Source: Myxococcota bacterium
GTDB taxonomy: Bacteria; Myxococcota_A; UBA9160; UBA6930
Direction: 5' to 3'
Assembly: GCA_028277885.1 (NCBI GenBank)
Contig: JANQFK010000043.1
Location: 34,568 to 98,567, forward strand
Length of the DNA: 64,000 nucleotides
Within the stretch, counting starts at the first letter, position 1. Every line of letters begins with the position of its first letter. The notes under the pieces were generated by a model, which was not told where the DNA came from, made no database searches, and saw only the letters and a list, made by a program, of their open reading frames with translations. Of the stretch, positions 1 through 64,000 are shown in pieces. A program made the position numbers and the translations under genes.

Positions 1-1
1 G

Positions 2-1093
2 GCGTCCGACATCCACTTCCAGGTCGGCAACCTCCCGCTGTACCGGTTCAACGGCAACCTCGTGGAGCTCCGCTACAAGGTGCTCACCGCCGAGGACACC
101 GAGGCGATGACCCGCCTGCTCGTCGAGGACGACCCGCGCGCGTCGGAGCTCGACTTCGAGGAGCTCGACCTCGCCTACGAGCTGCCCGGCGAGGGGCGCT
201 TCCGGGTCAACATCTCGCGCCAGCGGCGCTCCTTCAACATCGTGCTGCGGGTGATCCCGCTCCAGATCAAGTCCTTCGAGGAGCTCAACCTGCCGGGATA
301 CCTCCAGGACCTGGCCAACCTGCGCCGGGGCTACGTGCTGGTCACCGGCGCCACGGGCATGGGCAAGAGCACCACCCTCGCCTCCTTCATCAACGAGATC
401 AACCGGGTGCGCCGGGCGAAGATCATCACCATCGAGGATCCGATCGAGTTCGTGTTCACCCACGACAAGAGCATCATCACCCAGCGCGAGGTCGGCACGG
501 ACACCTCGAGCTTCCCCAACGCGCTGCGCGCGGCGCTGCGCCAGGACCCGGACGTCATCATGGTCGGCGAGATGCGCGACCTGGAGACCGTGGACACGTC
601 GCTCAAGGCGGCCGAGACGGGGCACCTGGTGTTCTCGTCGATCCACACCACCGACGTGGCCTCCACGATCGGCCGCCTGGTCTCGTTCTTCCCGGTGGCC
701 GAGCACCTCCAGGTGCGGGCGCGGCTGGCGGACAACCTGAAGGCGATCGTCTCCCTGCGGCTGCTGACGGACAAGAAGCAGACCGGCCGGGTGCCCGCCG
801 TGGAGGTGATGCGCAGCACGCGCACCATCCAGGAGTGCATCAAGGATCCCGCCAAGACCGCGGAGATCACGGAGTACCTCGCCCGGGGCCGCGGCGATCG
901 CATGCAGACCTTCGACCAGCACCTCCTCGACCTGCTGCGGGCCAACAAGATCTCCAAGGAGACCGCCCTGGCGGCCGCCTCGAACCCCGCGGACTTCCAG
1001 ACGAAGCTCGCCCTCGAGGGCGCCATCGACGACGAGCCGGTCGAGGACAAGCCCGCCGATCCCCTCGAGATCGACTCCGACAGCCGGTTCTAG
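2..1093 (+). CDS. pilT: Type IV pilus retraction ATPase, PilT/PilU family (5' truncated by window edge)
   Basis: Frame is open from base 2 (ASDIHFQVGN...); Walker A GATGMGKST, ITIEDPIEF, RQDPDVIMVGEMRD, HTTD motifs. The listed GTG at 62 is probably internal. Confidence 0.93.
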   Translation, partial: ASDIHFQVGNLPLYRFNGNLVELRYKVLTAEDTEAMTRLLVEDDPRASELDFEELDLAYELPGEGRFRVNISRQRRSFNIVLRVIPLQIKSFEELNLPGYLQDLANLRRGYVLVTGATGMGKSTTLASFINEINRVRRAKIITIEDPIEFVFTHDKSIITQREVGTDTSSFPNALRAALRQDPDVIMVGEMRDLETVDTSLKAAETGHLVFSSIHTTDVASTIGRLVSFFPVAEHLQVRARLADNLKAIVSLRLLTDKKQTGRVPAVEVMRSTRTIQECIKDPAKTAEITEYLARGRGDRMQTFDQHLLDLLRANKISKETALAAASNPADFQTKLALEGAIDDEPVEDKPADPLEIDSDSRF

Positions 1094-1095
1094 CC

Positions 1096-2325
1096 ATGGC
1101 GACGGACCCCAAGGCAAGCGTCGCCCGCTCCGACCTCGGCGAGGCCCTGCGCGAGGCCGCGGCCCACGCCGCGGCCCGCATCGAGGGCCGCGTGCTGGTG
1201 TTCGTGGGCGGCGGCGACGAGACCGCTCCGAAGCTGCGCGCCGCCGCCGGCTTCGCCAGCGCCGAGGAGGCCCGCGGCCTCGCCGACGACCTCGCGGCAC
1301 CGGTCGCGGACGTGCTGGGCGGCGGGGATCCCGCACCGCGCACGGACGACGGGAGCGCGCTCTGGGTGCTGCCCCTCGCCTGGGAGGACCGCCGACACGG
1401 CGCCCTGGCGGTGGTGACCGCCGAGCCCGTCGACGCACCGGGCGGCCAGCTGCTCGAGGGCGTCGCCCGGGAGGTGGCGCTGCGCCTCGACCACGCCGAC
1501 GCGCGGGCCCGCCTGGCCCGGGGCCCGGCGGACCCCGAGGAGGACAAGAGCGACGAGCTGCTCAAGCTCTCCGAGGCGCTCTTCAACCAGGACATCCAGC
1601 TGCTCCAGAACAACGAGCGTCTGGGCAAGGTCGAGAAGCTCAAGAACGACTTCATCGAGAAGATGTCCCGGGAGCTGCGCACCCCGCTCAACAGCATCAT
1701 CGAGTCCATCATCAGCGTGCTGGCGGGCGAGAACGAGCGGCTGTCGGACGGCGCCAAGCAGAGCCTGCGGACCGCCCTCGACGACGGCAGCTGCTTCCTG
1801 CGCACCCTCCAGAACATCCTCGACCTGTGGCGCATCAAGCAGAACGAGCTGCCCGCGGAGTTCCAGGAGGTGAACTTCCGGGAGGTCGTGGACGAGGCGA
1901 TCTTCAGCGTCCAGGACGTGCTGGGCGACAAGCCCGTGGTGATCGAGAAGCAGCTGAGCGAGCCGCTCCCCAAGGTGCGCACCGACCTCGCCAAGGTGAA
2001 CCAGATCCTGTTCCTGCTGCTCGAGAACGCGGTGAAGTTCACCCTCGAGGGCCGGGTCCGGATCTCGGTCGAGGTCGCGGCCGGGCAGCTCTGCTGCTCG
2101 ATCCAGGACGAGGGCATCGGGATCTGCCCCGACGACCGGCAGTTCATCTTCGACGAGTTCTTCCAGGTGGACGAGTTCGCGAGCAGCGGCTACCGCGGCG
2201 CCGGGCTCGGCCTGGCGCTGGTGCGCGACCTCGTCGGGCTGCTCGGCGGCGAGCTCGAGGTGAGCAGCGAGGTGGGGCGCGGCAGCACCTTCACCTTCCG
2301 GGTGCCCGTGGAGGTCCTGGGCTAG
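1096..2325 (+). CDS. Sensor histidine-kinase-like protein with intact HATPase domain but H-box His replaced by Arg
   Basis: ATG 2 nt after pilT stop; LKNDFIEKMSRELRTPLNSI (H-box), LLENAVKFT (N-box), DEGIGI (G1), GAGLGLALV (G2). Confidence 0.85.
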   Translation: MATDPKASVARSDLGEALREAAAHAAARIEGRVLVFVGGGDETAPKLRAAAGFASAEEARGLADDLAAPVADVLGGGDPAPRTDDGSALWVLPLAWEDRRHGALAVVTAEPVDAPGGQLLEGVAREVALRLDHADARARLARGPADPEEDKSDELLKLSEALFNQDIQLLQNNERLGKVEKLKNDFIEKMSRELRTPLNSIIESIISVLAGENERLSDGAKQSLRTALDDGSCFLRTLQNILDLWRIKQNELPAEFQEVNFREVVDEAIFSVQDVLGDKPVVIEKQLSEPLPKVRTDLAKVNQILFLLLENAVKFTLEGRVRISVEVAAGQLCCSIQDEGIGICPDDRQFIFDEFFQVDEFASSGYRGAGLGLALVRDLVGLLGGELEVSSEVGRGSTFTFRVPVEVLG

Positions 2326-2453
2326 GAGGCGGGCCCGAGAGGGTCAGCCGACGACGCGAGAGGTTCCGCGAAGCGGAATCGCAGCCAGCCGAGCGAGCCC
2401 TCCGGGCTCGCTTCGCGGCGGAAGCCGACCCATCCCGGGTCGGCCTGCTGGCC
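2323..2453. repeat. Interspersed hairpin element copy 1 (long form, modules D-C-B-A)
   Basis: Starts at the HK stop: TAGGAGGC...CCCGAGAGGGTCAGCCGACGACGCGAGAG GTTCCGCGAAGCGGAATC ... GCGAGCCCTCCGGGCTCGC ... CCGACCCATCCCGGGTCGG. Confidence 0.85.
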
Positions 2454-2478
2454 GCCCGACCCGGCTCGGTCCGGCTCG

Positions 2479-2509
2479 GGCCCCTCGGGGAGCCCCCGTG
2501 CCGAGGGCC
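2479..2509. terminator. Possible bidirectional terminator hairpin between convergent HK and rpoZ
   Basis: GGCCCCTCGG ... CCGAGGGCC inverted repeat (one bulge) between convergent stops. Confidence 0.35.
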
Positions 2510-2512
2510 GAC

Positions 2513-2731
2513 CTACTCGACCGGCGCCTCTTCCTCGTCCTCGGGGTAGTCGGGCTCGATGTAGCCCGCCGCGATCTCGCGCAGGGAGGTGACCACCTCC
2601 TTGTTGCCCTCGGTCTGGACCAGGGACCGCGCGCCCTTCTTGAGCTGCTTGCTGCGGATCGAAGCCATCTGCACCAGGTGGAAGCGGTTCGACACCCGAC
2701 GGGTGCAGTCCTCGATGGTGATGCGCGCCAT
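2513..2731 (-). CDS. rpoZ: DNA-directed RNA polymerase omega subunit
   Basis: [34 protein letters not shown]...[12 protein letters not shown]; 72 aa from the internal ATG. Confidence 0.93.
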
Positions 2732-2795
2732 GGCGGGCCTCCGGAGAGCGGGAAGCGAGGAGGCGGAGACTAGACGACGCCCCCAGAGAAGGAAA

Positions 2796-2821
2796 CCCCG
2801 GCCGACTCGCGCCGGCCGGGG
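2796..2821 (-). terminator. Rho-independent-like terminator downstream of the histone-like gene
   Basis: Perfect 8-bp arms CCCCGGCC/GGCCGGGG; minus-strand transcript continues TTTCCTTCTC. Confidence 0.55.
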
Positions 2822-2848
2822 TCCCAAGACCCTTTCGGAATCGGGCGG

Positions 2849-3241
2849 TTAGGCCTTCTTCCGGCGTCGACGACGCGTGGTCTTCCTGGCGGCCTTCTTG
2901 CGAGTGGCCTTCTTGCGGCGGGTCGCCTTCTTGCGCGTGGCCTTCTTCTTGGTGGCCTTCTTCCGGCGACGGGTCGCCTTCTTGCGCGTACCCGCCTTCT
3001 TGCGGCGAGCCTTCTTGCGCGTGGCCTTCTTCTTCGTGGCCTTCTTGCGTCGGGCCTTCTTGCGCGTGGCCTTCTTCTTGGTGGCCTTCTTGCGCCGGGC
3101 CTTCTTGCGCGTGGCCTTCTTCCGAGTGGCCTTCTTGCGCGTGGCCTTCTTGCGGGTGGCCTTCTTCCGCGTCGTCTTCTTGCGACGCGTGGCCTTCTTC
3201 CGCGTCGCCTTCTTCCGGGTTGCCTTCTTCCGAGCTGCCAT
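2849..3241 (-). CDS. Histone H1-like/AlgP-like Lys-Arg-Ala repeat protein
   Basis: MAARKKATRKKATRKKATRRKK..., tandem KKATR/KKARR units; start taken at MAARKK. Confidence 0.75.
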   Translation of the reverse strand: MAARKKATRKKATRKKATRRKKTTRKKATRKKATRKKATRKKATRKKARRKKATKKKATRKKARRKKATKKKATRKKARRKKAGTRKKATRRRKKATKKKATRKKATRRKKATRKKAARKTTRRRRRKKA

Positions 3242-3723
3242 TCTTGGGTCACCCCCCTTGTGGTGGTCTGGAGCGCCGCGATCCCGCCGCTGTGGCATCG
3301 ACGGAAGCGTTCAGCCGTTCCACGGTCTCAGCTGGCGTTCCGCGCGGTACGCTCCTGCCCCCTATCGGAGCGCGGATCGGGCGACTTGACGGCAAACTGC
3401 CCTCGTTTCCACCGCAATCCGCAGCACTAGAGCCACAGTTGCGGCTGACGCTAACACCCGCTTTTCCGAGCCGTCAAGAGAGAAGCGCAAAAAAAACGCG
3501 AGGCTGGGAGAGTCAGCTGCGGGTGACCGGCCGGTTTCGTCGCGAAGGGCCGGATCCAACCCACGGGGGTGTGGCACACGACGTGACACTCCCGACGTGC
3601 CGAGCCGGGACGCTGCGAGCCGGGAGACGGCTCGCCCGAGCGGTCGGGAGACCCGGGAGAACGGGACGGGAGAAGGAAGTAAGTAAGGAAGGGACGCGAC
3701 CCGGGCGGGTCGGGAGCGTCGGC

Positions 3724-3816
3724 CTACCGCTTGCGCTTGTGCCGGGCGCGCTTCAGCAGCTTCTTCTTCTTGTGCTTGCGCATCTTCTTGCGGCGCTTCT
3801 TGATGACGCTGCCCAC
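3724..3816 (-). CDS. 30-aa basic mini-protein, AURKAIP1/COX24-domain (bS22-like)
   Basis: GTG start preceded by GAGAGGAG; VGSVIKKRRKKMRKHKKKKLLKRARHKRKR closely resembles the GSVIKKRRKRM..KKHRKLLR.TR..RR family. Confidence 0.85.
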   Translation of the reverse strand: MGSVIKKRRKKMRKHKKKKLLKRARHKRKR

Positions 3817-3903
3817 GCAGGCTCCTCTCGCGGAGAGGACTGGATAGTGGCTCCGCCCCATGGCGTCAACCGGCGCGCCGGGCCCGGAGGCCGGCCGGCC
3901 GCT

Positions 3904-4033
3904 GGCCGAGCGAGCCCTCCGGGCTCGCCTTGCGGCGGAAGGCGACCCATCCTGGGTCGGCCTCCTGGGGGGCTGACCCGAGAGGGTCAGCCGACGACGC
4001 GAGAGATTCCGCGAAGGCGGAATCGCGGCTAGG
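3904..4033. repeat. Interspersed hairpin element copy 2 (modules in permuted order B-A-D-C)
   Basis: GCGAGCCCTCCGGGCTCGC, GCGACCCATCCTGGGTCGG, GGCTGACCCGAGAGGGTCAGCC, ATTCCGCGAAGGCGGAAT; ends GGCTAGGCGG at the TPR gene stop. Confidence 0.85.
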
Positions 4034-4514
4034 CGGACTGGGGGGCGTGCTCGGGCAGCGGGGTCTCGCCCAGGCCGCGGCGCAGCCGGCCCAGCAGGCG
4101 GTTCAGCGGATGCCGCCGGGGCAGGAAGCCCAGCACGGGCCGGCGTCGCTGGCCCAGTGCCGCGAGGTCCCGGGCCATGGGGGAGTTCGCCGGGTCGATC
4201 ATCAGCCCGCGGCGCAGGTAGCGGATCGCCTCGGCCTTGAAGCCGAAGGCCAGGTGGACCCGAGCCAGGTTGTGGTAGAGCTCGGGGTTGAAGAACTCCT
4301 CCTTCGCGGCGGAGCGGCACAGCTCGAGGGCCTGGTTGAAGCGTCGCTCCACCATTGCCAGGGCCAGTCCGTAGAAGGAGCGGTAGCGGGGGTTCGCGCG
4401 GTCGAGCTGGTGCGCAGCGCGGAAGTGCTCGAGGGCCTCGGCGGGCAGCTCGTCGGCGACGAGCAGCTCGCGGCCTCTGCGGTACTCCTCTTCAGCGGTG
4501 AAGGTCGCGTCCAT
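4029..4514 (-). CDS. TPR-repeat protein
   Basis: ALEHFRAAHQLDRANPRYRSFYGLAL..., FNPELYHNLARVHLAFGFKAEAIRYLRRGLMIDP. Confidence 0.8.
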   Translation of the reverse strand: MDATFTAEEEYRRGRELLVADELPAEALEHFRAAHQLDRANPRYRSFYGLALAMVERRFNQALELCRSAAKEEFFNPELYHNLARVHLAFGFKAEAIRYLRRGLMIDPANSPMARDLAALGQRRRPVLGFLPRRHPLNRLLGRLRRGLGETPLPEHAPQSA

Positions 4515-4743
4515 GGTCGGGGGTGCCTCCTGGTCGTCCTTGCCGGCGGGTGCGGGGGTGCCGTGACCCGCCTCACCAACCGCCCGTCCTCAAGGCAAAC
4601 TGCGTGCCGATCCCCACGATCGGCAGCTGGGGCCCCAAGTGCCCGGGAACCGGGAAGATCGCGCGGAGGCGGCCGCGCCGGCGGCGGCGCGGCCGGGGAC
4701 GAATCCGTAATCGCGGTTACGAGAGCGTGCGTCCGGTCCCGGC

Positions 4744-6567
4744 TCAGCGCTCCAGGAGCGCGCCGCGCTCGGTGGCCTCGAAGGCCTCGCGGAGGGCGGC
4801 GAAGTCCTCGGGGCGGAGCTCGCGGAAGCTCTCGTCGCCCCGGGTGCGCCAGTAGAGGGGCGCGTCGGCGAGGCGCTCGCGGTGGAAGTGGTCGCGCTTC
4901 AGGTCCCGCACCAGGATCTTCTGGGTCTGGGTGAAGGTGAAGTCGTCCACCACGCGGACGTAGTCCGGGAACCACTTGCGGTCCATGCCGCCGTTGCGCA
5001 CCCGGTCCTCGCAGAAGTCGAAGAAGCCCTGGGGGTCGAAGCGGGCTCCCGGCCGCAGCCGCAGGGCCACCATGACGTGCTCGTCCGAGACCGGGCAGGG
5101 CACGCCGTAGGCCGCGGCCAGGTCCACGTCGGGGTGGTCCTGGATCAGGCGGGCGATCGGGGCCGCGGAGAAGTTCTCGCCGTCCTTGCGGATCCAGTCG
5201 TCCGTGCGGCCGTCGAAGAACAGGAAGCGGCGGTCCTCCACCACGCGGACGTGGCCCAGGTCGCCGGAGTGGTAGACGCCGTCGCGGTACTTGCCGGCGT
5301 TGGCCTCGGGGTTCTCGAAGTAGCCCTGGAACAGGCCCGTGTCCGCGGCGATGCGGCAGATCTCGCCCACCGCCTCGGCGTAGTTGAGGATCCGGCCGTC
5401 GGCGTCCACCTCGGCGGGAGGGCACTCGGAGCCGTCCTCGGCGAGGATCTTCACCGAGGCGTCGGTGATCTCGCCGACGCTTCCGCGCGGGTCCCCCTTG
5501 CGCCGGAACGTGCTGATGGCCGCCTCGGTGGAGCCGTACAGCTCGAACACGTCCTCGAGGCCCAGCCAGCGCTCGAAGCGGTCGAGGTCCGGCGGCGAGG
5601 CGCCGTTGCCCAGGGCGTAGCGGAGGCGGTTGTCGGGGTGGCGCGCCACCTCGGCGAGGATGCGCTCCTCGTCCCCCGCGTACTTGCGCTCCAGGGCCGA
5701 GAGCACGTAGTGGACGGGCTCGCCCACGTAGTTCCAGAACGTGACGCCGTGGCGCAGCACGTCCGGGACGAACTCGCTGGCGCTGAAGCGCTCGCGCACC
5801 GCCAGGGCCCCGCCCACCTGGAAGGCGGGGTGGAAGCCCAGGAACAGCGCGTTGGAGTGGAAGAGCGGCATGCAGGCGTAGCCCACCGCGTCGGCAGCGA
5901 GCCCGATGTTGCGCGACACCACCGTCCCGATCATCAGGAACTTGAGGTGGTTGTTGAGGATGCCCTTGGGCAGGCCGGTGGTGCCCGAGGTGTAGATCAC
6001 CATCAGCGGCTTCTCGGGCGACACCGCGGCGTCGGGCGCGGCGAGGCCCGGGCGCGCCGGGACCTCGGCGTCCAGGCAGCCCCGGAAGTCCCCGCCCGGG
6101 GCCCCCTCCCCGCCCCCCACCACCAGGACGTTCTCCGGGGCGAGGTGCTTGAGGGAGGACTGGACCCGCCGCAGCTCGGGGAGCAGCGCGGCGTCCACCA
6201 CCAGCACCCGGGCCCGGCTCTGGTCGAGGACGCCGGCCAGGGTCTGGCCCCGCAGGCCCGTGTTGATCCCGAACAGGGTGAGGCCCGCGTAGCCGCAGGC
6301 GCCGTAGAGCGAGAGCAGCTCCAGGTGGTTGTGGAGGAACATGGCGACGTGGCCGGGCCGCTCCTCGCTGATCGGCCCCAGCCGCGAGAGCAGCAGGTGC
6401 GCGGTGCGCACGCACTCGTCGCGGTACTCGCGGTAGGTCCAGCGCCGGTCCGCCGCCAGCAGGAAGGGGCGCTCGCCCACCTCGGGGTGCTCGGCGCGCG
6501 CCTCGATCTGGGCACCGAGGATCCAGGGGGCGTCGAAGGTCGGAGAGGATGCCTTCGGCTCGGTCAC
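4744..6567 (-). CDS. AMP-dependent acyl-CoA synthetase (long/very-long-chain FATP-like)
   Basis: MVIYTSGTTGLPKGI, ELYGSTEAAIS, HSGDLGHVRVVEDRRFLFFDGRTDDWIRKDGENFS. Confidence 0.9.
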   Translation of the reverse strand: MTEPKASSPTFDAPWILGAQIEARAEHPEVGERPFLLAADRRWTYREYRDECVRTAHLLLSRLGPISEERPGHVAMFLHNHLELLSLYGACGYAGLTLFGINTGLRGQTLAGVLDQSRARVLVVDAALLPELRRVQSSLKHLAPENVLVVGGGEGAPGGDFRGCLDAEVPARPGLAAPDAAVSPEKPLMVIYTSGTTGLPKGILNNHLKFLMIGTVVSRNIGLAADAVGYACMPLFHSNALFLGFHPAFQVGGALAVRERFSASEFVPDVLRHGVTFWNYVGEPVHYVLSALERKYAGDEERILAEVARHPDNRLRYALGNGASPPDLDRFERWLGLEDVFELYGSTEAAISTFRRKGDPRGSVGEITDASVKILAEDGSECPPAEVDADGRILNYAEAVGEICRIAADTGLFQGYFENPEANAGKYRDGVYHSGDLGHVRVVEDRRFLFFDGRTDDWIRKDGENFSAAPIARLIQDHPDVDLAAAYGVPCPVSDEHVMVALRLRPGARFDPQGFFDFCEDRVRNGGMDRKWFPDYVRVVDDFTFTQTQKILVRDLKRDHFHRERLADAPLYWRTRGDESFRELRPEDFAALREAFEATERGALLER

Positions 6568-6651
6568 GGGGTCACCTCCGGAGCAACTCGGGAAGGTAAC
6601 CCAGCCCCGAAGGACGGGCGCAAGGGGGCGGCCGGGGGCTCGGGAGTGGCG

Positions 6652-6885
6652 CTAGAACTCGATGATCTCGAGGATGTAGCGCTTCTTCTCCTTGCCGCTG
6701 GCGGCCGCCATGATGGTGCGGATCGCGGAGGCGTGGGCGCCTCCCTTTCCGATCACCTTGCCCAGATCGTCCTTCGCGACCCGCAGCTCGAGAACGTGAG
6801 CGTGCTCGCCGATCACTTCCTTGATCTGGACTTCGTCCGGCTTGTCGACCAGCGCCTTGACGATCGCTTCGATGAGCGGCTTCAT
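6652..6885 (-). CDS. khpA: KH-domain RNA-binding protein KhpA
   Basis: 77 aa MKPLIEAIVKALVDKPDEV...DLGKVIGKGGAHASAIRTIMAA. Confidence 0.93.
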   Translation of the reverse strand: MKPLIEAIVKALVDKPDEVQIKEVIGEHAHVLELRVAKDDLGKVIGKGGAHASAIRTIMAAASGKEKKRYILEIIEF

Positions 6886-7020
6886 GCGCCCCTCCGGCCG
6901 TTGAGCAGCCTGGATCTCTCTGCATCTGCACGGGACCTTGACACCGGGTCCGGCGCACGGTTGCGGCTCCAGTGTACGCCGGATCTGGGCGCCTCTGTGA
7001 ATTTTCCTGCCACGGCGGGC

Positions 7021-7048
7021 GGTTTCCCGCCTCGACGAGGCGGAAACC
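7021..7048. other. Hairpin in the divergent khpA/ABC intergenic region
   Basis: GGTTTCCCGCCTCGACGAGGCGGAAACC, near-perfect inverted repeat with a single bulged C. Confidence 0.4.
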
Positions 7049-7159
7049 CCCCGTAGCGACAGCGGGATCGGCCGGGCGCGGCTCCCGCCCGAAGTGCCGG
7101 CCTCCGCTCAAGTTTCCCCGCCGGGGGACGAATCGAGGCGGGTGGGGCTCCGGGAAAAC

Positions 7160-7837
7160 ATGCAGGTCCGGGCGGCGCGAAGCCGCTCCGAGGCGCTGCG
7201 GATCGAGGGGCTCGTCCAGCGCTTCGGACGCCGGGTGGTGCTCGATCGCGTGGACCTCGTGGTCGAGCCCGGCGAGTTCGTCGGGCTCGTCGGCGCCAAC
7301 GGCGTCGGCAAGTCCACCCTGCTGCGCTGCTGCGCCGGCATCCTGCAGCCGTCGCGCGGCGCGGCGTCGGTGTTCGGACAGCGCGCCGCGCGGGCACGGC
7401 GTCGCGGCTGGATCGGCCTGGCGGCGGGCGGCGAGCACCGCTTCGACCGGCGCCTCTCCCTCGCCGCCAACCTGCGCCACCACGCGCGTCTCGCCGCACT
7501 GCCCCGGCGCCGGGCCGAGGCCCGCATCCCCGAGCTCGCCGAGGCCTTCGGCGTGGCCGAGCACCTCGACACGCCCGCTGCGCAGTGCTCGAGCGGAGCC
7601 CGCGCGCGGGCGGACCTGGTGCGCGCGCTGCTGCCGGCTCCGCGCCTGCTGCTCCTCGACGAGCCGTTGCGCAGCATCGACGCCGAGAGCCGCGCGCGCG
7701 TCGCCGCCGCGCTGCGCGAGCGCGCGCGGGGCGCCGCCTGTGTCTGGGTCTCCCACGAGGCCGACGACCTCGCACGCCGCACGCAGCGTGTGGTGCGCCT
7801 CGAGAAGGGAACCCTCCAGCCCGGGCCGCTGCCGTGA
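7160..7837 (+). CDS. ABC transporter ATP-binding protein (ABC-2 type)
   Basis: Walker A GANGVGKST, degenerate signature CSSGARARADL, Walker B LLLLDEPLRSID. Confidence 0.87.
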   Translation: MQVRAARSRSEALRIEGLVQRFGRRVVLDRVDLVVEPGEFVGLVGANGVGKSTLLRCCAGILQPSRGAASVFGQRAARARRRGWIGLAAGGEHRFDRRLSLAANLRHHARLAALPRRRAEARIPELAEAFGVAEHLDTPAAQCSSGARARADLVRALLPAPRLLLLDEPLRSIDAESRARVAAALRERARGAACVWVSHEADDLARRTQRVVRLEKGTLQPGPLP

Positions 7838-8658
7838 GGCGCGCGCTGCACCGCGCCGGCGTCGCGGTCCGGCGCAGCGTCGCCGTCGCGCGGCGCGACC
7901 TCGCGCTGCGCCGCACCTACCGCGCCTCCCTGCTGCTCGGGCTGGGCTCGGGCGTGCTCGGGCTGCTCTCCTACCACTTCATCGGGCGCCTGGTGGAGCC
8001 CGGGGCCGCGGTCGGGAGCCAGGGCTACTTCGGCTTCGTCTGCGTCGGGCTGATGGTCCAGGGCGTGGTGGCCGCCAGCCTGGGCGGGCTGGGCAGCGGC
8101 CTCGCCCGGGAGGCCAACGAGGGCACCCTCGAGCCCGCGCTCCTGGCCGGGGCGGGCCCGGGCTCCCTGATCGTCGGGGCCGCCGTCACACCCGCCCTGC
8201 TGGCCCTGCTCCAGGCCGGCCTCTACGCCGCGGCGGGGGTCGGCCTGCTGGGCCTCGACCTCGGCGCCGCGCGCCCGGCCCCCGCCCTGCTCGCCCTCGC
8301 CCTCACCGTCCTGGCCTGCGCGCCGGTGGGCCTGCTGGCCGCCGCGGCCTGGCTCTGGCTGCGCCGGCCCGGCGCCGTCACCACGCTGGCGGTGTTCGGC
8401 TTCGGCTTCCTGGGCGGCGTCTACTTCCCCGTCGGCCTGCTGCCCGAGCCGTGGTCGCAGCTCGCCGCGTGGGTGCCCGTCGAGCCGGGGCTGTCGGCGA
8501 TCCGCGCCGCGCTGCTCGAGGGCGCGGGCTTCCGGGAGATCGGCCCCGCCCTCGCGCGCCTCGTCGTGCTGGCCGCCGTCGCGCTGCCGATCTCGGCGGG
8601 CGTGCTGCGCGCGGCGGTGGAGAGCGCCCGGCGTCGCGGCAGCCTGTGCCACGTCTAG
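7834..8658 (+). CDS. ABC-2 type transporter permease
   Basis: GTGA overlap with the ATPase; about six hydrophobic segments, VYFPVGLLPEPWSQLAAWVPVEPGLSAIRAAL. Confidence 0.83.
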   Translation: MRRALHRAGVAVRRSVAVARRDLALRRTYRASLLLGLGSGVLGLLSYHFIGRLVEPGAAVGSQGYFGFVCVGLMVQGVVAASLGGLGSGLAREANEGTLEPALLAGAGPGSLIVGAAVTPALLALLQAGLYAAAGVGLLGLDLGAARPAPALLALALTVLACAPVGLLAAAAWLWLRRPGAVTTLAVFGFGFLGGVYFPVGLLPEPWSQLAAWVPVEPGLSAIRAALLEGAGFREIGPALARLVVLAAVALPISAGVLRAAVESARRRGSLCHV

Positions 8659-8660
8659 GC

Positions 8661-9110
8661 TCAGGCCCCGGGCGGCACCAGGCGACGCAGGCAGCGCGCC
8701 GCGGTGGCGAGGGCGAGTCCGCGCCAGCGGTCCTGGGCGCGGTCGAGGCGGTGCCAGCGTCCGCCGCCGTCGGCCTCGGCGTCGCGCCGGAAGCCCGTCG
8801 CCACGGCGAGGATGCGCTCGGGCTCGTGCCAGCCGTCGGCGCGGGGCCGCGCATCACCGCGCACCAGCCAGCGTCCGGCGCGGCGGCGCACCAGGCGATG
8901 CAGCACCACGCGGTCCTCCAACGCGACCAGCGCGACGTCGCCGCGGCGCGGGGTGCGGGGGGCCAGCTGGACGCGATCCCCGCTGCGCAGCAGGGGCCGC
9001 ATGGAGACGCCGCGGGCCACCAGCTCGAGGCCCCCGGCCTCGAGGGCGCGGGTGAGGAGCGCCACCTCCTCGGGCGCACGCAGCCCGCTGGCGAGGTCTC
9101 CCCCGGGCAT
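8661..9110 (-). CDS. S24/S26-family peptidase-like protein (signal peptidase-like, Ser/His type)
   Basis: LVARGVSMRPLLRSGDRVQLAP, RRGDVALVALEDRVVLHRLVRR; no obvious TM segment. Confidence 0.75.
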   Translation of the reverse strand: MPGGDLASGLRAPEEVALLTRALEAGGLELVARGVSMRPLLRSGDRVQLAPRTPRRGDVALVALEDRVVLHRLVRRRAGRWLVRGDARPRADGWHEPERILAVATGFRRDAEADGGGRWHRLDRAQDRWRGLALATAARCLRRLVPPGA

Positions 9111-9118
9111 CGGACCGC

Positions 9119-10081
9119 TCAGGCGCCGGGCGGCCCGGGCGGCGGCGCCACCCGCGGCGGCCGGGCGCGGCGGGCCGCCCGGCCGGCGGCGTCGGGCAGG
9201 CGCGCGGAGCCGAACGCGTAGCGCACCAACCGCTCGTCCTTGGGGAAGCCGAGCCGGATCACCGGCGCGCGCTCCACCAGGCGGGCCGCGAACTCCAGCG
9301 CCGCGGCGGCGCCCGCGGGATCGTGGGCGGGAAGGAAGGCGTTGCCCAGCACGGCGGCGGCCGCGCTGGCGCCGGCCAGGGGCTCGGCCACGACGTCCTT
9401 CGCGTGGCGGATCACGTGGAGCGCCGCCACCCGGGCGGCGGCCGGCTCGGACAGCGGGGCGTCGCCGTGCCACGGCGTGCCGTGGGCCTGGAGGACGCCG
9501 TCGCGCAGGCGCAGCGCGATGCGGTCGTCGGAGAGGATGCGCGCGCCGGCCCCTTCCTGGAGCAGGCGCGCGATGGTGGTCTTGCCGGCGCCCGAGGGCC
9601 CCGTGAAGAGCAGCGCGGAGCCCTCGCGCTCCGCGCCGCAGGCGTGGAGCAGCAGGCCGCTCTCGCGCACGATCCGGTGCAGGAACACGACCTCGTCGAG
9701 GGGGTAGGCGAGGGGGTAGAAGCACTCCCGGGCGTAGAGCGAGTCCGGCGCCACCACCACCTCGCCCTCGCGGAAGTCCTTGTCGAAGCGCGCCACGCGC
9801 TGCAGGCGACCGCGGATGCGCAGCGCGATCACGACGTCGCCGTCGTCCCCGTCCTCCCGCGCGACGTCGAAGATGCCGCCGCCGGAGTCGTAGCGGAGGC
9901 TGCTCTCCCGCGGCGCGCGGACCTCGCCCACCCGCACGCCGATGCGCAGGTCCGCGTCCTCGGCCGGGGTGACGAAGCGGAGCAGCGGACCCTCGGGCCA
10001 GCGCCAGGGCAGGCTCGGCGGGGCCTCGATGGCCATGCGGATGCCGGCGACGGTGATGCCTCGCAGCCTGGAACGTGCCAT
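9119..10081 (-). CDS. HPr kinase/phosphorylase-like (HprK-related) protein
   Basis: LLLHACGAEREGSALLFTGPSGAGKTTIARLL...ILSDDRIALR...HGTPWHGD. Confidence 0.83.
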   Translation of the reverse strand: MARSRLRGITVAGIRMAIEAPPSLPWRWPEGPLLRFVTPAEDADLRIGVRVGEVRAPRESSLRYDSGGGIFDVAREDGDDGDVVIALRIRGRLQRVARFDKDFREGEVVVAPDSLYARECFYPLAYPLDEVVFLHRIVRESGLLLHACGAEREGSALLFTGPSGAGKTTIARLLQEGAGARILSDDRIALRLRDGVLQAHGTPWHGDAPLSEPAAARVAALHVIRHAKDVVAEPLAGASAAAAVLGNAFLPAHDPAGAAAALEFAARLVERAPVIRLGFPKDERLVRYAFGSARLPDAAGRAARRARPPRVAPPPGPPGA

Positions 10082-10089
10082 GGCGAGCC

Positions 10090-10266
10090 CTAGGAGCCGA
10101 TGTTCATGCACATCACCGTCGGCGTGCTCGACTGCTGGCACGATCCGACGGAGCCGCCGAAGCCACCGGCCCCGACGTCCATCTTGCAGTTGTCCGGGAA
10201 GCTCGCCATCACGTCGAGCTCGACCAGGCGGATCTTCGGCGGCTCGTAGGGCTTCCGCTCGCTCAT
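10090..10266 (-). CDS. Putative RiPP precursor peptide, 58 aa
   Basis: MSERKPYEPPKIRLVELDVMASFPDNCKMDVGAGGFGGSVGSCQQSSTPTVMCMNIGS; ATGA overlap with the rSAM stop; not listed as its own ORF in the track. Confidence 0.75.
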   Translation of the reverse strand: MSERKPYEPPKIRLVELDVMASFPDNCKMDVGAGGFGGSVGSCQQSSTPTVMCMNIGS

Positions 10267-11498
10267 TTCGCTCCCCCGAGTCCTGCGATCTGGAGCAGCC
10301 CACCGGGGCCGGAGGCGGAGCCGGACCCGCAGCCCCCGCCGCCGCATCCGCCGCTCGCGCAGCCGCCGGCCGAAGCGCCCGGAGCCCCGGCGTCGGCGGC
10401 GGCCTCGCGGGCGGCGCCCGGGTAGCTGCGCGCGCGCACCTGCGAGAGACCGCAGGCGAACTCGACGTGGGACTGGTTGGTCCCGGTCTCCCAGAGCGCC
10501 ATGCCCGGACAGTTGTTGCAGGTGACCCGGTGCTCGCAGCCGCCGCACTTCGAGGCCTCCTCCCGCTTGATCGAGAGGATCTCCGGGAAGTCGTCGCGGT
10601 AGATGCGCTCCAGGGGCTTCTCGCGCAGGCTGTGCCGGAAGTTCTTCACCATCAGGCAGACCTGCACGTTCCCGTAGGGATCCACGTGCAGCGAGTTCTT
10701 GCCGGCACCGCAGGAGAAGAGCGCGTCGTCCTTCGGGACGGGGAGCTTCTCCTCGGTCAGGTACTTCCGCCAGGCCCGGTCCTTCTCCACGTCGGCGGCC
10801 TCGAGGGCCACGATCTCCTCGGCCGAGAGGCGCAGGGCGTGGGGATGGGTCTTCCCCTCCATGGTGGCGAGGATCAGCGGGTCGTAGCGGAAGTCGACGC
10901 CGAGGTCCTTGGCGAGCTGGGCGAGGCCCGGGATCTCGTGGGCGTTCTCGCGGGTGGCCGGGCACTTGAGGGCCAGCGGGTGGCCATCGGCGAGCACCCG
11001 CTGGATGCCCGCGAGGCAGCGGTCGTAGGAGCCCTTCACCGCCACCACCTGCTCGTAGACCTCGCGGGTGAGCCCGTAGAGCGAGATCTCGACCAGGTAG
11101 GGCGGCAGCTCCTCCCAGAGCGCCGCGATCTGGTCGTCGATCAGCGTGCCGTTCGTGAACACGGTCACCAGCAGGCCGAGCTCCTTGGCGTGGCGGTAGA
11201 GCTCGGGGAAGTCCTTGCGCAGCAGCGGGTCGCCGCCGGTCATCAGCAGGAAGAGCGTCCCCATGCGGGCCAGCTCGTCGAGCACGTCCTTGATCTCGCC
11301 CGTGGAGAGCTCCTGGGAGCGCTCGCCGGGCGGGCAGTAGCAGTGGGTGCAGTGCAGGTTGCAGCGGAAGGTCAGCTCGATGGAGGCCGAGACCGGGACG
11401 CGGTCCTCCACGATGCGCCGCTTGTAGTCCCGGGTGATGGCATTGCTCGGCACGGACTCGAGGTCGGGCCGGGTGGCGTGGGAGCGTGCGAAGTTCAC
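10263..11498 (-). CDS. Radical SAM/SPASM maturase with Gly/Ser/Cys-rich C-terminal tail
   Basis: FRCNLHCTHCYC (CX3CX2C), SPASM cysteines FSCGAG...VCLMV...CGGCEHRVTCNNCPGMAL...FACGLS; tail GGCASGGCGGGGCGSGSASGPGG. GTG start. Confidence 0.9.
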   Translation of the reverse strand: MNFARSHATRPDLESVPSNAITRDYKRRIVEDRVPVSASIELTFRCNLHCTHCYCPPGERSQELSTGEIKDVLDELARMGTLFLLMTGGDPLLRKDFPELYRHAKELGLLVTVFTNGTLIDDQIAALWEELPPYLVEISLYGLTREVYEQVVAVKGSYDRCLAGIQRVLADGHPLALKCPATRENAHEIPGLAQLAKDLGVDFRYDPLILATMEGKTHPHALRLSAEEIVALEAADVEKDRAWRKYLTEEKLPVPKDDALFSCGAGKNSLHVDPYGNVQVCLMVKNFRHSLREKPLERIYRDDFPEILSIKREEASKCGGCEHRVTCNNCPGMALWETGTNQSHVEFACGLSQVRARSYPGAAREAAADAGAPGASAGGCASGGCGGGGCGSGSASGPGGLLQIAGLGGAK

Positions 11499-11785
11499 GG
11501 CTCCACCTCCGCGGCGCAGCCCGCCTCGGCGAGGCGCCGGGTGAAGTCGAGCAGGTCCTCGCCGGCCCGGGGAGCGTCCACCTCGAAGGCCTCGGTCAGC
11601 TCCGTCGCGATCGCGGCGAGGGGCCGGGCGCCGTCCAGGCGCTCCCACACGAAGGTGCCGACCTCGTTCAGGGTGAAGAGCCCCATCTCCTGGGCCCGCT
11701 TGGTCACCGGCACCAGGATCGTCTCCCCCGCGATGCGGCGGGCCACGATGCCGGGCACGCGGCGCAGCGTCGCGTCGAGGTTCAC
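11495..11785 (-). CDS. PqqD-family RiPP recognition element protein
   Basis: 96 aa VNLDATLRRVPGIVARRIAGETILVPV...LFTLNEVGTFVWERLDGARPLAAIATELTEAFEVD. Confidence 0.85.
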   Translation of the reverse strand: MNLDATLRRVPGIVARRIAGETILVPVTKRAQEMGLFTLNEVGTFVWERLDGARPLAAIATELTEAFEVDAPRAGEDLLDFTRRLAEAGCAAEVEP

Positions 11786-12975
11786 GACGGCCCCTCCGTG
11801 CGCCGGGTGGCCGGGCGGCGCGACGCGAGCGCCCGGGCCGGGTGGCGCAGCCGTCGGGTGAGGTCCGCGGACTCGCCGCGCTTCTCGTACCAGGCGCGGC
11901 CCGGCGCCACCGCCCAGGCGGCGGTGCGGGCGACGTCCCACCAGGACTCGCCCAGCAGCAGCTTGGCGACGCGTCCCGAGCGCGGGTCCGGCTCGCGATC
12001 GGCGCGGGGTGTGCCCGAGCCGGCCAGGCTGCGCTTGAGCAGCTGGCGCCGCACCGGCCCCGGGGCGAGCTCGGCGAGCACCTCCTTGGGGATCGGCGTG
12101 CGCAGCAGCTCGCGGGTGGCGGCGAGCCCGGCGTAGAGCGGGCGCCGGCAGCGGTAGGCCTCGGCCTGGCTCAGCAGGTCCGCCCAGTCGAGCAGTCCGC
12201 TCTCCACCAGGCGGTGCAGGTCCAGCAGCCAGATCCAGCGCGAGAAGGCGTGGCGCGCCGCGTGCACGGCCACGAACAGCAGGTGCCCGACCCGGCTCGG
12301 CGCGAGCCCCACTCCGCCCTTCCCGGACTCGCACAGCCCGGCCAGGAACTGCTCGCCCGACACGGCGAAGCCCCGCATCAGGCTCTCGCTGCCCGCCCAG
12401 GCCCAGTGCAGCTCGACGAACAGGTTCACGCCGGCGATGCGGCGATGGAAGGCGATCTCGTGGCCCCCGGCGAGGCGCGCCGCGGCGCGGGTCTGCACCG
12501 GCGCGAAGCCGTGCTCGCGCAGCACCCGGCTGGCGCGGTCGCAGTCGTGGCGTCCGACGATCAGGTCGAGGTCGTCCATGGGCCGCACGCCGGCGTCGGG
12601 GTAGACGGCGCCCGGCCCCTCGGCGAGCGCCCAGCCCTTGAGCGGGGCGGCCGCGACGCCCGCGGCGTCGAGGTCCGTCAGCAGCGCCGCGCCGAGCTCG
12701 AGAGCGATCACGTTCTTGCGCAGGGTCGCGTAGTAGTCCCGGCGCAGCGCCTCGCGCAGGCCCTCGGGCAGCGGGTCGGCCACCCGCCCGTCCACGAGCC
12801 CGCGATGCAGCAGCGGCGCGACGCGGTGGCGCAGCGCCAGGGCGCGCACCGCCGCCGGATCGAGGGGCAGCTGGTCGTCGAAGCGGTCGCCGGGCCGCAC
12901 CGAGCCTGCGGCGACGCGCACCAGGTGCGCGAGCCAACGCCTCGCGGGCGACGCATTCGGCGGGATCACGAACAC
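11782..12975 (-). CDS. NTP_transf_5-like nucleotidyltransferase family protein
   Basis: APLKGWALAEGPGAVYPDAGVRPMDDLDLIV...FHRRIAGVNLFVELHW...FVAVHAARHAFSRWIWLLDLHRL. Confidence 0.82.
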   Translation of the reverse strand: MFVIPPNASPARRWLAHLVRVAAGSVRPGDRFDDQLPLDPAAVRALALRHRVAPLLHRGLVDGRVADPLPEGLREALRRDYYATLRKNVIALELGAALLTDLDAAGVAAAPLKGWALAEGPGAVYPDAGVRPMDDLDLIVGRHDCDRASRVLREHGFAPVQTRAAARLAGGHEIAFHRRIAGVNLFVELHWAWAGSESLMRGFAVSGEQFLAGLCESGKGGVGLAPSRVGHLLFVAVHAARHAFSRWIWLLDLHRLVESGLLDWADLLSQAEAYRCRRPLYAGLAATRELLRTPIPKEVLAELAPGPVRRQLLKRSLAGSGTPRADREPDPRSGRVAKLLLGESWWDVARTAAWAVAPGRAWYEKRGESADLTRRLRHPARALASRRPATRRTEGPS

Positions 12976-13060
12976 CGGGCACCTCCGAGCTTCCGTGCAG
13001 CCGACGCGCGGGGAAACCCCGAGCGTCCGTCGGGCTCATCGGCGCCTCGAGGGCCCGGCT

Positions 13061-14440
13061 TTAGCGCGATTTCCGGGGGGATTCCGGGCGCTTGGGGTCG
13101 GGCCTGCGCGCTCCTTGGGGCGCAGGCGGCGCGCAGCGCCCGGCGGCCGCCCAGGAGGCCGACCCCGGAGGGGTCGGCTTCCGGCGCAAAGCGAGCCCGA
13201 AGGGCTCGCTCAGCTGGCTGCGATTCCGCTTCGCGGAATCTCTCGCGTCGTCCGCCGACCCTCTCGGGTCAGCCTCCTGGGCGGCGCCGGGCAGGGACGC
13301 CGCGAGCCGGGGCGCCTCGGCGATGGGGAGCTCCCGGTACGCCCGGCTCACCCGCTCGAAGACCGCGCGCTCGTCGAAGCTGGCCCGGGCGTGGCGCCGG
13401 GCCGCTCGGCCCAGGCGCCGCAGCCGGGCGGGATCCCCGAGCACCGACTCCAGGGCCGCGCGCAGGTCCCGCGGGCTTCCCACCGGGACCAGCAGGCCCG
13501 TCTCGCGGTGGCGCACCACCTCGCGGCAGCCGCGGATCGAGGTCGCCACCGCGGGCCGCCCCATGGCGGCGGCCTCGATCAGGCTGCGCGGGAAGCCCTC
13601 GCGGTGGGACGGCAGCACCAGGGCGTCGAGGGCGGCGTAGAGGGGCGGCATGTCGCGCTGCAGCCCGAGCCAGCGCACGCGCCCCGGGCGCTCGAGCGCG
13701 GCGGGCGGGATCGCGTCGCTCTTGGCCGCCGCCTCGTCGGGTCCGATCAGGAACAGGCGCCAGCCCCGCCGCTCGCCCACGGCGGCGTGGAGCTCGAGCA
13801 CGCCCTTCTCGCGCACGAGGCGCCCCACGAAGCCCACGGCCCGCTCGCCGGGAGCGAGGCCGAGGCGGCGGCGCAGCGCGGCGCGGTCCTCGCCACCGAA
13901 GCGCTCGGGGGCGAAGCGTGCCAGGTCGACGCCGTTGCCCAGCGCGCGCAGCCGCTCGTCGGGCACGATGCGGCCCCGGCGCGCGGTGCGCACGTCCTCG
14001 GCGCTCTGGCACAGCACCAGGTCGGCGAGGCGCGAGGAGGCGGCCTCGAGGCTGCGCCAGACGCGCCGCGCCAGGGGCCGCTGGCCGTCGTGGGAGTAGA
14101 GGCCGTGCAGGGTCGAGACCACGCGGGGCACCCCGGCCCAGCGCGCCGCCAGGCAGCCCAGCGCGTTCACCTTCGGGTTGTGGGTGTGCACGAGGTCGTA
14201 GTCGCGCCGGCGCAGCAGCGCCAGATAGCCGGCCAGGCTGCGCAGGTCGGCGACGGGATCCAGGCGGCGCGAGCTGGCGACGACGTGGGTCGGGAAGCCC
14301 TCCCGGCGCAGGTCCTCCACCAGCGGGCCCGGCCCGCAGCAGATCTCCACCTCGTGGCCCTGCTCGCGCAGTGCGAGCAGCTGGGAGCGGAGCAGGAAGG
14401 CACAGAAGTAGTCGGTGTTGGTGACGTGCAGGATGCGCAT
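13061..14440 (-). CDS. Family 4 glycosyltransferase; C-terminal ~70 aa encoded by repeat-element DNA
   Basis: MRILHVTNTDYFCAFLLRSQLLALREQGHEVEICCG...VPSHREGFPRSLIEAAAMGRPAVATSIRGCREVV; tail reads through repeat copy 3. Confidence 0.87.
   Translation of the reverse strand: MRILHVTNTDYFCAFLLRSQLLALREQGHEVEICCGPGPLVEDLRREGFPTHVVASSRRLDPVADLRSLAGYLALLRRRDYDLVHTHNPKVNALGCLAARWAGVPRVVSTLHGLYSHDGQRPLARRVWRSLEAASSRLADLVLCQSAEDVRTARRGRIVPDERLRALGNGVDLARFAPERFGGEDRAALRRRLGLAPGERAVGFVGRLVREKGVLELHAAVGERRGWRLFLIGPDEAAAKSDAIPPAALERPGRVRWLGLQRDMPPLYAALDALVLPSHREGFPRSLIEAAAMGRPAVATSIRGCREVVRHRETGLLVPVGSPRDLRAALESVLGDPARLRRLGRAARRHARASFDERAVFERVSRAYRELPIAEAPRLAASLPGAAQEADPRGSADDARDSAKRNRSQLSEPFGLALRRKPTPPGSASWAAAGRCAPPAPQGARRPDPKRPESPRKSR
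13150..13281. repeat. Interspersed hairpin element copy 3 (long form, inverted relative to copy 1)
   Basis: CCAGGAGGCCGACCCCGGAGGGGTCGG...GCGAGCCCGAAGGGCTCGC...GATTCCGCTTCGCGGAATC...CCGACCCTCTCGGGTCAGCCTCCTGG. Confidence 0.87.
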
Positions 14441-15354
14441 CAGCCCGCTCCCCCCGCCCCGGCCCGGGCGCGCCGCGCCGCGAGGGCGGGGCCGATGCCA
14501 CGCCACTGGTCGCGCAGCGCGGCGCGCAGGTGCGGGCGCCGCAGGGACTGGGCCGCCTTGCCGACCTCGAAGGCCACCAGCCCGGGCAGCTCCGCCAGGA
14601 GCTCGGTGGCGCTCGCGTTGCGCAGGCTCACCCAGAGCCGGTTGCGCACCAGGTGGTACTCGACGAAGGACGAAGCGGCGCGCGAGCCGCCGCGCCGGTG
14701 GCGCGCCTCGGCGCCGGGCACGTAGCGGGTGCGCCAGCCCGCCCGACGCAGCCGCCAGGCCAGGTCCACGTCCTCGTAGTACATGAACAGGCCCTCGGCG
14801 AAGGGGGACTCGCCGGGGCGCGAGACCTCCTCGAGGGCGCGTGCCCGGTAGAGCGCCGCCGCCCCGCAGGCGCCGAACACCTCCTGCTCGGTGTCGTAGC
14901 GCCAGGCCGGCTGGCCCTCGCCCCGGTCGACGAAGCGCGTGCGCGCCGGCGACCAGGCGATGCCCGCCGAGTCGAGGCGGCGCCCTCCCCCGGGCCGCAG
15001 CAGGCGGCCCGTCACGGCCCCCACCCGGGGAGCGCGCTCCAGGGCCGCGACCAGACGCTGGAGACAGCCCGGCGCGAGCTCCACGTCGGGGTTCAGCGCG
15101 AGGAAGAGCTCGCCCCGCGCCCGGGCGAAGTTGCGGTTGTGGGCCGCCGCGAACCCGAGGTTGTCCCCCAGCGCCAGCACCGAGACCTCGGGGTGGTGGC
15201 GACGCACCCACTCGACGCTGCCGTCGTCCGAGCCGTTGTCGGCCAGCAGCACCTCGCCCACCACGTCGCCCTGGGCCGAGACGGCCGCCAGGCAGGCGGG
15301 CAGGTCGCCCCGGCTGCGGTAGCCCACCAGGCTCACGCTGACGCGGCCCCTCAC
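14440..15354 (-). CDS. Family 2 glycosyltransferase (rhamnosyltransferase-like)
   Basis: VSLVGYRSRGDLPACLAAV...ADNGSDDGSVEWVRRHHP...LNPDVEL...MYYEDVDLAWRLRRAGW. Confidence 0.88.
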   Translation of the reverse strand: MRGRVSVSLVGYRSRGDLPACLAAVSAQGDVVGEVLLADNGSDDGSVEWVRRHHPEVSVLALGDNLGFAAAHNRNFARARGELFLALNPDVELAPGCLQRLVAALERAPRVGAVTGRLLRPGGGRRLDSAGIAWSPARTRFVDRGEGQPAWRYDTEQEVFGACGAAALYRARALEEVSRPGESPFAEGLFMYYEDVDLAWRLRRAGWRTRYVPGAEARHRRGGSRAASSFVEYHLVRNRLWVSLRNASATELLAELPGLVAFEVGKAAQSLRRPHLRAALRDQWRGIGPALAARRARAGAGGAG

Positions 15355-16793
15355 GGACACGGGACGCCCTGCCGGAGTCGCTCCTCCGGTGCCTCGGATC
15401 GGGGACGCGCGATGCTGCACTCCTTCCCCTCCCAGCGGGAGCGCGCGATGCTGCGCTCCCGTCCCTCCGACCCGAAGCGCGCGATGGCGCGCTCCTGCCA
15501 GGGGGGCTCCTCGCGCCGGCGGGCGGCCACGACCGTCTCCAGGGCGGCGACCATGCGCGCCTGGCTGCGCGCGGCGTCGAGGGCGGTGCGGCCGCGTGCG
15601 GCGGGCCGCCGCAGCCCGTAGCGCGCCTCCCGGCGCAGGCCGTCGAGGCGGCGGACGAGCCCGGCGGCATCCCGCGGGTCCACCCACTCGCCGAGGTCGA
15701 GCTCGTCGATGAGGCCCGTCACGCCGCCGCGGGGCGAGAGGGCGAGGAGTCGCCGGTCGGCGCCGGCGGCGTCGAAGAGCTTGCCGGGCACCGGGTCGGC
15801 GCCGGCGCGGCCCGCGGGTGCCAGGTAGAGGCAGCGGTGCGCCCGGGCCAGCCGCGCCGGCAGGGCGCGGCGCGGCAGCGCGGGCTCGACGTCGACCCAG
15901 CCGGCGAGACCGGCCTGCGCGATCCGCTCGGAGAGTCCGGCCTCGCCTCCGACGAAGGCGAGGCGCACCTCGGCCGCATCCGCGGGCGCGCGGCGGCGCC
16001 AGCGACGGAGCGCGTCGAGGAGCTGCGCCAGGGTCTCGTCCTTCTGGTCGCGCAGGGCGCCCCCGGCGTGGACGACCGAGACCGGGCCCGGGTCCGGCGG
16101 CACGCCGGCGGCCGGGGCGAACTCCGCCGGGTCGAAGCCGGTGAGCACCGTCTCGCTGCGCGCCGCCAGGCCGGGCCGGCGCTCGATGCTGCGCTGCCGC
16201 ACGGCGTCGGAGGCGAACAGCACGCGGTCGGCCGCGCCCAGCACCGCCCCCTCGAGCCGCGACTCGAGGGCGCGGCGCCAACGCGGGAAGTCCTGGCGAC
16301 CGTCGTAGCCCGTCCAGGCGTCGCGGAAGTCCGCCACCCAGGGCAGGCCCAGGCGCCGCGCGAGCCAGCCGGCGAGGTGGGCCGAGTACGGGGGACCGCT
16401 CGAGTAGACGGCCTGCACCGCGCCGCTGCGCGCGAAGCCGGCCGCGAAGGCGGCCGCCAGCGCGCTCCAGCCGACGTGGAGATCCGGCACCAGCCAGCGG
16501 CGCAGCAGGCCGCGGCCCGGCCTCGCGTCCGGGGCACGGCCCTGGGCGAGCGCCCGGCGGGAGGCGACCCGGCCCCAGTCCGGGTTCGGCAGCCGCACCA
16601 CCCGCGCGCGCTCGGGCACCGCGGCGAGGAGCTCGGGGTCGTGGGCCCAGGCGGCGTCGTCCACGGTCAGCACCACGGGCTCCCAGCCCGCCCCCGCGAA
16701 GGCGCGCACCGCCTTCAGGGTGCGGTTCACGCCGCCGCCTCCGATGGGCGGGAAGTAGTAGGCGAGCACCAGGACGCGTCGGCGCGCGCTCAC
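15351..16793 (-). CDS. Family 4-like glycosyltransferase with 12-aa tandem-repeat C-terminus
   Basis: RRRVLVLAYYFPPIGGGGVNRTLKAVRAFAGAGWEPVVLTV...; GTG start, GTGA overlaps both sides. Confidence 0.85.
   Translation of the reverse strand: MSARRRVLVLAYYFPPIGGGGVNRTLKAVRAFAGAGWEPVVLTVDDAAWAHDPELLAAVPERARVVRLPNPDWGRVASRRALAQGRAPDARPGRGLLRRWLVPDLHVGWSALAAAFAAGFARSGAVQAVYSSGPPYSAHLAGWLARRLGLPWVADFRDAWTGYDGRQDFPRWRRALESRLEGAVLGAADRVLFASDAVRQRSIERRPGLAARSETVLTGFDPAEFAPAAGVPPDPGPVSVVHAGGALRDQKDETLAQLLDALRRWRRRAPADAAEVRLAFVGGEAGLSERIAQAGLAGWVDVEPALPRRALPARLARAHRCLYLAPAGRAGADPVPGKLFDAAGADRRLLALSPRGGVTGLIDELDLGEWVDPRDAAGLVRRLDGLRREARYGLRRPAARGRTALDAARSQARMVAALETVVAARRREEPPWQERAIARFGSEGRERSIARSRWEGKECSIARPRSEAPEERLRQGVPCP
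15401..15508. repeat. Three imperfect 36-bp tandem repeats in coding sequence
   Basis: GGGGACGCGCGATGCTGCACTCC.. / GGGAGCGCGCGATGCTGCGCTCC.. / CGAAGCGCGCGATGGCGCGCTCC.. with exact 36-bp spacing. Confidence 0.75.
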
Positions 16794-17956
16794 GGCGTCG
16801 CGCCCTCCATCCAGCCCGCCAGCCGGGCGGCGGCGGCGTCGAGGCGAAAGCCCTCGAGCACGGTCTCCCGCGCGCGGCGGCCCAGGCGCGCGGCGGCGTC
16901 GGGGTCGTCGAGGAGCCGCGCCAGTGCGGACGCCAGTGCGCGGGAGTCGCCGGGCGGCACCAGCAGGCCGTTGCGCCCGCTCTCGATCGCGTCCGCGATC
17001 CCGCCCACGGGCGTCGAGACCACCGGGAGCCCGCTCGCCATCGCCTCGAGGAGCGCCACGGGCAGGCCGTCGTGCTCGCCCCGGCGATCCACCACGCAGG
17101 GCAGCGCGAAGACGCTGGCCCGCTCGAGGGCGCGCGAGACCCGGGCGTGGTCGGCCGCGCCCTCGAGCCGGACGCGGTCCGCCAGGCCCGAGGCCTCGAT
17201 GCGGCGTGCCAGCCCGGCGCGCAGCGGGCCGTCGCCGAGGATGCGCATCCGGAAGCGACGGCCGCGGCGCGCCAGCTCCGCGGCCGCATCGACCAGGGTG
17301 CCGATCCCCTTCTTCGGCACCAGCCGCGCCACGGCGAGCACCTCGGCGCGGCCCGGGGCGGGCGCGCGGCGCGGCGCGAAGCGCTCGACGTCCACGCCCA
17401 GGTGTCCGACGCGGACCCGGCCGCCCCCTTCCCGGCCCTCGCGCCGCAGGCGCGCGCCGGTCTCCTCGGAGATGGCGCGCACGAAGGCGGCCTGCTCGAC
17501 CAGGCGCGGCAGCCAGGGACGCGGCCGCTGCACGTCGTAGGCGTGGCCCGTGAAGCTGAACCGGAGGTCCGCCAGCTCGGCCACCGCCCACGCGGTCCAG
17601 GCGGGATAGGTGGCGAAGCTGCCGTGGACGTGGCTCCAGCCCTCGCGGGTGGCGCGCCGCGCGAGGTCGGCCGCGAGGGCGACGAGGCGCAGGGGCGCGC
17701 CCTCGGCCCGCGCCGTCGCGGCGAGTCGCGCCAGCCGGCCCGGCCGCCGCGAGGTGTCGCGCAGTGCGCGGGCGAGCCAGCCCGCCCGGCCCCGCGCCGG
17801 GTACCAGACCGGGCCCTCGAAGGCGCGCTGCCAGCGCTCCGGCGGGTCCGGCCGGAACACCGAGGCGACCTCCACGCGGTGGTGCAGGCGGCGCAGGGCC
17901 GCGACCTCCTCGCTCACGAAGGCGACGTCGTTCTCGACCAGCAGACCGACCTTCAC
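16790..17956 (-). CDS. Family 4 glycosyltransferase
   Basis: VKVGLLVENDVAFVSEEVAALRR...SHVHGSFATYPAW...GEHDGLPVALLEAMASGLPVVSTPVGGIADAIESGRNGLLV. Confidence 0.9.
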   Translation of the reverse strand: MKVGLLVENDVAFVSEEVAALRRLHHRVEVASVFRPDPPERWQRAFEGPVWYPARGRAGWLARALRDTSRRPGRLARLAATARAEGAPLRLVALAADLARRATREGWSHVHGSFATYPAWTAWAVAELADLRFSFTGHAYDVQRPRPWLPRLVEQAAFVRAISEETGARLRREGREGGGRVRVGHLGVDVERFAPRRAPAPGRAEVLAVARLVPKKGIGTLVDAAAELARRGRRFRMRILGDGPLRAGLARRIEASGLADRVRLEGAADHARVSRALERASVFALPCVVDRRGEHDGLPVALLEAMASGLPVVSTPVGGIADAIESGRNGLLVPPGDSRALASALARLLDDPDAAARLGRRARETVLEGFRLDAAAARLAGWMEGATP

Positions 17957-19257
17957 GCCCGGCTCTCCAGCACCGGGGCCGGGCGTGCGCCGAGCGCGCC
18001 GGGCCGCAGCGCGAAGCGGCGGCCCGCGGCGCCGACCGCGGCGAACAGCAGGAACAGGACCATCACCTGGGCGCGGTGCCGGTAGGCGGTGCCGAGGTTC
18101 CCCTCGACCAGCGCGTAGGTGATGCTCGCGAAGGCGGCGAAGAAGGCGGGCGGCGCGGCCGCCGCGAAGCGCGTGCGCAGCGCGTCGCGGAGGCCCAGCA
18201 CCACCAGCGGGATGAGGGCGTACCAGGCCAGCATCTCGGGCAGGGTGAAGAGCTGCCGGCTGTTGAAGAGCTGCCACGGCAGGGGCGCCAGCAGGAAGTA
18301 GACGAGCCCGACGGGCAGGAAGCCGAGGGCGCGAGCCGGCGTGCTCACGTCCGCATCGGCCAGGTAGGCCGAGGCGCCGAGGGCGAGGCCCCGCCGCGCG
18401 CGGTCGATGGACTCGAAGCTCGCCTCCTCGGCCAGCTCCTGGATGGGCGCGACCTGGCCGAGCATCACGCCCACCGCCCCGAGCAGCGCCAGGGAGACCA
18501 CCGGCGAGGTGCGGAGCCGGGGCAGCAGCCAGGCGAGGGCCACCGACGCCCCCGCCACCCAGGCCAGGTAGTTGCGCAGCATCGCCACAACGAAGAAGCC
18601 CAGGGCGAGCTGGAGGACCGGCGCCAGTGCGATGCGGCTCGCCAGCCGCTGGGCCCCGCGCAGCAGCAGCAGCAGCCCGAAGATCGCGGAGGCGTCCTTC
18701 AGGTTGAGGCTCGACCACAGCACCAGGGAGGGCCAGAAGGCGGCGATGCCCGCGGCCAGCAGGCCGGCCCGGGGGCCGCCGAGCTCCCGCGCGATGGAGT
18801 GGGCGAGCAGGCAGGCGACCCCGCCCAGCACCGTGTTGACGAACACCGGCGCGAGCGGCGAGGGCCCGAGCAGGGTGAACAGGAACGCGTTCCAGGCGTA
18901 GTAGCCGAGCCGGCCGTAGATCTCCGGGAAGGGCCCCTCCCCCGCCCAGTGCGCCGCAAGCTCGATCCCGTACCGGGTGTACTTGTGGTCGTCGAGCGCG
19001 AAGAACTGGCTCGGCGCCGCGTAGGCGACGAGGAGCGCGACGCCGAAGCGGACGAACACCGCCGCCAGGAAGATCGCCAGCAGCGCCCGGGACTCGTCGC
19101 GGGGCTCGCGGGCCGAGAGCACCAGGCACACGGGGATCAGCACCAGCCCCCACACCGCCAGGGCGCCCGCCATGTCGTCGGGCGCACCGGTCGCGAGGGC
19201 GCCGCCGAAGGCGCCCAGCCCGAGCGGGACGCCCCAGAGCCAGAGCGCCGACCTCAC
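17953..19257 (-). CDS. Polytopic membrane protein of the EPS locus (GT39/PMT-like)
   Basis: Multiple hydrophobic segments; FALDDHKYTRYGIELAAHW...WNAFLFTLLGPSPLAPVFVNTVLGG; position in EPS operon. Confidence 0.7.
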   Translation of the reverse strand: MRSALWLWGVPLGLGAFGGALATGAPDDMAGALAVWGLVLIPVCLVLSAREPRDESRALLAIFLAAVFVRFGVALLVAYAAPSQFFALDDHKYTRYGIELAAHWAGEGPFPEIYGRLGYYAWNAFLFTLLGPSPLAPVFVNTVLGGVACLLAHSIARELGGPRAGLLAAGIAAFWPSLVLWSSLNLKDASAIFGLLLLLRGAQRLASRIALAPVLQLALGFFVVAMLRNYLAWVAGASVALAWLLPRLRTSPVVSLALLGAVGVMLGQVAPIQELAEEASFESIDRARRGLALGASAYLADADVSTPARALGFLPVGLVYFLLAPLPWQLFNSRQLFTLPEMLAWYALIPLVVLGLRDALRTRFAAAAPPAFFAAFASITYALVEGNLGTAYRHRAQVMVLFLLFAAVGAAGRRFALRPGALGARPAPVLESRA

Positions 19258-21296
19258 CCCGCGCCCCCACCCCCGGAGCCCTTCCCGGCGGCCGAGGCGT
19301 CCGCCGCGGTCCCCCGGGCGTGCAGGCGGGCGAGGCGGTCGCGCAGCCGGGGCTCCGCGGGGGCGCGCTCGAGGGCCCGGAGCAGCACCGCGCGAGCCGC
19401 GGTCGCGTCCCTGGCGCGCTCGAAGTAGGACGCGGCGCGCAGCGCGGACTCGACGTCCTCGGGCGCCGCCGCGTGGGCGCGGGCGTACTCCTCGGCGGCC
19501 GCGCGCAGGAAGCCGTGCTCCGAGAAGAGCGAGGCAGCCGCGCGGTGGCCCCTGGCGTCCCGGGGCAACGAGGCGCGCACCAGCGCCGGCTCGCCGGTGG
19601 CCACGAGCAGGGCCCGCAGCCCGGGGTCGACCACGCGCGGGTGGCGCTCCAGCGCGTCGCGCAGCGAGCCCAGGGCGGGATCCGGGGCGCCGCGGTCGAG
19701 GTGCAGGCGCGCCATGGCGAGGTGGGGGACCGGCGAGCGCGGGTCCAGGACCGCGGCGGTGGAGAGGTCCTCGAGGGCCCCCTCGCCGTCGCCGGAGCGC
19801 GCGCGCAGCCGGGCGCGGGTCACGCGCAGCTTCGCGTCGGCGGGAGCCAGCGCGACGGCGCGCACCAGGGTGGAGACGGCGAGCTCCCGGCGCGCGACGC
19901 CGCCGCCGGCGAAGCGCCACTCGTGCTCGGCCGCCCGCGCCAGCACGGCGTGCAGCCCGCCCCGGGCCGGACGCAGGCGCAGGCCGCGCTCGGCGCTCGC
20001 CACCGCGCCCGCGAAGTCGCCCCGGGCGAGACGCAGGCTCGCCTCGCGCTCGCTCCACACCGCACCGCCCTGGGTTCCGGCCAGGACCAGCGCGGTGAGG
20101 GACAGCGCCGCGAGCCCGGCTCGCGTGCCCCACCCGCCCGCGCCCCGGGGACGCGGCCAGAGCGGGCCGGCCAGTGCGGCGGCGGCGAGCGCGACGGCGG
20201 GAATGTGGAGCGGGAAGTCCACCAGGCTGTGGGCGGCCAGCGCGAGCAGCGCCGTGACGGCGCCCCAGGTCGTCCGCGAGGCACCCCGGGCAAGCCGGCG
20301 GCCCACGCTGCGCACCGCCACCACGCCGGTCGCGAGGGCCAGCACCAGGAAGGGCAGCCCGAGCTCCACCAGCCCGTGGAGCGGCTCGCTGTGGGCGTGG
20401 CGCGCCGCGTAGGGGACGCCCGACGGACGCTCGCCGAGGAAGGCGGCGGGGAATGCGCCGGCCCCGACGCCCAGCGGGCCGGCCTCCCAGGCGGCGCGCG
20501 CCGAGGCCCCCCACACCGCCCAGCGCAGGCCCGGCGACGACTCGGCGCCAGCCGCCTCCGCGGGCACCCAGCCGGGCCAGGCGGCGGGGAGCAGCGTCAG
20601 CGCGATCGCGGTCGCGACGAAGCCGAGTGCCGCCAGCACCACGCCGCGCCGCGCGCCGAGCCACGAGAGCGCGAGGTAGCCGCCCAGGCCCGCGGCTACG
20701 GCGAGGCCCGCGCCCACGGACCGGGTGGCCGCGATGCCTGCGCCGGTGATCGCCACCAGGCCGAACCAGAGCAGCCCGTCCTCGCGGCGCCCGCGGCGCA
20801 CGGACTCCCGGGACGCGCTCGCCGCGAAGCCGATCCCGGCGGGCAGCAGCAGCCACGCCGCCAGGTGGTTCGGGTTGCCGAAGGGGAAGTCGGCGCGCTC
20901 GCCGAGCGCCACGGCGCCGACGGCCAGGCCCGCCACCACGGCGCCCAGCACCGCGAAGCTCCCGGCGAGCTCCCGCCGCGCCGTCGCGTCGGGCAGCAGC
21001 GTGGCGACCAGGAAGACGACGCCGGCCGCCGCGATGGCGGCGGCGGCGTCCAGGGAGGCGTCGGCGCTACGGCTCCAGAGCACCGAGGCCAGCGCCAGTC
21101 CCGTCCAGGCGATCGCCAGCGCCAGGGCGGAGCCCGGCGCGGCGGGCCGCCGCCCGCGCAGCGCCACCGCCAGGCCCAGGACCCCCGCGGCGGCGTGGAG
21201 CGCCGCGGCGCCCCCGGGCGTGACGCCCCCCCGCAGTGCGACGCCCGCCGCAAGCAGGGCCATCAGCCCGGCGATGAGCCAGCGTCCCCTCGCCAT
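19254..21296 (-). CDS. O-antigen ligase/polymerase-like (Wzy_C) membrane protein with C-terminal TPRs
   Basis: N-terminal TM-rich half with FPFGNPNHLAAWLLLP...LGVGAGAFPAAFLGERPSGVPYAARHAHSEPLHGLVELG; soluble TPR C-terminus. Confidence 0.82.
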   Translation of the reverse strand: MARGRWLIAGLMALLAAGVALRGGVTPGGAAALHAAAGVLGLAVALRGRRPAAPGSALALAIAWTGLALASVLWSRSADASLDAAAAIAAAGVVFLVATLLPDATARRELAGSFAVLGAVVAGLAVGAVALGERADFPFGNPNHLAAWLLLPAGIGFAASASRESVRRGRREDGLLWFGLVAITGAGIAATRSVGAGLAVAAGLGGYLALSWLGARRGVVLAALGFVATAIALTLLPAAWPGWVPAEAAGAESSPGLRWAVWGASARAAWEAGPLGVGAGAFPAAFLGERPSGVPYAARHAHSEPLHGLVELGLPFLVLALATGVVAVRSVGRRLARGASRTTWGAVTALLALAAHSLVDFPLHIPAVALAAAALAGPLWPRPRGAGGWGTRAGLAALSLTALVLAGTQGGAVWSEREASLRLARGDFAGAVASAERGLRLRPARGGLHAVLARAAEHEWRFAGGGVARRELAVSTLVRAVALAPADAKLRVTRARLRARSGDGEGALEDLSTAAVLDPRSPVPHLAMARLHLDRGAPDPALGSLRDALERHPRVVDPGLRALLVATGEPALVRASLPRDARGHRAAASLFSEHGFLRAAAEEYARAHAAAPEDVESALRAASYFERARDATAARAVLLRALERAPAEPRLRDRLARLHARGTAADASAAGKGSGGGGAG

Positions 21297-21299
21297 GGC

Positions 21300-23180
21300 T
21301 CAGGCGGCCTCGCTGGCCGCCGCGTCGCGATCGGGCTCGCCGCGGCCGTAGTGGTAGTAGCCGTAGAGCGAGGCCCCCTCGTCGCGGGCGGCCTTGTTGA
21401 GCACCGCGCCGTAGACCCGCGAGCCGGCCCGGGACAGCTGGGCGAGGGTCGAGCGCAGCATGCGCCAGTCGTAGCGGCGCGGCTCCACCACGAAGATCGC
21501 GCCGTCGGCCAGGGAGGAGAGCAGGCTGGCGTCCACCAGGCCGCCGGCGGGCGGCGAATCCAGCAGCACGTAGTCGTAGCGCTCGCGCATGCGCACCAGG
21601 AGCTCCTGGAGGCGCGTGGACTCGATCAGCTCCGCGGGGTTCACGGGCACCGTGCCGCAGGGCACGGCGTCGAGGCCGTCGATGGGCGTGCCGCGGATGG
21701 TCTCGTCGAGGTCGACGTCGCCGGCCAGGATGTCGGCGAGCCCCGTGCCCTTCGCGAAGCCGAAGATGCGGTGCAGCGACGGCCGGCGCAGGTCCGTGTC
21801 CACGAGCAGCGTGCGCCGACCGCTCTGGGCCAGGGACACGCCCAGGTTCGCGAGGATGGTGGACTTGCCCTCGGCGGGCCCGGTGCTCGTCACCAGCACC
21901 ACCCGGCGCGGCTTGTCGACGTGGGCGAAGCGCAGGTTGCTGCGCAGGGTGCGGAACATCTCGGCCTCGACGGAGCCGGCCCTTCCCGCCGCCAGCGCGT
22001 CGGCGCCCTCGGCGAAGCGGCTCACCACGCCGAGGGTCGAGAGGCCCAGGGCGCGGCGCACGTCGTCCGCCGACGCCACGCCCCGGTCGAAGTACTCGAC
22101 CGCGTAGGCGAGGGCCACGGCGAAGCACAGCGCGAGCAGCGCCGCGATCGCGACGTTGCGGGCCACCCGGGGCGCCACCGCGACGCCGGGCCGCTTCGCC
22201 AGCTCGAGGACGCGGATGTCCGACTCGCCGAGGCCGTCGGAGACGTCGGTCTCCTTCAGCTTCTTGAGCAGCACCTCGTACATCTGGTGATCGAGGTCGG
22301 CGTCGCGCTTGAGCAGCCGGTACTGGATCAGGTTGCGCTGGGACTCGGTGTGGCGCTCCTGGCCCGACGCGATGCGGCGTCGCAGGGCCGACACCTTGGC
22401 CCGCGCCTCGACCACCTTGGGGTGGCGCTCGCGGTAGCGACCGAGCAGCTCGCTCAGCTTCACCTCGGCGGCGGCGAGCTCGGCGCGGTGGGTCTCGCCG
22501 CCCGGCGCGGGCGCCTCGGCGGCGGCCTCGGGCTCGCCGCCGAGATCGTTCTCGGCCAGGTAGTCGAGCAGGCGCTCCTCGGAGCTGCGCAGCTTCTGGC
22601 GCAGCTCGTCGATCTCGTCGGTGAGCCACGCGATGGACTGGGTGCGGGCATCGCTGCCGCGCTGCTGGGCGTAGTCGATGTAGGCGTGGGCGACCGCGTT
22701 GGCGACCTGCTGGGCTTCCTCGGGCGAGGCGGCCCGGGACGAGATCAGCACGATGCGGGTGTCGCGGAGGTGGCTCACGCTCAGCGCGCCCTTCACCCGG
22801 GCCGCGGCGGCCTCGAGCTCCGCCCGGGGCGAGTCGGCCGCGATGCGGCCGAGGCGCTCGGCGGCCAGCATCGCGACGGGCTCGCTGCGGATCACCTCGA
22901 GCTGGGTCTCGAAGGAGCGGCGCTCGAGGAGGTAGCCCTCCATGGGCGTGAGGCGGTCCGAGAGCAGCCCGCCGCCCCAGGTACCGCCGACCACGATGCG
23001 CGCCGTGGACTGGTAGACCTTGGGCAGCCGGGCGTTCATCGCGACGGCGACCCCGGTGAAGGCGAGGAAGGTGACCAGCACCGTCCGCCAGCGGCGCCGC
23101 AGCACCGCGAGCTGGTCGGCGAGGTGACTGCCCTCGATGGCAGGGACGTGGCTCTCCATGGGCTCGGCTCCATCGCGCAT
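21300..23180 (-). CDS. Polysaccharide co-polymerase/BY-kinase fusion (Wzc/GumC-like)
   Basis: Wzz-like N-terminus; STGPAEGKSTILANLGVSLAQSGRRTLLVDTDLRRPSLHRIFG; C-terminal Tyr cluster YGYYHYGRGE. Confidence 0.9.
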   Translation of the reverse strand: MRDGAEPMESHVPAIEGSHLADQLAVLRRRWRTVLVTFLAFTGVAVAMNARLPKVYQSTARIVVGGTWGGGLLSDRLTPMEGYLLERRSFETQLEVIRSEPVAMLAAERLGRIAADSPRAELEAAAARVKGALSVSHLRDTRIVLISSRAASPEEAQQVANAVAHAYIDYAQQRGSDARTQSIAWLTDEIDELRQKLRSSEERLLDYLAENDLGGEPEAAAEAPAPGGETHRAELAAAEVKLSELLGRYRERHPKVVEARAKVSALRRRIASGQERHTESQRNLIQYRLLKRDADLDHQMYEVLLKKLKETDVSDGLGESDIRVLELAKRPGVAVAPRVARNVAIAALLALCFAVALAYAVEYFDRGVASADDVRRALGLSTLGVVSRFAEGADALAAGRAGSVEAEMFRTLRSNLRFAHVDKPRRVVLVTSTGPAEGKSTILANLGVSLAQSGRRTLLVDTDLRRPSLHRIFGFAKGTGLADILAGDVDLDETIRGTPIDGLDAVPCGTVPVNPAELIESTRLQELLVRMRERYDYVLLDSPPAGGLVDASLLSSLADGAIFVVEPRRYDWRMLRSTLAQLSRAGSRVYGAVLNKAARDEGASLYGYYHYGRGEPDRDAAASEAA

Positions 23181-24094
23181 CAGAAGAAGGACTCCGGGAC
23201 CACGATCAGGTCGCCGTCGCGAAGGCTGCGGTTGGGCTCCTCGGAGCTGCCCTCGAGGAGGTCCCCGAGGCGCACCCGCAGCTCCTCCCGAGCCCCGTCG
23301 GTCTCGCGCACCAGCCGCGCGCGGTTGGCGGCCGCGTACTCGCCGAGGCCGCCCGCGGCGAGCACCGCGTCGAGCAGGGTCGGGGCCTCGGAGAGCGGGA
23401 AGTTGCCCGGTCGGCCCACCTGCCCCACCACGCGGATGCGGCCGCCACCGGCCGGCGGCGGGCTCGCGACGTCGCTGCCCCGAACCACCAGCACGTCGCC
23501 GATCCCGACGGGGTGGTTGGCCGAGAGGTCGGCGCCCGCCAGCAGGCGGTTCAGGTCGATCTCGATGCGCTCCCGGGCCTCGGCCTCGGAGCGCGCCGCG
23601 CCCTGCTCCGGCGCGTCGTCGAAGCGCAGCAGCGTCGCCTCCCCGCTGGCGGCGGTGGAGAGGCCGCCGGCAGCGGCGATCAGGTCGAGGACGCGCGCCT
23701 CGCTGCCCACGGGATAGGCGCCGGGGCTCTCGACCGAGCCCAGCACCGAGGCGCGCCGGCGGCTCGACTCGACCAGGGTGACGGCCACCCGGGCCTCGCG
23801 CAGGAAGTCGTGCTCGAGCCGCTCGCGTAGCCGGGCGGCGAGCTCGTCCACGGTGCTCCCCTCGGCGACGACGCCGCCGGCGAGGACGTGCTGGACGCTC
23901 CCGTCCACGCCCACGCGGTGGCGCCCCGAGAGGTCGGGCTCGCGCCAGACGCGGACGTCGAGGACGTCCCCGGGTCCGATGCGGTAGGGGCCCCGCTCGG
24001 CGCCGGCCGCTCCCGTGGGAGCGGCGACGAGGAGCAGCGCCAGGAGCAGCCGGCGCCAGGTCGCCGGTCGGTCAGCGTGCGTACGTGAAGCCAA
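23180..24094 (-). CDS. Polysaccharide export protein (Wza-like, SLBB)
   Basis: YRIGPGDVLDVRVWREPDLSGRHRVGVDGSVQHVLAGGVVAEGSTVDELAARLRERL; SLBB-like repeats. Confidence 0.9.
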   Translation of the reverse strand: MASRTHADRPATWRRLLLALLLVAAPTGAAGAERGPYRIGPGDVLDVRVWREPDLSGRHRVGVDGSVQHVLAGGVVAEGSTVDELAARLRERLEHDFLREARVAVTLVESSRRRASVLGSVESPGAYPVGSEARVLDLIAAAGGLSTAASGEATLLRFDDAPEQGAARSEAEARERIEIDLNRLLAGADLSANHPVGIGDVLVVRGSDVASPPPAGGGRIRVVGQVGRPGNFPLSEAPTLLDAVLAAGGLGEYAAANRARLVRETDGAREELRVRLGDLLEGSSEEPNRSLRDGDLIVVPESFF

Positions 24095-25268
24095 GGGTCA
24101 CCCTGTTCTGCGTGAAGTCGTCGTCGTCTGCGGAGCCGGAGTTGCGCCAGCGCTGCCAGGCCAGCACGGCCTTGATGCGCCGGGTGAGCTGGCGCTCGAG
24201 AGAGAGGTCGAAGGCCGTCACCCGGTTCGCGTCGGAGTCGGGGGAGTCCGCGCGGAAGCGGGTCCAGAGCAGGCCGGCGGAGGCGCGGGTCCGCTGGCCC
24301 AGGACCTTCGAGACGCCGAAGCGCGCCGTGCTCTCGTCGAAGTCCGTGCCGCCGGCGCCGGCACTGAAGCGCTGCACGAAGGCGCCCTGGAGCCCCCAGC
24401 CCCGGGGCAGGACGTAGTCGAGCTCGGCGCGGCCGATGAGGCGCGAGTCCGAGGGCAGGTCGTCGTAGTCGACGCTGCCGTAGCCGAGCGCCATGTCGAG
24501 CTCGAGGCGCTTCGCGATCTGGCTGCGCAGGCCCAGCTGGCTCGACCACTCGGAGAAGTCGGAGCGCGGGATCTCGTCGAAGGTGCGCTCCCGCAGCTCC
24601 CCGCGCAGGTAGACGAGGGAGTGGCGGCCGAGGGACTGCTGGGCCTCCAGGTAGGCGGCGCCGCTCCAGTAGTCCGAGCGCAGGTTGCCGACCAGGTCCG
24701 GGAGCCCGTCGGCGTCGAGGTCGAGGGAGGCGGCGAAGCCCTGGCTGTCGAAGCGCGAGCCGCGGACCCCGAGCTCGACGGCGCGGCGCCGCCGCAGCTC
24801 GCGGCGGTAGTTGAGCTCCACCATGGCGAGGTTCGACTGGCGCAGGTTGCGCACGTCGTCCGAGGGCGAGCCCAGGCGCACCGCCTGGGGGACGAATTGG
24901 TCCGAGATGCGCAGGGTGAGGCCGCGCAGGAGCTCCCACTCCACGAAGGCCGAGAGGTCGAGGAACGCGTCGCGGAGCGCGGGCTCGTCGACGGAGTAGC
25001 GCAGGTCGGCGCCGATCGCGGTGCCGGCGCGCAGGCGGGGCCGCTCGTACTCGAGCTCGAGGCGCGGCTCGAGGGCGGCGCCGTAGGTCCACTCGGTGTC
25101 CGTTCCGTCGAGGGCCTGGAGGCCGTTGTCCGTCGCCTCGAAGCTCAGGGTGACGGACGGGCGGAAGGAGAGCCGGTCGCCCTGGGACTCGGCGCCGGCC
25201 GCGCACGGCGCGAGGACCAGGCAGGCCCCCAGCCACAGCACCCGGCGTCCCTGCGGCCCGGCGCTCAC
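24072..25268 (-). CDS. Outer-membrane beta-barrel protein of the EPS locus
   Basis: Signal-like N-terminus; alternating amphipathic strands; terminal ...NRVTLGFTYAR. Confidence 0.75.
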   Translation of the reverse strand: MSAGPQGRRVLWLGACLVLAPCAAGAESQGDRLSFRPSVTLSFEATDNGLQALDGTDTEWTYGAALEPRLELEYERPRLRAGTAIGADLRYSVDEPALRDAFLDLSAFVEWELLRGLTLRISDQFVPQAVRLGSPSDDVRNLRQSNLAMVELNYRRELRRRRAVELGVRGSRFDSQGFAASLDLDADGLPDLVGNLRSDYWSGAAYLEAQQSLGRHSLVYLRGELRERTFDEIPRSDFSEWSSQLGLRSQIAKRLELDMALGYGSVDYDDLPSDSRLIGRAELDYVLPRGWGLQGAFVQRFSAGAGGTDFDESTARFGVSKVLGQRTRASAGLLWTRFRADSPDSDANRVTAFDLSLERQLTRRIKAVLAWQRWRNSGSADDDDFTQNRVTLGFTYAR

Positions 25269-26662
25269 GGGCCCAGGTCCGCGGGCAGCACCGGCGAGAG
25301 GGGCCGCTCGAAGTAGCGCTCGAGGTCGTCGGCGAGCAACGCCAGGGGATCGCCGGGGCGTCCTCCCACCCGGCGCAGCAGGTCCGCCACGAGGAGGTCG
25401 AAGCCCGGGTTCGACAGGTTCCGCGCCGCGGCGTCGGCCGTCACCGGGGCGCCCGGCGCGCCCTCCCGGAAGCCGAGCTGGTCGAGGAGCGCGAGGTAGT
25501 CGGCGTCCCGGGTGCGGCGGCGCACCAGGTGGACGCGATCCACGCCCGAGCCCGGCGCGATGCGGGCGCGCAGGACGTGCTCGCCGCCGTCGAGCGGCAG
25601 GGTGGCGACCTCGCCCCACGCGAAGGCGTCGCCCGAGGGCTCCGGGGAGTGGCGCACCTCGAGGTAGCCGTCCATGGACCACAGCTGGCGCTGGCCGCCG
25701 TGCACCCGGGCCACGACGCTGAACAGGCCCGGATCCTCGATCTCGAAGCGCCAGGCGAGCTCGGCGGGTCCGCCGCTGGCCGTCGCCCAGGCGTCGCCCG
25801 AGGCCGGCTCGCGCAGCCGCTCGTTGGTGCGGCGCGCGTTGCGGCTCCCCTCCTCGAAGGCCTCGCCCTCGAGGGCGAGGGGCTCACCGTCGGCGGGCAG
25901 CCGACCCTCGATCCCGAAGGCGCGCACCAGGGTGCGTGCCTTGGCGCCGAAGTGGAGCGGGCCGTCGCCGCCCCAGCCGCCGGCCGGCGCGATGCAGAGC
26001 GGCCGGAAGGCGGTGAGCTCCACGCGCTCGATCCGCGTCCCGGGCGCCGCGACGGCCTCGAGCTCGTGGGGCCCCCGGGAGAGCGGCACCAGCACGTCGC
26101 CGACGTCGACGCCGAGGAGCGTGGGGTCGACGCCGCCGACGCTGCGCCGGTCGAGGGACCAGCGCGCGTGGCCCCGGCCCTTCACGCGCAGCACGTAGAG
26201 CGCGGTGGCGGGCGCGGCCACCACCATGCGCAGGGGTGCGCCGGGCTGGCCCGTCGGCTGGTCGATGCTCACGTGGAACGGGGGACGGGTCGGCACGCGC
26301 CGCCCCTCGGCCCGGACGCTGCGCTCGACCCGCGACGGACACAGCAGCGAGTAGACGTCCTCGGGACCGTGGTCGGGAGGCAGGGCGTCGGAGAGGTCGA
26401 GGGCCTCGACGAGGCGCGCCGCCCACTCGCGCTGGTCCACGATGCGCCGGTCCGCGCCTCCGGGGATCTCGAGGTCGCGCCAGTCCCCGGTGAAGCGCTC
26501 GCGCGCCGCGCCCGGGGCGGAGACCCACACGAGCGCGAGCGCGCAGGCGAGCCCTGCCGCCCATGCGCCATTTCGCACGACACTCGATCCCGGCAACTTC
26601 CGACGCATCCTCCGTGGTTCCGCCGTGACTGGCGTCGGTAGAACGCGGTGCGCGAAAAACAT
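25265..26662 (-). CDS. Secreted hypothetical protein, first gene of the EPS operon (start may be MRRKLPG ~26608)
   Basis: Signal-peptide-like NGAWAAGLACALALVWVSAPGAA; GTGA overlap with next gene. Confidence 0.65.
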   Translation of the reverse strand: MFFAHRVLPTPVTAEPRRMRRKLPGSSVVRNGAWAAGLACALALVWVSAPGAARERFTGDWRDLEIPGGADRRIVDQREWAARLVEALDLSDALPPDHGPEDVYSLLCPSRVERSVRAEGRRVPTRPPFHVSIDQPTGQPGAPLRMVVAAPATALYVLRVKGRGHARWSLDRRSVGGVDPTLLGVDVGDVLVPLSRGPHELEAVAAPGTRIERVELTAFRPLCIAPAGGWGGDGPLHFGAKARTLVRAFGIEGRLPADGEPLALEGEAFEEGSRNARRTNERLREPASGDAWATASGGPAELAWRFEIEDPGLFSVVARVHGGQRQLWSMDGYLEVRHSPEPSGDAFAWGEVATLPLDGGEHVLRARIAPGSGVDRVHLVRRRTRDADYLALLDQLGFREGAPGAPVTADAAARNLSNPGFDLLVADLLRRVGGRPGDPLALLADDLERYFERPLSPVLPADLGP

Positions 26663-26918
26663 CGGCGAGCCCTGGGGTTCCTTTACCGAGTCGCGTACCA
26701 GCGGAGATTCCAGTGGGGCTGGAAGTGCGAAAGGTGGAGTCCGCGCGGCGACCCGCGCCCCGAGTTGCGCAAGGGCGTCGCGCGGGCTGCCGGCGCACGA
26801 GCCCAGAGCGCGCTGGCAGGCGGGCGGCAGGCGCCGCGCGGCAGGCCGGAAGCTCCGGCGCAGCCCCGACGCACGACGCCGGAGCGGGGCCGGCAGGGGG
26901 GCGGCAGGAGCCGCCGGG

Positions 26919-29777
26919 TCAGTCGAGCTGGAGGGTCACGATCCTGTGCGCCGGCAGCACGAGGCGCAGCTCGGATCCGTCCCAGTGCACGGCCGGGGAG
27001 TCCAGGCCGCGACCGGCGAGATCCACCACCCGCACCGCGCGCAGCGCCGGCACGCCGAAGCGAAGCCGCAGCTCGCGGTCGGCGCCGCCGATCTCCACCA
27101 GGCGCAGCCGGCTGCCGCCCTCGGCCCGGGGCTCGAGGGCGCTGATCGAGACGCCCGGGTCGTCGAGCCGCACCAGCCGGTCGCCGTCGCGAAGCGGCGT
27201 GGCCTCGGCGGCGCTCTCGCCGCGGCGGATCGGCAGCGGCGGGTGCGCGAAGCGGTGGGCGGCGGCGACGCGGGCGGCCTCGTCCGCCGCATGCAGGCGC
27301 AGCCCGAAGGCCAGGCGATGCACGCCGGGCACCTGGGCGCCCGGCGTCTCCAGGCGCGGCCCCGCGTCCATGGGGCGCAGCGCGAGATCGCCCCGGGAGA
27401 GCCAGCCCACGGCGCGCAGCAGGGTCACGGCCAGGGCGCCGCGCCCGTGCCCGTCGTCGGCGAGGGCCTCCACCTCGCCGCCGCCGCGGTTGGCGACGCT
27501 CAGGCCCAGCGTCTCGCCTTCGAGGGTGGCGAAGCCGCGCTGGGGAGTGGCCCCGATGGGACGCTCCGCGGGGTGGGGACCGAAGTCGTCCGGGCCCGGC
27601 TCGATCGGGCGCTCCGCGATCTCGAAGGCGCTCTCCACCTCGAAGCGCCGCGCCGGGAAGGGCGCGCTCACCTGGAGCCGCAGGCGATGGTCCCGGGCGG
27701 TGTTGTCGAGCTCGACCTCGAGCTCGAGCGTGTCGAGGCCCTCGCGCAGGCGCAGGCCGAGCCGAACCGGGAGCACCGCCCGCTCGCGGCGGCGCCGGTC
27801 GCGCCCGGCGACCAGGCCGCGGGGCACGCGGAAGCGCGCGGCGATGCGCACCGACGCCTCGCCCCCCGCCGCCGGGTCGAGGGCGACGCGCACGCGCTGC
27901 GGACGGTCCACCACCTCGCCACCGGGGACCGGGTCGAAGTTGTACTCGTCGCCGCGGTCGCCCTCGGAGACGATGCGCAGGGCGTCGCGCACCTCGCAGC
28001 CGAGGCCGAGGTGGTGGAGGTCCACGCGGCCGTCGATCGCGACCTCCACCCGCCAGTGGGCGTTCCCGATCCAGGCGCCGCCGTCGGCGCGGTGCCCCGA
28101 GCGCACGCCGGCCGCTCCGGGTGCCTCGCCCGGCGCGACGCGGTACGCGCTCACCCCCCAGCCCGGCAGCTCGTCGGCGAAGCGCAGGCGGACCCGGGGC
28201 ACGGTGCGGGCGCGCAGCCGCACCGCGTCCACCCGGCCTTCGCGCAGCCAGGCGCCGAGGCGCCGCCGGGCCGGCTCGACGTCGAAGGGCTCCGGGTGCC
28301 GACCGAGGCGCAGGTCGACCACGGCGCGGCGACCACGCCGGCGCAGCCGGACGCCGCGCACGAAGGCCCCGCCGATCTCGCCCTCCATCAGGCGCAGCAC
28401 GACGTCGCGCAGCGACGCGGGCAGCACCCAGTCGAAGCGGTCCGCGCCCGCATCCAGGAGGTCGGCACGCGCCGGAAGGCTCCGGCCCCGGGCGTCGCGC
28501 AGGTGGAAGGGCGCCACGCGCCGGCCGCGAAGCGGCAGGTCGAGCTCCAGCTCTCCGTCGACACCGGCGCGCCCTGCGGCGTTCGGGTTCCACACCACCA
28601 GGGCCTCGCCCGGCTCGCCCAGCCCTGCCGTCGCCGCCGGGGGCGGCGCGGCCACGAGGCGCGCCAGGTCTGCCGCGACGCGGGCGCGGTGGGCCGCCAC
28701 CCAGGCCTCGGCGCGGGCCAGGCGGGCGTCGACCTCGTCGTGGACGGCGTCGATCGAGCAGCCGCAGATGGAGTCGTGGGGGTGGTTGCGGAGCACCTGT
28801 CGCCAGGCGTGGTCGATGGCGTCGGTCCCGGGATCGCCGCCGTGGGCCGAGAGCCAGGCGGCCAGGGGCTCGAGGTAGCGGGTCAGCTCGCGGTCGAGCG
28901 CGAAGTCCCGGCGCTTCTGCTCCATGCGCGCCGACGCGCAGCCCGGCAGGAGCGGCGCGCGCAGGCCCGACCGCAGCTCCCCGCGATGGCGCGGCAGCGG
29001 GCCCGACGCCTCGCTCCGCGCCCGCTCCCAGAAGCCGGGCAGCGTGCCGATCTCGACGCTCGCGTCGGTGAGCCGTGCGCCGGCGGCCTCGAGGGCGCGG
29101 GGCAGCCCGGGCTGGGGCGCCTGGTGGTCGGCGCCGTTCATCAGCAGCAGGGTCGGGACCCGCGAGTGCCTCGCGAGGCGGGTCGCGATGCGCTCGAGAC
29201 GCGCGGCCAGGGCGCCGGGCTCGAGGGGCAGGCGCTCGGCGTTGCCGTAGCCGAAGGGCAGGTAGACGGTGGGCAGGCGCGTCCCGTCGGGCGCCTCCCA
29301 CTCGAAGAGCGTCTCGTCGACGTCCGCTCCGACGCCGCGCCAGAGCGCCGCCGCCGGGAAGCCGAAGCCCGCGAAGAGCTGGGGAAGCTGCCCCACGTGG
29401 CCGAACTGGTCGGGCACGTAGCCCAGCTCCATGGCGGCGCCGAGGGCGCGCGCCCGGGAGAGGCCCAGCCGCAGGTTGCGGATCAGCGCCTCCCCCGAGA
29501 CCAGCCACTCGTCGGGCAGCACGTACCAGGGACCCACCAGCAGCCGCCCGTCCCGGACCAGCTTCGCGATGCGCTCGCGCTGGGACGGCCGCACCTCGAG
29601 GTAGTCGTCCACCACGATGGCCTGCCCGTCCAGGGTGAAGTGGCGGAAGGCCGGGTCGCCCTCGAGCAGGTCGAGCAGCCCGTCCACCAGCCCGACCAGG
29701 CGATGGCGGAAGGCCTCGAAGGAGTGGTGCCACTCCCGGTCCCAGTGGGTGTGGGGAACGACGACGAGGTGTCTCAC
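26919..29777 (-). CDS. Glycoside hydrolase family 38 (alpha-mannosidase-like)
   Basis: VVVPHTHWDREWHHSFEAFRHRLV...VGPWYVLPDEWLVSGEALIRNL...GYVPDQFGHVGQLPQL. Confidence 0.92.
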   Translation of the reverse strand: MRHLVVVPHTHWDREWHHSFEAFRHRLVGLVDGLLDLLEGDPAFRHFTLDGQAIVVDDYLEVRPSQRERIAKLVRDGRLLVGPWYVLPDEWLVSGEALIRNLRLGLSRARALGAAMELGYVPDQFGHVGQLPQLFAGFGFPAAALWRGVGADVDETLFEWEAPDGTRLPTVYLPFGYGNAERLPLEPGALAARLERIATRLARHSRVPTLLLMNGADHQAPQPGLPRALEAAGARLTDASVEIGTLPGFWERARSEASGPLPRHRGELRSGLRAPLLPGCASARMEQKRRDFALDRELTRYLEPLAAWLSAHGGDPGTDAIDHAWRQVLRNHPHDSICGCSIDAVHDEVDARLARAEAWVAAHRARVAADLARLVAAPPPAATAGLGEPGEALVVWNPNAAGRAGVDGELELDLPLRGRRVAPFHLRDARGRSLPARADLLDAGADRFDWVLPASLRDVVLRLMEGEIGGAFVRGVRLRRRGRRAVVDLRLGRHPEPFDVEPARRRLGAWLREGRVDAVRLRARTVPRVRLRFADELPGWGVSAYRVAPGEAPGAAGVRSGHRADGGAWIGNAHWRVEVAIDGRVDLHHLGLGCEVRDALRIVSEGDRGDEYNFDPVPGGEVVDRPQRVRVALDPAAGGEASVRIAARFRVPRGLVAGRDRRRRERAVLPVRLGLRLREGLDTLELEVELDNTARDHRLRLQVSAPFPARRFEVESAFEIAERPIEPGPDDFGPHPAERPIGATPQRGFATLEGETLGLSVANRGGGEVEALADDGHGRGALAVTLLRAVGWLSRGDLALRPMDAGPRLETPGAQVPGVHRLAFGLRLHAADEAARVAAAHRFAHPPLPIRRGESAAEATPLRDGDRLVRLDDPGVSISALEPRAEGGSRLRLVEIGGADRELRLRFGVPALRAVRVVDLAGRGLDSPAVHWDGSELRLVLPAHRIVTLQLD

Positions 29778-29980
29778 GGGGACCCTCCCGGCCCCATCCT
29801 ATCACCGCGCCCGGCCAGTCGGCGGGGTAGAGAAATCCCCGGAGCTGCGGTAGAAATCGTCCTTCGACGATGGAACGGGAAGAGACCGCCGACAGCGCGG
29901 ACCAACGCGGTCCGCGACGCGCGACGAGGATCCTCCCCGCCTGACCCTCCCGGGCCCGGCGGGAGAGCGGGGCCCTTGCC

Positions 29981-31333
29981 ATGGCGACACCTCAGGAGAC
30001 CTTGCGGATCCTCCGCCGCCTGCTGGCGACGGGCGTGAGCTCGCGCGCCGAGCGGCTGCTGGCCCGCATCCATCCCGCCGACCTCGGCCCGGTCTTCTCC
30101 GGCCTCACCCCGCCCGAGATCCGCACCGTGGTGGAGCTGCTGTTCCGCCAGCGCCGCGCCGCCTCCACGCTCACCGAGCTGCCGGCCGAGATGCTGCCCA
30201 TGGTGTTCGAGGCCCTGGGCGACGAGCGCCTCGCCCAGGTGATCGCCCGCCTCGAGCTCGACGACATGGTGGAGATGGTGGAGTGGCTCCCCGAGGAGCG
30301 GCGCGAGCGCGTGCTCGCCCTGCTGCCCGAGTACAAGCTCGCCGAGCTGCGCCAGGCGGAGCTCTACCCGCCGGCGAGCGCCGGCCGCGTGATGACCACG
30401 CGCTTCCTCGCGCTCCACGAGGACATGACGGCCCAGGAGGCCATCGACCGCATCCGCGAGGCCGGCGAGGACTTCGAGGCGATCTTCTACCTCTACGTCA
30501 CCGACGAGAAGGGACACCTGCGCGGCGTGGTGCCGATCCGGCGCCTCGTGGCCGCCGGTGCCCAGCGCCGCTGCGGCGAGCTGATGATCGAGGACCCGGT
30601 GTCGGTGGGCGCCCACGCGGACCAGGAGGAGGTCGCCCAGATCGTCGCGCGCTACAACCTGCTCGCGGTGCCGGTGGTGGACGCCGACGACCGCATCCTC
30701 GGCGTCATCACCGTGGACGACGTGATCGACGTGATCACCGAGGAGGCCACCGAGGACATGTACAACCTCGCGGGCCTCTCCGAGGAGGACCGCGTCTTCC
30801 GTCCGGCGCGGGAGTCGGTGCGCCGCCGCCTGCCCTGGATGCTCCTCAACCTCGCCGCGGCCTTCGTGGCCGCCTGGGTGATCGGGCTCTTCGAGCGCAC
30901 CCTCGAGCAGATCGTCGCCCTGGCGTTCTTCATGCCCGTGGTGGCGGGCATGGGGGGCAACAGCGGCATCCAGGCGCTCACCGTGATCACCCGCGCCATC
31001 GCGCTGGGCGAGATCGAGTTCTCGAGCGGGCTGCGCGCCGTGGGCAAGGAGATGAGCGTCTCCCTGGTGATCGGCATGGCCACGGGGGCGGTGAGCGGAG
31101 CCCTCGCCTACCTGTGGCAGGGCAGCCCGTACCTCGGGCTGGTGCTGTTCGTCACCATGATGCTCACCATGGCGGTGGCGGGCATCCTGGGGGCCGCGGT
31201 GCCGCTGCTGCTCAAGGCCATGAACCAGGACCCGGCCGTGGGCTCGGGGGTGGTGGTCACCAACCTCACGGACATCTTCGGCTTCGCGAGCTTCCTCGGG
31301 ATCGGGACCCTGCTCCTCGACCGCCTGCTCTAG
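29981..31333 (+). CDS. mgtE: Magnesium transporter MgtE
   Basis: MgtE_N, tandem CBS, and membrane domain with FFMPVVAGMGGNSGIQALTVITRAIALGEI. Confidence 0.95.
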   Translation: MATPQETLRILRRLLATGVSSRAERLLARIHPADLGPVFSGLTPPEIRTVVELLFRQRRAASTLTELPAEMLPMVFEALGDERLAQVIARLELDDMVEMVEWLPEERRERVLALLPEYKLAELRQAELYPPASAGRVMTTRFLALHEDMTAQEAIDRIREAGEDFEAIFYLYVTDEKGHLRGVVPIRRLVAAGAQRRCGELMIEDPVSVGAHADQEEVAQIVARYNLLAVPVVDADDRILGVITVDDVIDVITEEATEDMYNLAGLSEEDRVFRPARESVRRRLPWMLLNLAAAFVAAWVIGLFERTLEQIVALAFFMPVVAGMGGNSGIQALTVITRAIALGEIEFSSGLRAVGKEMSVSLVIGMATGAVSGALAYLWQGSPYLGLVLFVTMMLTMAVAGILGAAVPLLLKAMNQDPAVGSGVVVTNLTDIFGFASFLGIGTLLLDRLL

Positions 31334-32028
31334 CCCACCGCGTAGGTGCGCTCGAGGTAGGCGACGATGTCGGCGGACTCGAACATCTCCACGCCGGTGT
31401 TGGGGTCCACCAGGAAGGGGACCTGCATCTTGCCCGAGCGCTCCACGAAGGCGGCGCGGCCCGCGCTGCCCTTGCCCACGTTGTGCAGCAGGTAGGGCAG
31501 CTCCAGGCTGCACAGCGCCTCCCGGGCGATCCGGCAGAAGGGCGAGCCCTCGAAGCTCCACAGCTCGAGGGGGCGCTCGGGCGGCTTGGCGGCCCGGTAG
31601 CGCGCGCCGAGGCCGGGGCGCAGCGCGCTCGCCAGCATGGCGCCGGCGTCGGTGAGCGGGCCCAGGGAGAGCAAGAGCGGCACGTCGCCGCCGCCGTAGT
31701 GCTCGAAGAGGTGCTTCACGATGGCGTCGGACTCGTACAGCGAGTCGCCGGTGTTCGGGTCCACGAGCCACGGGAACTGCGCCTTGCCGCCCTCGCGGAT
31801 CACGTGCTCCCGGAAGCGCGGGCCCTGCTTGGGGCAGGGGTACACCATCGCGTCCAGGTCCAGGATGGTGAGGGCCTCGCGCACCTTGCGGCAGTAGGGA
31901 CAGCCCTCGAACTCGTACAGCTCGAGGGTCTTCTCGGGCCGGCGGCCCGGCCTCCCCACCGAGATGCCGGCCCCGAGCCGCGCCACGCTGGCGGCCAGCG
32001 AGCTCCCCACGTCGACGATGCGGTTCAT
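31330..32028 (-). CDS. Tandem GST_N/glutaredoxin-like domain protein
   Basis: Two copies of LELYEFEGCPYCRKVREAL / LELWSFEGSPFCRIAREAL with VDPNTG...ESDAIVKHL / VDPNTG...ESADIVAYL. Confidence 0.85.
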   Translation of the reverse strand: MNRIVDVGSSLAASVARLGAGISVGRPGRRPEKTLELYEFEGCPYCRKVREALTILDLDAMVYPCPKQGPRFREHVIREGGKAQFPWLVDPNTGDSLYESDAIVKHLFEHYGGGDVPLLLSLGPLTDAGAMLASALRPGLGARYRAAKPPERPLELWSFEGSPFCRIAREALCSLELPYLLHNVGKGSAGRAAFVERSGKMQVPFLVDPNTGVEMFESADIVAYLERTYAVG

Positions 32029-32071
32029 CGGACCCCCTCCTCGGCTCGTTGCGGAGCCCCCAGTGTAGCTC

Positions 32072-33472
32072 CTAGAAGAACCACTCGGCGATCACGAAGC
32101 CGATGGGCTTGCGATCTCCGTACTCCGAGAGCCGGGGGCCGCCGAAGAGCTGGGCGCCGAGGGTGATCTGGGCCGAGTTCCAGCCGTCGAAGACGACCGC
32201 GGGGGCCAGCGCGGCGCTCCGGCCGCTCCAGTCCCAGAGCAGCAGCACGTCGCCGCGCAGCGCCGTGGAGAGCTCGTAGGAGACCTGCAGCCCGGTGATG
32301 TGGCGGGCGCCGGAGACCACCCGGCTCCCGCCGAGGATGGCGGGCGAGGCGGGCTGGACGTACAGCGCCCCGGGCACGACGGGTGCGCCCGGCGGCGGCC
32401 GGGGGGTCGCCTCGAAGAAGGGCAGCAGGGTGCCGGCCCGTCCCCGCCCGAAGCCCAGTGCGTTCTCGTTGTAGAGGTGCTCGAGCAGCACGTAGAGGCC
32501 CGAGCCCAGGTCGAAGTTGTTGTCGATGGAGGCCACCACCTGCCAGAAGGCGTCGAGGTCCTCGGCGTCGCCGTGGCCCACGCGCCAGACCTCCCGCTCC
32601 GGGGCGGTGTAGACCGCCTCGAGGCGCACGGCGGCGTCGCCCAGGTTGGTGTCGAGGTCCAGCCCGAAGGTGGGCGCCTCGTCGATCACCCCGGCCACCA
32701 GGGAGTAGTCCACGTCCTCGAGCACCCCGTGGAGGCGCAGCGCGTAGGCGGCGTCGTCCCGGCGCGGGCCCGGAGCGTACACGAGCTGGAGGTAGGTGAA
32801 GCCGCTCCACAGCCAGCGGGCGTCGACGGAGTCGATCCCCACGGCCTGGTCGGCCTCGATGGCCAGGGGCGGGATGGCGTTGAAGCGATCGATGGGGTTC
32901 CAGAGCCGCCCCACCCCCCAGGCGATGCGCTGGCGGCCCACGGAGACGCGCACGCGGTCGCCCTCGTACTCCACGAAGGCGCGGTAGAGCAGGTGGCGCC
33001 AGCGGAAGTGCTCGTCGTCCTCGCGCAGCCCGAAGGCGTGGATGTCGCGCTCGAGGCCGAGGAAGCTGTCCTCCTCGAAGGCCGACCCGATGCCGTCCTC
33101 CAGGGTGTCGAGGGTGCCGCCGCGCAGCTCGTGGTCGTAGCTCAGGGTGGCGGACCAGCCGCGCCCGAGGGAGAGGTCGAGCCGGGTGCGGAGCCGGGTG
33201 AGGCTCTGGACGAGGTCGCGCTCGTTCACCTCCTCGAAGGCGATGCAGTCCGGGAAGCTCGCGGCCAGCCCGCAGCCGAGGGGGTCCGAGAGCGCGGCGT
33301 CGGCGAAGTCGTCGGCGTCGGTGCCCCGGGTCGCCACGGCGACCTCGCGCACCGAGCCCGTCAGCTCGAGGGCGGCCTCGCCGCGGCGCCACAGCTCCCG
33401 GGCGGAGGCCGCCGGCCCGCCGGCACCGAGCAGCGCGGCGGCGAGCAGGACCCCGACCCGGCGGTCCTTCAC
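32072..33472 (-). CDS. Outer-membrane beta-barrel protein (DUF1302-like)
   Basis: Signal-like N-terminus; VSVGRQRIAWGVGRLWNPIDRFNAIPPLAIEADQAVGIDSVDARWLW; ends ...FVIAEWFF. Confidence 0.7.
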   Translation of the reverse strand: MKDRRVGVLLAAALLGAGGPAASARELWRRGEAALELTGSVREVAVATRGTDADDFADAALSDPLGCGLAASFPDCIAFEEVNERDLVQSLTRLRTRLDLSLGRGWSATLSYDHELRGGTLDTLEDGIGSAFEEDSFLGLERDIHAFGLREDDEHFRWRHLLYRAFVEYEGDRVRVSVGRQRIAWGVGRLWNPIDRFNAIPPLAIEADQAVGIDSVDARWLWSGFTYLQLVYAPGPRRDDAAYALRLHGVLEDVDYSLVAGVIDEAPTFGLDLDTNLGDAAVRLEAVYTAPEREVWRVGHGDAEDLDAFWQVVASIDNNFDLGSGLYVLLEHLYNENALGFGRGRAGTLLPFFEATPRPPPGAPVVPGALYVQPASPAILGGSRVVSGARHITGLQVSYELSTALRGDVLLLWDWSGRSAALAPAVVFDGWNSAQITLGAQLFGGPRLSEYGDRKPIGFVIAEWFF

Positions 33473-34152
33473 GCGCGCTCGTCCGAGACCACGCGCCCGT
33501 CGTGGAGCCGCACCCGGCGCCGCGCCTTGTCGATCACCAGCGGATCGTGGGTGGAGAACAAGAAGGTGATGCCGTGGTCGCGGTTGAGCTGCTCCATCAG
33601 GTCGAGGAGCTGGCTCGCCGTCTTCGAGTCGAGGTTGGCGGTGGGCTCGTCGGCGAGCACCACCTTCGGCCGGCTCACGATGGCGCGCGCCACCGCGACC
33701 CGCTGCTGCTGGCCGCCGCTCATCTCCGTGGGGCGCTTTTCGGCCAGCTCGCCGAGACCGACCTCTGCGAGCACCGCCAGCGCGCGCTCGCGTCGCTCCG
33801 CCGGCGCCACGCCCTGGAGCTCCATCACGAACTCGACGTTCTCCCGGGCGCTCAGCACCGGGATCAGGTTGTAGGCCTGGAAGATGAAGCCCAGCTTGTG
33901 GAGACGGCGCGCCGCGAGCTCCGCCGGCGAGAGGCTCGAGAGGTCCTCGCCGTCGAGGAACACGCTGCCCTCGGTGGGCTCGTCGAGGGCGCCGAACACG
34001 TTCAGCAGCGTGGTCTTGCCCGAGCCGCTCGGCCCTGCCAGGGCGGTGAACTCCCCGGCCTCGACGGCGAGGTCCACGCCGCGCAGGGCGCGGGTCTCGA
34101 CGCCGCGGGTCTCGTAGACCCGGGTCACTCCCTTCGCCTCGAGGATCGCCAC
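33469..34152 (-). CDS. ABC transporter ATP-binding protein (LolD/MacB type)
   Basis: GPSGSGKTTLLN, EMSGGQQQRVAVARAIVSRPKVVLADEPTANLDSKTA. Confidence 0.93.
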   Translation of the reverse strand: MAILEAKGVTRVYETRGVETRALRGVDLAVEAGEFTALAGPSGSGKTTLLNVFGALDEPTEGSVFLDGEDLSSLSPAELAARRLHKLGFIFQAYNLIPVLSARENVEFVMELQGVAPAERRERALAVLAEVGLGELAEKRPTEMSGGQQQRVAVARAIVSRPKVVLADEPTANLDSKTASQLLDLMEQLNRDHGITFLFSTHDPLVIDKARRRVRLHDGRVVSDERA

Positions 34153-34167
34153 CCTGCCCTCCCCTCC

Positions 34168-35409
34168 TCAGACCCGGCGCACGGCGTCGGCCGGGCGGAT
34201 GCGCACCGCGTGGAGCGCGGGCCACAGGCTCGCCAGCACGGCGGTCACCAGCGCGACGGCGAGCGGCGTGGTCACGTCCTGGCTGCGGATCACCGGGACC
34301 AGCCGCGTGCCGATCCCGTAGGCGTTCAGCCCCTCGGCGAAGTGCGACAGGTCCACCCCGTCGGAGAGCGCGGCGGTGGTCGCGAAGGCGGCGCCCAGCC
34401 CGAGGCCGAGGCCGATCGCGGCGAGCAGCAGCGACTCGGCCAGGATCATCGCCACCAGCCGGCTCGGACGCATGCCCACGGCCATGATGACGCCGATCTC
34501 CCGGATGCGTTCGTAGACCGCCATCAGCAGCACGTTGGCGATCCCGAACGCCATGGCGATGAAGACCGCGGCGTACACCCACCAGGCGCTCTGGTCGAAG
34601 GCGGAGACCATGTAGTCGAGGAGCGGCTGGAGCTCCTTCCAGGTCTGCACCTCGAGGCCGTCGCCCAGGCGTGTCTCGATGGTGTCGCGCAGGCCCTCCA
34701 CCCGGTCGCGCTCCTCGGCCACGACGACGAGCTCCGAGACCGCGCTGCCCAGGCCGAACAGGCGCTGGCCCTCGTCGAGGCGCAGGAACACCACGCCGCG
34801 GTCGATCTCGCTCCAGCTGGTGCGGAACAGGCCGCCCACCCGGTAGGCCTCGCCGGTCATCTCGCCGTCCACGTCCTGGACCGAGAGCACCAGCTTCCCG
34901 CCGAGCCCGAGGGAGAGGCGCTTCGCGAGGGCCTCGCCGATCAGCACCCGGCCGCGGCCGCCGTCCAGGTAGCTGCCCTCCACCAGGGAGCCCGACACCC
35001 GGGAGACGCCGGACTCCCGCTCGGGATCCACGCCCAGGACCCGCACGCCCACGCTCGCCCGCGGCGAGTAGACGAGCCCGTCGCCGCGCACCCGGGCCGC
35101 CCAGGCGCGCACCCCGGGCAGGTCGTCCAGGTGGCGCTCGCCCCAGGCCTCGCCGTCGGGGATGCGGTGCTCGAGGCCGGGGCTGCGGTCGAAGCCCGCG
35201 GCGTGGACCTGGAGGTGGCCCAGGTCCGTCGAGATGGCGGTCTCGACCATCTGGAACACCATGGCGAAGTTGAGCGCCATGGTGAGGAAGACGCCCCAGA
35301 TCCCCACCGCGATGGCGACCAGCACGATGGCGGTGCGCCGCGGATGGCGGCCCACGTTGCGCCAGGCGAGGCGCCAGACCGTGGCGTCCACGAGGGCCGG
35401 GCGCGGCAT
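34168..35409 (-). CDS. FtsX/LolE-type ABC permease
   Basis: WRLAWRNVGRHPRRTAIVLVAIAVGIWGVFL...; C-terminal TM triplet. Confidence 0.88.
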   Translation of the reverse strand: MPRPALVDATVWRLAWRNVGRHPRRTAIVLVAIAVGIWGVFLTMALNFAMVFQMVETAISTDLGHLQVHAAGFDRSPGLEHRIPDGEAWGERHLDDLPGVRAWAARVRGDGLVYSPRASVGVRVLGVDPERESGVSRVSGSLVEGSYLDGGRGRVLIGEALAKRLSLGLGGKLVLSVQDVDGEMTGEAYRVGGLFRTSWSEIDRGVVFLRLDEGQRLFGLGSAVSELVVVAEERDRVEGLRDTIETRLGDGLEVQTWKELQPLLDYMVSAFDQSAWWVYAAVFIAMAFGIANVLLMAVYERIREIGVIMAVGMRPSRLVAMILAESLLLAAIGLGLGLGAAFATTAALSDGVDLSHFAEGLNAYGIGTRLVPVIRSQDVTTPLAVALVTAVLASLWPALHAVRIRPADAVRRV

Positions 35410-36653
35410 CACGCGCTCCGCAGGGCGTCCACGGGACGCCCGCGGCTCGCCTTCCAGGCCGGGTAGGCGGCGGCCAGGGCCGCCACGGCGAGGATCGTCA
35501 TCACCGAGCCGATCGGGTTCATGGGCTTGAGCTTCCAGGTCATCACCGGCTCCATGCCGAAGAGCTCCAGTGCGCCCGCCATCTCGCCGCCCAGGTGCAC
35601 CGGGTTGGCCTGGAACCAGAGCACCGCCGGGATGGCGAGCGCCATGCCGACCACGAGCCCGAGCCCGGCCAGCAGCATGGACTCGGCGTAGACGAGGCGG
35701 AACACCGCGCCCGGGCGCAGGCCCAGGGCCAGGAGCACGCCCAGCTCCCGGGTGCGCTCCAGCACCGACATCAGGATGGTGTTCAGGATCCCGAAGCCCA
35801 CCACCACCACCAGGATGGCGAGCATCAGGTACATGCCCGCGTCGTCGAGCAGGATGAGCTGCTCGAGCTCGGGCATCAGCTCGTTCCAGGCGTGGACCTC
35901 CACCGGGCCCGAGCCGTTGCCACCGCCGGCCAGGGCCGCCCGAGCCGCCGTCTGGACGGCCTCCACGCGGTCGCCGCTCTCGGCCAGCAGCGCCACCTCG
36001 GTGACGCGCTCGCCGAAGGCGAAGAACTCCTGGGCGTCGGCCAGGGTCACCACCGCCAGCGCCCGGTCGAGCTCCGGCGCGGGCAGGCGCATCACCCCCA
36101 CCACCTCGAACAGCTCGTAGGCCATCTCGAGCGAGTAGGCGACGGAGTAGAGCAGCAGCGTGTCGCCCACCCGGGCGCCCAGGTTCTCGGCCAGGCGCTC
36201 GCCCAGCACCAGCCCCCGCGCCGTGTCGTCGGAGACGAAGCGTCCCCGGCGCAGGCGCTCGGGAAGGGTCGAGACCGTGCCCTCGCGCTCGGGGTCCACG
36301 CCGAGCACGATGGCGCCCTGGGTCGCGGAGTCCTTGGAGAGCAGCCCGAAGGCGGTCACCCGGGGCGCATGGCCGCGCACGCCGGGCAGCGAGGCGAGCC
36401 GGTCGCGCAGCTCCGGGCCCAGCACCAGGTGCTGCTCCAGGGTGCGGTTCTCGAGGTAGCCCTCGCCGGTCACGGTGACGTGGCCCGAGTTCACGCGCAC
36501 GCTGTCCTCGATCATCTTCTCGTGGATGCCCGCCGCCATGGCGACGAAGAACACCACCAGGAAGACGGCGAAGACCGTGGCCGCGACGGTGAGGCCCGTC
36601 CGGCGCGAGTTGCGCCACACGTTGCGCCAGGCCAGCCGCAGCTCCAGGGGCAC
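35409..36653 (-). CDS. FtsX/LolC-type ABC permease
   Basis: MPLELRLAWRNVWRNSRRTGLTVAATVFAVFLVVFFVAMAAG; paralogous to the next gene. Confidence 0.88.
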   Translation of the reverse strand: MPLELRLAWRNVWRNSRRTGLTVAATVFAVFLVVFFVAMAAGIHEKMIEDSVRVNSGHVTVTGEGYLENRTLEQHLVLGPELRDRLASLPGVRGHAPRVTAFGLLSKDSATQGAIVLGVDPEREGTVSTLPERLRRGRFVSDDTARGLVLGERLAENLGARVGDTLLLYSVAYSLEMAYELFEVVGVMRLPAPELDRALAVVTLADAQEFFAFGERVTEVALLAESGDRVEAVQTAARAALAGGGNGSGPVEVHAWNELMPELEQLILLDDAGMYLMLAILVVVVGFGILNTILMSVLERTRELGVLLALGLRPGAVFRLVYAESMLLAGLGLVVGMALAIPAVLWFQANPVHLGGEMAGALELFGMEPVMTWKLKPMNPIGSVMTILAVAALAAAYPAWKASRGRPVDALRSA

Positions 36654-36654
36654 G

Positions 36655-37509
36655 TCAGTCCCTTCGGGTCAGGTTGCGCTTGGTGAAGAGCCCGGGCTCG
36701 ATCTCCGGCTCGAAGAGGATCTCCTCCACCTCGATGCGGGTCTCGTGGCCGGGCTTGTCGAGCGGCCGCATCACCCAGCGGTGGGGATAGGGGCGTCCGT
36801 CCACGTCCCGGAAGTCCGAGAAGGTCATGACGCGGAGCTTCTCGCCCTCCTCGTCGAAGAACTCCTGGCGCAGTGGCGCGGCGCGCTCCATCTCGACCCA
36901 GCTGAGGATCTTGCCCCAGACCACCGGCGCGTCCTCGTGGGGCCGGTAGTCGAGCACCCAGGCCCGCGCTCCCTCCCCGACGCCCTCGGGCGCCGGGTCG
37001 ATCCCGACCAGGAAGTGATCGTAGTCGTCGAGCTGGCTCGCCTCGCGCACCAGGTCGTCGTTGGTGAAGTCGCTCCCCATCCAGGACTGGAGCATCATCG
37101 AGGGCGGGATGCGGATGGTGCGCTCCACACGCGGGATGTAGTTCCAGAGGTTCGGGTGCAGCTTCAGGAACGTCATGCCGGCGTCCTTGGGCGGGGACAG
37201 GATGCGGATGAAGGCGCGCTTGCCCGGCCGGTCGTCCCAGGAGCGGAAGCGCAGCTCCCGCGGCGCCGGCAGCCGCGGCGAGACCACGACCATGCGCGCC
37301 GCCAGCTCGGTGATGGAGCCGCGGAACACGTCCTCGACGCGCTCCGCGATGGCGCGGGCGTCGGCGCCGTCGGGCGCGGGCTCGAGGGCCGCGGCCTCGG
37401 GCGGGACCGCGGCGGCGGTCGCCGCCGGGAGGGCGTCCTCGACGGCCGCCGCCGGCGCGAGCGCGAGCCCGAGCCCGACGGCGAGCAGCGGGACGAGTGC
37501 GGCCCTCAC
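36655..37509 (-). CDS. Outer-membrane lipoprotein-sorting (LolA-like) protein
   Basis: FIRILSPPKDAGMTFLKLHPNLWNYIPRVERTIRIPPSMMLQSWMGSDFTNDDLVREAS. Confidence 0.88.
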   Translation of the reverse strand: MRAALVPLLAVGLGLALAPAAAVEDALPAATAAAVPPEAAALEPAPDGADARAIAERVEDVFRGSITELAARMVVVSPRLPAPRELRFRSWDDRPGKRAFIRILSPPKDAGMTFLKLHPNLWNYIPRVERTIRIPPSMMLQSWMGSDFTNDDLVREASQLDDYDHFLVGIDPAPEGVGEGARAWVLDYRPHEDAPVVWGKILSWVEMERAAPLRQEFFDEEGEKLRVMTFSDFRDVDGRPYPHRWVMRPLDKPGHETRIEVEEILFEPEIEPGLFTKRNLTRRD

Positions 37510-38099
37510 GGCGCGTACCCCCGCAGCACCCCGTCCCACAGCACGCTCCAGTGGGACTCGGTGTCGAAGTCCGGGTCCACCATGGCCTGGAGCAGCATGC
37601 CCTCCATGGCGGCGGTGAGCCCCGCCGCCATGCCCTCGGCGGGCAGGTCGCGCACCTCGCCGCGATCGATCCCCACGCGCAGCAGCTCCGCGATCTGCTC
37701 GCGGGAGGCGCGCAGCACCTCGGCGTAGCGCTGGCGCGCGCTCGGGTGGCTCAGGAACTCCGCCCAGGCGCCCAGCAGGGCGCCCTCCCCCGACAGGCGG
37801 CGCAGCAGCAGCTCGGCGCCGGAGCGGATGCTCTCGAGCACGCCCCTGCCGTGGGCCGCGGCGTCGCGCCAGGCGCCGAAGATCTCCTCGGCGTAGCGGT
37901 CGAAGAGCGCCAGGAAGACCTGCTCCTTGCTGTCGAAGTGCCAGTAGAGGCTGCCCTTGGAGAGCCCCGAGGCCTGCACCAGGTCGTCCATGGTGGCGGC
38001 GTGGTAGCCCTTGGCGGCGATGCAGCGCAGCGCCGCGTCCAGGATCTGGGCGCGCCTCACCTCCGGCGGCTGGTTCCGGCGCATGGGGGTTGGACGCAC
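37506..38099 (-). CDS. TetR-family transcriptional regulator
   Basis: RRAQILDAALRCIAAKGYHAATMDDLVQASGLSKGSLYWHFDSKEQVFLAL. Confidence 0.93.
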   Translation of the reverse strand: MRPTPMRRNQPPEVRRAQILDAALRCIAAKGYHAATMDDLVQASGLSKGSLYWHFDSKEQVFLALFDRYAEEIFGAWRDAAAHGRGVLESIRSGAELLLRRLSGEGALLGAWAEFLSHPSARQRYAEVLRASREQIAELLRVGIDRGEVRDLPAEGMAAGLTAAMEGMLLQAMVDPDFDTESHWSVLWDGVLRGYAP

Positions 38100-38126
38100 G
38101 CGGCACTCCGATCATCGGGGTCACAA

Positions 38127-38140
38127 ACTGACTGGTCAGT
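38127..38140. promoter_or_regulatory. Candidate TetR operator
   Basis: Perfect inverted repeat ACTGAC-TG-GTCAGT 28 bp upstream of the tetR start. Confidence 0.65.
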
Positions 38141-38188
38141 CTAGTCGATCTCCCAGGAACCGCAAGGGCGGCCCGGCTGCGTCGCCCC

Positions 38189-38887
38189 CTACCCCTCCGC
38201 CGTGACCAGCGCGATCGCGAAGCCGTCGTGGCCCTTGCTGCCGACGGTCTGGATCGCCGTGGCGGTCACCCGGGGCTCGGCGGCGAGGCGCTCCAGGAAG
38301 GTGCGGATCCCCTGGACGCGGTCGTCGCGGGAGCCGGCGTCGAGGATCGCTCCCTCCCGCACCACGTTGTCGGCGACGAGGAGCGTCCCCACCCGGGAGA
38401 GCTTCAGCGCGTACTCGAGGTACTCCGGGTTGCGCGGCTTGTCGGCGTCGATGAAGACCAGGTCGAAGGGCCCGCCGTCCTCGGCGACGAGCTGTGCGAG
38501 GGCGTCGAGGGCCGGGCCCACGCACACCTCGACGCGCCCGGCGAGCCCCGCGCGCTCGAGGTTGCGCCGCGCCACCTCGGCGTGGAGGGGCTCCGCCTCG
38601 AGGGTGACGAGACGGCCCTCGGGCGGCAGGGCCCGCGCCAGCCAGATGCTGCTGTAGCCGGCCAGGGTGCCGATCTCGAGGATGCGGTGCGCCCGCGCGA
38701 GGCGCGCGAGCAGGCCCAGGAGCTTGCCCTGGTTGGGCGCGACCTCGTGGGGCGGGAGCCCGGCCTCGCGGCTCTCGCGCTGCGCGGCCTCGAGCGTCGC
38801 GTCCTCGGGCGCGAGCCGCTCGACGAGGTACCGGTCGACGGCGCTCCACAGGTCCGGCCCTCCCCCGCTCCTGCCGCCCTCGCCCAT
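38189..38887 (-). CDS. Class I SAM-dependent O-methyltransferase (CCoAOMT/COMT-like)
   Basis: ILEIGTLAGYSSIWLARALPPEGRLVTLEAEP...FDLVFIDADKPRNPEYLEYAL. Confidence 0.88.
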   Translation of the reverse strand: MGEGGRSGGGPDLWSAVDRYLVERLAPEDATLEAAQRESREAGLPPHEVAPNQGKLLGLLARLARAHRILEIGTLAGYSSIWLARALPPEGRLVTLEAEPLHAEVARRNLERAGLAGRVEVCVGPALDALAQLVAEDGGPFDLVFIDADKPRNPEYLEYALKLSRVGTLLVADNVVREGAILDAGSRDDRVQGIRTFLERLAAEPRVTATAIQTVGSKGHDGFAIALVTAEG

Positions 38888-38888
38888 C

Positions 38889-39416
38889 TCAGACGGCCGC
38901 CAGCCGCGCCGCGACCTGGCGGGCCGCCTCGTCGGGCGTGTGGGTCTCGGTGTCGACCTCGAGGTCGCACCGGAGGGGCGGGTACTCGAAGGCCCCCGCC
39001 TCGCGCAGCTCGCGGTAGCGCTCCACCGAGGTCAGCTTCCCGAAGGTCTCCCGGGAGACGTTGGGCATGCGCCGCTCGAGCTCGGCCTCGCCGCAGCGCA
39101 GCCCGACCCAGAGCACCCGGCCGCCGTCGGCGCGCACGACCGTCTCGGCCTCGGCGGGAAAGCCCGGTCCCACGGTCCGCTCGGGCGCGAAGGTGAAGAT
39201 CAGCGAGAGGCCGCCGCGCGCGGCCTCCCGGAACACCGACAGCCAGAGCTCCTCGCGCAGCGCGACGAAGGGTGCGCTCCCGAACTCGAACACCGACTCC
39301 AGCAGGTCGACGGCCAGGTGGTTGTGGAACAGGCGGAAGCCCGTGAGCGCCTGGAGCTCGCGCCCCACGGTGAGCTTCCCGGCGCCGGGCGGTCCGTGCA
39401 GGAATACCAGCCACAC
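38889..39416 (-). CDS. P-loop nucleotide kinase-like protein
   Basis: WLVFLHGPPGAGKLTVGRELQALTGFRLFHNHLAVDLLESVF. Confidence 0.78.
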   Translation of the reverse strand: MWLVFLHGPPGAGKLTVGRELQALTGFRLFHNHLAVDLLESVFEFGSAPFVALREELWLSVFREAARGGLSLIFTFAPERTVGPGFPAEAETVVRADGGRVLWVGLRCGEAELERRMPNVSRETFGKLTSVERYRELREAGAFEYPPLRCDLEVDTETHTPDEAARQVAARLAAV

Positions 39417-39436
39417 GACGCCGCCACGATACCCCA

Positions 39437-39503
39437 GCCAGGAGTCCGACCCAGGATGGGTCGGCCTGCTCCGCCGAGCGAGCCCGAAGGGCTCGCTCGG
39501 CTA
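39437..39503. repeat. Interspersed hairpin element copy 4 (short form A-B)
   Basis: CCGACCCAGGATGGGTCGG...GCGAGCCCGAAGGGCTCGC TCGGCTAG; the border CTAG supplies the GNAT gene stop. Confidence 0.85.
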
Positions 39504-39959
39504 GCGGACCGGGGACCCGACCAGCTCGAGCACGTGGGTCGCGTCGGGCTCATCGACCCGGACGAAACCCAGGCTCTCGTAGAACGCGCCTGCGTGGCGC
39601 GTGCGCAGGCGCAGGCGCTCGAAGCGGGGCGCGGCCCGCCGGACGAGCTCGCGCACCAGCGCCGCGCCCAGCCCCCTCCCGCGGGCTCCGGGCTCGACGT
39701 AGAGGTGCCGGACGCGCCCCACCCCCGGCTCCGCGCAGTACGGGTCGACGTTCAGCCCACCGAAGCCGCGGAGCTCCGAGGCCTCGTGGACCCCGAGGAA
39801 GACCTCGCCCGGCGCATCGAAGCGGTTCGCACCCGAGTGCCACTCCCGAACGAGTCGCTCGACGAAGGGAAAGCCCTCGTCGAGGCCGGCCTCCACCAGG
39901 CGTCCGATGCCGTCGGGGAGGTCGCGGTGGAGGCGAACGCCCTGGCCGTCGTCGCTCAC
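39501..39959 (-). CDS. GNAT-family N-acetyltransferase
   Basis: VRHLYVEPGARGRGLGAALVRELVRRA...RHAGAFYESLGFVRV. Confidence 0.85.
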   Translation of the reverse strand: MSDDGQGVRLHRDLPDGIGRLVEAGLDEGFPFVERLVREWHSGANRFDAPGEVFLGVHEASELRGFGGLNVDPYCAEPGVGRVRHLYVEPGARGRGLGAALVRELVRRAAPRFERLRLRTRHAGAFYESLGFVRVDEPDATHVLELVGSPVR

Positions 39960-40285
39960 GATCGAGCCCCTTCCGACCCCGTCGGGCTCACCGAACCCGC
40001 CGAGCCGACGGGAACCTATCGCAGCTCCCTCGGAGCGGACGAGATTGCGCTTGACCCCTTGGCGGGGATGGGATGGAGGCACTCTTCCTCCAACGGGAGA
40101 CCGACCCTGTCTGCACGGAAGCGCGGGCTGGCCAGCTGCGCGCGGCACGTCTCCCCGGTGGCCCTCCCCCCGGCCCCGGGACCGCCGCGCCTCCACACGA
40201 AGCAAGCCCCACTCGCGGCGGAGCCCGGCTCCGCCGCCGTCCTGCATGCGCCGGGCGCGCTCGCCCGGCGTCGAAGGAGACGTCC

Positions 40286-40858
40286 GTGTCGACTCTGGTG
40301 ATGGTGAAGAAGGATGGCGAGCCGTGCATGGCCGCGGAGACCCTGACGTGCTTCGGCTCGCGCAAGCACGGCCCGCTACGTCGCGCGCCCCGAGAAGATC
40401 ATCCGGGTGGGGAGCTCCTACCTCGGCGTGGTGGGGTGGAGCGTCTCGCGGACCGTGGTCGAGAGCGCCCTCGGGCACGGCCTCGAGCTCCCGGAGTTCC
40501 GCGACGAGGGCGAGCTCTTCGAGCTCTCCCGGGAGCCCCACCGGAAGCTCGAGGAACCAGTACTTCCTGCACGCGGCCGGGGAGCGGGCTCGATCCCTAC
40601 GAGCCGTCCCACCTCACGATGTTCGTGATGAACCGGTTCGGCCTGTTCGCGCTGTACTCGCTGCGCTCCGTGGAGCAGTGCGAGCGCTTCGCCGCCATCG
40701 GGAGCGGATCCCGCTACGCGCTGGGAGCGATGCACGCGGCCTACGAGCTGGAGGTGCCGGCCGAGGACGTCGCCCGGCTCGGGGTCGAGGCCGCGATCGA
40801 GTTCGACGACGGCTCCTACGGCCCGGTCACGCTCGAGAGGATGAAGCTCGAAGCCTGA
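40286..40858 (+). pseudogene. HslV/proteasome-beta-like Ntn-hydrolase gene interrupted by three +1 frameshifts
   Basis: Segments in three frames: VSTLVMVKKDGEPCMAAETLTCFGSRK | ARYVARPEKIIRVGSSYLGVVGWSVSRTVVESAL | NQYFLHAAGERA | LDPYEPSHLTMFVMNRFGLFALYSLRSVEQCERFAAIGSGSRYALGAMHAAYEL...; SD AAGGAG before GTG. Confidence 0.72.
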
Positions 40859-40878
40859 GGGCACGGAGCCGGTCGCCG

Positions 40879-40946
40879 CTAGGAGGCCGACCCAGGATGG
40901 GTCGGCTTCCGCCGCAAAGCGAGCCCGAAGGGCTCGCTCAGCCAGG
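40879..40946. repeat. Interspersed hairpin element copy 5 (short form)
   Basis: CTAGGAGGCCGACCCAGGATGGGTCGGCTTCCGCCGCAAAGCGAGCCCGAAGGGCTCGCTCAGCCAGG. Confidence 0.87.
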
Positions 40947-41452
40947 CGGCCGGCTCCGACGCCTCGGGGGCCCGCCCCACCGTGCCTCGGGACGGGGGGA
41001 GCCGCCAGGCCGAGATGGGGCCGTAGCGGCCCCGAGCCCGGATCGCCCAGGGGACGACGAAGGCCAGACCCAGCACGGGCAGCCACCAGGCGGCGCGAAG
41101 CTGGGCGACGGTGCCGAGGTCGACCGGCAGCGGGTGGTGGGAGTCGAGGGCGGCCAGGAGCCAGACGAGGGCGTTGTTGGCGACGTGCACGAGGGTGGGT
41201 GGCCACGAGCCGGGGGAAGTGCGGGCACAGGTCCGTCGGCGAGAGGCCGGCGCGGCGCACCCAGAGGGCCGGGAAGACCAGGATCAGGAGACTCGAGCAC
41301 AGCGCGAGAGCGGCGTCGGGAGCCGGGTCGTCGAGAACGGCACCGTCCAGCCACGCGGGCCAGATCGCGACGACGGCCAGCCCGCTCAGCACCTCCGCGA
41401 AGAGCAGCCAGGAGATCAGGTAGCGCGCGCGGATCCTGTCGAAGGGAGACAC
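40879..41452 (-). pseudogene. Degenerate membrane-protein gene, CPBP (CAAX-protease-like) fragments in two frames
   Basis: MSPFDRIRARYLISWLLFAEVLSGLAVVAIW... in one frame; PPTLVHVANNALVWLLAALDSHHPL... in another; C-terminus read through repeat copy 5. Confidence 0.5.
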
Positions 41453-41461
41453 GGCGGCTCC

Positions 41462-44272
41462 CTAGGGCCCGACCGACGCCTCGCGCCGCCACACCCCGTC
41501 CGGCCCGCGGCGCAGCTCGCTCGTCGGCCAGTAGCGCAGGTCGAGCTCGAGGGTGCGGACCTCGGGCTTGCCCTCGAGGGTCTCGAGGCGCAGCTGGATG
41601 GAGCCGCGGTCCTCCACGCCCGCCACCGCGGCGAGCAGGGCGTCGAGATCGGGCGTGGGCACGCCGTTCACCGCCAGGATGCGGCGGCCGGCGCGCAGGC
41701 GGTGGCGCTGGGCGGGGGACCCGGCGCGGCGGGCGGCCACGTAGACGCCCTCGCGCGGCACGCCGCGCTGGACGGCGACGCTGCGGTGGGGGCGCTGGAG
41801 CACGGCCCCGGCGAAGAGCAGCACGCGGTCGGTGTCGGCGCCGCCCACCTCGGTGGTGGGCACGCGGAGCTCGAGGGGCGCGCCGTCGCGCACCAGGCGC
41901 AGCATCACGTCGGGCGCCTGGGACGCGCGCTCCACCTCGCGGAAGCGGGTGACGGTCCGCCCGTTCAGTGCCAGCAGGATGTCGCCGGGCTCGAGCAGGC
42001 CCCGGGCCGCGGTGTCGGCCGCGATGCGCAGCACCGAGAGCGCCTGGCGACCCTCGGCGTCGTGGGCCTCCAGGGCGGCAGCCTCCGCCTCGGGCAGGCC
42101 CCGCGCCCGGGCCTCGGCGAGGGAGAGCGGCGCGAGCTCCACGCCGAGGGTCCGCCAGCCCAGGCCCTCCCCGGAGCGCAGGCCCGGGAGCAGCTCGCTC
42201 ACGAACCCGATGGGCAGGCCGGCGAGCGAGGCCCGGGGCTTGGCGCCTCCGCCCGAGAAGGAGCTCCAGAGCCCGAGCACCCGCCCCCTGCGGTCGGCCA
42301 GCACCCCGCCCACGGTGGAGAGGGTCTCGGTGAGGAGCGCCAGCTCGATGTTGGACTCGCGGAAGCGCGGCGCGCCCGAGGGCGCCACCGCGGCGGCCTC
42401 GAAGCGTGCCACCTCGGTCTCCCGGGCCACCGGGTTCTGGCGCGCGTTCAGCCCCACCAGCCAGAGCTTGCGGCCCGGCTCGAGCCTGCCCGGAGCGAGG
42501 CGCGCGCTGCGCACCGGGGTGCCGGCCAGGAGCACCGGGTCGTAGCCCACGAAGGCGAGGTTGTGCTCGGGATGCAGGGCCAGCACGCGGCCCGGCACCC
42601 GCGCCGAGCGGGCGAAGGTGAGGGTCACGTCGCCGAGCGTGATGGGGACGGTGTCGCGGTCCACCACCACGATGCCGGCCTCGGCGTCGACGACGAGTCC
42701 GGTCCCGGAGAAGGCGGCGCCGTGGACGCCGTCGATGCGGTGGGGGATGTCGAACTCGACGAACACCAGGGACGGCGCGAGGGCCCGGGCGGGGCGCGGT
42801 CCGCCGTTCGGGAACGCGGTCGCGATGGGCTCCGGGGCGCGCGGCTGCGGAGGCGCCGGGGCCTCCTCGCAGGGCCAGCTGCCGTCCTCGGGCGACAGCC
42901 GGCACGTCCGCAGCGGGAACCAGCGCCGGTCCACCTCGAGCACCGCGACCCGCGTCCGCTGGGGCTCGCCGAGCGCCCGCCAGCGCAGCGGAACCCGCGT
43001 GCGGTCCGGGAGCGCCGCGATGCGCGCGGCGAAGTCCTCGAGACCCTCCACGGGACGGCCCGCCAGCTGGGTGAGGATGGCGCGGCCGGGCACCCGCGCG
43101 CGCCGCAGCCCGTAGCCCGGCGCGGCCACGTAGACGCCCCGCGCCGGCACCCCGTAGCTGCGCGCCTGCTGGTAGGAGAGCGGGTGGATCACGCCGCCGC
43201 CCATCTCGAGGTAGCGGTCCGGCGTGATGGCGTGGAGGTCGCCCACGACGAGCTCGATGGCGAGGGGCTCGCCGCGACGCTCGACGTCGAGGACGACGCC
43301 CTCCCCCACCGCCTCGTCGAGGTGCGCCTCGAGGATCGCGAAGTCGTCCACGCGCCGGCCGTCCACGCGCAACACCACGTCGCCGGGCTCGAGGCGCTCG
43401 TGGGCCGGCCCCTCGGGCACGACGTCCCGCACCACCAGGCGCCCGGTGGCGTCCGGGACGGCCTCGCGCAACGCGCTCTCGGTCTCCCGGCGCAGGCCCA
43501 GGCGGCGCAGCTCGTCGAAGGGCTCGTGGCGGAAGGTGGCCTGGAGGGTGCCCCGCGGCACGGGCTCGCCGCGGCGCACCAGCTCCAGGGCGCGCACGAC
43601 CCGGTCGAGGGGCAGGAAGAAGCTCGCCGACGCGCCCGAGCGCGCGCCGGCGTTGAGCGCCACGGCGCGGCCGCGGCGATCGATCACGGGCGAGCCCGAG
43701 GAGCCGCCCGAGGTGCCCGAGGCCGCCTGGAAGTAGAAGGTGTTGAAGTCGTTGTAGCGGCCGCGCCCGTAGGTCGGGGCCTCGCGGTCGAGGCGCGCCA
43801 GGGTGCCGTCGAGGATGGAGAGCTTCTCGCCGGCGTCGTTCCCGATCACCCGCACCTCGATCCCCACCCGGGCGCCGCGAGGCTCCAGTGGGATCTCGCG
43901 CAGGGTCATGAAGCGCACGTCCGCGGGATCGAAGCGGAAGAAGCCGAAGTCGTGCACCGGGTCCCGGTAGATCGGCACCACGTCCACCTTCTCGTGGTTC
44001 AGGAACACGGCCTGGGCGGTCACCGGGCCGGGCCGCACCACGTGGCGGTTGGTGAGGATCAGGCCCCGGCGGGCGTCCACCACGAAGCCCGTCGCGTTGG
44101 CGACGGCGGCGCCGTCGGTGTCGAAGGGGCGCGTGGCGCTCACCCGCAGCGCCACCACGGCGGGCACGGCGCGATCGAGCACCGCGGTCCAGTCGCCGGG
44201 CGCGGCGGGAGCCGGCGCGGGAAGCAGCAGGGCGATCAGGAGGCCCAGCCGGGCCGGCCGGCCTCGGCTCAC
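41462..44272 (-). CDS. Tandem HtrA/Nma111-like trypsin-like protease with PDZ domains; second protease domain degenerate
   Basis: First domain LTNRHVV / HDFGFF / GTSGGSSGSPVID; second domain GTGLVVDAEAGIVVVDRDTVP / EHNLAFV / TLSTVGGVLADRRG; PDZ-like segments after each. Confidence 0.85.
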   Translation of the reverse strand: MSRGRPARLGLLIALLLPAPAPAAPGDWTAVLDRAVPAVVALRVSATRPFDTDGAAVANATGFVVDARRGLILTNRHVVRPGPVTAQAVFLNHEKVDVVPIYRDPVHDFGFFRFDPADVRFMTLREIPLEPRGARVGIEVRVIGNDAGEKLSILDGTLARLDREAPTYGRGRYNDFNTFYFQAASGTSGGSSGSPVIDRRGRAVALNAGARSGASASFFLPLDRVVRALELVRRGEPVPRGTLQATFRHEPFDELRRLGLRRETESALREAVPDATGRLVVRDVVPEGPAHERLEPGDVVLRVDGRRVDDFAILEAHLDEAVGEGVVLDVERRGEPLAIELVVGDLHAITPDRYLEMGGGVIHPLSYQQARSYGVPARGVYVAAPGYGLRRARVPGRAILTQLAGRPVEGLEDFAARIAALPDRTRVPLRWRALGEPQRTRVAVLEVDRRWFPLRTCRLSPEDGSWPCEEAPAPPQPRAPEPIATAFPNGGPRPARALAPSLVFVEFDIPHRIDGVHGAAFSGTGLVVDAEAGIVVVDRDTVPITLGDVTLTFARSARVPGRVLALHPEHNLAFVGYDPVLLAGTPVRSARLAPGRLEPGRKLWLVGLNARQNPVARETEVARFEAAAVAPSGAPRFRESNIELALLTETLSTVGGVLADRRGRVLGLWSSFSGGGAKPRASLAGLPIGFVSELLPGLRSGEGLGWRTLGVELAPLSLAEARARGLPEAEAAALEAHDAEGRQALSVLRIAADTAARGLLEPGDILLALNGRTVTRFREVERASQAPDVMLRLVRDGAPLELRVPTTEVGGADTDRVLLFAGAVLQRPHRSVAVQRGVPREGVYVAARRAGSPAQRHRLRAGRRILAVNGVPTPDLDALLAAVAGVEDRGSIQLRLETLEGKPEVRTLELDLRYWPTSELRRGPDGVWRREASVGP

Positions 44273-44889
44273 GTGGTGCCCGCCGCGCCGCGCGACGGGA
44301 GGATGCGGTCGAGGTAGCGCTTCACGTACTTGCCGAGCACGTCGGCCTCGAGGTTCACCGGCGTCCCCGGCGCCAGCTCGCCGAGGGTGGTGACCGCCAG
44401 GGTGTGGGGGATGAGGGCGACGTCGAAGCCCTCGGCCTCGACCCCCACCACGGTGAGGGAGACGCCCTCGATGGCGACGGAGCCCTTCTCGACCAGCCAG
44501 CCGGCGAAGTCGGCGTCGCAGTCGACGAAGAGCTGCACGTCGTCGCCGCGGCGGCGCAGCTCGCGCACCCGGCCCGTGCCGTCGACGTGGCCTTGCACGA
44601 TGTGGCCGTCGAGGCGCGCGTCGGCCCGCATCGCCCGTTCGAGGTTCACCCGGGAGCCCTCCCCGAGGCGCCCGAGGGCGGTCCGCTCCAGGGTCTCGCG
44701 CACGGCGTCGAAGGCCAGGCACCCCTCGCCGAGCTCCGCCACGGTGAGGCAGGCGCCGTTCACCGCCACGCTGTCGCCGAGCGCGACCCCCTCGGTGACC
44801 TCCGGCGCCTCCACCACGAGGCGCACCCGGCCCTCCTCGGGCTTCAGCGAGGTGACGGTGCCGACGGTCTCGACGATCCCGGTGAACAC
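44269..44889 (-). CDS. ribE: Riboflavin synthase alpha chain
   Basis: MFTGIVETVGTVTSL...VNGACLTV...HIVQGHVDGTG...VAIEGVSLTV. Confidence 0.95.
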   Translation of the reverse strand: MFTGIVETVGTVTSLKPEEGRVRLVVEAPEVTEGVALGDSVAVNGACLTVAELGEGCLAFDAVRETLERTALGRLGEGSRVNLERAMRADARLDGHIVQGHVDGTGRVRELRRRGDDVQLFVDCDADFAGWLVEKGSVAIEGVSLTVVGVEAEGFDVALIPHTLAVTTLGELAPGTPVNLEADVLGKYVKRYLDRILPSRGAAGTT

Positions 44890-44898
44890 GGCCGGCCC

Positions 44899-46251
44899 TC
44901 AGGCGCCGAAGCGGCGCTCGATCTCCCGGAGCATGGTGTCGCGCACCCGCTCGTAGTCGGCGGGCAGCTCGATGGGCGGATTCGGCAGCTCGGACTGGAT
45001 GCCCTCGAGCTCCATGTTGTGGTAGCGCACCTTGAAGTCGACGAACTTGAGGCCGTGGGCGGTGGAGATCACCACCACGCGGTCCGAGGGCTTGATGCGC
45101 CCGTCGTCCACCAGCTTGCGCGTCACGGCCAGGGCCACGCCGGTGTGGGGGCAGTTGAACAGGCCGGTGCGGTCGGCGTGGGCACAGGCCTCGGCCAGCT
45201 CGGACTCGCTGGCCTGCTCCACGATGCCGTCGAAGCGCTGGATGGCGTCCACCGCCTTCCGGTAGGAGACCGGGTTCCCGATCTGGATCGCCGAGGCCAG
45301 GGTGGGCCGCGCCGCGATGGGCTCGAACACCCGGAAGTCGCGCTGGTAGGCGAGGTAGAGCGGGTTGGCCTGCTCCGCCTGGGCGCACACGATGCGCGGG
45401 CGACGGGACACCAGGCCCAGCTCCAGCATCATGTCGAACCCCTTGGCGAGGGCCGACACGTTGCCCAGGTTGCCGCCGGGAATCACGATCCAGTCCGGCA
45501 CCTCCCAGTCGAACTGCTGCACGATCTCGATGCCGACGGTCTTCTGGCCTTCGATGCGCAGGCTGTTCATGGAGTTGGCCAGGTAGATCCCGTCGCGCTC
45601 GGCCACCTGCTTCACGATCTCCATGCAGCCGTCGAAGTCGGTGTCCAGGGCGAAGACGATGGCGCCGTTCGCCACGGGCTGGATCAGCTGGGCCAGCGAG
45701 ATCTTGCCCCGGGGCAGGAACACGATGGCGGGGATCCCGGCGCCCGCCGCGTAGGCGGCCAGGGCGGCCGAGGTGTCCCCCGTGGACGCGCAGGCCACGG
45801 CGCGCACCGGCTTCCCGCGGGCGATCATCTCCTTCACCATGGAGACGAGCACCGTCATGCCGAGATCCTTGAAGGAGCCGGTGTGGGTGTTGCCGCAGAG
45901 CTTGAGCCAGAGGTCGTCGAGGCCGAGCTCCCGGCCGTAGCGCTCGGCCCAGAACAGGTTCGTGTGGCCTTCGTACATCGAGACGACGTTCTCGTTGTCG
46001 ATCTCGGGGAGCACCCACTCCTTCTTGCCCCAGACCCCCGAGCCGTAGGGCCAGGAGTTCTTGTGGGCGCGCTCCTCGAACAGGGCCTTCCACTCCGCGC
46101 CCGGGGTCTTGCGCAGCTCGTCCATGTCGTGGACGACCTGCAGCAGCCCGCCCTCGGCGTCGGTGTAGACGACCTCGTCGAGGGGATGGCGCTCGGCGGG
46201 GTTCGCGAGGCTCTCGAACCAGGCGCGGTAGCGGGGCTTGTCGTCCACCAT
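44899..46251 (-). CDS. thrC: Threonine synthase
   Basis: [19 protein letters not shown]...[16 protein letters not shown]...[12 protein letters not shown]. Confidence 0.93.
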
Positions 46252-47591
46252 CAGACCCCCTCCTCGATGCGGATCAGGCGCGTCGGCGCCGTCACCTCGG
46301 GAAGCCCGTCGATGCGCTCGAGGGCCTGGCGCACCGCCCCTTCCCGCGCGGGGTGGGTGAAGACCACGACGGGCACCGAGCCCCCCTGCTCCTTCTGGGC
46401 CACCTCGCCCTTCTGCACCACGGACTGGATCCCGATGCCGTGGTCGCCGAGCTCGCCGGCGATGCGCGCCAGGACGCCGGGGTGGTCGAGGGCGGTGAAG
46501 ACGAGATAGCAGCGCCCGTGGAGCTCGGCGAGGGGAACCAGGGGCTTCGGGCGCAGGTGGTCCGGCACGTAGGAGAGCGGCGCCACGCGGCCCGCCTGGC
46601 CGCGCCGGATCTCCCGGGCGATCTCCATCAGGTCCGCCACCACGGCGCTCGCCGTGGGCATCTCGCCCGCCCCGGCGCCGTAGAACAGCGTCGGGCCCAC
46701 GGCGTTGCCGTGCACCGCGATGGCGTTCATGGCGCCGTCCACCTTGGCGAGCAGGCTCGAGGCGGGGATCAGCGTCGGGTGGACCCGGGCCTCGATGCGC
46801 TCGCCGCCGTCCTCTCCGACGTGGAGCTTGGCGATGCCGAGCAGCTTGATGCGGTAGCCGAGGTCGCGGGTCACCTCGATGTCGAGGGGCGTCACCCCGC
46901 GGATGCCCTCGGTGGGGATCTCCTTGAAGGTGAGCTCGGCGCCGAACGCCATGGCGGTGAGCAGGGTGAGCTTGTGGGCGGCGTCCACGCCGTCCACGTC
47001 GAAGCTCGGATCCGCCTCGGCGTAGCCCAGGTCCTGGGCGCGCTTGAGCACCGCCTCGAAGGGCTCGCCGGTCTCCTCCATCTCGGTGAGCACGTAGTTG
47101 GTGGTGCCGTTCATGATCCCGTGGAGGCTGTCGATGCGGTTGGCCGAGAGCCCCTCGCGCATGGAGCGCAGGATCGGGATGCCGCCGCCGACGCTCGCCT
47201 CGAAGGCCACGTCCACGCCCTTGCGCGCCGCGGCGTCGAAGATCTCGTTGCCGTGGAGCGCGAGCAGCGCCTTGTTGGCCGTCACCACGTGCTTGCCGCG
47301 GTCGATGGCGCGCAGGGTGAGGCGCCGCGCGGCGTCGTAGCCGCCCACCAGCTCCACCACGATGGAGACCTCGGGGTCGTCGATCAGGGCGTCGGAGTCG
47401 TCGTCGAAGCGCACGCCGTCGAGGGGTACGCCCCGGTCGCGGCGCGTGTCGAGGTCGGCGATGCGCACGAGCCGCAGCGGGAAGCCGAGCCGCTCCGAGA
47501 GCACGGACTCGTTGCGCTGGAGCACCTTCACCACGCCGGTCCCGATCGTGCCGAAGCCGATCAGACCGACCCCGACCGCGTCCCCGGCCAC
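46251..47591 (-). CDS. hom: Homoserine dehydrogenase
   Basis: [19 protein letters not shown]...[11 protein letters not shown]...[12 protein letters not shown]...[19 protein letters not shown]-terminal ACT-like. Confidence 0.95.
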
Positions 47592-47594
47592 GGC

Positions 47595-48800
47595 CTAGTC
47601 CTCCGAGCCGCGCAGGAAGCGGCGGATGCCGCGAACGGCCTGCCGGATGCGGTGGACGTTCTCCACCAGGGCGAAGCGGACGAAGCCCTCGCCGTTCTCG
47701 CCGAAGCCCACGCCCGGCGCCACCGCCACCTTGGCCTCGCGCAGCAGCCGCTTCGAGAACTCGAGCGACCCCATCGAGCGGAAGGGCTCCGGGATCGGGG
47801 CCCAGACGAACATCGTGGCCAGGGGCTTCTCGATCTTCCAGGAGCCGGGCCCCGGGGCCTCGAGGCCCTCGATCAGCGCGTCGCGTCGGGCCTTGTACTC
47901 GTCCACGGTGGCGTCCACGCAGTCCTGGGGTCCGCGCAGCGCCACGATGGCGCCGATCTGGATGGGCTGGGGGATGCCGTAGTCGAGGTAGCTCTTGATG
48001 CGGGTGAGGGCCTGGACCATCTCGCGGTTGCCGCAGGCGAAGCCCACGCGCCAGCCCGCCATGGAGTGGCTCTTCGAGAGCGAGATGAACTCGATGGCGA
48101 CGTCCCGGGCCCCGGGCACCTCGAGGATGCTCGGCGGCTTGTAGCCGTCGAAGGCGATCTCGGCGTAGGCGAAGTCGTGGATCACCATCAGGTCGTTCTC
48201 GCGGGCGAAGTCGACGATGCGCTCGAAGAAGCCGCGGTCCACCACCTGGGTCGTGGGGTTGTGGGGAAAGGACAGGATCAGCAGCTTGGGCCGCGGCCAG
48301 GTGCGGTGCAGCGCCTGCTCGAGGTTCGCCACGAAGTCGCTGTCGGCGGTGAGGGGCACGTGGCGCAGGTCGCCGCCGGCGATGATGGTCGAGTACTGGT
48401 GGATGGGATAGGTCGGGTCCGGTGCGAGCACGACGTCGCCGGGTCCCACGGTCATCAGCACGAAGTGGGAGAGGCCCTCCTTCGCGCCGATCACCGCGAT
48501 CGCCTCGCCGTCGGGGTCGAGCTCCACGGCGTGGCGGCGCTGGTACCACTCGCAGATGGCCGCCCGCAGGTTGGGGACGCCGCGGGAGGACGAGTAGCGG
48601 TGGTTGCGCGCGTTGCGGGACGCCTCGCAGATCTTGTCCACCACGTGGGGCGGCGTGGCGATGTCGGGGTTTCCCATGCCGAGGTCGATCACGTCCTCGC
48701 CGGCGCGGCGCGCGGCGTGGCGCAGGTCCGTCACCTCCGCGAGCACGTAGGGCGGCAGGCGCAGCAGCTTCGAGAAGTCGTGTCGGATGCGGTCGGGCAT
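47595..48800 (-). CDS. PLP-dependent aminotransferase (AlaC/AspC-like class I/II)
   Basis: [24 protein letters not shown]...[11 protein letters not shown]...[16 protein letters not shown]. Confidence 0.92.
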
Positions 48801-48886
48801 GGCGGGCGAGTGCCGGGCACCCCTCCGTAGATGCCCGAGGTTATTGGAGAAATCGGGCCCCGGCAAGCCGGGCCGGGACCCGGATC

Positions 48887-50230
48887 CTACCTGGCGGCGG
48901 AGCGCGCGAACAGCGCGTAGCAGGGCAGCCCGGCGGCCAGCACGAACAGGCCCGTCAGGGCCTCGCGCGGGCGTCCGAGCCCGAGCCCGAGGGCGATGGC
49001 GACGTTGGCGACGACGTAGACGGCCGGCACGACGGGGTAGCCCCAGGCCCGGTAGGGCCGGGGCCGGTCCGGCTGCCGGCGCCGCAGGGCGAACAGCGCC
49101 AGGGTGTCGGCGGTGGTGGCCAGCACGATGGCGAAGGTGGTGAAGTCGAGGACGCTGGGGAAGCTGCGCAGGAAGACCACCAGCGCGACGGAGACCGCGC
49201 CCTGGAGGACCACGGCGCCGGTGGGGGTACCGAAGCGCGCGTGCACGCCGTCGAGCCCCCGGAAGAACAGGCCGTCGAGCGCCATCGCGTAGGCGATGCG
49301 CGGACCCACCAGCACCGTCGCGTTCAGGGTGCCGAGGATCGAGGCGAGCACGAAGCCGGCCACCAGGCGCCCGCCGAGCCCGCCGAAGAGCGCCCCCGCC
49401 GCCGCCTCGCCCGCGTTGGAGGTCTCGCGCAGCTCCGCGACGGGCAGGGCGTAGAGGTAGGCGGCGTTCATCACCAGGTAGATGCCGGTGCAGACCGCCA
49501 GCCCGAGGAAGAGCGAGCGCGGCAGGTTGCGGCCGGGGTCGCGGATCTCGCTGGCGACGTAGACCGAGGCGTTCCAGCCCAGGTAGCTGAAGAGCACCGG
49601 CGAGAGCGCCAGCGCGAAGGCGCCCGCCGAGAAGGCCTCCCCGGCTCCCCGGACCAGGGGCTGCAGGTGTGCGGCGTCGCCGGCGCCGCTCAGCGGCGCG
49701 AGCAACCCGAAGGCCAGCAGGGCCCCCACCTTCACCCAGCCCGTGGCGTTGTTGGCGCGAGCGCCCCAGCGGACGCTCACGTAGTTGAGCGCGGAGCTGG
49801 CCGCGATGGTGGCCACGGCGAGGCCCAGGGCGGCGGACTCGCCGAGCCCGAGCCAGCCCGCCACGCCGTCGGCGAACCCAACCGCCAGGGTGGCCACGGT
49901 GCCGGCGAAGATCGCGAAGAAGGTGAGCCAGCCGACCGCGAAGCCCGCCACCGGGTGGAAGGCCTCGCGCAGGAACACGTAGTCGCCGCCGGCGTGGGGG
50001 TACATGGCGCCGAGCTCGGCGTTGGCGAGGGCGCCGGCCAGGGAGAGCAGGCCCCCCGCGATCCACACCGCGAAGATCAGGCCGACGTGGGGCAGCCGGT
50101 CCGCGATGGGACCGGGGGTGAGGAAGATCCCCGACCCCACCACCGAGGCCACCACCAGGAAGACCGCGTCCTGGAGGCTCAGGACCGGCCGCAGCCGGTC
50201 CCGCGGGTCGCGCGCCGACGTCTCGCTCAC
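48887..50230 (-). CDS. APC-family amino acid permease
   Basis: [28 protein letters not shown]...[20 protein letters not shown]. Confidence 0.9.
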
Positions 50231-50258
50231 GGCGCGACGCGCGCGCCCCCCGGCATCC

Positions 50259-50320
50259 GGGCGAGCCCTTCGGGAGGGCCTTGCAGCGGACGCCGACCCA
50301 TCCCGGGCCGGCCTCCTAGC
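50259..50320. repeat. Interspersed hairpin element copy 6 (diverged short form)
   Basis: GCGAGCCCTTCGGGAGGGCCTTGCAGCGGACGCCGACCCATCCCGGGCCGGCCTCCTAG; the border CTAG is the hppA stop. Confidence 0.72.
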
Positions 50321-52355
50321 CGAGGAACGGGATGATGAGCAGGGCCACGATGTTCACGAGCTTGAGCATCGGGTTGATGGCCGGGCCCGCGGTGTCCTTG
50401 TAGGGATCGCCCACGGTGTCTCCGGTCACCGAGGCCTTGTGGGCCTCGGAGCCCTTGCCCCCGTAGGCGCCGGTCTCGATGTGCTTCTTGGCGTTGTCCC
50501 AGGCCGCGCCGCCGGTCGTCATGGAGAGCGCCACGCACAGCCCCGCCACGATGGAGCCGATCAGCAGGCCGCCCAGGGCGTCGGCGCCGAGGGTCAGGCC
50601 GACCACCAGGGGCATCAGGGCCGGGATCAGCGCCGGGGCGATCATCAGGCGCAGGGCCGACGCGGTGACGATGTCGACGCAGGTGCGGTAGTCGGGCTGG
50701 CCGGTGCCCTCCATGATGCCCGGGATCTCCTTGAACTGGCGGCGCACCTCGTCCACCACCTGCCCACCGGCCTTGCCCACGGCGTCCATGGCCAGGGAGG
50801 CGAACACGAAGGGGATCATGGCGCCCACGAAGAGCCCCGCGAGCACGGCGGTGTTGGAGAGCGCGAAGTCCGCCTCGATCCCGCCCAGGGTGCGCAGATC
50901 CTCGATGTAGGTAGCGAACAGCACCACCGCGGCGAGGCCCGCCGAGGCGATGGCGTAGCCCTTGGTGACGGCCTTGGTGGTGTTGCCGAAGGCGTCGAGG
51001 GGATCGGTCACCGCGCGCACGTCGTCGCCGAGCTCCGCCATCTCGGCGATGCCGCCCGCGTTGTCCGTGATCGGCCCGTAGGCGTCGATGGAGACGACGA
51101 TGCCCGCCATGGAGAGCATCGCCATGGCGGCGATGCCCACGCCGTAGAGGCCGGCCAGCTCGTAGCAGCCGATCATGGCGGCGACGATCACGAGCACCGG
51201 CGCCACCGTGGCCTGCATGCCCACGGCGAGCCCGCTGATGATGTTGGTGGCGTGGCCGCCCTCGCTCGACTTGGCGATGCGCTCCACGAAGGGCGAGCCG
51301 TCGCCGGTGTAGAGGTCGGTGATGGCCATCATGGCCCCCGTCACCAGCATGCCGGCGCCGGCGCACAGCCACAGCGTGAAGCCGCCGAGCTCCTCGCCGG
51401 TGGCGTCCCGGGCCGGGATGTCGACGAAGCCGTTCACGAAGGCCAGCAGGCCCATGGCGATCACGGCCGAGAGGCCCAGGCCCACGTACATGGCGCGCAT
51501 CACCGCCGGCGACTCGTTGCCCACGGGCTCGTTGATGCGCACGAAGGGCAGCGCGATCAGGGTGCCGAAGATGCTGACGGCGCCCACGAGGAGCGGGTAG
51601 AGGAACATGCCCTCCTCACCCGGAAAGATGATGTGGGCGAGCAGCATGACCGCCGCCGCCGTGACGCCGTAGGTCTCGAACAGGTCCGCCGCCATGCCGG
51701 CGCAGTCGCCGACGTTGTCGCCCACGTTGTCGGCGATCACGGCGGGGTTGCGCGGGTCGTCCTCGGGGATGTTGGCCTCGACCTTGCCGACCAGGTCCGC
51801 GCCGACGTCCGCCGCCTTGGTGAAGATGCCGCCGCCGAGGCGCGCGAACACCGAGATCAGCGAGCCGCCCAGGGCGAGGCCCACCAGGGCGTCGGGGCGG
51901 TCGTAGCCGAGCAGGTGCATGAAGAACACGATCAGGGCCAGGGAGAGCAGCCCCATCCCCACCACCATCAGCCCCGTCACCGCGCCGCCGTCGAAGGCGA
52001 TCCCGAAGGCCCGGCCGAAGCCGCTGCGCGCCGCCTCGGCGACGCGCACGTTGGCCCGCACCGAGACGTTCATGCCGATGAAGCCCGCGGCCGCGCTCGC
52101 CACGGCGCCGAGCACGAAGCCCGCCGCATAGGCGAAGTTCAGGAAGATCCAGATCAGCAGGAAGATCGGGACGCCCACGAGGGCCACGGTGCGGTACTGG
52201 CGGCTCAGGAAGGCCTCGGCGCCGGTGCGGATCGCCGAGGCGATCTCGTTGGCGCGGTCCGTCGAGGTCGCCGAGGTCTGCACCCGGGTGTAGAGGCGTC
52301 CGGCGGCGACGATGGCCATCACACCGGCCACGAAGGCGATCAGGGTCGTGAGCAT
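50316..52355 (-). CDS. hppA: Membrane H+-translocating pyrophosphatase, likely K+-independent type
   Basis: [58 protein letters not shown]. Confidence 0.95.
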
Positions 52356-52560
52356 TCCGGTCTCCCGAAGCACGCGCGAAGCGGGCGCGAATGGGGTTGG
52401 GCAGCCTGGCGCGGGACGGGTTCCGTGCGCGGTGCAGCACGTTCCGCGACGCCCCGCGGGTCGGAGCACTGTAGGGGTCCGGGCCGTCTTTCTCCAGTCT
52501 CCGGAGCCCCGAACGAGGCCCGTGGGGCCCTCGCGAGCGCGGTTCCCCAGGGGGCGATCT

Positions 52561-52629
52561 GCTGGGAGGCCGACCCAGGATGGGTCGGCTTCCGCCGCAA
52601 AGCGAGCCCGAAGGGCTCGCTCCGCTAGG
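52561..52629. repeat. Interspersed hairpin element copy 7 (short form) in a divergent promoter region
   Basis: CTGGGAGGCCGACCCAGGATGGGTCGGCTTCCGCCGCAAAGCGAGCCCGAAGGGCTCGCTCCGCTAG. Confidence 0.87.
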
Positions 52630-52677
52630 CTGCGGCGCGCCGGTCCAAAGAGGCCGGACCCGGGCCGGAGGGCCACG

Positions 52678-54219
52678 ATGAACGGTGCCGAGAGCGCGCT
52701 CCACACGGCGCGGGCCGCGGGGATCGACCTGTGTCTGGCCAACCCCGGCACCACCGAGATGCCCCTGGTGGCGGCCCTCGACGCCGTGCCCGGCATCCGC
52801 GCCGTGCTCGGGCTGTTCGAGGGCGTGTGCACCGGTGCCGCCGACGGCTACGCGCGCATGACGGGCCGGCCCGCCCTCACCCTGCTCCACCTCGGCCCGG
52901 GCTTCGCCAACGGCATCGCGAACCTCCACAACGCGCGCCGTGCGCGGACGCCCGTGGTGAACCTGGTCGGCGACCACGCCACCTGGCACCTCGACGCCGA
53001 CGCACCGCTCACCTCGGACATCGTCTCCCTGGCGTCGCCGGTCTCGGCCTTCGTCCGCACCACGCGCACCGCGCGGGAGCTCCCGGGCGACGTGGCGGCG
53101 GCGCTCGCCGCGGCCTGCGAGCCGCCCGGCGGCGGCGCCACCCTGGTGGTGCCCGCGGACTGCCAGTGGGAGGAGGCCGGCGGGCCGGCGCCCGTCGCCG
53201 TCCCGGGCGCGCCGGCGGCGCCGGACGCGGATGCGGTCGCGGCGGCCGCGGAGGCGCTCGGCGAGCGCGCCGCGCTGCTGCTGGGCGGCGCCGCGCTGAG
53301 CGCGCGCGGGCAGCGCGCGGCGGCGCGCGCCGCCGGGGCCCGCGGCGCGCGGGTGATCGCCGAGACGTTCTGGTCGCGCATGGAGCGCGGCGCCGGGCTG
53401 CCCGCCCTGGAGCGCCTGCCCTACTTCCCCGAGCAGGCCCTGGAGTCCCTGCGCGCGGTCACGGACCTGGTCCTGGTGGGCGCCACGGATCCCGTCGCGT
53501 TCTTCGGCTACCCCGGGCTGCCGAGCCGCCTCGCCGCCGAGGGCTGCCGCGTCCACGTCCTCGCCGACCCCGCCCAGGACGCCGAGGCCGCCCTCGAGGC
53601 CCTGGCCGATGCGGTGGAGGCGCCGCCGCGAGCGCCCGAGGGCGCCCCGGCCGAGCGCCCCGCCCCGGGAAGCGGAGCCCTCGATCCCGGCAACCTCGGC
53701 GCCACCCTCGCCGCCGGCCTTCCCGAGGGCGCCATCGTGGTGGACGAGGGCGCGACCTCGGGCCTCCCCCTCTACCTGGCCTCGGCGGCGGCGCCGCCCC
53801 ACGACTTCCTGACCCTCACCGGCGGCGCCATCGGGCAGGGCCCGCCGTGCGCCACCGGAGCGGCCCTCGCCTGCCCCGACCGCCGCGTGCTCTCGCTCCA
53901 GGCCGACGGCAGCGGCATGTACACCCTGCAGGCCCTCTGGACCCAGGCGCGGGAGAGCCTCGACGTCACCACGGTGGTCTGCGCGAACCGCAGCTACCGC
54001 ATCCTCCAGATCGAGCTCGGCCGCGCCGGCATCGCCGAGCCCGGCCCGAGCGCCCGGGCGCTCACCGACCTCACCCACCCCGAGCTCGACTGGTGCGCGC
54101 TGGCCCGCGGAATGGGGGTCCCCGGAGAGCGCGTGGAGACCGCCGAGGAGCTGGCGCGCGCCCTGGAGGCGTCGTTCCGCGAGCCCGGCCCGCGCCTCGT
54201 CGAGGCGGTCCTCGGCTAG
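52678..54219 (+). CDS. TPP-dependent acetolactate synthase-like enzyme
   Basis: [20 protein letters not shown]...[31 protein letters not shown]...[22 protein letters not shown]. Confidence 0.88.
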
Positions 54220-54289
54220 GAGGCCGAGCCATCCCGGGTCGGCCTCCTGGCGGCGACCCCGCTCCGCGGGATCCCGGCGCCGCCTAGAC
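54215..54289. repeat. Interspersed hairpin element copy 8 (module A only plus unrelated hairpin)
   Basis: GGCTAGGAGGCCGAGCCATCCCGGGTCGGCCTCCTGG...; CTAG is the TPP gene stop. Confidence 0.65.
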
Positions 54290-55663
54290 GAGCGGCTTCT
54301 CCGCCATCTCCTCGGGCACGTCGATGCCGAGCAGGCTCAGCACCGTGGGCGCGATGGCGGTGAGGGGAGCCTTCTCGGCGTGCTCCACGTGGCGCCGGTC
54401 CGGGGTGCGGATCCAGAGCAGGCCGTCGGGGTGGTGCACGCCGCTCTTCACCGAGTCGGCCAGGTAGAGCAGCTCGAAGAAGCCGCGGGCGGCGCCGCTC
54501 GCGCTCTCGAGGCGCGCGCCCTCGGGGAGCACGTGGTGGATCGCGCAGCCGACGTAGAGCTCGCGGCCGGTGCGGTCCACCCGGAAGGCGGACTCGCCCG
54601 CCACGCCCAGGGCCGCCAGCGCCGCCTCGCCCTGCCGGGCACCGGCCTCGTCCTCGAACTCGAGCCAGAACTCCTCGGACATCACCGGCGAGAAGCGATG
54701 CGGCGCCGTCACCCCCGCGAAGGCGGCGAGGGGGCCGATCTCCCGCGGGCGGTAGAAGAGCTTGCCGCCGCTCTCCTCCCAGGCGACGTCGGGCTGCTGG
54801 CTCAGCGCGCTGCAGAAGATCAGCGTGGTGTCGGGCTCCAGCCCGTCGAGGAAGCGCGCCACCAGCTCGTCGGTCTGCTCGTAGCCCCAGCGGATCGCGT
54901 CGGCGTAGCGCAGGCGCTCCTCCGGGCTGGGCTGGAGCGAGAAGCGCTCGGGCTCCATCTCGCGCCAGTGGGTGTGCTGGAGGTGGGCGACGCAGTTCGA
55001 GAAGAAGCTCGCGAAGCTCGGCCGGAGCTCGCGCCGGTACCAGCGGAACACGTCCCACTGGAGCAGGTCGAGGATGGCGACGCGCTGCCACGCCACCGGA
55101 GCGCGCCGCTCCCGGAACAGCTGGCGCGCGATGGCCAGGGTGGTGGCGGCGGAGAGGCCGTGGCCCGCCATGAAGCGCAGGAAGGACACCAGCTCGCGGC
55201 CGCCGAAGGACTCGTCGGGGTTGGTGTGCTCGGCCACGTGGTGCTGCACGAAGCGGAAGAAGGGCTCGAGCTCCGCGGGGCTCGGCAGGGCGTCGGTGGC
55301 CCAGGGGTCCGGCAGGAAGACGCCCTTCAGCTCGGGACCCGGGCGCACGTTCATGCTCCCGCACTGCCACACCGGAAGCCCGGCCGCCGAGACCCGGTCC
55401 GCGAGGGTGCGGCCGGCCACGCGCCCGCCCTCCCCGAGCAGCCGCACCCCGTGCTCGGCCAGGGGCAGGCCGGTGTGGACCGTCACCCACTGGATCCAGG
55501 GGTTCAGGTCGAGCCCCGACTCGGCGGCGTCGGTGACGAAGACCCGCGACTCGTCGTGGAGGCGCCGGAAGGCCGGCAGCCTCCCCTGCTCCATGAAGCG
55601 GAACATGAGGGGCGGGGTGAGCTCGTTGAGCTCGAGCAGGATCACGCGCTGGGGGCCGGCCAC
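54284..55663 (-). CDS. Alkaline phosphatase/type I phosphodiesterase superfamily protein
   Basis: RVILLELNELTPPLMFRFMEQGRLPAFRRLHDES...GLDLNPWIQWVTVHTGL...APTVLSLLGIDVPEEMAEKPL. Confidence 0.78.
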   Translation of the reverse strand: MAGPQRVILLELNELTPPLMFRFMEQGRLPAFRRLHDESRVFVTDAAESGLDLNPWIQWVTVHTGLPLAEHGVRLLGEGGRVAGRTLADRVSAAGLPVWQCGSMNVRPGPELKGVFLPDPWATDALPSPAELEPFFRFVQHHVAEHTNPDESFGGRELVSFLRFMAGHGLSAATTLAIARQLFRERRAPVAWQRVAILDLLQWDVFRWYRRELRPSFASFFSNCVAHLQHTHWREMEPERFSLQPSPEERLRYADAIRWGYEQTDELVARFLDGLEPDTTLIFCSALSQQPDVAWEESGGKLFYRPREIGPLAAFAGVTAPHRFSPVMSEEFWLEFEDEAGARQGEAALAALGVAGESAFRVDRTGRELYVGCAIHHVLPEGARLESASGAARGFFELLYLADSVKSGVHHPDGLLWIRTPDRRHVEHAEKAPLTAIAPTVLSLLGIDVPEEMAEKPLV

Positions 55664-55705
55664 GCCGCTCCTCCCGGATTCCCGAAGGGGGTCAAGGTAC
55701 CACTT

Positions 55706-56626
55706 CTAGGCGCCGTCGGAATCCGTATCGGTCTCGGGCTGCAGGTACGTGACCCGGGCGGCGGGCACCCGGGCCCGCAGCCGCTCCTCGATCTCGTCGA
55801 TGGCGCGGCTGAGCTGCTCCACCGAGAGGCCGGGGTCGAGCTCGAGCTTGGCGCCCACCAGCAGCTCCTCGGGGCCGAGGTGCTGGGTGCGCAGGTGCAC
55901 GAGGCGCTCCACCGCCGGATGGGACTCGATGGCGGCCACGATGGCGGCGCGCTCCCCGGGCTGGGCCGCCTCACCGATCAGCAGGCTCTTCATCTCGACG
56001 GCCAGCACCACCGCGATGGCGCCGAGCAGCACCCCGATCGCGATGCTGCCGAGGGAGTCGTAGCGGGGGTCCCCGGTGAGCGCCGAGAGTCCCACCCCGA
56101 TGGCGGCGAGCAGCAGTCCCAGCAGCGCACCGGTGTCCTCGAGCAGCACCACCGGCAGCTCCGGGCTCTTGGCGTGGCGGATGAACTCCCACCACGAGGC
56201 GTCCCCCCGCACGCGATCGGCCTCGCGCCGCGCGTTCCACAGCGCGTAGCCCTCGAACACGGTCCCCACCGCGAGCACGCCCAGCGCCCAGCCCACGTGA
56301 TCGAGGGGCTCGGGGTGGCCGAGCTTCTCGATGCCCTCGTAGATGGCGAAGAGCGAGCCCAGGGTGAACAGCACCAGCGCCACCACGAACGCCCAGAAGT
56401 AGCGCTCGCGCCCGTAGCCGAAGGGGTGGACCGGCGTCGGGTCGCGCCGGGCGCGGCGGCCGCCCCAGAGCAGCAGTGCCTGGTTGCCCGTGTCCGCGAC
56501 GGAGTGGACCGCCTCGGCCCCCATGCTGGCGGCGCCCGTGAAGCTCCACGCGACGAACTTCGCCACCGCGATGCCGAAGTTCGCGAAGAGGGCCGCGAGA
56601 ACGGCGCGCCGACTGCCTTCCTGCAT
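55706..56626 (-). CDS. Cation diffusion facilitator family transporter
   Basis: AVLAALFANFGIAVAKFVAWSFTGAASMGAEAVHSVADTGNQALLLWG. Confidence 0.92.
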   Translation of the reverse strand: MQEGSRRAVLAALFANFGIAVAKFVAWSFTGAASMGAEAVHSVADTGNQALLLWGGRRARRDPTPVHPFGYGRERYFWAFVVALVLFTLGSLFAIYEGIEKLGHPEPLDHVGWALGVLAVGTVFEGYALWNARREADRVRGDASWWEFIRHAKSPELPVVLLEDTGALLGLLLAAIGVGLSALTGDPRYDSLGSIAIGVLLGAIAVVLAVEMKSLLIGEAAQPGERAAIVAAIESHPAVERLVHLRTQHLGPEELLVGAKLELDPGLSVEQLSRAIDEIEERLRARVPAARVTYLQPETDTDSDGA

Positions 56627-56674
56627 GGGCTCGGGACCCCCCGGGCGCGGGATCCTAGCGGGCCGCGCCCCGCC

Positions 56675-57880
56675 TCACAGGTCGAGGGCGAAGCCCGGCC
56701 CGGCGCCGAGCCCGGCGCCCCCGGTCCCGCTCCCGCCGCGGCACAGGGCCCGCAGCGACGCGTCGTCCACCTCGGGCACCCGGTCCGCCAGGGCCTGGAA
56801 GCGATGGAAGGCGCGCTCCAGGGCCTCCCCGCCGAGCTCGATGCCCAGCGCCGCCACCCGGGCCGCGAAGCCGGCCCGCCCGGAGAGCTTACCCAGCACG
56901 ATGCGCGTGCCCTCCGGGTGCCCGATGTGGGCCGGGTCGATCACCTCGTAGGTCTCCCGGTTCTTGAGCACGCCGTCTTGGTGCACGCCCGAGGCGTGGC
57001 GGAAGGCGTTGCGACCGACGATCGCCTTGTTGGGCGGCACCGCGATGCCGCTGCGCTCGGCCACCAGGCCCGAGAGGCCGTGGATGCCGCGGGCGTCGAC
57101 GCCGGTGTGGACGCCGAGCGCCTCGCCGTGGACGCGCAGTGCCATCACCACCTCCTCGAAGGAGGTGTTGCCGGCCCGCTCGCCGATCCCGTTCACCGCC
57201 ACCTCGACCTGGCGCCCGCCCGCCTCGACGGCGGCCAGCGCGTTGGCGGTGGCGAGGCCCAGGTCGTCCTGGCCGTGGAAGGAGAGCACCGCGCCCTCGA
57301 GCTCCGGGACCTGCGCGCGCAGGCCGGCGACCAGCGCCGCCACCTGGCCGGGGCGCGCGCAGCCCACGGTGTCGGGCACGTTCAGCGTGGACGCGCCGGC
57401 CGCGAGAGCGGCCCGGACCAGCTCGACGAGGAAGTCGGGGTCGGCCCGGGTGGCGTCCATGGGGCTGAACTCCACGTCCTCGGCGTGGCGCCGCGCGCGC
57501 TCCACCATGGCGGACGTCATCGCGACGACCTCGCGACGGCTGCGCCGCAGCTGGTGGGCGAGGTGCATGTCGCTGCTGTTCACGAAGACGTGGATGCGCG
57601 GGCGGGCCGCGCCGCCCAGGGCCTCGGCGGCGGCGTCCACGTCCGCCGCGACGGCCCGCGCCAGCGCGCAGACCGTGGTGTCGCGCACCGCGTCGGCGAC
57701 GCCGCGAACGGCCTCGAGCTCGCCCCGGGAGGCGCCGGGGAAGCCCGCCTCCACGGCGTCCACGCCGAGGGAGGCCAGGCGGGCGGCGATCTCGCGCTTG
57801 TCCCGCGGCGAGAAGCAGACCCCGGCGGTCTGCTCGCCGTCGCGCAGGGTGGTGTCGAAGATGCGGACTCGCTCGGACAT
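56675..57880 (-). CDS. leuA: 2-isopropylmalate synthase family (LeuA-type catalytic part, lacks C-terminal regulatory domain)
   Basis: VRIFDTTLRDGEQTAGVCFSPRDK...NGIGERAGNTSFEEVVMAL...PPNKAIVGRNAFRHASGVHQDGVLKNRETYEV; ends at 401 aa. Confidence 0.85.
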   Translation of the reverse strand: MSERVRIFDTTLRDGEQTAGVCFSPRDKREIAARLASLGVDAVEAGFPGASRGELEAVRGVADAVRDTTVCALARAVAADVDAAAEALGGAARPRIHVFVNSSDMHLAHQLRRSRREVVAMTSAMVERARRHAEDVEFSPMDATRADPDFLVELVRAALAAGASTLNVPDTVGCARPGQVAALVAGLRAQVPELEGAVLSFHGQDDLGLATANALAAVEAGGRQVEVAVNGIGERAGNTSFEEVVMALRVHGEALGVHTGVDARGIHGLSGLVAERSGIAVPPNKAIVGRNAFRHASGVHQDGVLKNRETYEVIDPAHIGHPEGTRIVLGKLSGRAGFAARVAALGIELGGEALERAFHRFQALADRVPEVDDASLRALCRGGSGTGGAGLGAGPGFALDL

Positions 57881-57936
57881 GGCTCGCTCCTGGCGGCCGC
57901 ACCGTCCGAGGGGAGCCCGGGTCCAGAGACACGAAA

Positions 57937-58018
57937 CCCCCTCCGGCCGGCGCGGCGGGAGAGGGTCGGTGACTGCGGACCTGGATCGGCTAGCGGCGCA
58001 GATCCCCCTCTCCCGCCG
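57937..58018 (-). promoter_or_regulatory. Candidate leucine attenuator: mutually exclusive antiterminator/terminator
   Basis: 13-bp perfect inverted repeat 58006-58018/57953-57965 (seg. 1:2); alternative 12-bp hairpin 57937-57965 (seg. 2:3, one mismatch, one G-U) followed by UUUCGU. Confidence 0.72.
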
Positions 58019-58070
58019 GGGTAAGCAGCAGGTCGAGAAGGCTCGTGAGACGCTGGCGCCGATCGCTCAT
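57990..58070 (-). CDS. Leucine-rich leader peptide (26 aa) upstream of leuA
   Basis: MSDRRQRLTSLLDLLLTPAGEGDLRR*, 7 Leu of 26, preceded by AGGA; not in the ORF track. Confidence 0.72.
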   Translation of the reverse strand: MSDRRQRLTSLLDLLLTPAGEGDLRR

Positions 58071-58127
58071 CGTTCCTGGGGGTACTCCACGCCCCCGGTG
58101 GCGTCAAGTCGGGTACCCTGGCCCCGC

Positions 58128-58529
58128 GTGTCACGGCCCCCCGAGCGCATCAACGTCGAAGGCCTGGGTCGCCTCCCGGTGTTCTCCCACGCGAGCCGGG
58201 CCGAGGGCTGGATCTTCGTCTCCGGCACCCTCGGGACCCGTCCCGGCGGCTTCGAGCTGGTCGAGGGGGGCGTGGGGCCCGAGACCGCCCAGACTCTGCG
58301 CAACCTCGAGCGCATCCTGGCCGCCGCGGGAGCCGGCTGGCGCGACGTCGTGAAGGTGAGCGTCTACGTCGCCGACATGGCGGGCTTCGGCGAGATGAAC
58401 CGCGCCTACGCGGAGTTCTTCCACGACCAGGACCCGCCGGCCCGGATCACCGTGGGCGGCGTCGCGCTGGCCCTGGGCGCCGCGGTGGAGATCGAGTGCG
58501 TGGCCTGGCGCCCCGAGCCCGGGGCGTGA
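58128..58529 (+). CDS. RidA/YjgF-family protein
   Basis: GTG start; SGTLGTRPGGFELVEGGVGPETAQTLRNLERILAAAGAGWRDVVKVSVYVADM...PPARITVGG. Confidence 0.87.
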   Translation: MSRPPERINVEGLGRLPVFSHASRAEGWIFVSGTLGTRPGGFELVEGGVGPETAQTLRNLERILAAAGAGWRDVVKVSVYVADMAGFGEMNRAYAEFFHDQDPPARITVGGVALALGAAVEIECVAWRPEPGA

Positions 58530-59335
58530 GCGACGCCATCCAGCGGGAGACCGGGCTCCTCGAGCACGACGGCGAGTCCCTCTACTGGGAGAGCCTCGGC
58601 GCGGGCCCGCCCCTGGTGCTCTGCCACGGGCTCGGCGGCAACCACGCGGTCTGGTACCAGCAGGTCCCGGTCTTCGCCGCGACCCGTCGCGTGATCGTCT
58701 GGGACCACCGCGGCTTCGGCCGCTCCACGGACCGCGCCCGCCGCTCGGGCCCCGAGGCCGCCGTCGGCGACCTCGCCGCGCTCCTCGACCACCTGGGCGT
58801 GGGCCGGGTGGACCTGGTGGGCCAGTCCATGGGAGGCTGGACCGCGCTGGGCTTCGCGCTGGGCGACGCCGGGCGCGTGGACCGCCTGGTGCTGGCCGAC
58901 AGCCTGGGCGGGCTCCACTCCCCCGGCATCGAGGCCGCCTTCGCGCGGGAGCGCGAGCGCGGCGGTCCGCCGCCGCTGGCGCCGGTGCCCGAGCTGGGCC
59001 GCCACGTCGCCATCGACCCGGCGCTCCTCGGGCGCGACCCCGCCCGGGCCTGGCTCTACCAGGCCCTCGGCGGGATGGGGAATCCCGATCTGCCGGGCGT
59101 GACGCCGCGGCTGCTCGCCAGCCGGCGCGCGGTGGGCGACGTGCAGGCCCTCGCGCACCCGCCGCTGCTCGTGGTCGGCGAGCGCGACCCGCTCTTCCCG
59201 CCGGCCGTCCTGCGCGCCGCGGCGGCCGAGCTGCCCGGCGCCCGGGTGGTGGAGATCCCGGGCTGCGGGCACTCCCCCTACTTCGAGGCGCCCGAGGCCT
59301 GGAACGCCGCGGTGGCGGCCTTCCTCGAGGCCTGA
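58526..59335 (+). CDS. Alpha/beta hydrolase
   Basis: GTGA overlap; LVLCHGLGGNHAVWYQQVPVFAATRRVIVWDHRGFGRS...LVGQSMGGWTAL...PGCGHSPYFEAP. Confidence 0.92.
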   Translation: MSDAIQRETGLLEHDGESLYWESLGAGPPLVLCHGLGGNHAVWYQQVPVFAATRRVIVWDHRGFGRSTDRARRSGPEAAVGDLAALLDHLGVGRVDLVGQSMGGWTALGFALGDAGRVDRLVLADSLGGLHSPGIEAAFARERERGGPPPLAPVPELGRHVAIDPALLGRDPARAWLYQALGGMGNPDLPGVTPRLLASRRAVGDVQALAHPPLLVVGERDPLFPPAVLRAAAAELPGARVVEIPGCGHSPYFEAPEAWNAAVAAFLEA

Positions 59336-59364
59336 GCCCGGCGTCACGCGCGGGACGGGCGGGC

Positions 59365-61776
59365 TCAGCCCACCTCCACCAGCGCGAGCCGGTCGCCCCA
59401 GCGCGCCTCCACGGCCCGGGCCAGGGCCGGGGAGCGCCGCAGCCCGGGGTCGCGGCGCACGGTCCCGAGAGCGGCCTCCCGGGCCACGGAGACGAGGCGG
59501 GCGTCGCGGATCAGGTCGGCCATGCGCAGGTCCGGGAGCCGGCCGTGCTGGCGCGTGCCGAGGAACTCGCCGGGCCCGCGGATGCGCAGGTCGGCGTCGG
59601 CGATCCGGAAGCCGTCGGTGGTCTCGAGCATGGCGCGCAGGCGGGCCTCGCTGTCCTCGGTGGAGGAGCGGGCCACGAGCAGGCAGGTGCCCGGCGCGTC
59701 GCCGCGCCCCACCCGGCCGCGCAGCTGGTGGAGCTGGGCCAGGCCGAAGCGCTCGGCGTGGTCCACCACCATCAGGCTGGCGCGGGGCACGTCCACGCCG
59801 ACCTCGATCACCGTGGTCGAGACCAGCAGCCGGGTCTCGCCCGCCTCGAAGCGCGCCATGGCGGCGGCGCGGTCCGCCGCCGAGAGCCGCCCGTGGACCA
59901 GGTCGACGCCCACCTCGGGGAAGGCGGCGCGGATGCGCTCGGCCTGCTCGGTGGCGGCGCGCAGGTCGAGCTTCTCGCTCTCCTCCACCAGCGGGTAGAC
60001 GACGTAGACCTGCTCGCCGCGCTCGAGGGTGGCCCGGATCCACTCCATCACCCGCGCCCCCTCCCCGGGCCGCAGCACGTCGGTCACCACGGGCTCGCGG
60101 CCCGGCGGCAGCTCGTCGATCACCGAGAGGTCGAGGTCGCCGTAGAGGGTGAGGGCCAGGGTGCGCGGGATCGGCGTCGCGGTCATGACGAGGGTGTGGG
60201 GCGAGACGCCGCCGCGGGTCTTCCCCGAGAGCGCCTTGCGCTGGAGCACGCCGAAGCGGTGCTGCTCGTCCACGATCGCCAGGGCGAGACGCGCGAACGC
60301 GACGTCCTGCTGCACCAGGGCGTGGGTGCCCACCACGAGGTCCACCTCCCCCGCCGCGAGCCCGGCCCGCACGCCGTCGCTCTCGGTGCGCGGCATGGAG
60401 GCGGTGAGCCGGGCCACCCGCACGCCCGGCTTCGCCGCGGCGGCGAGCTTGCGCAGCGTCCGCTCGTGCTGCTCGGCGAGCAGCTCCGTGGGCGCCATCA
60501 GCGCGGTCTGGTGGCGGTTCGCCGCCACCGCGACGGCGGCGAGGAACGCCACCGCGGTCTTGCCGCTGCCCACGTCCCCCTGGAGCAGGCGGTTCATGGG
60601 GTGGGGCCGCGCGAGGTCCGCGCGGATCTCCGACCAGGCGCGCTCCTGGGCCGCGGTGAGGCGGAAGGGCAGCGCGTCCGGGGCGGAGACGACGCCCGCG
60701 CGCTCCACGTCGAGGGCGATGCCCGGCTCCGCGGCGCGCGCCGCGTGACGCAGCGCGAGCCCGGTCTCGAGCAGGTAGAGCTCCTCGAGGACGAGCCGCT
60801 CGTGGGCGCGGGTGGCGTGGCCGCGCAGGGCCTCGACGTCCTCGAGCGGTCCGTCGGGCGAGAGCGCGTGGATCGTGCGCAGCGCGTCCGGAACGCTCGG
60901 CAGGCCGCGCTCCGCCACCAGGCGCGGCGGCAGGTGGCCCTCCACGAGGTCGGCGGCGCGCGCCACCGCGGTGGCGACGGCGCGGCGCAGGGTCCGCGGC
61001 GGGAAGCCCTCCGGCGCCGCGTAGTCGGGCACCACGGCGGGGCCCCGGGCGGCCTCGGCGCCCTCGGCCAGGATCTCGACCTCGGGGTGGATCAGCTCCT
61101 TGGCGAAGCGGTAGCGGCGCACGTCGCCGGTGGCGAGGAGCCGCACGCCCTTGCGCAGCCGGCCGTGGAGCGCCTCGGCGCCCCGGAACCACTTGAGGTT
61201 CACGGTGCCGGTGTCGTCCCCGAGCACGACCTGGAAGGTGCGCCGGCCGCGGCCCCGGAAGGCCCGCGGCATCGACCAGTCCGCCACGCGCACCTCGCCG
61301 GCGAAGGTGGCGCGCCGGCCCACCTCGAGCTCCCCGATCGTCGTGAGGCGGCGCCGGTCGTCGTAGCGCACCGGCAGGTGGAAGAGCAGGTCGAGCACGC
61401 TCCCGAGGCCCCGCCGGGCGAGGCTCTCGGCGCGCTTGGGCCCGACCCCAGGCAGCTCCGCCACCGGCGCGGCCAGCGCGGCCTCGGCGGCGCCGGGGCG
61501 CGTCAGGGGCTCGGTGCCGGCGAGGGCGCGCTCCACGGCGGCGCGGCGGTCCTCGGCGGCGAGCGGCTTGGCGAAGAGCTTGGCCACGCCGGCGAACACG
61601 CGTTGCCACTCGGGGGGAATGGCGAGCCCCCGCGCCCGCTCCGCCGCCGCCGCCACCGTGGCCTCGAGCTCGTGGACGCGGTCGGCCTTGGAGAAGTCGG
61701 CGGCGGCGAACTCGAGGGGGCCGCGGACCGCGGCCAGGGCCGCCGCGAAGGGACTCTCTTCCCGCGAGACCGCCAT
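59365..61776 (-). CDS. recG: ATP-dependent DNA helicase RecG
   Basis: LLQGDVGSGKTAVAFLAA...VDEQHRFGVLQR...VSTTVIEVGVDVPRASLMVVDHAERFGLAQLHQLRGRVGRG. Confidence 0.95.
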   Translation of the reverse strand: MAVSREESPFAAALAAVRGPLEFAAADFSKADRVHELEATVAAAAERARGLAIPPEWQRVFAGVAKLFAKPLAAEDRRAAVERALAGTEPLTRPGAAEAALAAPVAELPGVGPKRAESLARRGLGSVLDLLFHLPVRYDDRRRLTTIGELEVGRRATFAGEVRVADWSMPRAFRGRGRRTFQVVLGDDTGTVNLKWFRGAEALHGRLRKGVRLLATGDVRRYRFAKELIHPEVEILAEGAEAARGPAVVPDYAAPEGFPPRTLRRAVATAVARAADLVEGHLPPRLVAERGLPSVPDALRTIHALSPDGPLEDVEALRGHATRAHERLVLEELYLLETGLALRHAARAAEPGIALDVERAGVVSAPDALPFRLTAAQERAWSEIRADLARPHPMNRLLQGDVGSGKTAVAFLAAVAVAANRHQTALMAPTELLAEQHERTLRKLAAAAKPGVRVARLTASMPRTESDGVRAGLAAGEVDLVVGTHALVQQDVAFARLALAIVDEQHRFGVLQRKALSGKTRGGVSPHTLVMTATPIPRTLALTLYGDLDLSVIDELPPGREPVVTDVLRPGEGARVMEWIRATLERGEQVYVVYPLVEESEKLDLRAATEQAERIRAAFPEVGVDLVHGRLSAADRAAAMARFEAGETRLLVSTTVIEVGVDVPRASLMVVDHAERFGLAQLHQLRGRVGRGDAPGTCLLVARSSTEDSEARLRAMLETTDGFRIADADLRIRGPGEFLGTRQHGRLPDLRMADLIRDARLVSVAREAALGTVRRDPGLRRSPALARAVEARWGDRLALVEVG

Positions 61777-61783
61777 GGGAGCC

Positions 61784-64000
<2,217 letters not shown>

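Follow-up and report, generated by a model that had tools for sequence, protein, structure and literature searches.

Organisation of the region upstream of leuA

The window, that is, the whole 64,000-nucleotide stretch of Myxococcota DNA analysed here, carries on its minus strand a gene for a short LeuA protein, preceded by a small leucine-rich ORF, several complementary segments and a predicted promoter. The features of this region are as follows:

58079–58107, minus strand: predicted sigma70-type promoter (-35 TTGACG at 58107–58102, 17-nt spacer, -10 TACCCC at 58084–58079)
57990–58070, minus strand: leader peptide ORF MSDRRQRLTSLLDLLLTPAGEGDLRR*, predicted leaderless, with a 5' UTR of about 2 nt
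58023–58040, minus strand: regulatory codons CTT CTC (GAC) CTG CTG CTT, the last CTT being nearly invariant in the family
58026–58032, minus strand: segment A (CCTGCTG, Leu codons), which pairs with 58018–58012 (CGGCGGG) to form the protector hairpin
58006–58018, minus strand: segment B, CGGCGGGAGAGGG, within the leader ORF (segment 1 of the original prediction)
57953–57965, minus strand: segment C, CCCTCTCCCGCCG, partner of B (antiterminator) or of D (terminator)
57937–57948, minus strand: segment D, GGCCGGAGGGGG, 3' arm of the terminator hairpin
57931–57936, minus strand: short, weak U-tract UUUCGU after the terminator hairpin
56675–57880, minus strand: short isopropylmalate-synthase-like LeuA, 401 aa (NCBIfam, Pfam, alignment A1)

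The 401-aa protein contains the PF00682 and PF22617 domains, and Pfam did not detect the allosteric domain LeuA_dimer (PF08502) in it. Its best NCBIfam isopropylmalate synthase equivalog score (512 bits) falls below the cut-off of 532, and a search of named genomes returned canonical LeuA only, at up to 56% identity. The catalytic family is clear, and we describe the protein as isopropylmalate-synthase-like, with a substrate presumed from its sequence. The same genome encodes a second, full-length LeuA with LeuA_dimer (G000:C20, L244 6922–8547) in a row of housekeeping genes (dxr, ilvC, psd, pssA, leuB, asd and truA), so that the leuA of the window represents an additional gene, one whose product has no allosteric domain. 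A cation diffusion facilitator gene (window 55706–56626) lies about 48 nt downstream of leuA in the same orientation, an arrangement also present in G010; this gene is possibly co-transcribed with leuA and so under leucine control.

The leader ORF had been proposed from the window sequence alone, and re-reading located it as described, at 58070–57990 on the minus strand. Leucine accounts for 25% of the leader residues vs 11% in the window genes. Among the 80 genomes of the order, 24 encode an orthologous short LeuA, and the DNA upstream of it was readable at 22 loci, the window itself included; the unreadable loci comprise one that is N-masked and one on a contig ending inside the element, with the terminator still visible. 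In G011, the element lies upstream of a short LeuA gene whose two parts are on different contigs. Conservation of the leader and of the complementary arms, suggested originally as a check, holds at all 22 readable loci. In each of them the leader closes with a Leu run that two variable codons separate from GCG GGx, corresponding to the consensus …LLL-x-x-AGEG…; the complementary arm comes next, and then the terminator. Of the 66 codons at the last three Leu positions, 65 encode leucine, and the variation among these 65 is confined to the third base, which is the mark of a translated frame. Together with 44 further leaders, the 22 loci point to a translated leader carrying a run of codons for the pathway amino acid.

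In 62 of 66 leaders, the Leu run closes with CTT (22/22 in the short-LeuA set and 40/44 in the second set). Based on six window genes and on the leuA genes of 12 relatives, this codon is rare, representing 2 of 321 Leu codons (0.6%) in the former and 2.4% in the latter. A rare CTT at the decisive position (58023–58025) would sharpen stalling of the ribosome; instead of codon sensing, a constraint imposed by the hairpin loop may account for the fixed codon.

The predicted transcription start lies at approximately 58072, just upstream of the leader, and not downstream of 57937, where a leuA start had been named as incompatible with the original prediction. In all 18 loci evaluated, TTGAC occurs 35–39 nt upstream of the start codon of the leader, and these 18 copies constitute most of the 21 TTGAC present in 8744 nt of upstream DNA. 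In the second set, TTGA was identified at 33–41 nt in 43 of 44 leaders, the start codon having been chosen partly by this spacing. TTGAC-N17-TA at 35–39 nt places the start 0–4 nt upstream of the start codon, and the leader mRNA is accordingly predicted to be leaderless, with a predicted promoter at a fixed distance upstream of the ORF.

Alternative helices and distribution of the element

The two 13-bp arms of the original prediction were confirmed, as CGGCGGGAGAGGG is the exact reverse complement of CCCTCTCCCGCCG, and GGCCGGAGGGGG (57948–57937) directly precedes TTTCGT, where it had been placed. The proposed three-segment layout stood with respect to the arms and the hairpin; the number of segments was revised to four, since pairing between A and B is also present. 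This additional pairing completes the canonical protector/antiterminator/terminator design.

The observed pairing energy of segment B with the downstream sequence was reached in 0.15% of shuffles of the latter. As a single sequence, the window element folds no better than shuffles (z -0.86), and the case consequently had to rest on comparison. The protector hairpin occurs in the MFE fold of the window sequence together with the terminator. A:B pairing was found in nearly all relatives and follows sequence changes, the hairpins of relatives including CUGCU/AGCAG, CCUUC/GAAGG and GCUUGC/GCAAGC. When native A:B combinations were compared with swapped ones, none of 5000 permutations was as good for the 22 short-LeuA loci, and the fraction was 0.0002 for 36 mostly long-LeuA loci; these permutation tests are inflated by the relatedness of the sequences, and the two A:B sets nevertheless agree. 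The comparison thus supports a predicted protector hairpin that holds the regulatory codons.

The C:D helix is 98.4% paired over the 22 sequences, with double-sided changes at three pairs and a permutation fraction of 0.0006 for native vs permuted combinations. The corresponding fraction for B:C was 0.14; this antiterminator is nearly invariant, and is therefore conserved but beyond the reach of a covariation test. In every sequence segment C is common to B:C and C:D, which makes the antiterminator and the terminator mutually exclusive. Judged as an intrinsic terminator, the element combines a strong hairpin with a weak UUUCGU tract, and a simple terminator scan flagged no terminator at the element because this tract is too weak. 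Several relatives (L007, L015 and L017) carry U-runs of 5–6 after the hairpin.

A covariance model built from the short-LeuA loci identified the element in 68 of the 80 genomes of the order. In the window genome it returned one element, plus a weak match to the antisense strand of that locus; such opposite-strand matches arise because the terminator is near-palindromic, and were ignored. The model found no Leu attenuator before the full-length leuA on C20 of this genome. Beyond the order, a sister family within the class and one family farther away in the phylum carry the element together with a LeuA gene and a Leu leader. Two matches in distant families of the phylum (L203 and L204) have no Leu leader and were taken as chance. 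At three loci of one genus in family f4 (L192, L195 and L196), the terminator precedes a long LeuA and our script found no Leu leader ORF, the leader being possibly lost or shifted. Six further loci of this family (L218, L219, L221, L222, L223 and L225) contain conserved GAACCCCTCCCGCC..GGCCGGAGGGGTTCTC hairpins that do not precede LeuA. Rfam gave no matches at the gathering threshold in the window, and its matches for the element were to unrelated families only, at chance level (E up to 5), with no riboswitch among them.

Proposed switch and rival explanations

The leader, its codons, the promoter spacing and the three helices are seen by sequence comparison, and on this basis the element is very probably a transcription attenuator of the ribosome-mediated kind, sensing charged leucyl-tRNA and controlling an enzyme of the leucine pathway. 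Ribosome-mediated attenuation by leucine, as originally proposed, is upheld by the conserved leader frame, Leu run, arm pairings and promoter, and only its compact three-segment design was abandoned. From this arrangement we infer stalling, actual termination and a response to leucine.

According to the proposed mechanism, transcription would start 0–4 nt 5' of the leader start codon and ribosomes would load on the leaderless end. With plentiful Leu-tRNA, the ribosome would pass the Leu codons and cover segment B during synthesis of C and D; the C:D terminator would then form and transcription would stop. If no ribosome is present, the Leu-codon segment A would pair with B, and C:D would again form. 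When Leu-tRNA is scarce, the ribosome would stall within the Leu codons, the rare CTT probably being the strongest stalling site, and would hide segment A; B would then be free to pair with the emerging C, leaving D single-stranded and allowing RNA polymerase to read into leuA.

Folding calculations are consistent with these steps. When folding is computed before synthesis of segment D, B:C forms in 22/22 sequences when the ribosome is stalled at the second- or third-last Leu codon, in 19/22 when it is stalled at the last one and in 0/22 when it is located at the stop codon. The free full-length RNA forms the C:D terminator in 22/22. In full-length equilibrium folds with the stalled ribosome masked, the terminator still wins in at least 15 of 22 sequences; equilibrium folding of this kind is unsuited to testing a kinetic switch, and folding of the RNA as it stands before D has been transcribed was used in its place. 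This outcome implies that the switch would have to rely on co-transcriptional kinetics, and co-transcriptional action is usual for attenuators. Because the encoded enzyme has no allosteric domain, the switch may be the main leucine control of short LeuA.

Leader translation could instead govern Rho-dependent termination or translation of leuA, with C:D mainly stabilising the RNA 3' end or gating Rho. The weak U-tract and the negative terminator scan would agree with such a role, as would the several actinobacterial leuA leaders that have no typical terminators (PMC8079986; PMC1262725). However, covariation extends along the whole of C:D, whose formation competes exactly with that of the conserved antiterminator, and several relatives carry U-runs of 5–6, so we regard this explanation as unlikely. 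A leader that binds a protein or a ligand, in the manner of the LEU element or of a riboswitch, with an incidental leader peptide, appears less likely still. Its precedent is the actinobacterial LEU element, which has a Leu leader and is thought not to act by classical attenuation (PMC1262725); against it, the leader frame, the Leu identity and the leaderless start are kept with synonymous changes, conservation is centred on the codons and the competing arms, and Rfam detected no riboswitch.

It could also be argued that a Leu-rich ORF lies by chance next to an ordinary constitutive terminator, given the unremarkable fold of the window sequence and the ease with which complementary arms arise in a G+C-rich genome. 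Maintenance of the element in most genomes of the order speaks against this, as does the search for the motif as a general terminator of the window genome, which gave 2 matches at the 3-mismatch limit vs 3 in the control, and we give coincidence almost no credence. Ribosome-mediated attenuation thus remains our preferred reading.

Possible enzyme exchange, Trp-codon leaders and known attenuators

In genomes without short LeuA, which include members of other families of the order, the gene downstream of the element encodes a long type-I LeuA (leuA_yeast/PRK03739, with LeuA_dimer), as read at 41 loci. The long and short proteins share about 28–30% identity and are non-orthologous, and none of the genomes read combines both arrangements. 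The order carB-recG-(element)-short leuA is found in G010 (L205), G068 (L209) and the window (56675–61776), where two genes lie between recG and the element; in G067 (L210) the slot reads recG-element-long leuA. The occurrence of long and short LeuA in one recG slot is consistent with an enzyme gene having been replaced while the attenuator stayed in place; losses from a LeuA pair once arranged in tandem may also have left this pattern.

Some model matches precede MFS transporters, and their leaders carry Trp codons (e.g., MLARFEWTWLVVLASKPEVGVGSLGR) with similar arms; the start is predicted to be leaderless in several of them. One such element is located in the window genome (G000:C33:94347–94461, L238), and further attenuator-like leaders with Trp codons were identified at L186, L188, L194, L201 and L179. 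The MFS transporters that follow are candidate Trp-regulated transporters, and these leaders may be a sister form of the Leu element, with a putative common descent. We tentatively propose, with somewhat less than even confidence, a portable family of leaderless Leu attenuators beneath which the enzyme was exchanged, once in the recG slot, with a Trp-codon sister before MFS transporters.

The element adds to an uncultured lineage a well-supported attenuator family that is absent from Rfam, and it pairs an isopropylmalate synthase without a feedback-inhibition domain with a predicted transcriptional leucine switch. It may also offer a natural experiment in which the regulator stayed and the regulated enzyme changed, while the last regulatory codon remained fixed as the rare CTT. 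The kind of control is classic; our literature search for this lineage found no description of it, and this attenuator family, spanning a whole uncultured bacterial order, seems undescribed.

The attenuators of the enterobacterial leu and trp operons are ribosome-mediated and are represented in Rfam by Leu_leader (RF00512) and Trp_leader (RF00513). The element resembles them in its leader with regulatory codons, its protector, antiterminator and terminator helices and the predicted coupling of stalling to readthrough. Unlike them, it has no Rfam sequence match, a predicted leaderless start and CTT as a conserved last regulatory codon, and it is predicted to control a single short or long isopropylmalate synthase gene rather than leuABCD. 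Streptomyces leuL leaders (MRFGLLLLSCRGEGL for leuA and MRAVRLLLSEPR for leuS) are leaderless leader peptides (PMC8079986), and the element shares with them leaderless transcription (here predicted), the Leu run and a similar LLL..GEG ending. The Streptomyces leuA leader was reported to be without a typical Rho-independent terminator (PMC8079986), whereas the element has a covarying terminator and an antiterminator. The actinobacterial LEU element, also located upstream of leuA and containing a Leu-rich leader ORF, is a pseudoknot whose base stem pairs the Leu codons with the leuA Shine-Dalgarno sequence (PMC1262725); here, the predicted partner of the Leu codons is segment B next to them, and a conserved terminator is present.
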